Below, piece by piece: positions 1 through 42,361 of a DNA stretch of 42,361 nucleotides (the first letter of the stretch is position 1; the number at the start of each line of letters is the position of its first letter). This DNA is from Alphaproteobacteria bacterium (GTDB lineage Bacteria; Pseudomonadota; Alphaproteobacteria; UBA9219; RGZA01). A program made the translations under genes and the position numbers. The notes below the pieces were generated by a model. It was not told where the DNA came from. It did not search any database and worked only from the letters and a program-made list of their open reading frames with translations. The DNA is taken from the NCBI GenBank assembly GCA_010031785.1, contig RGZA01000002.1:1-42361 (forward strand), in the 5' to 3' direction.

Positions 1-1
1 G

Positions 2-517
2 GTGATGCGCCGCCACAAGAAAAACCTTGAAGGGCTGAATGTCACCATCTGCGGTGATGTACTGCACAGCCGCGTTGCGCGCTCCAACATTTTCCTGCTC
101 AATAAAATGGGCGCAAAGGTACGCGTGGTTGCACCGCTCACGCTGCTTCCAAAAGACATTGATCGCCTTGGTGTTGAAGTACACACACGCATGGAAACAG
201 GCGTAAAGGATGCCGACATTATCATGATGCTGCGTATTCAGAATGAACGCATGGAAGGCTCGTTTGTGCCTTCGGCGCGCGAATATTATCATTTCTTCGG
301 CCTTGATCGTAAGCGCCTTAACCTTGCCAAACCCGATGCGCTGATTATGCATCCTGGCCCCATGAACAGGGGTGTTGAAATTGACAGCGAAGTTGCCGAT
401 GACATTCATCGCAGCCTCATCCTCAATCAGGTGGAATATGGCGTAGCGGTGCGCATGGCCTGCCTTGATCTTGTCACCCGCCCCATGAGCAAACTGATGC
501 AAGAGGCCGCACAATGA
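2..517 (+). CDS. pyrB: Aspartate carbamoyltransferase catalytic chain, C-terminal part (5' end outside window)
   Basis: [29 protein letters not shown] motifs typical of ATCase; truncated at window edge. Confidence 0.93.
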
Positions 518-1842
518 GTACCGCTGGGATTATGACTGGAAAAACTGCCTATACCAACGCCCGCCTGCTTGATCCGGCATCACGCATGGATGTCAAAGGC
601 ACGCTGATTGTTGAAAATGGCAAAATTGCTGATGTCGGTCCGCATATTGAAACCAAGAGTCTGGCAAATGATATTCAGATCGTGAACGCTGATGGTGGAT
701 GCTTGGCACCCGGCCTTGTCGATATAATGGTGCACACTGGCGAGCCCGGCAACGAACACAAAGAAACATTCCTAACGCTTGGCGAAACTGCCGCAGCAGG
801 AGGCGTGACGGCGATTGCCACCATGCCGGACACGCATCCGATTATCGATAACGTCGCAGGCGTTGCTTATATCGACCGCCGTGCGCGCCAAAGCAAAAGC
901 GTAAAGCATTTCCCCTATGCCGCCATGACCGTGCAATGCAAAGGCAAGGAAATGACCGAGCTTGGCCTACTTGCTGAAGCAGGCGCCGTTGGCTTCACCG
1001 ATGGTTTGCGCCCGGTTGATGATTTGAAACTGATGCGCCGCATCATGGCCTATTCACGTAACTTTGATTTGCTGTTACTGCAACAGCCGCTGCATCCAGG
1101 CCTTGCGCAAGGCGGCATGATGAATAGTGGTGAGCTGTGCACGCGTCTTGGCCTCCCCGGTATTCCGGAAGAAGCAGAACCTTTGCAGGTGATGATCGAT
1201 CTGCGTCTTGCCAAGGCAACGGGCGCACGCCTGCACATTGGCCCGGTCAGCATGGCAGAAAGCGTGCAATTGATCCGCGCGGCAAAAGCAAAAGGCCTGC
1301 GCGTAACCTGTTCAACCTCCCCGCATTATTTCACACTCACCGAAAATGATGTGGGCGATTACCGCACCTTTACAAAAATATTCCCGCCACTGCGTGATGA
1401 AGAAAACCGCAAGGCAATTGCCGAAGGCGTTGTGGATGGCACGATTGATGTCATCACCAGCAACCATCATCCGCAAGATATTGACGCCAAGCGTGTGCCG
1501 TTTGCGCAAGCAGAACCCGGGATTGTTGGCCTTGAAACATTATTGGCCCTCAGCCTGAAGCTCTATCACGATAACAAGGCAAGCCTCTCGCACGTCATAT
1601 CTACCATGACTAACAAGCCTGCGGATATTCTGCGCCTGCCACTGGGTCGCCTTACAAAAGGCGGTGCGGCCGATTTCATGATCTTTGATGCAGAAGAACC
1701 CTGGCGCATTGAAAATGACCGGCTACGTTCAAAATCCAAAAACTCACCTTACGAAACGCTTCCGGTTCAAGGGCGCGTCAAACATACCATTCTTGATGGC
1801 CGCCATGTGTTTGATGGCACCAAGCTCGCGGTGGCTGCTTAA
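514..1842 (+). CDS. pyrC: Dihydroorotase-like protein (PyrC/PyrX type, possibly non-catalytic)
   Basis: 442 aa amidohydrolase-like; overlaps the pyrB stop; [37 protein letters not shown]. Confidence 0.88.
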
Positions 1843-1850
1843 AGGTTCTT

Positions 1851-2477
1851 ATGTCTCCTACGCCTTCTGAATACCAGTATCTTATCTATGCATTGCTGCT
1901 TGGTTCATACCTGCTCGGTTCGATCCCATTTGGATTAATCCTGACAAAACTCGCTGGCCATGGTGATATTCGCACCATTGGCTCAGGCAATATTGGTGCA
2001 ACCAATGTTTTGCGCACAGGCAATAAACCGCTCGCCATCCTCACCTTGCTGCTGGATGGCGGTAAGGGCGCACTCGCAGTTTGTATCGGCCACCTGCTCA
2101 CAAACGATAACGCACTCATAGGGATGCTGATGGGCCTGTGCGCGGTTGTTGGCCATATCTTTCCAGTCTTTTTAAAATTCAAAGGCGGCAAAGGCGTTGC
2201 CACCGCCATCGGCTTTTACCTGATGCTATCTTGGCAACTCGGTCTTGCGGTTATTGCCATGTGGTTGCTCATTGCATTTGTGTTGCGTAAATCTTCCGCT
2301 GCTGCGATTGCAGCAATTGGCGGCGCACCCATTTTTGCATGGTTCCTTGATATGCCGGAATTCAGCCTCTATCTCATGGCGCTTTCTGCCCTAATCATCT
2401 ATCGCCACCGCGATAATATTGATCGCCTGCTCAAAGGCACCGAACCTTCCATCGGGAATAAAGGCGGAAAAAGATAA
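1851..2477 (+). CDS. plsY: Glycerol-3-phosphate acyltransferase PlsY
   Basis: GSIPFGLI, GSGNIGATNVLR, GGKGVATAIG motifs; multi-TM. Confidence 0.95.
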   Translation: MSPTPSEYQYLIYALLLGSYLLGSIPFGLILTKLAGHGDIRTIGSGNIGATNVLRTGNKPLAILTLLLDGGKGALAVCIGHLLTNDNALIGMLMGLCAVVGHIFPVFLKFKGGKGVATAIGFYLMLSWQLGLAVIAMWLLIAFVLRKSSAAAIAAIGGAPIFAWFLDMPEFSLYLMALSALIIYRHRDNIDRLLKGTEPSIGNKGGKR

Positions 2478-3595
2478 TGCTGCCACCCAAAGCGCTCACT
2501 GATGAAGAACGGTTAAACTGGCTGCGGCTTATTCGCACCGAGCATGTTGGGCCAATCACCTTCTATAAATTGCTGGAACGGTTTGGCAGCGTTGATAGCG
2601 CCATTCGCAACGCACCTGATCTTGCCAAGCGCGCTGGTGGTAAAAAGCAACTGGTGATTGCTAGCCGCGAAAGCGCAGAAAAAGAAATACAGGCACTTAC
2701 CAAAACGGGGGGCTTTATGCTCGCCGCATGTGAGTCCGATTATCCAACATACCTGCGCGCGATTGAAGATGCCCCGCCGATCATCAGTGTGAAGGGCCAG
2801 CGCAGTGCGCTTAATAGCAAGCAGATGATCGCCATGGTTGGCTCGCGCAATGCATCGCTTAACGGGCGACAATTTGCCGAACGCATTGCGCGTGATTGTG
2901 GGCAAGCAAATATGATGGTGATTTCCGGTTTAGCGCGCGGGATTGATACCGCTGCACATCAGGGCGCCCTGAAAACGGGTACCATCGCCGTGGTTGCTGG
3001 CGGTATTGATGTGATTTATCCCGAAGAAAACGCCAAGCTTTATCAAGCCATCTTGGAAAAAGGCGCGATCATCGCGGAAAGCCCGTTTGGCACAGCGCCC
3101 ACCAACCGCCATTTCCCCAAGCGCAACCGCATCATCTCCGGTGTGAGCGAAGGCGTGCTTGTCATTGAAGCGGTTGAACATTCGGGCTCACTCATCACAG
3201 CGCGCATGGCGCTTGAACAGGGCCGTGAAGTGCTGGCCGTGCCCGGCTCCCCGCTCGATCCACGCAGCAAGGGCAATAATAATCTGCTGCGCCAAGGCGC
3301 CACATTAGTTGAAAACGCGCAGGATATTATCAACGGCCTGTCGCGCCATCCGCATCATATGGCGGAACCCACATCCTTTTTCACCGAGCGCGATGAACCC
3401 TTATCGGATGATGAAATCGCCCACGCGCGAACAAAAATTCTTGAAACCCTTGGCCCTGTTGCCGTGCGCATTGATGAACTGATCCGCGATATCGATATGC
3501 CTGCATCGATGGTCCTTGCTGCTCTGTTAGAGCTCGAACTTGCAGGCCGCGCCGCGCGGCAGCCAGGGCAATATGTAGTGTTATTATCCGAATAA
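2477..3595 (+). CDS. dprA: DNA processing protein DprA/Smf
   Basis: MVGSRNAS...VISGLARGIDTAAHQGAL, FPKRNRIISG motifs. Confidence 0.95.
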   Translation: MLPPKALTDEERLNWLRLIRTEHVGPITFYKLLERFGSVDSAIRNAPDLAKRAGGKKQLVIASRESAEKEIQALTKTGGFMLAACESDYPTYLRAIEDAPPIISVKGQRSALNSKQMIAMVGSRNASLNGRQFAERIARDCGQANMMVISGLARGIDTAAHQGALKTGTIAVVAGGIDVIYPEENAKLYQAILEKGAIIAESPFGTAPTNRHFPKRNRIISGVSEGVLVIEAVEHSGSLITARMALEQGREVLAVPGSPLDPRSKGNNNLLRQGATLVENAQDIINGLSRHPHHMAEPTSFFTERDEPLSDDEIAHARTKILETLGPVAVRIDELIRDIDMPASMVLAALLELELAGRAARQPGQYVVLLSE

Positions 3596-4420
3596 CCGCC
3601 GTGCGCAGATGATCTTGCTGCCGCGCGCTACAACATCCGCCAGTGGTTCAACCACAGCGCAGCCATGAAAGGCATTGGCATGCAAAAGCGCATTCTGGTC
3701 GGCCATGATCCCGACATGTCCAGAAAAGAACACCAGATCGCCACGGTGTAATGTTGAATGATCCACAACGAGCTTACCAAGGCTTTCTGCCTGCATATCG
3801 CTATCACGCGGGCATGCAATTCCCGCCGCTTCCAGCGCCAATTGCACAAGGCCGGAGCAATCAAGGCCAAGGGACGTATTCCCGCCCCATAAATAAGGCG
3901 CGCCGAGCATACGCCCTGCGGTAAACACAATATCGCGCTCCCGCCACTCAGTGATTGGCGCCAGATGATGCGCATGCACAAACCCACCGCCTTTTAATTC
4001 ACAAAACTTTTCGCCTTTTTTGACTATTTCCACCGCGCTGAAAAAAGTCAGTGTGTCGAGCGGCGGCGATTTAATCGAAGCATCCGGAAATAAAAACGAT
4101 GTCAGTTTTTTAATGCGGTGGGTTGGCGTTTGCGCATCTGGCGTAAAACCATCCGCGGCTACATACCCCACATAGCCATCGCGCTCACATTGCCCCCAAT
4201 GCCAGCCATCCTTAAGTTCGTAGGATGTAAAGGCATCGCCATAACGCAACTCGCTCACCTGCTCGGTATTTATGGCTGGTGTTTTGCGCAATGCCGCCCT
4301 GCCCTTTTTCAAGGTAAGCAATTGCCCTGCGCTATAAGCAGACGCAACAACAACTAAGCGCAACTTCTCTGCGGCAATATCGGTGCGATACGGGTTTATG
4401 CGGGGGTCAAGGGAGGCCAT
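3584..4420 (-). CDS. NlpC/P60 family cell-wall hydrolase with SH3-like N-terminal region
   Basis: LGLDCSGLVQLALEAAG catalytic Cys, HRGDLVFFSGHVGIM catalytic His. Confidence 0.9.
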   Translation of the reverse strand: MASLDPRINPYRTDIAAEKLRLVVVASAYSAGQLLTLKKGRAALRKTPAINTEQVSELRYGDAFTSYELKDGWHWGQCERDGYVGYVAADGFTPDAQTPTHRIKKLTSFLFPDASIKSPPLDTLTFFSAVEIVKKGEKFCELKGGGFVHAHHLAPITEWRERDIVFTAGRMLGAPYLWGGNTSLGLDCSGLVQLALEAAGIACPRDSDMQAESLGKLVVDHSTLHRGDLVFFSGHVGIMADQNALLHANAFHGCAVVEPLADVVARGSKIICARRLFG

Positions 4421-4432
4421 AGGACCTCTCTC

Positions 4433-4921
4433 TTATGCGGCTTGTACTTCGCTTGCGTTGGCTTCCTCATCCGCTTGTTCTTTGGCCATTTGTGCTAGTT
4501 CAAGGAAGATGGAAGGCTTAAGCTGCTCATCAGCGGTACTGTCGGCTTCCTGAATGCTTTTCACGAAATCTACAAGGAATGATGAACCTTTAACGGTGCG
4601 CTGCACTAAAACGTTCCGCTTGTCTTTTTCATCGCGGCGACGCTTTACAAAATCAAGTTCGCCAAGGCGATCAAGCGCACGGCTAATCGCAGGCTTTGAA
4701 ATATTGAGATAGCTGGCAAGACCGCGCACGGTGTGCGGACCTTCCTCCAGATACACAGTCAGCATCAATGCCATTTGGCGAGCGGAAAGGTCTGGACCTT
4801 TACTACGTACACCTGTTACCAAAACTTTGCGCCACACATTGAGCGCGCGAACATCTAAATTCACTTTAGCAACTCCGGAAAAATGACTGAATCGACTAGA
4901 AGTCCCTAGTGTGCGACGCAT
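4433..4921 (-). CDS. MarR-family winged-helix transcriptional regulator
   Basis: LTVYLEEGPHTVRGLASYLNISKPAISRALDRLGELDFVKRRRDEKDKRNVLVQRT wHTH. Confidence 0.85.
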   Translation of the reverse strand: MRRTLGTSSRFSHFSGVAKVNLDVRALNVWRKVLVTGVRSKGPDLSARQMALMLTVYLEEGPHTVRGLASYLNISKPAISRALDRLGELDFVKRRRDEKDKRNVLVQRTVKGSSFLVDFVKSIQEADSTADEQLKPSIFLELAQMAKEQADEEANASEVQAA

Positions 4922-5003
4922 TTGTTAAAACTGCAAGGGGGTCACGTTAATGATTTTGGCAAGTGTGACTTTTGCGTTTAATACCTTGTTTCGAATCACT
5001 TTT

Positions 5004-5267
5004 TTAAGGGGTTTCTGCCGTGCAGGAAACTGCTGGTCGTGCGCCCTGATCAATAAAGCAATAGCTGACATAGCCGGTATTGACGTTCACGCGGAATACC
5101 CCGGCAGCGGCAGTGGGGTTGCTATGCTGCATCAACATATAGGGCCCAAGGCTGCGTCCTGTCTGCGGCGCGGCCATTGCGACTCCCACAAGATTAAGTG
5201 CGCCAATAACGACCAACGCACCCACCAGCGCGCATAAGCTATAAGGTAGAATTTTTGAAATGGACAT
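5004..5267 (-). CDS. Small hypothetical protein with N-terminal TM/signal segment
   Basis: 87 aa ORF, hydrophobic N-terminus (SLCALVGALVVIGALNLVGVAMA). Confidence 0.55.
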   Translation of the reverse strand: MSISKILPYSLCALVGALVVIGALNLVGVAMAAPQTGRSLGPYMLMQHSNPTAAAGVFRVNVNTGYVSYCFIDQGARPAVSCTAETP

Positions 5268-5358
5268 TCGCAGAGCCTCCCCAAAGAATATGAGGGGTCA
5301 CTATAATACGCTATTGGATATCGTGTAAGTGATGCTGTAGGCGATTCAGGGAAAAAGA

Positions 5359-5682
5359 TTAGCCAGCTTTTTGCTGATCCATAGGCCCCAGTGCCAACGC
5401 ATCCTGGCGATCTTTCCATTCCATCAGGAAATGCACCGCTTCGTTGTAATCATCGCTTTTAAGATCTTCAACGCGTGAAATGCTAAACGAATCAAGGAAT
5501 GTTTGCTGCAATTCTTCAACCGATCCATCGGTTTCAACAGCCGTGTAAGCCAGCAGGCTCAGCAAAGACATTTGCTCGGATTTATTGATTGTCTTATGAC
5601 CACGCAATAACCAGCGCATCATATCAAAGCGATCAAAACGACCGAAGCGACTTTTAAGAATGTCATCAAGTGAGTTAGCCAT
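5359..5682 (-). CDS. Hypothetical protein, 107 aa
   Basis: Coding-like ORF between a small membrane ORF and rpmJ, same strand. Confidence 0.6.
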   Translation of the reverse strand: MANSLDDILKSRFGRFDRFDMMRWLLRGHKTINKSEQMSLLSLLAYTAVETDGSVEELQQTFLDSFSISRVEDLKSDDYNEAVHFLMEWKDRQDALALGPMDQQKAG

Positions 5683-5819
5683 GCGTTTCTATTCCACCAA
5701 ATTTGAACTTTATGATTACGTTTATCAGCTTACGAAAACTGTATCACAAAAAAAGCCAAAAATTTGAAAGTAATAACGTCATTACTCTAAAAAATGCATC
5801 AATCCTGTTAATAACGCGA

Positions 5820-5945
5820 TTAACCTTGGCGTGCTTTATAACGCTTCTTGAGCTTGTTAATAATGTATACGCGACCTTTACGACGTACCAAGATGCAATT
5901 TGCATCGCGCTTACGCAGGCCCTTCAATGAGTTAGCAACTTTCAT
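5820..5945 (-). CDS. rpmJ: 50S ribosomal protein L36 (bL36)
   Basis: Manual translation of minus strand: [41 protein letters not shown]; 41 aa, below the size cut-off of the ORF track. Confidence 0.93.
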
Positions 5946-6455
5946 AGCATTAATCCTTATCTTTCTGATCTCAGGTGCGGGAAACTAGGCGATCCCCACC
6001 CCCTAAGTCAAGCAAAACCGCTGTTATTTTTTGGCCGTTATAGCGGGAGTGCTTGATTAACACATAGGCGCGAATTATATAAAGAATCAAAGGAATCAGT
6101 AACAATGCAGCTCATGTTGCAGTACGGTAATAATGGTTAAACGTCTAATTAACTTTTTAAGCCTAAACTGTGGATAAGTGGGGTTTAAAACGTTAACAGT
6201 CTAAAACGTTTAGGTCACATTAGGGTAACGGGGCTTTAAGTCCCACATCCGGAAGGAGAACGGCGATAAATAATCGCTTTGATCTCAACATTGAAAAAGA
6301 AATTGCGCACCGCGCTAGCGGACCTTTTGTCCCAAAATTAAAAAATAGAATATTCATCTCCCAATCGAAACTTTATTTCAAACCGTTCACTCTCAGTATG
6401 GGCGTCGCTCATGCTGTTTTTGAAGCTACCGCCCTCACAACATGGAGAAACCTAT

Positions 6456-7205
6456 ATGGGTAAACGCTCGGATAAGTTCCAGAGTAACAAACGTGGTGCT
6501 GAAAACAGAAAATCAAATATAGAGGTTCTGTTTAATCAAAAATGGTCACCGATCAAGGAAGAAGAAGATCGCCGCGATCAAAGCTATATCCGAAAAATAA
6601 AACCGCAGAATAATAATCAGGCGCGACTGATGGAAGCGCTGGCAACGCATAACCTTACGCTGGCGGTGGGTCCTGCCGGTACTGGTAAAACCTATCTTGC
6701 AATCAGTGCGGCGGTTGAAGCGCTTGAAGCAGGAACAGTTGACCGAATCATCCTCTCCCGCCCTGCAATTGAAGCTGGTGAAAGCATCGGCTTCTTGCCA
6801 GGGGATTTACAGGAGAAAATGGCTCCCTATCTTCGCCCACTTTATGACGCACTGAATGACCGCATCGGTGGCAAGCGCTTGAAACAGCATTTGCAGGATG
6901 GCGCGATTGAAATCGCCCCCATCGGCTATATGCGTGGACGTACGCTCAACAATGCCTTCGTGGTAATTGATGAAGTACAGAACTGCACCTATGGGCAGCT
7001 TAAGATGCTTCTCACCCGCCTTGGCTGGCATTCAACCATGGTACTTACAGGCGATCCTGATCAAAGCGATTTGCTTCCGGGCATGTCAGGCTTTGCCGAT
7101 ATCGCCAAAAAGCTCGATGGGATTAAAGGCATTGCGGTGGTTCAACTTGAAGCCGCCGACGTTGTCCGCCATCCCCTTGTTGCGAGCATGCTGACGAAGA
7201 TTTAG
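6456..7205 (+). CDS. PhoH-family P-loop ATPase
   Basis: GPAGTGKTYLA Walker A, FVVIDEVQNCTYGQLKMLLTRLG Walker B, TGDPDQSDL; start moved to the ATG at 6456 (MGKRSDKF), preceded by GGAGA. Confidence 0.92.
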   Translation: MGKRSDKFQSNKRGAENRKSNIEVLFNQKWSPIKEEEDRRDQSYIRKIKPQNNNQARLMEALATHNLTLAVGPAGTGKTYLAISAAVEALEAGTVDRIILSRPAIEAGESIGFLPGDLQEKMAPYLRPLYDALNDRIGGKRLKQHLQDGAIEIAPIGYMRGRTLNNAFVVIDEVQNCTYGQLKMLLTRLGWHSTMVLTGDPDQSDLLPGMSGFADIAKKLDGIKGIAVVQLEAADVVRHPLVASMLTKI

Positions 7206-7234
7206 AATACGCTCTGAATAAAGATCAGGTGTTA

Positions 7235-7253
7235 TCCCGGGCTTGTCCCGGGA
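7235..7253. repeat. Short perfect hairpin TCCCGGG-cttgt-CCCGGGA downstream of phoH
   Basis: 7-bp perfect arms, 5-nt loop; resembles a dispersed intergenic palindrome type. Confidence 0.6.
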
Positions 7254-7331
7254 GCATCCCTGTAAACACTTGATAAACACGTGCCGTGGCAGAGAGATGA
7301 CAAATCAGCACAGCCACGATATAATCCACCA

Positions 7332-7697
7332 ATGAAAACTGATCTGGATAAAAAAATTCGTGCATTTGAAAAAGTGCGTGCCGATGACAAAGCGCCGATG
7401 TTTGGCAAAAGGACCAGTTCGGGTGCAGGCCGCGCAGGCTATGAATTTATCATCGCCACGCTGTTTTTTGCAGGCATCGGTTTTTTGATCGATATTCAGC
7501 TTGATACAAAACCATGGATCACGCTTGGTATGTTTTTCCTTGGCTTTATCACCGGTGCTTACAATGCCTGGCGTTCCTTGAATGTGGATAGTGAAACGGT
7601 TGGCGCAAAATACAAATCCGCGCCAAAAGTAGCGCTGGATGCACATGATATCGAATTGCCCCATGCGCGCAGAAATGATCACGATCATCCCCTTTAA
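7332..7697 (+). CDS. atpI: ATP synthase protein I (AtpI-like)
   Basis: Two hydrophobic segments (FIIATLFFAGIGFLIDIQLDTKPWITLGMFFLGFITGAYNAWR), directly upstream of atpB; start at ATG 7332. Confidence 0.85.
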   Translation: MKTDLDKKIRAFEKVRADDKAPMFGKRTSSGAGRAGYEFIIATLFFAGIGFLIDIQLDTKPWITLGMFFLGFITGAYNAWRSLNVDSETVGAKYKSAPKVALDAHDIELPHARRNDHDHPL

Positions 7698-7726
7698 GCT
7701 GTTCAGCCTATCTTGAACTTCAGAAT

Positions 7727-7750
7727 CCCCCAATAAACAAAGGGGGTTTT
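7727..7750 (+). terminator. Rho-independent terminator-like hairpin after atpI
   Basis: CCCCC-aataaacaaa-GGGGG followed by TTTT. Confidence 0.55.
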
Positions 7751-7847
7751 ATTACCCCCCTTTTCCAATTGACATTCGACGTATTCTTTCCGATAAGAAG
7801 CGCGGTTTTTCTGATTCAACCCACCTAACTTAACCTGCCCGAGCCGA

Positions 7848-8462
7848 ATGAGTTCACCTCTCCATCAGTTTGAAATCCATACCGTTTTGCCACTTACCGT
7901 GGCCGGATATGATATTTCGTTGACTAATTCGTCCGTATTCATGTTTTTGGCAGTGATCACATCAACCTTGTTTCTTGTGCTTGGCATGAAGAAAAAGGCG
8001 CTTATTCCGGGCCGTTTTCAGGCTGCAGCAGAAATGCTGCATAATAGCGTTGCCAACATTGTCAGCGATACGGCTGGTGAAAATTCCAAGCCCTATTTCC
8101 CGCTGATCTTTTCGATCTTCATTTTCATTCTGTCTTGCAACATGCTGGGCATGATCCCCTACAGCTTTACCGTTACATCGCACATCCTTATTACGGTCAT
8201 CCTTGGCCTGATCGTGTTTTTTGCAGTAACGCTGACCGGTTTTGCGCGGCACGGCCTGCATTTCTTCTCGCTGTTTATTCCGCACGGTACGCCGCTTCTG
8301 CTCGCGGTGGCATCCGGTGGCTTTACCCTGGCATTGCTGCCGCTTCCGGTTTTGATTAATGTTGCGCTTACTGGCTTTGAATTTTTCGTCGCTGGCCTGC
8401 AAGCCTACATTTTTTCAATTCTTGCGGCTGTGTATCTGCACGACGCTCTGGAACTACACTAG
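7848..8462 (+). CDS. atpB: F0F1 ATP synthase subunit a, internally shortened (204 aa)
   Basis: N-terminal FTNSS-like region, LGMIPYSFTVTSHI, and C-terminal LQAYIFSILAAVYLHDALE are recognisable; the SLxVRLFANM helix is absent. Confidence 0.9.
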   Translation: MSSPLHQFEIHTVLPLTVAGYDISLTNSSVFMFLAVITSTLFLVLGMKKKALIPGRFQAAAEMLHNSVANIVSDTAGENSKPYFPLIFSIFIFILSCNMLGMIPYSFTVTSHILITVILGLIVFFAVTLTGFARHGLHFFSLFIPHGTPLLLAVASGGFTLALLPLPVLINVALTGFEFFVAGLQAYIFSILAAVYLHDALELH

Positions 8463-8495
8463 TTTTTTTTAAACGCATCACTAAAGGAGATCACT

Positions 8496-8726
8496 ATGGA
8501 TGCAAATGCAATGAAACTTCTCGCCGCTGGTATCGCGATGCTTGGCACCTTTGGTGCTGGTATTGGTCTTGGCAACATCTTCTCATCATGGTTGACCGGC
8601 ATTGCCCGCAACCCAGCTGCTGCTAAGCAAATGAGCACCGTTGGCTTCATCGGCTTTGCTGCTACTGAACTCGTGCTGTTGCTCGGCTTCGTTGTATCGA
8701 TGCTTTTGCTGTTCGTTGCAAAATAA
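8496..8726 (+). CDS. atpE: F0F1 ATP synthase subunit c
   Basis: 76 aa, GAGIGLGNIFSSWLTGIARNP loop, conserved Glu in GFAATELVLLLGF; ATG at about 8496. Confidence 0.95.
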   Translation: MDANAMKLLAAGIAMLGTFGAGIGLGNIFSSWLTGIARNPAAAKQMSTVGFIGFAATELVLLLGFVVSMLLLFVAK

Positions 8727-8751
8727 GCGATCAGCAACAAACAGGTCAGTG

Positions 8752-9426
8752 ATGCTCAAGCATATTCTTCTTTTATGTGCGGTTGTTTTCTTTGCAATCG
8801 GCGGGGCTAACCTAGCGGATGCAAAACCGCATAAGGTTGCGCCAGTAGTTGCACCTGCAGTTGCAGCAGAACAAGCTGCGCCTGCTGCAATAGCTGGTGA
8901 AAAACCCGATGAGACACACCACGAAGAAGAGGCAACTGGCCTGCCGCAGATGGATGTCAGCCGCTTTCCCGGGCAAATCTTCTGGCTCGTCATTACCTTC
9001 ATCATGACGTACCTTTTGATGAAGCATGTGGCGCTGCCGGGCGTTGAACGCACGCTTGAAATACGCGAAAAGCGTATCTCGGCGGATATTGGCGGCTCGA
9101 AAGCAAAGAACGAGGCTGCCAAACATCTGATGGCGGAATATCAGGCACGCCTTGCCAAGGCACGCTCGGATGCACAAAGTGCAACCCGCGCTGTGACGGA
9201 AGAAAATGCGCAAACGGCTGCCGCAGCGCTGCAAGCGCAAACGGCCAAGGTCCATGCGGATATTCAATCAGCGGATGCGCGCATTCTTGCTGAAAAGAAT
9301 AAAGCAATCACTGCGCTGGATAAGGAAGTAGTGAGCGTTGTGGCGGCACTGGTTAAATCGGTTGCCAATATCGCACCTTCTTCTGCCGATATTGAATCGG
9401 CATTGAAGAAAGTAAGGGGCGTTTAA
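8752..9426 (+). CDS. F0F1 ATP synthase subunit b' with N-terminal signal-like extension
   Basis: FPGQIFWLVITFIMTYLLMKHVALPGVERTLEIREKRIS; start taken at MLKHILLL (8752). Confidence 0.9.
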   Translation: MLKHILLLCAVVFFAIGGANLADAKPHKVAPVVAPAVAAEQAAPAAIAGEKPDETHHEEEATGLPQMDVSRFPGQIFWLVITFIMTYLLMKHVALPGVERTLEIREKRISADIGGSKAKNEAAKHLMAEYQARLAKARSDAQSATRAVTEENAQTAAAALQAQTAKVHADIQSADARILAEKNKAITALDKEVVSVVAALVKSVANIAPSSADIESALKKVRGV

Positions 9427-9429
9427 ACC

Positions 9430-9930
9430 ATGCAAGAACTCCTTCATGATCCAACAATATGGTTTGCGGTTTCCTTTGCTATCTTTCTGGTCATTGTCTG
9501 GAAAGCTGGCGGCAAGGCAATTGCTGGCGCGCTTGATAATTACGGCGAAAAAGTAAAAAACGAACTTGAACAGGCGGCTGCGCTGCACGCAGAAGCCGCG
9601 CAATTGCTCGCTGAAACACAAGCCAAGCATAATAACGCATTCAAGGAATCGGATGCGATTATTGCGCGCGCTGAAGAACAGGCCCGTTTGCTTCAAGCCC
9701 AGGCAGAAAAAGATCTCGAAACCACACTTAAACGCCGCGAACAACAAGCGCTTGACCGCATTCAAGTGCTGCAGGAACAAGCCGCTACTGAAATTCGTGC
9801 TCAAGCCGTGGATGTTGCACTCAAAGCCGCTGAAGCTCTCTTGCGCACTAATCTTGGCGCAGAGCACGATAACAAGCTGATCGAACAGCAAACGGCGGAT
9901 ATGGCTAAAGCCCTTAAAAACGTCGCTTAA
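9430..9930 (+). CDS. atpF: F0F1 ATP synthase subunit b
   Basis: TIWFAVSFAIFLVIVWKAG N-terminal TM followed by a long charged helix. Confidence 0.93.
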   Translation: MQELLHDPTIWFAVSFAIFLVIVWKAGGKAIAGALDNYGEKVKNELEQAAALHAEAAQLLAETQAKHNNAFKESDAIIARAEEQARLLQAQAEKDLETTLKRREQQALDRIQVLQEQAATEIRAQAVDVALKAAEALLRTNLGAEHDNKLIEQQTADMAKALKNVA

Positions 9931-9996
9931 TCGTTTCGTTTACAATATTTTGGCGAAAACCACCCTTCCAAGACAACCCCTGCGTGTGCTAGGCTT

Positions 9997-10806
9997 TTGG
10001 CCATGGCACATATCATCTTTAAAACCTCCAAGCAGAAGATCGCCGCGCCGATTCCAGCGGCTGTTTTAAATGATGGCACCGCTACCATCCAGCCAATCGT
10101 GATGGATTTTACAAAAAACCGCAGCATGCTGTTTTCTTCAAAAATTCTACTCATCGCATTTGCTACGCTTGCATCCTTTTTCATCGCCAGCCTCTTTGCC
10201 TTGTTTGTGCTCACCGAACAACTCAATGGCCTGTGGCGCGAAGTACAAACCTTGCGCAACACACCTGCGATCATCGTTGCTAAAAAAGAAGAAACAAAAA
10301 TTGAACCCGAAGCAGCATTTCCGGCTACCACCCTCACCCCACTGCCCAGCAAATCATTGATCATCGGGACGGATTTTCAGGCAACAAAATCAGAAAAGAA
10401 GGTCGATCTTGTGCCGATGCTGCAGCGCCTACCGCTTTATGGTAAGCCTGCAAAGACCACAACATCACACGGTAATTCTCAGGGCAGTTTTATCCAAGTT
10501 CAAACCGCGCCAGAGCTTTCCAAATCCGCCAGCCTTCAGCAACAGGCAGATGATGCCTTGGCATCTGGCAATACGGAAAAGGCGATTGAGCTTTATATAA
10601 AGGCAGTCAAAATCAGCCCGCGCGATCTAAGCTTGCGCAGCAATTGCGTGGCGCTCTTGCTTGAACAAGCGCGTTTTTACGATGAACATCAGGAACGCGC
10701 GCAAGCGCTCACCGCCTATAAAAAAGCGCAAACCCTGTGGCAAGGTGATAATGAAACCGCGCGCGGCATCAAGGCGCGCATTGCTTACTTAGAAGCGAAG
10801 CAATAA
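9997..10806 (+). CDS. Membrane-anchored TPR-containing hypothetical protein
   Basis: Single TM (LIAFATLASFFIASLFALFVL) and a TPR-like C-terminus (ADDALASGNTEKAIELYIKAVKISPRD). Confidence 0.7.
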   Translation: MAMAHIIFKTSKQKIAAPIPAAVLNDGTATIQPIVMDFTKNRSMLFSSKILLIAFATLASFFIASLFALFVLTEQLNGLWREVQTLRNTPAIIVAKKEETKIEPEAAFPATTLTPLPSKSLIIGTDFQATKSEKKVDLVPMLQRLPLYGKPAKTTTSHGNSQGSFIQVQTAPELSKSASLQQQADDALASGNTEKAIELYIKAVKISPRDLSLRSNCVALLLEQARFYDEHQERAQALTAYKKAQTLWQGDNETARGIKARIAYLEAKQ

Positions 10807-10837
10807 TCACAGCATCTTTCAATAATCTCTAATGCAA

Positions 10838-10940
10838 AGCGTCATTGCGAGGAGGCCTTTAGGCCGACGCGGCAATCCAACTGAAGGACAAGAAGCAAAA
10901 ATGGATTGCCACGCTCCCTGCGGTCGCTCGCAATGACGCT
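10838..10940. repeat. Intergenic palindromic repeat element (about 100 bp)
   Basis: Terminal arms AGCGTCATTGCGAG (10838-10851) and CTCGCAATGACGCT (10927-10940) are perfect inverted repeats; internal GGCAATCCA/TGGATTGCC also pair. Confidence 0.85.
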
Positions 10941-10966
10941 TCTAATCATATGGATTAGTTGACATA

Positions 10967-12250
10967 CTATAGCGCAGGCTTCACCAGATTCAGCGTGATC
11001 TGCTGCTCGACTTTGCCATTCTGCCATTGCACCTCAACCGATTGCGGCGATACATCAAGCAGCGTGAGGTGATTTTTTATAATGCCCGGCACATGCTTTT
11101 CGCCATTGATCCACACCACCCAATCCTGCGGGCTGTTATAAATCACGGCATCGAGTTTTAGCTCAGGTGGTACAGGCAGCGGTGGCTCTATCTTCGTCAT
11201 TGGCTTCACCGGCTCCATCGCCAAGGATGGCACGCTATGCACCTGTGCGGCAGGTTCATCTACTTTTGTTAAAATAGACATGCCGCTAAAAATTCCTGCA
11301 CCACCAAATACAATCAACACCCATAGCGCAATCTGCTTTTTCATGCCGCCATCACGGCGCTGACGCAACCATGGCGGATCAATCGGCATAGCTGCATGCT
11401 TGGCGCGAGCAACGACATGCAGCCATGCAATATCCGCGCTCCATTCCGGGGGAACAGTTTCAACCGTTGGCGTTGCAATTGCAATTACCTGCACATTCAA
11501 CGCCGCGATTGATGGCTCTGCGCCGATATCTTGCAAATAATCGGCGACATACAACCGCGGATTAACATCCGCCAGCGCAGCATCAATGCGCGGCAGGTAA
11601 TCGCGCATTTCGCGAATATGCGCAGCAATGCGCGGTGTGAGTTCATGTATTCCAAGGTTGGGCACACACTCCACATGGCTGCGCGTGAAGACAAGCTTAC
11701 CTTCCTTGAACACCATCTGGCGCAAGCCAAAACTTTCACACAATACATTCACAAACGCCCAGCCAGTTTTTGGCATCACCGAAACCTGCCCGGCACAATC
11801 AAACCATTCGGTTGCAAAGAATGACAAAGGCTCAATCGGGTTCATCACATGACGAATGCGATCAAACACCGCTTGCAACCATGGCTCTTCATCACTTGCG
11901 GCATAAAAAGCTTTCCATATGCCCGTGGTCTTATCATGAACACAGCGCGCTGTTTCAAGCTCTGCCTTGGGGAAATAATGTGCGCCTTGCCGCTGCATGA
12001 TGCTTTTGCGTGCCCATGGGCTGACGGGTGGCAGATCCGCCATGCGTATATCAAGCTGCGTGGTTTCAACTACGATTTTTAAAGGATAAAACGGATAGCG
12101 CTTTAATGCGCCCAGAAGCGTTTCAAAAAACTGTGGACTGTTATAAGGAAGGATCCAGCTGGTTTCGATATCATTGCTGTTGACCAGCATAAGCACTGCC
12201 GCCCGTGGGCTAAGCAAAAGGGTGAATCGTGTTACACCACAAAAATTCAT
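10967..12250 (-). CDS. T2SS/T4P-cluster protein: long N-terminal region, one TM, GspB-like C-terminus
   Basis: TM near IALWVLIVFGGAGIFSGM; C-terminal LDAVIYNSPQDWVVWINGEKHVPG; overlaps the gspF-like gene by 4 nt. Confidence 0.55.
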   Translation of the reverse strand: MNFCGVTRFTLLLSPRAAVLMLVNSNDIETSWILPYNSPQFFETLLGALKRYPFYPLKIVVETTQLDIRMADLPPVSPWARKSIMQRQGAHYFPKAELETARCVHDKTTGIWKAFYAASDEEPWLQAVFDRIRHVMNPIEPLSFFATEWFDCAGQVSVMPKTGWAFVNVLCESFGLRQMVFKEGKLVFTRSHVECVPNLGIHELTPRIAAHIREMRDYLPRIDAALADVNPRLYVADYLQDIGAEPSIAALNVQVIAIATPTVETVPPEWSADIAWLHVVARAKHAAMPIDPPWLRQRRDGGMKKQIALWVLIVFGGAGIFSGMSILTKVDEPAAQVHSVPSLAMEPVKPMTKIEPPLPVPPELKLDAVIYNSPQDWVVWINGEKHVPGIIKNHLTLLDVSPQSVEVQWQNGKVEQQITLNLVKPAL

Positions 12251-13452
12251 GCCGCCACCATATGACTAATGCCACGATAGAGCGGCACCATCACGCCACT
12301 CACCATCAGGATGAGGATCAAGCCTACCGCAAGAGTGATAAATAGACTACTAATTTTGAGCAGCTGGTCGAGCGCCTGCTGGCTCTCATCCTGATACACG
12401 CTTGAAATGTGGCGCAGGCTCTCGCTCATTTTACCGCTATCTTCGCCAATTTTAAGAATGCGCACGACATAGGCAGGGATCAGCAATTGTTTGGTTAACA
12501 CACTACTCAGCCCCTGCCCGCTACTCACATCCGCTGCTACATTGCGCAGGGATACCACCATCGCGCTATTACCCGTTAAGGTTGGCAACAGTAAAAGCGC
12601 ATCCATCATCGGCACGCCGCTGCCCAGCATGGCAGCAAACACATGCGTGATCTGCGCTAACTCCACTTTGCTGCATAGCGGCCCAATCACGGGTAATGAT
12701 AAAAACAAACCATCAAAAAACTGCGCGATATCGGTATGGATTTTTTTAATGAGCGGCAGGAAGACAGCGATAATACCCAATGCCAGTGCCGCACATACCA
12801 CCAGCGCGCCAAGGACTTTCATGCCCCATAATAAAATGACGGACGATAGTGGCAACGTCTCCCCGATCATATCCAGCAGCTGGACAATCTGCGGCACTGC
12901 CACCGTCATCAATACAATCACTGCCGTGCCAGCCAGCAGCATCTGTAAAATCGGATAGGACAAAGCGCGTTTGAGTTTTTCATTAAAGCTATGCTTCCAA
13001 CTTAGGCTCTCATGCAAAAACCCAAGTGCCTCCGAAATTTTTCCGGTATTTTCTCCCGCATTCAACAACAACGGAAATAGCGCATCAAATTGCATCCCCG
13101 GCGCTGCAAAGGCTGAGGAAAGGCTCATCCCGCCGGTAATATGCTGCACAACGCGCGTAACCTGCTGGCGTACTGTTGCGGGCAATGCCGGCAATACATC
13201 CTCAAGCGCAGTGTGAACCGGCACACCCGCCTTGGTCAGCATCACGAGATGTCGGCACAGCAACACTTGTTCGGGCAATTGCATGGCGCGTTCAAAAAAA
13301 CGATGCTGCGTTTTATCCCTGCTGCGGCAATCAATCAGGTTCAGGCCCTGCTGATGCAACTTGGCAAATAATTCATTTTCGTTGGCGGCAAGGCTTTCGC
13401 CCTTATTCATTGTGCCGTGTTGATCAACCGCGCGGTATGCATAATTCGGCAT
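12247..13452 (-). CDS. gspF: Type II secretion/type IV pilus inner-membrane protein (GspF/PilC family)
   Basis: MPNYAYRAVDQHGTMNKGE start; three TM regions; two repeated GspF-type domains. Confidence 0.9.
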   Translation of the reverse strand: MPNYAYRAVDQHGTMNKGESLAANENELFAKLHQQGLNLIDCRSRDKTQHRFFERAMQLPEQVLLCRHLVMLTKAGVPVHTALEDVLPALPATVRQQVTRVVQHITGGMSLSSAFAAPGMQFDALFPLLLNAGENTGKISEALGFLHESLSWKHSFNEKLKRALSYPILQMLLAGTAVIVLMTVAVPQIVQLLDMIGETLPLSSVILLWGMKVLGALVVCAALALGIIAVFLPLIKKIHTDIAQFFDGLFLSLPVIGPLCSKVELAQITHVFAAMLGSGVPMMDALLLLPTLTGNSAMVVSLRNVAADVSSGQGLSSVLTKQLLIPAYVVRILKIGEDSGKMSESLRHISSVYQDESQQALDQLLKISSLFITLAVGLILILMVSGVMVPLYRGISHMVAA

Positions 13453-15188
13453 TATATACCTGCCGCATCATGAATGAGATCAACTTCGGCCATCAGACTT
13501 TCAAGGCTGATCATGCCTGCCGCCAGTTTTGCAACACCGTCCTGTGCCATGCTGATAAAGCCTTTGGCCCGCGCGCATTTTAACAACTGCGCACGTGTGG
13601 CACCCTGCACCACCAGCTCATCCATCTCGCCATCAATGGGCAAGACTTCGGAGATCACCATACGTCCCTTGTACCCCGTATGATCACAGACCACGCAGCC
13701 GCGCGGATGTCCAACCGTATGCGGCAAATGCACACTATCTGCCAAAACTGCTTTTAATTGCGCATCTGGCGCGCGCATCTGCTTGCACGCTGCGCACAAT
13801 ACACGCACTAAACGCTGCGCGACGGTTGCAGTAATATTTCCCGACATCAATCCCGGTGACAGACCAAATTCGCGCAAGCGCGGGAACACGCCAAAACTAT
13901 CCTGCGTATGCAAGGTTGTGAAAACCTGGCTTCCGGTCATCGCAGCGCGCAGCGCCATTTGCGCTGTATCGGTATCGCGAATTTCACCGATCAATAACAC
14001 ATCGGGATCTTGGCGCAATACCGCACGCACCCCTTCAGCAAAGCTAAGCCCAAATTGTTCACGCACCTGCGTCTGGCGAATACCATCAAGCTGATATTCA
14101 ATCGGATCTTCCAGCGTTCTGATACTTCGTGTCTGATGATCAAGCAGGCGCAACAGCGCATAAAGCGTTGTGGTTTTTCCAGAACCCACAGGGCCCGTCA
14201 GCACCACCATGCCATCAGGGCGTAAGCACAAACGCCGCAGCAATTTTTCCTGCGGCGCGCTAAAGCCGAGTTTTTCAAGTGGCAACAATGCCCGCGCCTG
14301 ATCCAACAAGCGAATGACAATATTTTCGCCATGCTGCGTTGGCAAAATTGACACGCGGAAATCAACATTTTTATGCGCGATGTTTAGATGAAAGCGCCCA
14401 TCCTGAATATTGCGGCTATCAACAATATCCATCCCTGCCAGCACCTTGATGCGCTGTGCAAGGCGCGGCCATGATACACGATGCAACAGGCTTAGCGTTT
14501 TTAATAGCCCATCAATACGCACACGAATGCGCACGCTTTTTTCTTCTGGCTCAAGATGAATATCCGATGCACCGATTGCAACGGCTTCGGCAAGCAATGC
14601 TTCAACTGTTGCAATCACCGGGTGGGCATCATTGGCATCGAGCCCCAGCATTTTTTCTGAGGGCGCGATGATTTCCTGCTCCATCTCGCTCAGATGCTGT
14701 TTGAAATTTTCCACCCCGCCATAGGCCAGCATAATGAAATGTGCAACATCATCGGGCGCAGCGATAAAAAAACGCAAGGGAATATGCGCAGGCACTACGC
14801 GCTTGATCTGATCGGTGATGCGAATATCAAGCGGGTCGGCCATTGCGATACACAATTGCGCCTCTTCATCGATGGAAAAACCAACCGCTTTCCAACGTTG
14901 TGCGGTGTCCTTATCCCAAAAACTTAGTACATCTTCATCAGGCAAATAATGGCTCAACTGCACGGCCGCAATGCCCGTCTGCGCGCTTTATGCTTCAAGC
15001 AACTGGCTTTCTTTAACAAAGCGCAGTTTAATCAGCACACGGCCAAGCAAATCCGCATGTTGTTTTTGCTCATGCAGCGCAAGGCGCAATTGATCCTCAT
15101 TAAGCATATCATGCGCACACAGCCATTCGCCGAGCAACATGCGCACCTTCGGTTGTACATCAGGGAAAGGAACAATTTTTACTTCCAT
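13452..15188 (-). pseudogene. gspE: GspE/PilB-family secretion ATPase interrupted by an in-frame TAA (ORFs 13452..14963 and 14988..15188)
   Basis: Walker A GPVGSGKTTTLYALL, Walker B LLIGEIRDTDTAQMALRAAMTGS, CxxC pair; both ORFs share one frame separated by TAA at 14988-14990. Confidence 0.75.
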
Positions 15189-15812
15189 TCGGTCTCACAT
15201 GGCTTATTGCCGAGATAGGTTACAAGCGCATTGCGATCAAAATAAAGCATCACATCATCAAACGGGTCTGCCCCTTGCGCAGGCAACGCAGCTACAAATT
15301 GTGTATTATCCTTACCACGCGCATTACATCGCTCTGCACCCGTTTGATCAGCAATTGAACAAGTTGGAACAGTGTTCGGAAATGGCAAGCGCTCAATGTT
15401 AATGTCACTTTGCTGCACATTCACATAGGCTCCACGCCCATTTGCGCCATGACTCAAGCAAACCAAGGGAGCAAAATGGCAAATGCCCAACCGCGTGTTC
15501 ACATGCCGCGCAAGATGGCGGATTGTCCCTAGTATCGCCGCGCACAATCCCCCAGCCAGCAGTTCCGTTCATGACATCGGTCGGGCACGGCAAACACCCC
15601 GCTGAATGCACAAAGGCCGCGACTGCGCGCATCGCGCTTTGCAAATTCTGCGCGGTTGCACGTGATTGTTCAGCAACGCGGATCGAAAGAAACGTCGGCA
15701 CCAATGCGCCAATCACAATTGCAATCACAGCGAGCGCAATTGCGGTCTCCGCTAAGGTAAAGCCCTGCTGACCAAATCCCTTTTTATGTTTGATTACAGC
15801 GCGCGGGTGCAT
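15179..15812 (-). pseudogene. Pseudopilin with frame disruption (ORFs 15405..15812 and 15179..15547 in different frames)
   Basis: QQGFTLAETAIALAVIAIVIGALVPTFLSIR prepilin N-terminus; C-terminal half (SHGANGRGAY...DPFDDVMLYFDRNALVTYLG) continues in another frame. Confidence 0.65.
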
Positions 15813-16453
15813 AGCACATAGGTGCTGGTATCAACATATGCGCTTGCTGCGCCCGTAATAACAGTGCCCGCACGCATATTGCCGGTTGTCGCAATGCCAT
15901 CATCCTCGCGCTGATCAATGATAACCGCAGCAGCACCCGGCACATTGCTTACACACACCACATTGGTACCAAGCCCAATACCATCTGCAGAAAATGCGCC
16001 ATTTTGAATTCCAAACACACCGCCAAACGGGTTGCCTGGTTGCGTTACATCACCGCCCTGTCCGCGGATCAACCCTGCTGCACGCAAATGTGACCAGACC
16101 AATCGGCTTTCGGCATTTCCGTTACCATTGGTAAGCGCTGCGCTGGTATCATTAAAGGTTCCCGAAAGCGTTGCAGCGCCAATAATGCCGTTACCACCAC
16201 CATTATTCGTTACGCCAAAACGCGCGACAGCTTGTGCATCATCGCCCGGCACGGCGCCATAATTCTGGTTATAGGTTGAAACGGCAGACTGAATACTTTG
16301 CAACGTCGTAATTGCGCTGGTGATGCGCGCATTCTGTAAAATATTTACAGCGACAAGCACGCTTCCGATCAGCAGCGCGATAACCACCAGAACAATCGAT
16401 ACTTCGACAAGGGTAAAGCCAGAATCAGAATTATGGCGCGCACGTGCATACAT
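15794..16453 (-). CDS. Type II secretion/type IV pilus pseudopilin
   Basis: DSGFTLVEVSIVLVVIALLIGSVLVAVNILQNA prepilin motif; start placed at MYARARHNS (16453). Confidence 0.85.
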   Translation of the reverse strand: MYARARHNSDSGFTLVEVSIVLVVIALLIGSVLVAVNILQNARITSAITTLQSIQSAVSTYNQNYGAVPGDDAQAVARFGVTNNGGGNGIIGAATLSGTFNDTSAALTNGNGNAESRLVWSHLRAAGLIRGQGGDVTQPGNPFGGVFGIQNGAFSADGIGLGTNVVCVSNVPGAAAVIIDQREDDGIATTGNMRAGTVITGAASAYVDTSTYVLCTRAL

Positions 16454-16548
16454 CAGTAAACTCCACAGAATGAGAGCGGGATGGCAAAACGGCTGGAATA
16501 AGCCAGTACGCAATTGTTAACCGATACAACCTGTAGTTGAAACAGGTT

Positions 16549-18522
16549 TTAGGTATCGCGGGCCATTTTCTTGTGTTTTTTCTTCTTTTTGTTCTTTTTG
16601 GCCTTTTTAGCTTTTTTTGCTAACGGCTTATCCACAGGTTTATCAACAGCCGTTCCCGCCTCGTTCACGATATCAGTCTTGAGAATTTCAACAGGCTTGA
16701 TCTCCGTTACTTCGGGCAAAGGCACCTTGGCATCATCAACAAACACACCATCGATTTCCTTATCCGCTGCTTCCACAATTCTTTCAGGCATTGCTATCGG
16801 TAACGGCCTGCGGTCATGATTAAATTTATGATAGAGTTCCGCATCCGCTTCATCTGGTTTTGATGCATCATTATTTAATACCGTTGCACGCAATAAAATC
16901 ACCAGCTCCGTCAGTTGTGATGAATTGCTGCGCGCCTTGGCGATATTGCCAATGATCGGCACCTCGTCGGCAAAGGGAACGCCTTGCTCCAGATTGCCGG
17001 ATGAATCCTGCATCAACCCGCCCATCACCGCAATCGCACCTGATTTAAGTGTGAGTACACTATCCATCTCGCGCACTGCAACAACGGGGATGGAGGATGA
17101 AACTTCCGGCACATTTGCATCGGCCGCTGCAATCTTCACACCTGGATCTTCCACGCGGTCTACAATAAACGAAACGGTGGGACGCAAATTCAGTGTGACT
17201 TCATCACGTTCTTCATTGATCGATGGCTGCACCGTCATCAAAAAGCCAATTGGCACCGTGTTGGGGGTGCTGTTCACCGTGCGCTGCACGCCAACGGGGC
17301 TGCCGCCATTGGTGCCGATAATTGGCGTTGTTTCAATGGTGGAGGTGAAATAAACCTCATTGCGCGCAACCTTTAAAACAGCAGGTTGATTGTTCAGCAC
17401 TGTCAAACGCGGGCTCGACAAGGTGCGCGATGTACCAAAGCTGCGCACAAAATTAAGGATGCCACCAAAATCATTATCCTTAAGCGATAAGGTTACAACA
17501 CCATCGGTTGCGGTGCTTGCCGTGGCAAACGGTGCCCCCGCTGCGGCCGTACCAAAACGTGCTGCCGCATTGACACCGCCTTTAAACAGCGTACGCCAGT
17601 TGATCCCACTTCTATAATCTTCATCAAGCTGTACTTCCATAATCCGCGCTTCGATCAGCACCTGCGAATTCACATTGCGGCGGATTTTTTTCAGATATGT
17701 TTCGACCGCCTGCTGCTGGCGCTGCGTGCCAAACACACTTATCAATCCCGCCTGGCGATTAATCGCAAAAGCCTTGGTTGGTGAAATACCATCCTGCTTT
17801 AATTCCTTTAACGTCTCACCATCCACACGCATGGAACGCGTGCTGCGCGTATTGGTCAAAATGGCTTCAATATTGCTTTCAATTTCACCCCAGAAATCAG
17901 CGATCGCCTGCGTTTCAACTTTGGTCGTGGAATTATTGCCACTTGCCACATCGCCATTGCCGCTGACATTGGAATTGGTTCTGCCATTCCCACCCTGAAT
18001 GGTCGAAAACACGTTGGTTGCGATACCGATTTCGCTGTTCGATTTTCTGATGAGCGTTAAATAATCAATCGGGTAGCTGCGGATATAAGGCTCATCGAGC
18101 TCAATGCGCAGGAAATGATCTTCAACCGTGTAACGCAAGCCGGCCATATTGCATAAGCGATCCAGCACGCGCGAAAAAGGCTGGCGAATTGCAGTAAAAA
18201 TCACCCCGCCTGTAATACGCGGATCAAGCTCGAGATTAACTTCGGCCTTGCTGGCTAACTCCTGTAGAACATCCTTGACCGGAACTTTTTCAGTAATGGA
18301 AATGGAGATGATTTTATCATTAGCAATTTTATTTTTCGCAGCCGTATTTGTTTTATAGGGAACGCGCGGAATGGGCGGTCCAGCATCCGTATCGCGTTCC
18401 TTGCGCAGATCACGGTAGTCTTCACGATCCAGATTCATGACTGGATCAACTTTATCAAGCTGCATCTCCTGACACGCCGATACGGGCAACAGCAACAAGG
18501 CAAGCAAAACCCAAAAGCGCAT
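16549..18522 (-). CDS. gspD: Secretin (GspD/MshL-like) lipoprotein
   Basis: LLLLPVSAC lipobox after MRFWVL; secretin core (SSPRLTVLNNQPAVLKVARNEVYF, VREMDSVLTLKSGAIAVMGGLMQD); Lys-rich C-terminus. Confidence 0.88.
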   Translation of the reverse strand: MRFWVLLALLLLPVSACQEMQLDKVDPVMNLDREDYRDLRKERDTDAGPPIPRVPYKTNTAAKNKIANDKIISISITEKVPVKDVLQELASKAEVNLELDPRITGGVIFTAIRQPFSRVLDRLCNMAGLRYTVEDHFLRIELDEPYIRSYPIDYLTLIRKSNSEIGIATNVFSTIQGGNGRTNSNVSGNGDVASGNNSTTKVETQAIADFWGEIESNIEAILTNTRSTRSMRVDGETLKELKQDGISPTKAFAINRQAGLISVFGTQRQQQAVETYLKKIRRNVNSQVLIEARIMEVQLDEDYRSGINWRTLFKGGVNAAARFGTAAAGAPFATASTATDGVVTLSLKDNDFGGILNFVRSFGTSRTLSSPRLTVLNNQPAVLKVARNEVYFTSTIETTPIIGTNGGSPVGVQRTVNSTPNTVPIGFLMTVQPSINEERDEVTLNLRPTVSFIVDRVEDPGVKIAAADANVPEVSSSIPVVAVREMDSVLTLKSGAIAVMGGLMQDSSGNLEQGVPFADEVPIIGNIAKARSNSSQLTELVILLRATVLNNDASKPDEADAELYHKFNHDRRPLPIAMPERIVEAADKEIDGVFVDDAKVPLPEVTEIKPVEILKTDIVNEAGTAVDKPVDKPLAKKAKKAKKNKKKKKHKKMARDT

Positions 18523-18681
18523 GAACGACCCCTTTTTTAAGTGCGCCTGTTCTAGCGGGAGATAATCAAAACGAAAAGCACGAATTATGGCAGCAACAGC
18601 CGAAAGTAAAAAAAGCCTTGAATAACGATGCATAATGGTCAAAAATACTAGCTATATACATCATTTAATAGCGAGATCATC

Positions 18682-18936
18682 ATGACAGTTCGTTTATCAG
18701 GCAAACTTTTTGTAGCCGCTGCACTACTATTGAGCAGCTGTCCTAAATCACAGGTTCCTGCGCCTAAAGACCAACCTGTATCGGTTCAACCACCCTTTAC
18801 CGCAGAGATGGTTTACGGCGGTGGCGGCATTGCACCCGGCCAGATTAGCACGAACGGGGTTTTTACAATGGAAACGATGCCTTACCTCCCTGTATTTGTC
18901 GTACCTAAAACAGTACCTACACCGCAGCCAAAATAA
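18682..18936 (+). CDS. Small putative lipoprotein
   Basis: 84 aa, LLLSSC lipobox, Pro-rich; divergent from gspD. Confidence 0.6.
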   Translation: MTVRLSGKLFVAAALLLSSCPKSQVPAPKDQPVSVQPPFTAEMVYGGGGIAPGQISTNGVFTMETMPYLPVFVVPKTVPTPQPK

Positions 18937-18949
18937 CTAATCACTAAAA

Positions 18950-19690
18950 CTAATCATACGTCACGCCCATAAAATATAGGCCTTGGGGCGGTGCCGTTGG
19001 CCCGGCTTGCGCGCGCTCTTTTGCTTCAAACATGCGCTTGAATTCGGCAACGCTCCACTGCCCCGTCCCGACAAAAAACAGCGAGCCCACCATATTACGC
19101 ACCTGATGATACAGGAATGATTTCGCTGAAAAATAAAACCGGAACTCCTCATCCTTTTGCTCCACCCGTGTATGGAGCATGGTTTTCATCGGCGATGGTG
19201 ACTGGCAATTAATCGCGCGAAACGATGTGAAATCATGATGGCCGAGCAGCACTGCTGCAGCTTCCTGCATCGGTTGTAATTCTAAAGGCTTATAAAAATG
19301 CACCGCATAGCCACGATCAATGGTCAGTGGTCGCGGGCGATTAATCACGCGGAACATATAATGCCGCGCTTGCGCTGAAAATCGTGCATGAAAATCGGTT
19401 GTCACCGCTTCAGCTTTTAAAATAATCACCGGATGCTTGCGCATATAATAATTAAGCGCATCGCGCACTGTATCGGCATCACTCGGGCGGTCGATATCCG
19501 CATGGCATACTTGCGCCAGCGCATGCACGCCTGCATCGGTACGGCCTGCTACATGAATACGCACATGCTCATCGGCAAAGCCTTTGATCGCTTCTTCAAC
19601 CGTTTGCTGAACGGAGCGCGCATCTTTCTGCATTTGCCAGCCGCAAAAACCGGCACCATCATATTCAAGAGTTAGCTTCCAGCGTTGCAT
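18950..19690 (-). CDS. truA: tRNA pseudouridine(38-40) synthase TruA
   Basis: EYDGAGFCGWQ, AGRTDAGVHALAQVCH, FLYHQVRNMVG. Confidence 0.96.
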   Translation of the reverse strand: MQRWKLTLEYDGAGFCGWQMQKDARSVQQTVEEAIKGFADEHVRIHVAGRTDAGVHALAQVCHADIDRPSDADTVRDALNYYMRKHPVIILKAEAVTTDFHARFSAQARHYMFRVINRPRPLTIDRGYAVHFYKPLELQPMQEAAAVLLGHHDFTSFRAINCQSPSPMKTMLHTRVEQKDEEFRFYFSAKSFLYHQVRNMVGSLFFVGTGQWSVAEFKRMFEAKERAQAGPTAPPQGLYFMGVTYD

Positions 19691-20622
19691 TATATGTGCT
19701 CGCCAATCGTGGCAGAAAAGCCGCGCAAAAAGGCCGCGCCATCGGTTGCTGCTTTGCTTTGCCGCTGCACTTTTACCAACGTCAACGCATCTTCACCACA
19801 CGCAATCGTAAAATCATCGCGCAGCAATGTTCCCGCTGTACCTTGCATACCAAGCGCAATCGTTGCTTGCAGTACTTTAATGCGCTCACCCTTGCTTTCG
19901 AAATACACACCCGGCCATGGCGTAAGGCCGCGTAATTTGCGTTCAATCTCTGCCGCACTCTGGCTCCAGTCAATCCGGCCTTCATCCTTAGTCAGCTTGG
20001 CGGCATAGGTTACGCCATCCTGCGGTTGCGGCGTTGGTATAATGCTTCCCGTTACAATCTGCGGCAGCGCTTCAACAATCATTTCTGCGCCAAGCACGCT
20101 GAGCTGATCATGCAAGCCTCCTGCATTCGTCTCAGTTGTAATCGGCACGCTGCGCTTAAGCCACATGGCGCCAGTATCAAGACCAGCATCCATCTGCATA
20201 ATCGTAACGCCACTATCGGCATCACCCGCCAAGATCGCGCGTTGAATGGGCGCCGCCCCGCGCCAGCGCGGCAAAAGTGATGCATGAATATTCACACAAC
20301 CCAAACGTGGTGCATCCAGAATTGCTTTGGGTAATAACAAGCCATAGGCCACAACAATTGCAATATCGGCATTCAGTTCAGCAAAGGCTTTTTGCTCATC
20401 GGCATGCTTTAAACTAAGCGGCGTACGCACCGGAATGGTGTGCGCTTCTGCAGCTAACTGCACCGCTGATTTCTGCAGCGATTGCCCACGACCCGCAGGA
20501 CGCGCTGGCTGGCTATAGACGCATATAATCTCATGCCCTGCTGCGCGCAGCGCTTCCAGCGCGCCGACAGAAAATTCCGGCGTGCCCATAAAAATAATGC
20601 GAAGGGGAGATATAGAATTCAT
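19690..20622 (-). CDS. fmt: Methionyl-tRNA formyltransferase
   Basis: [47 protein letters not shown]. Confidence 0.97.
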
Positions 20623-20664
20623 TCAATCACAAACAAACTGACACAAAAAACAGGCGCTACAAAA

Positions 20665-21201
20665 TTAAAGAACTTTGCCGCCCTGTTCTTCTTCTGCGGC
20701 CAAGCGCTGTATTTTTTCAACGCGCTTAAGCATCATATCACGCTTGAGTTTAGAGACGTAATCGATGAATAAAACGCCATTTAAATGGTCAATCTCATGC
20801 TGAATGCAGGTAGAAAGTAGATCTTCCGCTTCCATCTCCACACGCTTGTTATTAACATCGGTATAGCTCAGCTTGATGCGCTTGGGGCGCGTGACTTCGG
20901 CATATTGGCCGGGGATGGAAAGACACCCTTCGCGGTAGGTAAAGAGTTCTTCCGAGCGCCAGGTAATTTCTGGGTCCGCCATCATGAAGGCATGCGCGGG
21001 GTCTTGTTCTTCGGCAACATCCACAACGATCACGCGTTTTAATTCGCCAACCTGCGGCGCGGCCAAGCCAACACCGTTTGATGTATACATCGCTTCGAGC
21101 ATTTCATGCATGAAACGGCTCACCTGTGCATCCACGGTTTTCACGGGGTCTGCAAGTTTGCGCAACACAGGATCAGGTACGATGCGTAGTTTTAAGGCCA
21201 T
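20665..21201 (-). CDS. def: Peptide deformylase
   Basis: GVGLAAPQVG, EGCLSIPG, QHEIDHLNG. Confidence 0.97.
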   Translation of the reverse strand: MALKLRIVPDPVLRKLADPVKTVDAQVSRFMHEMLEAMYTSNGVGLAAPQVGELKRVIVVDVAEEQDPAHAFMMADPEITWRSEELFTYREGCLSIPGQYAEVTRPKRIKLSYTDVNNKRVEMEAEDLLSTCIQHEIDHLNGVLFIDYVSKLKRDMMLKRVEKIQRLAAEEEQGGKVL

Positions 21202-21257
21202 GGCTCATTTTCACATAAAAGATTTAAAACTATATATGTATATAAAAGTGCCTGTTT

Positions 21258-22460
21258 TCAAGCAACTTCTTGCTTTTTTTCAAGCAATTCAAGGTTTTCA
21301 TCGGCGGCTGCCAATTGGCGCGGGGCAACATCCACGGGCTCTAAACCTGCAATTTTCTTATCACTTTCAATATTATATTCCTCGGCAAGACGTCGCGCAC
21401 GGCTAAAAACGCGCCCCTCAAACGATGCAACGGATTTATTATAATGCTCCACGCTTTTGCGCAAACTATCGCCCATATTTTCAAAGTGCGATGCAAAGGT
21501 TGCCATCGCTTCATATAAATCCTTGCCAAGCCCGGCAATTTTCTGCGCCTGCTCCGCCAGTTTTTCCTGCCGCCATGCATGGGCAACCGTTTTAAGCAAG
21601 CCAATCAGATTAATCGGCGTTGCAAGGATCACGCGGTTTTCAAATGCGTAATCAAACAGTTCGGGATCATTCTGCATCGCAATCGACAAGAAATGTTCAC
21701 CGGGCACAAACATCACCACAAAATCAGCCGCGCCTTTAAATTGCTGCCAATAGGCCTTTTGGCTCAATGTTTTTACATGTTCGCGCAAATGGCGTGCATG
21801 ACGTTGATGCGCGAGCAGAATTTGTTCTGGCTCCCCATTGACGATATCAAGCAACGCATCTAGCGGCGTTTTGCAATCAATCACAATCTGGCGATCACCC
21901 GGCAGATTCACAATCACATCAGGGCGCAAACGTTTATCATCCTGTGTTGTGGTATTTGTCTGTTCGGTAAAATCGCAATGCGAAATCATGCCCGACATTT
22001 CCAGAACGCGCTTGAGTTGCATTTCGCCCCAGCGCCCGCGCCCTTCGGGTTTGCGCAACGCTTGCTTCAATTGCGTTGTTTCAAAACGAAGCTGCGTTTG
22101 CGTTTCCGCCATCTGCGAGAGATGCTGTTTAAGCCCTTCATAGGCGCCAATGCGTGCCTTTTCCATCTCACCCGTTTGCGTATGCAACTGGGTAAGGCGT
22201 TGCTCTAACGGCTTAAGCATCTCGGCCACATTATGCGTGCGCTTTTCCCAATCGCTGCGCACATTTTCGCGCTCATGCGATAATTCATTTTTTGCAAGTT
22301 TGAGCAATCCATCAAGGCTTGCGGTCAATGCTTCGTTGGAAAGCGCCTTGAATTGTTCAGCAAGCCGCGCACGATTGCTATTCTGCCAAACTGTTGCAGC
22401 AACAAACCCGACAATCACACCGCATAAACCGCCGCATAAAACCCAAATGATCCATTGCAT
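21258..22460 (-). CDS. rmuC: DNA recombination protein RmuC
   Basis: N-terminal TM, coiled coil, GRGRWGEMQLKRVLEMSGM, RPDVIVNLPGDRQIVIDCKTPLDA. Confidence 0.92.
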   Translation of the reverse strand: MQWIIWVLCGGLCGVIVGFVAATVWQNSNRARLAEQFKALSNEALTASLDGLLKLAKNELSHERENVRSDWEKRTHNVAEMLKPLEQRLTQLHTQTGEMEKARIGAYEGLKQHLSQMAETQTQLRFETTQLKQALRKPEGRGRWGEMQLKRVLEMSGMISHCDFTEQTNTTTQDDKRLRPDVIVNLPGDRQIVIDCKTPLDALLDIVNGEPEQILLAHQRHARHLREHVKTLSQKAYWQQFKGAADFVVMFVPGEHFLSIAMQNDPELFDYAFENRVILATPINLIGLLKTVAHAWRQEKLAEQAQKIAGLGKDLYEAMATFASHFENMGDSLRKSVEHYNKSVASFEGRVFSRARRLAEEYNIESDKKIAGLEPVDVAPRQLAAADENLELLEKKQEVA

Positions 22461-24181
22461 TATTGTTTATCCTGCCACGCTGCTTGATATGCCTTTTCTA
22501 AATCTTTCACAAACCCTGCGCTGTCAAACAATGGCAAGCGCTCGCGTTCCTGTTGCAGATGCTGGCGGATGCTTGCGCGCTTAGGTTCATCCTTGATCAA
22601 CTCCCGGATTTTGGTTTCATAAATATCAAGCGATGACGCAATCAATTCAGGTAACTCTGCAGCCTTAAGCAAGCTTGCCGCAACGCGCGAGGCAAAACTT
22701 TTACCACACAACGCAACCACGGGCGCACCCACCCACAATGCATCGCTGGTCGTTGTGTGCCCACCATAAGGCGCTGTGTCGAGCACAAGATCAGCATGGC
22801 GATAACGCGCAATATGCTCGGCTTGCGGTAATTTTTCAGCAAAAACCAAGCGCTCCGCTGCAACGTCGCGTTTTTCGGCCTCTTTACGCAAATTTTCTTG
22901 CACAATTGCATGCGGTGCAAACAGCCATAACACGGCTCTTGGCTCGTCTTTTAGAATATGCATCCAGATATCAAAGACTTGCGGCGTAATCTTGTAAGTT
23001 TGGTTGAAGCAACACAGCACCAGTGCATCATTCGGCAATCCATAGGCCTCGCGCGGCTTTGCAACCAGCAAGGGGCGCTCGCGATCATTGATCTGGTAAC
23101 TATGCGGCAGGCGGATAATTTTTTCAGAATAAGCCGCGCTCAGCTCCTGCGGGATGATCACTTCATCAGCAATAATATAATCAACAAATGGCGCGCCCAT
23201 ACTTCCGGGGTAACCCAGCCACTGAATAATAATTGGCGCAGGCCGTGCGGCAAGCACTTCCGGTAAGCCGCCACGCGTATAACCTTTGAGATCGACAAGA
23301 ATAGTGATGCGGTCATTAAAAATGCGCTCGGCAATTGCAACCGGCGGCATGCCCGCACAATTCACCCAATGCTCCGCGCCACACTGCATGCGCGTGCGCA
23401 CCGCGTTATCGCCATTCTGCCCATAGCTATAGACAAACACTTCAAACTGCGCGCGATCATGATGGCCGAACAATTCAGCCAATAAATAGCTCGTTGCATG
23501 CTCATGCAAATCATTTGATAAATACCCAATGCGCATGCGCGATGCTTGCGGCAATCCCCGCGCATCAAATTGTGCAACCGGCTTGATACTCCCCGCCCCT
23601 TTTTTCACGCATTCCAGATGTTTAAACGGATCATCAATGAAAATCGGCGCAAGGTTCGCTGGAATTTTATCCAGCGGTAATGCCGGGCCGCTCCAATCCG
23701 CCATCTGGCGGCGCGTCATGGCAATCACTGCATCCATATCATGATTTTTCGGGTCGAGCTCCTGCGCTTTTTCAAACGCCGGAATGCTTTGCACCAACAT
23801 TCCGCTCTGGCGCAAGGCATGACCGTAATTCGCCCACAAATGTGCGCGTGTTGGCGCAAGCTGCACAAGCTGTTCATAAAGCGGCACAGCATCAATCGGT
23901 TGATTGGTTGCGAGCAAAAACACCGCAAGATTGTGCATGATATCGGGCTGATCAGGGCGCAACGCATGCGCCGTGCGCAGCAATTTATCGGCAAGTTCAA
24001 TCTCACCAATATTTTGTTTGATGATCCCGCCCAGATGCAAAAAATTGATGTTGTCGGGATATTCCGCAAGCGCGGATTCCACTTTCACATTGGCGAGTTT
24101 TAAATTGCCCGCCTGGACAAGGCGCGAGACATCATCAAAACGGTCGCGTAAATCATTGGTTTTTTGTGCTGTTTTCGACAT
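22460..24181 (-). CDS. TPR-containing O-GlcNAc transferase-like (GT41) protein
   Basis: N-terminal TPRs; RIGYLSNDLHEHATSYLLAELFGHHDR, DLKGYTRGGLPEVLAARPAPIIIQWLGYPGSMG. Confidence 0.88.
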   Translation of the reverse strand: MSKTAQKTNDLRDRFDDVSRLVQAGNLKLANVKVESALAEYPDNINFLHLGGIIKQNIGEIELADKLLRTAHALRPDQPDIMHNLAVFLLATNQPIDAVPLYEQLVQLAPTRAHLWANYGHALRQSGMLVQSIPAFEKAQELDPKNHDMDAVIAMTRRQMADWSGPALPLDKIPANLAPIFIDDPFKHLECVKKGAGSIKPVAQFDARGLPQASRMRIGYLSNDLHEHATSYLLAELFGHHDRAQFEVFVYSYGQNGDNAVRTRMQCGAEHWVNCAGMPPVAIAERIFNDRITILVDLKGYTRGGLPEVLAARPAPIIIQWLGYPGSMGAPFVDYIIADEVIIPQELSAAYSEKIIRLPHSYQINDRERPLLVAKPREAYGLPNDALVLCCFNQTYKITPQVFDIWMHILKDEPRAVLWLFAPHAIVQENLRKEAEKRDVAAERLVFAEKLPQAEHIARYRHADLVLDTAPYGGHTTTSDALWVGAPVVALCGKSFASRVAASLLKAAELPELIASSLDIYETKIRELIKDEPKRASIRQHLQQERERLPLFDSAGFVKDLEKAYQAAWQDKQ

Positions 24182-24312
24182 GGGTTGATTATATCCACCA
24201 ACGTGCGGATTGCCAGCACAGAAATCAGCCTATGGCTCTACTTGATTGATAAGCACGCCGCAATGGGTAGCCACCGAATTGCCAGTAGCGAAATAAACAC
24301 TATGCCTGTTAT

Positions 24313-24963
24313 TTATCCAAGATTTGCCTGTCCTACTCTGGGCCCTGAAGTGACAGGTCTGACAGCAGAACGTCTGTAGTTTTCAAGACCCTCTCTAATA
24401 AATTTTGCCTGGCTTCCTGTTATATCATCCCGGCGCGCCGCCGCCACAGTAATTCCTTCTGTAGTTTCAAGCGTTGCCATCATTCCGGGCTGATGCATCA
24501 ATTGAAATGCAAGTTGAAGAGCCATCTCTGGCTCCTCATTGCGGGATGCTTCTACGAGCACGTCTGTAGTAAAAATGTAAGGCGGAAAAACATTCTTGCA
24601 TAGCGTGGCAACAATCACCGGGGCTGTTTTTGCAAAATTAGATAATCTGAATGCGCACTCTAAAGCGCTGTGTAAGTCCAAAAGAAAATAACGACGGCCC
24701 TCTTCGCCACAAGCGGAATGGATTTCCTCTAGTTTAGTAACAGTAGGCGACCATAACTCGGCAAAGTAAGGACCTTCGACCACAGAATTTACTGCTGAGT
24801 GTCGGTAGTCTGGAAAATAATGTAGCACTGCAGCCGATACAGATATTCTTTGTTCTAATGTAAGCCCTGAGGTGTTTATCCATTCGTGAGGCAGTTGACT
24901 ATCAAAAACCTTAAGGATATCGTCTGTCAAATTTAGATTACTAATTTCACTTAAGTGACTCAT
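24313..24963 (-). CDS. Hypothetical protein, 216 aa, no recognised family
   Basis: Long ORF with SD (GAGGAAG) upstream; flanked by AT-rich DNA. Confidence 0.6.
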   Translation of the reverse strand: MSHLSEISNLNLTDDILKVFDSQLPHEWINTSGLTLEQRISVSAAVLHYFPDYRHSAVNSVVEGPYFAELWSPTVTKLEEIHSACGEEGRRYFLLDLHSALECAFRLSNFAKTAPVIVATLCKNVFPPYIFTTDVLVEASRNEEPEMALQLAFQLMHQPGMMATLETTEGITVAAARRDDITGSQAKFIREGLENYRRSAVRPVTSGPRVGQANLG

Positions 24964-25068
24964 AGTTTATCTTCCTCTATAAAAAATTAACAAAGTAAAA
25001 ATAAAAACCTTATTCTAAAGAAAACAATACCAGATCATAGCGAAAGTAATTATATAATCCTTGGTTAA

Positions 25069-27648
25069 TTAAACAGCGCTTGTTGGCTTCCGACGCGGCC
25101 AAACATTAATAAATGAAAGCGCAATCGCCGACAGGTACGGCAGGCTCTGCACGATTAAAATCCCCGCCCACAATGCTGCCTGTTTGTTCGCGATGCTATA
25201 TTTCATGGTGAGCACAAATGCGCATAGCAACAGCCCGACAAAGATAATGATTTCATCCCGCGCCATGGCAAAGCCCTGATACAACGCTGGCTTATCTTCG
25301 CATTTGGGCGTGCGGAAAAACGGTTTGCCACTGGTGAACAGCCCTTGCAGCATGGCTGTACCCACCACGTGGCTGAGTGCCGTTCCGGCAATCGCTGCGC
25401 CAAAACGTTCGGGCCAGCCGATGCGCACACGCAAGCCATACATCATAAAACCGCTCAGGATTTTAAAGGCGAATACGGCCAAGGTTGGCAATTGAAAAAT
25501 TTCCGGCGGAAATTCAACCCATTCCATAAACAGGAACGCCGACCACAGCAGGGAGCCAAGGACGAAAATCAAATTTGCAGCATCGGCAATCCATGGCAAC
25601 CAACCCGCGATAAAGTGATATTTCTGTGCAAAAGTTAGTTCCTTGCGGCCCGGCGCAAAGAACGGCAAATGCCGTTTCATAATCTGCATTGCGCCATAGG
25701 CCCAGCGGAAACGCTGCGATTTATAGCCTGCAAAGGAGTCCGGGATCAGCCCTTTGCCAAAACTTTGCGAGAGATAATAGGACTCATATTTATTCTCGAA
25801 TAATTTAAGGCCAAGCTCTGCATCTTCACAAATGCACCATTCGGCCCAGCCTTTTACCTGCTGCAATGCTGTTTTGCGGATCAGCGTCATCGTGCCATGC
25901 TGGATAATCGCATTGCGCTCATTCCGTTGCACCATACCGATATGGAAAAAACCGGCATATTCCCAATGGCACATGGTTTTAAACTGGTCACCTTCCCAAT
26001 CACGGTAATCCTGCGGTGATTGCACAAAGCCAACTTCCGGCTTGTCAAACAACGGCACCAGCGATGACAACCAGTTATGATCCACCTGATAATCGCTATC
26101 GATCACGGCAACAATTTCGGCATCGGCTGCTGTTTCCTGCAAGGCAAAGTTCAGTGCGCCCGCTTTAAAGCCCGGCCATTTCGGCAAATGATAAAAACGA
26201 AATTGCGCACCCAACTGCGCGCAATATTCTTCTACCGGCTTCCACACCGCTTCGTCCTTGGTGTTGTTATCGATAATCAACACTTCATAATTCGGGTAGT
26301 TCATGCGCACGATAGCATCAAGCGTCTCTTTGACCATCTGCGGGGGTTCATTATAACATGGAATATGAATGGACACTTTCTTGGCAGTGCCGCCCATGCC
26401 GCCGGTATTCACATCCACAATGCGGCGCAATTTTTGAGTCCAAACCGTTTCGGTAAATTCAAGCCCATCCACCAGCAACACGGCAAACAAAAACAACTGA
26501 AATGCCACAAGCCCAGCCCACGCAAACCCAATGCCTGCTGTATAAACTTCGCTTTGCGCCGATACCACGCTCCACACCAGCGCCGAGAAAATAGCCTGAA
26601 TAAGAATGGCAAAGAACAGTTGCCCCACCCATGAAATATGCCCTGCCTTGCGCATGAATAAAATCATCGGCAGGAAGGCGAGCAGCATCGCAATCAAACA
26701 GGCTTGCGGCCAGTTGCGGCGTTCATTGACCTTGCCAAACAGTGGAAATTTCTGTTGGCGATGATTATCCCAGATGCCCCAATTGGCACCCACGGTGCCT
26801 TCAATTTCCCATTTCCATGATTGATCGAACGCTTCGACAATGGTGTAATCAAGTTTGCGCTCGGTTGCGATATTCAAAAAATCGCGGATGAAACGCGCCT
26901 GATTAACCTGGCTTGGCTCTGCGCCATAAATCCACTGCCCTTTGCTTGGCCAGCCAATTTCACCAATAAAAATATGCTTGTCTGGAAATGCCATATGCAC
27001 TTCATCATAACGCTGCAGCGCATAGGGCACGGCTTCGCCAACTGGTTTTCCTTCCCAATATGGCAGCGTATGGATGGTGATAAAATCAACAGCAGCTGCA
27101 AGGCGCGGGTTTTTTAGCCAGATGTGCCATGGCTCAGCTGTGCTCACCTGCACCTTCACGCGGCGTTTGATCCAGTGGATGAGATCCACCATCTCATCGA
27201 CATTAATGTCACCACGCAAAATTGCTTCGTTACCAATTAAAATGCGGTTGATGTTGCGGTTTTTATTGGCAAGCTCAACAATGCTATTGAGCTCCTCCAG
27301 ATTTTCCTTGTGGTTGTCGCCATACCACGACCCCATCGTTACCCATAACCCATATTTGCGCGCGATGGCCGGAATAGCTTCAAGGCCGTGCGTGGAACCA
27401 TAGGTCCGGATTGAGCGCACATAAGGCGCAACCGTGCGCACATCCTCTTCAATCTCCTCGCGCGTTGGAAAATTATGCTTGGCAGGATTATGTTCATCAC
27501 GATACGGCGTAAAGGACACGCCGCTAATCACACCATCCCACGCGCTGCTGTCACGGCTTAGATTAATGACACCCCACAGGGTGATATTGATCATAAACAC
27601 AAAGGCAATGTTGAAGGTTATGCGCAGGAATGATGGACGTTTTTTCAT
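25069..27648 (-). CDS. GH17-like/GT2 fusion beta-glucan synthase-type membrane protein
   Basis: N-terminal GH17-like (GVSFTPYRDE, IGEIGWPS) followed by GT2 (IPCYNEPP, VIDSDYQ, KSQRFRWAYGA). Confidence 0.88.
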   Translation of the reverse strand: MKKRPSFLRITFNIAFVFMINITLWGVINLSRDSSAWDGVISGVSFTPYRDEHNPAKHNFPTREEIEEDVRTVAPYVRSIRTYGSTHGLEAIPAIARKYGLWVTMGSWYGDNHKENLEELNSIVELANKNRNINRILIGNEAILRGDINVDEMVDLIHWIKRRVKVQVSTAEPWHIWLKNPRLAAAVDFITIHTLPYWEGKPVGEAVPYALQRYDEVHMAFPDKHIFIGEIGWPSKGQWIYGAEPSQVNQARFIRDFLNIATERKLDYTIVEAFDQSWKWEIEGTVGANWGIWDNHRQQKFPLFGKVNERRNWPQACLIAMLLAFLPMILFMRKAGHISWVGQLFFAILIQAIFSALVWSVVSAQSEVYTAGIGFAWAGLVAFQLFLFAVLLVDGLEFTETVWTQKLRRIVDVNTGGMGGTAKKVSIHIPCYNEPPQMVKETLDAIVRMNYPNYEVLIIDNNTKDEAVWKPVEEYCAQLGAQFRFYHLPKWPGFKAGALNFALQETAADAEIVAVIDSDYQVDHNWLSSLVPLFDKPEVGFVQSPQDYRDWEGDQFKTMCHWEYAGFFHIGMVQRNERNAIIQHGTMTLIRKTALQQVKGWAEWCICEDAELGLKLFENKYESYYLSQSFGKGLIPDSFAGYKSQRFRWAYGAMQIMKRHLPFFAPGRKELTFAQKYHFIAGWLPWIADAANLIFVLGSLLWSAFLFMEWVEFPPEIFQLPTLAVFAFKILSGFMMYGLRVRIGWPERFGAAIAGTALSHVVGTAMLQGLFTSGKPFFRTPKCEDKPALYQGFAMARDEIIIFVGLLLCAFVLTMKYSIANKQAALWAGILIVQSLPYLSAIALSFINVWPRRKPTSAV

Positions 27649-27666
27649 GAGAGTACGTTAATAGAG

Positions 27667-27960
27667 CTAAGCATCATCATGGTGGCGCTGCTGTGCAGGA
27701 TGCTTGACATTGAGGATAATGATTTCTTCTGCTTCTTCGTCAACACGGTAATAAACAAGATACGCATAACGTGATGTAATGAGTTTGCGAACAGTCGGGG
27801 CTTTCTGTTCTCTACCAATCAGGGGGAACAAAATAAGATTCTGCAGACTCTCATAAATGGCCGCACGAACACGCAGGGCTGCAGCAGGATTTTGCAATTC
27901 AATATGGCTGGAAATTGCCATGATATTTTCTATCGCGCGGGGCGTAAAACGCAGCTTCAC
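27667..27960 (-). CDS. RelE/ParE-family toxin
   Basis: MKLRFTPRAIENIMAISSHI...YAYLVYYRVDEEAEEIIILNVKHPAQQR; overlaps antitoxin by 4 nt. Confidence 0.88.
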   Translation of the reverse strand: MKLRFTPRAIENIMAISSHIELQNPAAALRVRAAIYESLQNLILFPLIGREQKAPTVRKLITSRYAYLVYYRVDEEAEEIIILNVKHPAQQRHHDDA

Positions 27961-28187
27961 TTTTCAAAACTACGGAAAGCTGCAGCAATTTCCGCATCTG
28001 TTGCAAACTCACGGCGCCGCGCCTGCGCAAGGCTTTCTAAAATATCAGGAAGATGGTCTGGATCAATATCCTCAGGCTCTTCTTGGCCAGATTTTGCGAG
28101 CACCAGCATCGCGCGTGCAATCGCATCCTGATTATGGGCAGGCAACCGGCATACCGTCTCAAATGCTTGATCAAGGAGTTTTGTCAT
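27957..28187 (-). CDS. Antitoxin of RelE/ParE-type module
   Basis: 76 aa small ORF immediately upstream of the toxin with overlapping stop/start. Confidence 0.75.
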   Translation of the reverse strand: MTKLLDQAFETVCRLPAHNQDAIARAMLVLAKSGQEEPEDIDPDHLPDILESLAQARRREFATDAEIAAAFRSFEK

Positions 28188-28237
28188 AGGACAAATATAG
28201 TGTTTTTAAAGCAAGTTATAAAGAAAAAACTTACTCT

Positions 28238-28927
28238 CTACTCGCCCATCTGCTTGCTTTTTTGCTCAAGAATAGTGAGCAAGCCATCCGCGCCAGAGGT
28301 GCGAATGACGGAGCCGAATTCGGAACGGCGCGTTGCCATTTCGCTGATCGCGCCATCGACAAACACATCAGCAATCTGCCAACCCTTGGCGTTCTTGACC
28401 ATCAGGTAATTGAGCTGATGCGTTTCGCTACCGCTTTTTAAGCTGGTTTCAACAATGCGCTGATTGGCATTCGGGCCGGGCTTTTCGCCAGTAACCTTGA
28501 ATTCTTCGCCATCAAATTTTTTGAACTGGCTCGCATAATTCGCAACGGTGAAATTATGGAATGCGCGGGTCAGCTTGTCTTTTTGCTCGGGCGATGCCTT
28601 TACCCATGACGGGCCATAGGAAACACGGGTCATATCGCCTGCACTAAACGCCTTGCTTACCGCAGCATCCAGCTTTTGCGCACGGCCCTGAAAGCCAAGC
28701 GTATCACCTTCTTTCATTACACTAGTGAGGGTGCGGTAAAAAGAACTGATCACGTCGCTCGCCGCGCCTGCCTTGGCAGGTTCGGGGGCGCGCATTGCTA
28801 CATCCTGAATACGTGCCTGCGCCATTGCTGGAATAACTAATAGTGACAACAATATAACCAATATCACTTTATAGTCATGCCCGCGCAGGCGGGTATCCAC
28901 GAGTTTACTTTTCTTTGCTAAAAACAT
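28238..28927 (-). CDS. MlaC/Ttg2D-family phospholipid-binding protein (HpnM-like by context)
   Basis: Signal peptide; SSFYRTLTSVMKEGD, KFDGEEFKVTGEKPG, LNYLMVKNAKGWQIADVFVDGAISEMATRRSEF. Confidence 0.85.
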   Translation of the reverse strand: MFLAKKSKLVDTRLRGHDYKVILVILLSLLVIPAMAQARIQDVAMRAPEPAKAGAASDVISSFYRTLTSVMKEGDTLGFQGRAQKLDAAVSKAFSAGDMTRVSYGPSWVKASPEQKDKLTRAFHNFTVANYASQFKKFDGEEFKVTGEKPGPNANQRIVETSLKSGSETHQLNYLMVKNAKGWQIADVFVDGAISEMATRRSEFGSVIRTSGADGLLTILEQKSKQMGE

Positions 28928-28993
28928 TCTGGCTTCTCCTTAGTAATTAATATCCGAAGTAAGTTCGTGGATACCCGCCTTCGCGGGCATGAC
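28874..28993. repeat. Inverted repeat pair, 29-bp arms with 1 mismatch
   Basis: Left GTCATGCCCGCGCAGGCGGGTATCCACGA (28874-28902); right TCGTGGATACCCGCCTTCGCGGGCATGAC (28965-28993). Confidence 0.9.
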
Positions 28994-29003
28994 GGCGGCT
29001 GGA

Positions 29004-30959
29004 TTACGCCCGAACTTTGGCAAAACGTTGCACATTTCCAGCGGCGGAAACATTACCAATCGCAGCATGCGCTGTTGCAACAATATGCTTGGCGTTCAAT
29101 TGCGCCTGATCATATTGCTTCACGGGATTGTCATGATCCTGGAAAATATCCGGCAAAGTCATGGTGCGCAGCTTCAGCCCATGATCGAGCAAGCCTTCAT
29201 TCGCCAAGAAATGCGCAACATGTGCGCCAAAGCCGCCCACGGAACCTTCTTCAATGGTGATCAGCACTTCATGCTCACCGGCTAATTGACGTACCAGTTC
29301 CTTATCAAACGGCTTGGCAAAACGCGCATCAACCACGGTAGTGGTAAGACCTTGTGAAGCCAATTCATCCGCAGCCTTCAATGCTTCCTGCAAACGGGTA
29401 CCAAGGCTCAGGATTGCAACGCGTGTTCCTTCGCGAATGATTTTACCCTTACCAATTTCAAGAACAGTACCGCGCGTCGGCAGCGCAACGCCTGTGCCTT
29501 CGCCGCGCGGATAACGCACGCCGCATGGGCCTTGGTTATACGCAGCAGCGGTTGCTACCATATGGAACATTTCTGCTTCATCGCTTGGTGCCATCAACAT
29601 AAAGTTTGGCAAACAGCCAAGGTATGCAAGATCAAATGCACCCGCATGGGTGTAACCATCCGCGCCGACCAAACCAGCGCGATCCATCATAAAACGCACC
29701 GGAAGATTTTGCATCGCAACGTCATGTACAACCTGGTCATAGCCACGTTGTAAGAACGTAGAATAGATTGTGCAGAATGGCTTCAAGCCTTCGGTTGCCA
29801 TACCAGCGGCAAAGGTCACGGCATGTTGTTCAGCAATACCAACGTCAAAGGTACGATCAGGGAAACGCTTTTCAAATACGTCAACGCCCGTGCCTGATGG
29901 CATCGCAGCGGTCACGGTAACGATCTTCTCATCAACTTCCGCTTCCTTGATCAACGCATCAGCATAAACGCGAGTATAGGTTGGCGCAGACGCCTTCACC
30001 TTTACCTGCTCACCGGTAACAACGTCAAACTTGTTCACCGCATGGCATTTGTCCGCAGCGGTAAGCGCAGGCGCAAAGCCCTTACCCTTTTGCGTTACAA
30101 CGTGAATAATAACTGGCCCTGGGTCCACATCATCGCGGATGTTTTCCAGAACAGGCAACAGATGATCAAGGTTGTGGCCATCAATCGGGCCAACATAATA
30201 GAAACCCAGTTCCTCAAAGAACGTTCCGCCTGTTACCATGCCGCGTGCATAGGATTCAGCCTTGCGCGCCGCTTCACGTACTGGCTTGGGGAAAATCTTG
30301 CTCATATCCTTGGCAAGGTTGCGCAGACCGCGATATTCCTTGGAGGATACAATGCGTGACAGATATGCGCTGAGCGCGCCGGTTGGCGGCGCAATCGACA
30401 TATTATTATCGTTCAAAATAACGATGAGCTTGCTGCGCATTGCGCCCGCATTATTCATCGCTTCATAGGCCATACCCGCGCTGATCGAACCATCGCCGAT
30501 GACAGCAACTACGTGATTTGGTTTTTGCAATACATCACGCGCAACCGACATCCCCAAACCAGCCGAGATCGAGGTGGAGCTATGCGCTGCGCCAAACGGA
30601 TCATATTCGCTTTCGCTGCGCTTGGTAAAACCAGACAAGCCGCCACCTTGGCGAAGCGTGCGGATGCGGTCACGGCGACCGGTCAAAATCTTATGTGGAT
30701 AGGCTTGATGGCCTACATCCCAGATCAAACGATCTTCCGGCGTGTTGAACACGTAATGCAAGGCAACGGTCAGCTCAACCACGCCCAATCCTGCGCCCAA
30801 ATGCCCACCGGTGCTTGAAACGGTATCAATCGTTTCTGCGCGCAATTCATCGGCAACTTGTTGCAACTGTTCCGGCGCAAGTTTGCGCATATCTTCTGGA
30901 ACAACAATGGTGTCAAGAAGCGGTGTTTGGTGATGTGGATTAGTTGAAGGATTTGGCAC
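29004..30959 (-). CDS. dxs: 1-deoxy-D-xylulose-5-phosphate synthase
   Basis: [57 protein letters not shown]. Confidence 0.98.
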
Positions 30960-31112
30960 GCGTTCACTCCACTACGAAATAAAAAGTTAACAAACGGATG
31001 AGATTTCTTAAGAATCCATCGTCTGATATGAAGGGCTGACAGTAACGAAACCAATGCTTAAAAAGCAAGCAAATGAAATAGTTTCTCAAAAACTAATCAT
31101 AATTAACTAATT

Positions 31113-31158
31113 TATAATAACAATATATGCACTATTTGTGTTATTATAGGCGCATATA
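31113..31158. promoter_or_regulatory. Interleaved inverted repeats upstream of parDE (candidate operator)
   Basis: TATAATAACA (31113-31122)/TGTTATTATA (31139-31148) and TATATGC (31124-31130)/GCATATA (31152-31158). Confidence 0.6.
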
Positions 31159-31181
31159 AAGGATCAAAAAGGAGACAACCC

Positions 31182-31433
31182 ATGAACGTATCCATCGGTA
31201 AGCAATTTGAGGAATTCGTCAATAGCTTGGTTGGTGATGGCCGCTACGCCTCAGCAAGTGAAGTAATCCGCGAAGGCTTGCGCCTTGTTCAGGAACGCGA
31301 GGCAAAATTACAGGCATTGCGTGAAACCATCAATGCTTCGATTGAACGGGGTGGACGCATAACGCCCGAAGAAATGCGTGCACATTTTGAAGCGCGCACA
31401 AAAGCCTGGGAAGAAAAAAACACGGATAAATAA
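31182..31433 (+). CDS. parD: ParD-family antitoxin
   Basis: MNVSIGKQFEEFVNSLVGDGRYASASEVIREGLRLVQERE ribbon-helix-helix; AAGGAG SD. Confidence 0.92.
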   Translation: MNVSIGKQFEEFVNSLVGDGRYASASEVIREGLRLVQEREAKLQALRETINASIERGGRITPEEMRAHFEARTKAWEEKNTDK

Positions 31434-31439
31434 TATCAC

Positions 31440-31751
31440 ATGAAAAAACACCAGCTTGTTTATACGATCACCGCTCAACATGATCTGGATGCTATCTTTG
31501 ACTACATTGTGGATGAAAGTGGTTATGCAAGCAAAGCAGACGCATTTGTACTAAAACTTGAAAAGAAATGTGAAGAGATTGCACGCGTGCCATTTCACAT
31601 TGGCAAAAATCGCAGCAACTTGCGCGAAGACATGCGCAGCCTTCCATTTGGTAATTATGTAATCTTTTTTCGCTACATTGACGACACAGTGGAGATCATC
31701 AATATACTTCAAGGACATCGGGATATTGAAGGATTTTATGAGAAGGCGTAA
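31440..31751 (+). CDS. parE: ParE-family toxin
   Basis: QLVYTITAQHDLDAIFDYIVDESG...REDMRSLPFGNYVIFFRYIDDTVEIINILQGHRDIEGFYEK. Confidence 0.92.
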   Translation: MKKHQLVYTITAQHDLDAIFDYIVDESGYASKADAFVLKLEKKCEEIARVPFHIGKNRSNLREDMRSLPFGNYVIFFRYIDDTVEIINILQGHRDIEGFYEKA

Positions 31752-31757
31752 TTTTTC

Positions 31758-31803
31758 GCTACACCAAATCTGCCAACAACAACTTCTCCCGATCCCAATT
31801 GCC
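31758..31803 (-). pseudogene. Remnant of a UDG-family C-terminus (GNWDREKLLLADLV*)
   Basis: Minus-strand translation matches GNWDQEKLLLADLI of the intact gene at 32515..33111; DNA about 34/42 identical, 31765-31806 vs 32539-32580. Confidence 0.7.
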
Positions 31804-31817
31804 GTGGACAGCCCTGC

Positions 31818-32348
31818 CTACTTGGGAGACACGTTATAATATTTACATTTCCTTGGTAGATGATGCCTCAGTCTATAAGCCTCAAGTACTGTCGGTGTTT
31901 CCTCTAACGTTAAGCGCATCTCTCCACTTTTTGAAGCTTGAATATCTGCCTGAAGGTAATACAACATTTGACCAAACATTATTCGATGCATAGAGGCTGA
32001 AAAATTTGGAGCAGTCTTCTTTGGGGTTCCCAAACGCCCTTCAAAGGGACGCCCGTGAGGTTTCCCAGATTTATCAGTCCTATCAGGAACCTCATATATA
32101 CCTCTGCGGTATTGCACAGCAAGAAGCACTCTCACTCTATCGTTTTGTCTCTGAAATTGCCTGAGTGAGGGACTTCCTTGCGATCTGCGAGATTGCTCCG
32201 ATACAACCTGCTGACAGCAGACTTGAAACGTAATATGAATAGTTGCTTGATTAAAACAGCGGCCAACCTCTTCTATCATGGCAAATAGGTTGGCCTTTAT
32301 TCGTTTTGGTATCTTGAATCTCTTTTTAGTAGCTACTGTCTTTGTCAT
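31818..32348 (-). CDS. Hypothetical protein, 176 aa, no recognised family
   Basis: ORF with AAAGGAGAT SD upstream; lies between the UDG fragment and the intact UDG gene. Confidence 0.55.
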   Translation of the reverse strand: MTKTVATKKRFKIPKRIKANLFAMIEEVGRCFNQATIHITFQVCCQQVVSEQSRRSQGSPSLRQFQRQNDRVRVLLAVQYRRGIYEVPDRTDKSGKPHGRPFEGRLGTPKKTAPNFSASMHRIMFGQMLYYLQADIQASKSGEMRLTLEETPTVLEAYRLRHHLPRKCKYYNVSPK

Positions 32349-32385
32349 ATAAATAATCTCCTTTATAAAAAATTAGGGGCTGGAG

Positions 32386-32420
32386 TAGCTAAGAACTAAC
32401 CTTGGAGTTAGAATTAGCTA
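32386..32420. repeat. Imperfect hairpin TAGCTAAgaaCTAAC-cttgga-GTTAGaaTTAGCTA
   Basis: Outer 7-bp and inner 5-bp paired arms. Confidence 0.6.
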
Positions 32421-32514
32421 ATGATCTATCAGCGAAAAAGCGGCTTGGCGGTTAAGAAGCAGCAAAAATTAAGCATACAACACAAACCCGAAAGTAAATA
32501 CCTATATTTATTCA

Positions 32515-33111
32515 CTACAACAATCCCTTCGCCGCAATCAAATCCGCTAGCAGCAACTTTTCCTGATCCCAATTGCCACGAATGATATAGCTGGGGTGAT
32601 AGGTTGGAATAACCGGAATCCCGGGCGCCAAACGGCAATCCTGAATTTGTCCACGCAGACTTAAAATCCCTTCTAGCCCCGTGAGCGCCCAAAACGGCGT
32701 GCGGCCAAGCGTGATAATTGCTTTTGGTTTTTTAGCCCGCAAGGTTTTACCCAGATGCTCAAGCTCGCTCGCATAGTGTTTTAAAACATATTTGCTCGCA
32801 AAGCGGCCGTATTCTTCTTCAATCGCCTCCCCGCTTTCTTTTGCTTTACGAAGCGAAGAAAAAAAATGATCGACTTTATTTTTTGGCGGCTGAAAACGAA
32901 ACACATTGGCAATCATAATTGATGCGCGCTCAATGCCCGCAGCATTTAAATTTTTCTCAAGCAACTGCCCGCTGCGGCCCACAAACGGCCTGCCCTGCTT
33001 CACTTCATTCGCGCCCGGCGCCTCGCCCACAATTGCGAGCAAACCATGATTGGTTTTCACAGTTGGATAATGATAATCAACAAAAGGCAAATCGGTCATG
33101 CTGTTTTCCAT
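32515..33111 (-). CDS. Uracil-DNA glycosylase superfamily protein
   Basis: IVGEAPGANEVKQGRPFVGRSGQLLEKNLNAAG; PTYHPSYIIRG. Confidence 0.88.
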   Translation of the reverse strand: MENSMTDLPFVDYHYPTVKTNHGLLAIVGEAPGANEVKQGRPFVGRSGQLLEKNLNAAGIERASIMIANVFRFQPPKNKVDHFFSSLRKAKESGEAIEEEYGRFASKYVLKHYASELEHLGKTLRAKKPKAIITLGRTPFWALTGLEGILSLRGQIQDCRLAPGIPVIPTYHPSYIIRGNWDQEKLLLADLIAAKGLL

Positions 33112-34211
33112 AAAAGCGTTTTGATATCCCCGGGCGCATCTAATTTTTCCGGAAGATCGGGATAAACGATGCGTTGCCCTTCGCGCATAAACACCAATAT
33201 ATTCGCATCGTTATCGCGCATCACCAGATTTTCGCGGCGCACTTTTCCGTGCGGACTATCAAGGCAAAAACGAAAGCTATTGAGCCATGATGGCGCGCGC
33301 TGATTAACCGCATCAATAATCCTGCACATGCGATCATAGGAAATACGGTAAGCCGCCGAATAATAAATCGGCTCCGGCACATAAATGGAAAGCGTGCGCA
33401 CATGATGCGTCTCCAGCTTTTGCATTAATTCCAAAAGCACATCGGCATGATCATTCACATGCCGTAAAATCGGGAAGTGATTATAAACGCGAATGCCATG
33501 CGCATGCATGCGCGCAAGCAATGCAATTACATCTTCACAGATTTCATAGGGATGCACGCTGTGCAACACCATACGCACATTATATTTTGCAAAGAGCGCG
33601 AGCTTCTCATCATTCTTAAGAGCAGATGGCGCAAAAATCGGCACGCGCGTATGAATGCGGATATCGGAAACACTCTTGATTTCTGCAAGCGCCACAAAAA
33701 TGCGCTCTAAATCTGCGTAAGATAATGTAAGCGGATCACCGCCTGATAAAATCACTTCTGTTACTTCCGCATGTGCCTTTAAATGCGCTGTAAGCACTTT
33801 CAATTGCTCATCCAGCGTCTTTTGCGTACCCGCTTTTTGCTCAGTCAACACATCCTGACGAAAGCAATAGAGACAATGCGCTGCGCAGGTGGATGTTGGT
33901 GTAAACAAAATCCGGTTTTCATATTTCTGGATAAAAATATCCTTGGCCTGCGCAATCATATTGCTGCGATCATCAACCCAATCGGCTACCTCGCCGGGCG
34001 CGCGAAGCTGCAAACGTTCATCGCTTGGATACACGGTGCGCGCAAGCGGCCCGCCGAAATGGCCAAGTGCCGTAACTTCTTCATCCACCTTTTTTTGATA
34101 AAACGGCGTGACTTTTATCGGCAACAGCCCATGCGTCTGTGCGAGCGCTTGATAGGTTTCATTGCGCGCATCTTGTGTATCACGCGATATGGATTGCGCA
34201 GCAGCCATCAC
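33096..34211 (-). CDS. KamA/YodO-family radical SAM lysine 2,3-aminomutase-like protein
   Basis: CAAHCLYCFRQ cluster motif; EVILSGGDPLTLSYADLERI. Confidence 0.93.
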   Translation of the reverse strand: MMAAAQSISRDTQDARNETYQALAQTHGLLPIKVTPFYQKKVDEEVTALGHFGGPLARTVYPSDERLQLRAPGEVADWVDDRSNMIAQAKDIFIQKYENRILFTPTSTCAAHCLYCFRQDVLTEQKAGTQKTLDEQLKVLTAHLKAHAEVTEVILSGGDPLTLSYADLERIFVALAEIKSVSDIRIHTRVPIFAPSALKNDEKLALFAKYNVRMVLHSVHPYEICEDVIALLARMHAHGIRVYNHFPILRHVNDHADVLLELMQKLETHHVRTLSIYVPEPIYYSAAYRISYDRMCRIIDAVNQRAPSWLNSFRFCLDSPHGKVRRENLVMRDNDANILVFMREGQRIVYPDLPEKLDAPGDIKTLLWKTA

Positions 34212-36187
34212 ATTCCAAACAATGTTTGCGTCGCATTACCATTTTTTAAATTCTGGTAACGTGCCATAGCCCATTGCGGAAAGAACGCTTTATAGCCGTG
34301 ATAGCGCAGGTAAAACACCTTTGGAAAACCAACAGCCGTATAATAATCTTCTTTCCATAATCCTTCCGCCTGCTGCGTCTGCAACAAATAATTCATGCCC
34401 TTGCTCACCGCATCGCTATCAATTTCACCAAAGGCCATCAGCCCCAAAATTGCCCATGCGGTTTGCGCAGGCGTGCTTACCTTGCCTTCACCCTTGGGTT
34501 GATCGCTCCAGTAACTTGCGCCATCTTCGCCCCAGCCACCATCTTCGCGTTGCTTGGAAACCAGCCAGTTGATTGCACGGCGCACCATCAAATCATGTTT
34601 GCTGATGCCCATCGCGTTGAGCGCGTTGAGTACTGACCATGTTCCATAAATATAATTCGTGCCCCAACGGCCAAACCAGCAGCCTTCTTTTTCCTGCTCG
34701 CGGCGCAAGTAAGTAAGCCCTGCTGCAACTGCGGGATGATCATTTTTATATCCAAGCTGCGCGAGCATGCCCAAACAGCGCGCGGTCACATCCGCACTTG
34801 GCGGATCAAGCAATGCGCCATGATCGGCAAAAGGAATGTGATTGAGATAATAATAGGTATTGTCGGCATCAAACGCACCCCAGCCACCATTCTTTGATTG
34901 CAAGCCAAGCACCCATTCGGTGCCGCGCTCAATCGCTTCGCGGTATTTCTGGCTATCAAGACGATCCATCGCCATGACGACCACAGCGGTATCATCCAGA
35001 TCAGGGTAATGCGCATTATTATACTGAAACGCCCAACCGCCAGGGCGCACATTGGGTCGCCATTCCGCCCAGTCGCCGACAACATCAAGTACCTGAAGTG
35101 GCTTGAGCCATTCGGTTGCGCGCAGCGTTGCTGCTTTTGCTTCTACACTGCCATCCTCAAGTAGCGCATGCGCCATTAATCCGGTATCCCACACCGGCGA
35201 AAAACACGGCTGGCAATAAGCACTGGCTTCTTCTTCGATTACCAATTTATCAACCGCCTTGGTTGCAATCACGCGGTCGGGATGATGTTTGTCATAACCA
35301 AGCGCATCATACATCATCACCACATTGGCCATTGCGGGATAAATCGCACCAAGGCCATCCTCGCCATTCAGGCGTTCTTTGACGAACGCAACGGCCTTAT
35401 CAATTGCCTTTTTGCGAATACCCTTGGGCATATAGGGCTCAAAGAAACGCAGCACATTATCGATCTTTTGAAAAATCGGATTGAGAATGGATTTGGTTTC
35501 ATTGGTGTTCCAATCCTCAACCGTTTCTGGTGGTACTACAAACAATTCATCAAGTCGGATGTTTTTTGGATTTACCGCACGCGGCTTGAGCGTCATCAAC
35601 ACCAGCAATGGCACAATCACCGTGCGCGACCAATAGGCAACCTTGGCAAGATGAAACGGAAACCAGCGCGGCAGCAACATGATTTCAACCGGCATCACTG
35701 GCACCGCGGTCCATGGCACAGCGCCAAACAATGCCATCTGAATACGCGTGAATACATTACATTTAGCAGCGCCACCATGCTTCAAAATTGCATTACGTCC
35801 ACGCACCATGTGCGGTGCATTGATATCATCCCCGGCGGCTTTGAGAGCGAAATAGGCTTTGACGCTGGTGCTGATATTAAAATCACCGCCGTAAAATAAT
35901 GCCCAGCCATCATGCACGCTGGATTGATCATTACGCAGATAAACCGCCATTTTGTCATGCAGGGGCTGATTGATTTCATCAAGGAAATGCTGCAACAAAA
36001 TATACTCAGCCGGAATGGTTGCATCCGCTTCAAGCGGGAACGCCCAATGGCCATCGGCATGTTGTAATTTAAGCAGCGCAGCGCGCGCGCTGTCCACACC
36101 CTTGGCAACGTCGGCCAGATTAACGCCTGCGGCCTGGCTGCTATCTTGTTCTTTGCGCAATGTTTGTGAAAGCATCTCAACCCTCAA
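34208..36187 (-). CDS. shc: Squalene-hopene cyclase
   Basis: DLDDTAVVVMA (DxDD), multiple QW motifs, GGWGEDGASYW. Confidence 0.97.
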   Translation of the reverse strand: MRVEMLSQTLRKEQDSSQAAGVNLADVAKGVDSARAALLKLQHADGHWAFPLEADATIPAEYILLQHFLDEINQPLHDKMAVYLRNDQSSVHDGWALFYGGDFNISTSVKAYFALKAAGDDINAPHMVRGRNAILKHGGAAKCNVFTRIQMALFGAVPWTAVPVMPVEIMLLPRWFPFHLAKVAYWSRTVIVPLLVLMTLKPRAVNPKNIRLDELFVVPPETVEDWNTNETKSILNPIFQKIDNVLRFFEPYMPKGIRKKAIDKAVAFVKERLNGEDGLGAIYPAMANVVMMYDALGYDKHHPDRVIATKAVDKLVIEEEASAYCQPCFSPVWDTGLMAHALLEDGSVEAKAATLRATEWLKPLQVLDVVGDWAEWRPNVRPGGWAFQYNNAHYPDLDDTAVVVMAMDRLDSQKYREAIERGTEWVLGLQSKNGGWGAFDADNTYYYLNHIPFADHGALLDPPSADVTARCLGMLAQLGYKNDHPAVAAGLTYLRREQEKEGCWFGRWGTNYIYGTWSVLNALNAMGISKHDLMVRRAINWLVSKQREDGGWGEDGASYWSDQPKGEGKVSTPAQTAWAILGLMAFGEIDSDAVSKGMNYLLQTQQAEGLWKEDYYTAVGFPKVFYLRYHGYKAFFPQWAMARYQNLKNGNATQTLFGM

Positions 36188-36254
36188 TATAAAAAGGGGA
36201 AAATAGCCAAAAAGCCCTGATAAAGCTATCGGTTTTTATAATTATTATGTCATA

Positions 36255-37535
36255 ATGCTGCACATGACCCACGATCATTGCATGCTTGCCCTGTCCATTT
36301 GTTTCCTGCTGTTGCTCTCTGCCCTGCTGTCGGCTGCAGAAACGGCTTTTACCTCCTGTTCCAAGCCCCGCATGCTTACGCTTGAGAATGAAGGAAATAA
36401 ACACGCCGCGCTCGTCAATCGCATTTTAAAAAAGCCCGATCTGCTCATTGGCGCTATTCTTGTTGGCTATAATGTTATCAATGTTGTCTCATCCGCGCTC
36501 ACAACTGCTGCGATGATCGAAGCATTTGGCGAGCGCGGTCTTGCCTATGCAACAGCGATCATGTCGGTACTGATTGTACTGTTCGTTGAAATTCTTCCTA
36601 AAACCATCGCACTGCAACGCCCCGACCGCACCGCGATTTTTCTGGCACCCCTTGTACAGGTTCTGGTGTTTGTACTTGTGCCCATCACCACTGTCTGCCG
36701 CAACATTATTGGTGTTATTCTTAAACCCTTTAAGCTTGAAAAACAGCATCTGGAAATTGAAGAAACTGCTGAGCAGGAAATTCGCGGCGTGATTGATATG
36801 CACGCGGATATCCTTGGCGCAAGTCAGGAAACTGCAAGCATGCTGCATGCTGTGGTTGATTTAAAAGCGATGAGTGTGTCTGATGTCATGACCCACCGCC
36901 GCGATATGATCAGCGTGCCATTGGGCCAGCCAGCTGAACAACTGATCCAGGCTTTGCTCGATGCCAAACACAGCCTTGTGCCGCTGTGGGGTAAAACGCC
37001 CGAAGATATTGTTGGCGTAATTGATGCGCGCCGTTTGATCGCCGAGCTTGCCAAACGCGAAGGCGTTACGCGCGGCATTGATGTCGCCACAATCGTCGCA
37101 ACGCCTTGGTTTATACCCAATACGACTGGCCTTCTGGATCAACTTACTACCTTCCGCCAGCGCGATGCACGCATCGCGTTTGTCGTTGATGAGTATGGCG
37201 TTTTGCAAGGCATGCTCACCCTTGCCGATATTCTTGAAGAAATTGTCGGCCATTATGATAAGGGCCAGTTTAACGCACTTGCGGTGCCAAAAGCACAAGC
37301 GGACGGTACAATCATTCTTGATGGGCGCTTTCCGATCCGCGAGCTCAACCGCGAAATGGGCTGGGAATTATCGGATGAAAATGCTACAACCATCGCAGGC
37401 TATATCATCCATATCGCCGAGCGCATTCCTGAACCCGGGGAGACGATCTACTCAGATCCCTTCGCATTCCAGATTTTAGCCCGTAAACAAAAACAGATTT
37501 CCAAAGTTAAAATCCGCATACGAAAGACAGGCTAA
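36255..37535 (+). CDS. CNNM/CBS/CorC-domain (HlyC/CorC family) membrane protein
   Basis: N-terminal DUF21-like LLLSALLSAAETAFTSCSKPRML; CBS pair; FVVDEYGVLQGMLTLADILEEIVG. Confidence 0.92.
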   Translation: MLHMTHDHCMLALSICFLLLLSALLSAAETAFTSCSKPRMLTLENEGNKHAALVNRILKKPDLLIGAILVGYNVINVVSSALTTAAMIEAFGERGLAYATAIMSVLIVLFVEILPKTIALQRPDRTAIFLAPLVQVLVFVLVPITTVCRNIIGVILKPFKLEKQHLEIEETAEQEIRGVIDMHADILGASQETASMLHAVVDLKAMSVSDVMTHRRDMISVPLGQPAEQLIQALLDAKHSLVPLWGKTPEDIVGVIDARRLIAELAKREGVTRGIDVATIVATPWFIPNTTGLLDQLTTFRQRDARIAFVVDEYGVLQGMLTLADILEEIVGHYDKGQFNALAVPKAQADGTIILDGRFPIRELNREMGWELSDENATTIAGYIIHIAERIPEPGETIYSDPFAFQILARKQKQISKVKIRIRKTG

Positions 37536-38186
37536 ATGACATCGCATATCTTTGGAATTTTATGTGGCTTTGCAGCCGAAGCTGCCATTGCCCGCAAACT
37601 CACCTCGCATGTTGCCTGCAGCGGCGCTATTGAAGCGCTTGCCTTTGAACGTGCAGAACATCTTGTCAAACAAGGCGCAACCGCGCTCATCAGCTTTGGC
37701 GTTGCAGGCGGTCTTGCCCCAAACCTCGATAGCACGACGATAATTGTTTCCAAGCATATTGTAGGAAAAAATAGCCAGCACTGGGCATGCGATGCAACCT
37801 TAGTCCAGCATTTCAAACAACGCGCACCGCAAGCGCTGGATGGCGGCGTTTATGGCAGTACGCATCTTGTGCCAACACCCGCAGATAAGAAAAAATTGCA
37901 CAGCAATACCGGCTGCATGATCGTTGATATGGAAAGCCATGTGGTTGCGCAAGTTGCAACGCGTCACAGCCTGCCTTTTGCAGTGCTGCGCGGCGTGAGT
38001 GATAGCGTGGAAGATGGTTTTCCTGATGCTGCGCTTAAGGGCCTAAGCCCTGATGGCAGCACCAATATGAACGCGGTTTACAAAAGCCTGCTGCGCAACC
38101 CGCTGCAAATCCCCGCCTTACTCAAGCTGTTCAAACACACAAGAATTGCGCTGGGCGAACTAGAAAAAGTTGTAACGAGTAGCTAA
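37536..38186 (+). CDS. hpnG: Hopanoid-associated phosphorylase (HpnG-like; purine nucleoside phosphorylase fold)
   Basis: GVAGGLAPNL, VDMESHVVAQVATRHSLPFAVLRGVSDSV. Confidence 0.85.
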   Translation: MTSHIFGILCGFAAEAAIARKLTSHVACSGAIEALAFERAEHLVKQGATALISFGVAGGLAPNLDSTTIIVSKHIVGKNSQHWACDATLVQHFKQRAPQALDGGVYGSTHLVPTPADKKKLHSNTGCMIVDMESHVVAQVATRHSLPFAVLRGVSDSVEDGFPDAALKGLSPDGSTNMNAVYKSLLRNPLQIPALLKLFKHTRIALGELEKVVTSS

Positions 38187-38189
38187 AAG

Positions 38190-39386
38190 CTACTCCGCTG
38201 CTTCTGAACGCGCCGATAGAGCTGCGTTCTTTGCCTTGGCTTCTTCTTCAATTTTGGCCATACGATTTTGCACGTGATTGCTGAACACATATTCCGCAGG
38301 GCGCTGGTTGGCGAGTGAAATTTCCGGCGCCATCTCGCCTTCGGTTTTTGGTCCGTGCAATGCAGCCTGCAGTGCCTTAAGTGGGTTCTTCACAGAATCC
38401 ATCACTGCCGTTGCTTCAAATCCGGAATGCACCATGCAGTCAGCACATTTTTCGTAATTGCCGGTACCGTATTTATCCCACTCGGTTTCTTCCATCAATT
38501 GCTTGAAGCTTGATGCATAGCCTTCACCAAGCAAATAGCAAGGACGCTGCCAGCCAAACACGGTGCGCGTTGGGTTGCCCCATGGCGTGCATTCATATTC
38601 TTGGTTGCCGGCAAGGAAATCCATAAACAGGCTCGATTGGCTGAAACGCCATTTTTGCTTGCCTTGTGCAACACGTTCCTTGCCCATACGGAAGACATCG
38701 CGGAACAGTTCCTTGGTATTTTTGCGGTTAAGGAAATGCTCCTGATCCGGCGCACGTTCATACGCATAGCCTGGTGAAATGGTCATCGCATTAACGCCAA
38801 GCGCCATCACATCATCAAAGAAGTTGGCAATTTTTTCTGGCTCAATGCCCTTAAAGAATGTTGCGTTGATATTGACGCGGAAGTTTTTGTTTTGTGCGAT
38901 CTTGATCGCTTCCACAGCTTTCTCATACACGCCTTTTTGGCATACGCTGCGGTCATGTTCTTCCTTGCCGCCATCCAGATGCACTGACCAGTTAAAGCGC
39001 GGGTGCGGTGTGAATTGATCAATCTTCTTTTCGAGCAGCAGCGCGTTCGTGCATAATGTCACCCACTTGCCTTGCGCAAGCAATCCTTCAACAATACTCT
39101 TGATATCTTTGTGTAATAAAGGTTCGCCCCCGGCAAGAACAACAATCGGTGCGCCGCATTCCTTGGATGCATCAAGGCATTCCTGAATTGACAAGCGCTG
39201 ATTCAAAATCGCATCAGGATAGTCAATCTTACCACATCCTGCGCATGCAAGATTGCAACGGAACAATGGCTCCAGCATCAATACCAGCGGGTAGCGCGGC
39301 GTTTTATTACCTTTAAAAAACGCGCCGATATGCTGCTTCATAATATAGGAGCCAACATCGATCTGTTGCTGTACGGGAACTGACAT
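38190..39386 (-). CDS. hpnH: Adenosyl-hopene transferase HpnH (radical SAM)
   Basis: MSVPVQQQIDVGSYIMKQH; CNLACAGCGKIDYP; full-length. Confidence 0.95.
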   Translation of the reverse strand: MSVPVQQQIDVGSYIMKQHIGAFFKGNKTPRYPLVLMLEPLFRCNLACAGCGKIDYPDAILNQRLSIQECLDASKECGAPIVVLAGGEPLLHKDIKSIVEGLLAQGKWVTLCTNALLLEKKIDQFTPHPRFNWSVHLDGGKEEHDRSVCQKGVYEKAVEAIKIAQNKNFRVNINATFFKGIEPEKIANFFDDVMALGVNAMTISPGYAYERAPDQEHFLNRKNTKELFRDVFRMGKERVAQGKQKWRFSQSSLFMDFLAGNQEYECTPWGNPTRTVFGWQRPCYLLGEGYASSFKQLMEETEWDKYGTGNYEKCADCMVHSGFEATAVMDSVKNPLKALQAALHGPKTEGEMAPEISLANQRPAEYVFSNHVQNRMAKIEEEAKAKNAALSARSEAAE

Positions 39387-39396
39387 GTCTAACCTC

Positions 39397-39425
39397 AGTA
39401 GTGAGTAGTGAGTAAAGAGTAGTGA
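39397..39425. repeat. GTAGTGA-type repeat, left inverted arm of S23 cassette
   Basis: AGTAGTGAGTAGTGAGTAAAGAGTAGTGA. Confidence 0.8.
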
Positions 39426-39428
39426 TCT

Positions 39429-39812
39429 TTATGCGGCAACACTTGCCCTTAAAGATTGTCGTAATTTATTAAGCATTCGCAAAACTTCATCTAGCTCAGC
39501 AAGTGCAACATCGGTTTTTCCTTCGTCTATATAACCAAGATCAACCGCCAAAATAAGTAATGCTTCAACTTCTGTTGCCGAACCATAAGCGATAGAAGCA
39601 AAATGGGCAAATTCTTTGCTGGCATTCCGCCCAAATCCTTCTGCTATATTCACTGCAATAGATACTGCGGCTCTACGAATTTGTGAAATGAGCCCATATC
39701 GTTCTTCTTGGGGGAACAAACCTGCCAGTTGATAAATGATTTTTACCAATCCTCTAGCTTTTTTCCACACAAGCAGTTCTTTATAGTTTTTTGTAGCGTT
39801 TTCACTACTCAC
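39429..39812 (-). CDS. Four-helix-bundle protein (23S rRNA intervening-sequence/S23 family)
   Basis: YKELLVWKKARGLVKIIYQLAGLFPQEERYGLISQIRRAAVSIAVNIAEGFGR. Confidence 0.95.
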   Translation of the reverse strand: MSSENATKNYKELLVWKKARGLVKIIYQLAGLFPQEERYGLISQIRRAAVSIAVNIAEGFGRNASKEFAHFASIAYGSATEVEALLILAVDLGYIDEGKTDVALAELDEVLRMLNKLRQSLRASVAA

Positions 39813-39834
39813 TACTCATTCCTCATTACTTATT
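39802..39834. repeat. TCACTAC-type repeat, right inverted arm of S23 cassette
   Basis: TCACTACTCACTACTCATTCCTCATTACTTATT, reverse complement related to 39397-39425. Confidence 0.8.
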
Positions 39835-39837
39835 AAG

Positions 39838-40791
39838 TTAAGCAGCACCGCTTGCGGTGCGTGGTTCAGCTTTAGTGAGTGAAAGCGGAAGACGGAATTT
39901 CACATTTTCCTTCACGCCGTCCAGCAGTTCAACTTCAACCGGTTCAATCTTGCGGATTGCATCGATTAAATCCTGAACGAGATCTTCAGGGGCCGATGCA
40001 CCAGCGGTAATGCCAACTGCTTTTTTGCCTTTAAGCCATTCAGGGTCTAGCTTGCTTGCATCTTCGATTAAGTAAGATGGAATGCCATGCTCTTCTGCCA
40101 ATTCGCGCAAACGGTTGGAGTTTGACGAATTATGTGCACCAATCACCAGAACCACATCGGCATGCTTGGAAAGATCGCGCACCGCTGCCTGGCGGTTTTG
40201 CGTTGCATAGCAAATATCCTTGGTCGATGGGCCAATAATCGCCGGGAAGCGTTGCTGCAATGCTTCAATCACCTCACGTGTATCATCTACGCTCAGCGTT
40301 GTTTGCGTAATATAAGCAAGCTTGTCTGGGTCAGAAACATTGAGTTTGGCGACATCTTCAACTTCGGAAATCAGATGAATTTTTCCAGGAACGCGGCCCA
40401 GCGTGCCTTCAATTTCGGGATGGCCTTCATGGCCGATCAGGATAATTTCCAAACCCATCTTGGTGTAACGCTGACCTTCGGTATGTACTTTTGAAACCAG
40501 CGGGCATGTTGCATCAATAATTTCAAGGCCACGGGTTTTTGCGTGGTCTTCCACTGCTTCAGAAACACCATGCGCGCTAAAAATCGTGATCGCGCCCTGC
40601 GGGATCTCATCCGTTTCCTGAACGAAGATTGCGCCCTTGGCACGCAAGCGATCCACTACATGTGGGTTATGTACAATTTCATGACGCACATAAACCGGTG
40701 GTCCAAAACGCAGCAACGCCTCTTCAACAATTTCGATTGCGCGTTCAACACCTGCGCAGAAACCGCGCGGTTGAGCTAAGATAACTTTCAT
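39838..40791 (-). CDS. ispH: 4-hydroxy-3-methylbut-2-enyl diphosphate reductase
   Basis: [40 protein letters not shown]. Confidence 0.98.
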
Positions 40792-41047
40792 TAATACTCC
40801 AAAGGGCTTTGCCCCAAATAAATCTGCCCGTAATCCATACCGGTTCGATACAGTATTTCGTTAATGAGGTCAATTAACTAGCATAAGTGACAGGTGCAAT
40901 GCAAATGCCCAAGAAAATTAATATAGCGGAATTATAAGCAAGAAAAACTTTGACAGAGTCTTACCAGCAAAAGTGTTTTTTCACTTTTTGCAAATGAGAA
41001 ATTTGTTTTTATGATTTTTGCAATGTAATCAATTTGAACAATGCTGT

Positions 41048-41968
41048 TTAAAAAAACCGCAACAGTCGATCCATTAAACTCACTTTCGGGCAATAGCTGT
41101 CACGCAGCACAATCAGCCCCATCGGCACGCCGTAATAATTGCGGCATACTTCTACGCTCTGATATCCGGCAGTTTGGAAAATATGTTTTACCTGCTCGAT
41201 AAAGGTCATGCTGACATGCAAAATGCCGATGCTGCCTTCATGGCTCACGCGAAGAAAATCTTCAGTGAGTTGCCGATAAAAACGCAAGCCATCCTTGCCA
41301 CCATCGAGCGATGCGTGGGGGTCATGCAACTTGACCTCGGGCACCAATGTCTTGATCAGATCACTCGGCACAAAGGGAGGATTACACAGCACGATATCAA
41401 ATGTTTCTGGCACAACCTGATCAATCCAGTTACTAACGCGGAATTCAACGCGATCCGCCACGCCATTCGCCGCAGCATTTTCTTTTGCAAGCGCCACGGC
41501 TGCACCGGCTATATCAACGCCGACACCTGTTGCATCCGGAATTTCTTTAAGTGCTGATAACAAAAGGCAGCCTGTGCCTGTGCCGATATCCAGAATGCGC
41601 GGGTTTGTTTTTGGCTGTTTTTCCAGCGCTAAATGCAAATGCTCAATCAGCGTTTCGGTTTCAATGCAGGGTTCGAACACCCCCTCGCCTGTCTTAATAG
41701 TGATATCGCGAAATAATGTCTGGCCAAAAATCCGCGCAATTGGAATACGCTGTTCACGCTGCGCTACGGCTTGCTCAATCGCGCTTATATCCTCGATCGT
41801 TTGATCAAGGCGTTGCTTCAGTTCTTTGCGTGAAATGTTTAGAATAGTGCTGATAATAATTTCTGCATCAGCATCAGGGCTATAAACGCATGCAACCTGT
41901 AAGCGCAGCGTCGCATCATGAAGAAGGTCGCGTAAAGTTTTCATGCGGCAAGCGTTAGCATGATTCAT
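41048..41968 (-). CDS. HemK/PrmC-like SAM-dependent methyltransferase
   Basis: ILDIGTGTGCLLLSAL, VLCNPPFVPSDLI; start trimmed to 41968 or 41944 because a terminator lies in the longer ORF. Confidence 0.8.
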   Translation of the reverse strand: MNHANACRMKTLRDLLHDATLRLQVACVYSPDADAEIIISTILNISRKELKQRLDQTIEDISAIEQAVAQREQRIPIARIFGQTLFRDITIKTGEGVFEPCIETETLIEHLHLALEKQPKTNPRILDIGTGTGCLLLSALKEIPDATGVGVDIAGAAVALAKENAAANGVADRVEFRVSNWIDQVVPETFDIVLCNPPFVPSDLIKTLVPEVKLHDPHASLDGGKDGLRFYRQLTEDFLRVSHEGSIGILHVSMTFIEQVKHIFQTAGYQSVEVCRNYYGVPMGLIVLRDSYCPKVSLMDRLLRFF

Positions 41969-41985
41969 AAAAAAAATCCGCGCGC

Positions 41986-42018
41986 AAAAAAAATCCCCGG
42001 GGGCATAAGCCACCGGGG
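41986..42018 (-). terminator. Rho-independent terminator-like hairpin on minus strand upstream of the methyltransferase gene
   Basis: Minus strand CCCCGG-tggcttatgccc-CCGGGG-A-TTTTTTTT. Confidence 0.7.
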
Positions 42019-42309
42019 TTAGAAAGTTTTGCTTTTGGGATAGATAAAATAAAAAGGAAGTCCACTCACCATTCGCAAACAGGTCGGACAACACCTGTAA
42101 GCAACATCTCGTGCTCATTGTTGTACTGAAGCCGGAATTAAAAATCAACCTAAATATAATCAAAATGAGTATAAATGATGCTTTTAAAGATTAATATTTT
42201 TACGAACCAGCACATATTATACATAATGGGCAATTTAGTCAATGACTATTATACTAATTGTACAATCTGATGCTTTGACTATTGATACGCATGATGAAAT
42301 GAATTCGTC

Positions 42310-42361
42310 ATGGTTAAAAAAACTCCCAATAATCTTAGAGCCTTGCGCAAATCGCGCGGCC
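42310..42361 (+). CDS. Probable XRE-family HTH regulator, N-terminus only (runs off window)
   Basis: MVKKTPNNLRALRKSRG, typical HTH_3 start. Confidence 0.6.
   Translation, partial: MVKKTPNNLRALRKSRG

Follow-up and report, generated by a model that had tools for sequence, protein, structure and literature searches.

A shortened ATP synthase subunit a in an alphaproteobacterial draft genome is very probably an assembly artefact

Introduction

Subunit a of ATP synthase carries a stator arginine that has been described as universally conserved in these enzymes (PMC6063947). On the side of sequence quality, PMC7111523 describes scaffolding gaps and local assembly errors in genomes assembled from metagenomes, and it notes that local assembly errors, when left uncorrected, bring incorrect protein-coding sequences into public databases. 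Here we analyse an alphaproteobacterial atpB gene that, as assembled, encodes a subunit a without the stator-arginine helix. The gene lies in the window, the whole stretch of 42,361 nucleotides that forms contig RGZA01000002.1 of a 2.18-Mb draft genome. That genome comprises 294 contigs and is rated at 98.3% for completeness and 1.4% for contamination. We assign a probability of about 0.92 to the reading that the 129-bp loss in atpB is an assembly artefact, of the same origin as losses that we found in other genes of this assembly, and not unusual biology.

Results

The atpB reading frame (7848..8462, + strand) is unbroken, with neither frameshift nor stop, and encodes 204 residues. It matches F0F1 ATP synthase subunit a by PF00119 (E=1.5e-38; 133.3 bits, exceeding the curated cut-off of 33.9) and by NF004482 (233 bits; cut-off 225). 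In each of the two genomes of the same genus, G001 (contig JAKFVN010000043.1, an alphaproteobacterial MAG) and G002, the protein has 247 residues. Alignment to both placed the difference in a single block of exactly 43 codons (129 bp), missing between HGTP and GGFT at about 8295..8310 (+ strand), where the best split is defined to within a few bases. The PF00119 match is split: of 217 profile positions, 2-130 and 173-216 are covered and 131-172 are unmatched. The lost block, RPFSLxIRLFANMMAGHIMLKVF, includes the stator Arg, the conserved Asn, the His and most of the stator helix, and it is kept, with its Arg, in all homologues shown in the AtpB alignment. The assembled protein therefore has no stator arginine (E. 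coli R210), the residue expected in the helix that precedes the final transmembrane hairpin. An earlier, sequence-only reading had reported this absence with the frame kept and had put it at about 40 residues or 120 bp; the alignment bears it out, at a size close to that estimate.

Frame retention and conservation of the remaining part are all that would favour a functional, shortened subunit a with a new proton path that dispenses with the stator-arginine helix. Inspection of the sequence from the junction to the C-terminus found no Arg or Lys left that might compensate, and both same-genus relatives have a normal 247-residue protein. The universal conservation of the arginine (PMC6063947) also argues against such a protein, and the assembly-wide losses described below offer a simpler cause; we regard it as barely credible. 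Against G001, the 204 retained codons gave a dN/dS of about 0.07-0.10, indicating strong purifying selection. This value is near that of subunit b (0.04-0.12) and below those of subunits c (0.11-0.24) and b′ (0.15-0.32), so atpB shows no relaxed selection and no sign of long decay.

The rest of the ATP synthase is in place. Upstream of atpB lies a gene for an AtpI-like F0F1 assembly protein (7335..7697, + strand; PF09527), and downstream follow an intact atpE for the 76-residue subunit c (8496..8726, + strand; PF00137; 88% amino acid identity to G001), subunit b′ (8752..9426, + strand; PF00430, with NF006612 as the best NCBIfam match) and subunit b (9430..9930, + strand; PF00430). Genes for the F1 subunits AtpA (513 residues), AtpD (475 residues), gamma (296 residues) and delta sit on two other contigs of the genome; all have open frames and essentially full-length matches, delta covering profile positions 10-184 of 186. 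The sequence-only reading had allowed for a second atpB elsewhere, and none emerged from the 2.18-Mb genome, either by protein search with the intact relative or by profile search. When the missing block was used by itself as a protein query, in a search that had no positive control, no copy turned up on any contig. A search for a Tlc ATP/ADP carrier, prompted by the idea of energy parasitism, left this genome unmatched, and the control genomes likewise.

Within the order, atpB is present in 33 of 34 genomes. In G028 and G030 the gene is cut or split by contig ends, and an internal loss on one contig occurs only in this genome and in G004, a member of the same family. The G004 loss (G004:C209 ~10502-10472) differs from the one here: it spans roughly 270 bp, breaks the frame and removes residues 77-166 of the relative, and the gene is intact in G003, the other genome of its genus. 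On its face, this second deletion favours the view that the sampled strain has truly, and very recently, lost this segment of atpB in frame, which would leave F0 inactive and the cell dependent on fermentation or substrate-level phosphorylation. The kept frame and the otherwise intact gene would fit such an event, and some bacteria remain viable when their ATP synthase is mutated. However, G004 is itself fragmented (240 contigs, 89% complete), so its atpB deletion may be artefactual too, and in the present genome the F1 genes and the retained part of atpB are still constrained or intact.

A comparison across the assembly weighs further against a deletion in the living cell. We compared all ORFs of at least 100 residues. 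From this genome 662,610 bases were covered, from G001 409 kb, and from G002 up to 1.18 Mb, 52,000 bases of which were N. Several comparisons had a few small frameshifts and in-frame gaps, which were left out of the loss counts. Close homologues in this genome were present for 217 G002 ORFs. Among these, atpB and six other genes had clean internal losses here, about one per 30 shared ORFs examined, with sizes of about 74-225 bp. The affected genes were serA (G000:C1 ~20950; 155 bp, residues 53-102 of 533, between flanks 89 and 91% identical), a uup-like ABC-F gene (160 bp, flanks 94 and 77% identical, with the loss evident against G001 as well as G002), and, against G002, sucA (161 bp), a mechanosensitive channel gene (152 bp) and an M24 aminopeptidase gene (225 bp). 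The sixth was dnaG (G000:C237 ~11520), where the DNA alignment showed a frame-breaking loss of about 74 bp between highly similar flanks; the 86 bp given by the automated ORF comparison stems from overlapping matches. The loss size is not a multiple of three in five of these six genes. Counting atpB, the coding losses number seven, and five of them measure 129-161 bp. In the reverse direction none of 211 own ORFs was broken like this in G002, and G001 and G002 showed no such breaks against each other (202 and 211 ORFs). Fisher tests on the loss counts, with events taken as independent, gave p=0.015 and 0.0005.

We found no second copy of dnaG, serA or sucA, all frame-broken, in the genome. DnaG primase is essential, and a bacterium without it would be unable to replicate. 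With the only dnaG broken, at least that break must be unreal, and the losses cannot all be genuine. An assembly that cleanly drops sequence at this scale, mostly out of frame and from its sole dnaG, is unreliable as a witness to a real atpB deletion of similar size, and we consider the recent deletion unlikely. That the sampled population truly has an AtpB without the stator-arginine helix, with the other losses a separate problem, appears to us quite unlikely as well.

The nucleotide comparison added losses of 82-409 bp situated at or between gene ends. They include 125 bp missing at the C-terminus of BamD and 100 bp at that of an RND adaptor. At G000:C1 ~3740, a 203-bp loss fuses YbeY and a CorC-like/CBS-domain protein in one open frame; the product would pass as a novel fusion protein and is probably the same artefact. 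In most losses the flanks are highly similar right up to the junction, and we saw no build-up of stops around them.

Two physical causes were examined and rejected. Repeat-mediated deletion, by recombination or slippage, would call for a junction repeat, and none able to explain the losses was present at the best-fit splits. As for dropout by base composition, the deleted stretches have a GC content of 0.49-0.54 in the relatives, only slightly unlike that of their flanks.

The assembly bears other marks of processing. Its 662,610 bases compared hold no non-ACGT letter (N), which, despite the 294 contigs, would fit scaffold gaps that were closed or stripped to nothing. Of the 36 contigs listed, 20, including the window contig (42361), have a length that leaves a remainder of 0 or 1 on division by 30; this strong enrichment would point to some uncommon way of trimming or splitting the contigs. 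The positions of the losses on a 30-base grid showed no pattern by eye.

Discussion

Several conserved single-copy genes that are unrelated to atpB, and intact in the relatives, have clean losses of a similar kind in this assembly. Most of these break the frame, the one in essential dnaG included, and together they strongly support an artefactual origin of the shortened atpB. Of the explanations offered by the sequence-only reading, an assembly deletion thus gains strong support; an inactive F0 or an unusual proton-path chemistry finds none, and a second atpB was not found. Two observations count against the artefact: the atpB loss keeps the frame, and the missing block was found on no other contig. 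Frame retention would be expected by chance in one of three random losses. Most likely, the organism itself has an ordinary atpB of about 247 codons, stator arginine included.

As to technical cause and the exact software step, we infer that a stretch of about 75-225 bp, roughly as long as one read, may have failed to assemble and been dropped, with its flanks joined directly; the range of 129-161 bp, which holds most coding losses, would approximate the length of a short read. Gap closing could have gone wrong, or the N run that marks a scaffold gap could have been deleted. In dnaG, serA, sucA, uup and other genes, the same joining error would have occurred.

The main value of the case is as a warning. 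Clean losses of about 75-225 bp occur in a genome with completeness and contamination ratings of 98.3% and 1.4%, and the protein left by some of them looks plausible and intact. Where a catalytic residue seems to be missing in this genome, the reads should be consulted before biological claims are made. A true atpB loss would bear on the possibility of an F0 motor that works without the arginine, and the evidence opposes it.

Among described assembly problems, those of PMC7111523 come closest; unlike the present case, the available portion of that paper makes no specific mention of clean losses in the range of about 75-225 bp. The assembled sequence has several traits of other alphaproteobacterial AtpB proteins (PF00119, NF004482). 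In the search pieces it is about 80-82% identical to G001 and G002 over residues 1-153 and 67-68% identical over the last 73-74 residues; it retains the Gln of LQAY, as the sequence-only reading had observed, and it shares its place in the atpI-atpB-atpE-b′-b cluster. It departs from them in the 43 codons that bear the stator Arg, Asn and His.
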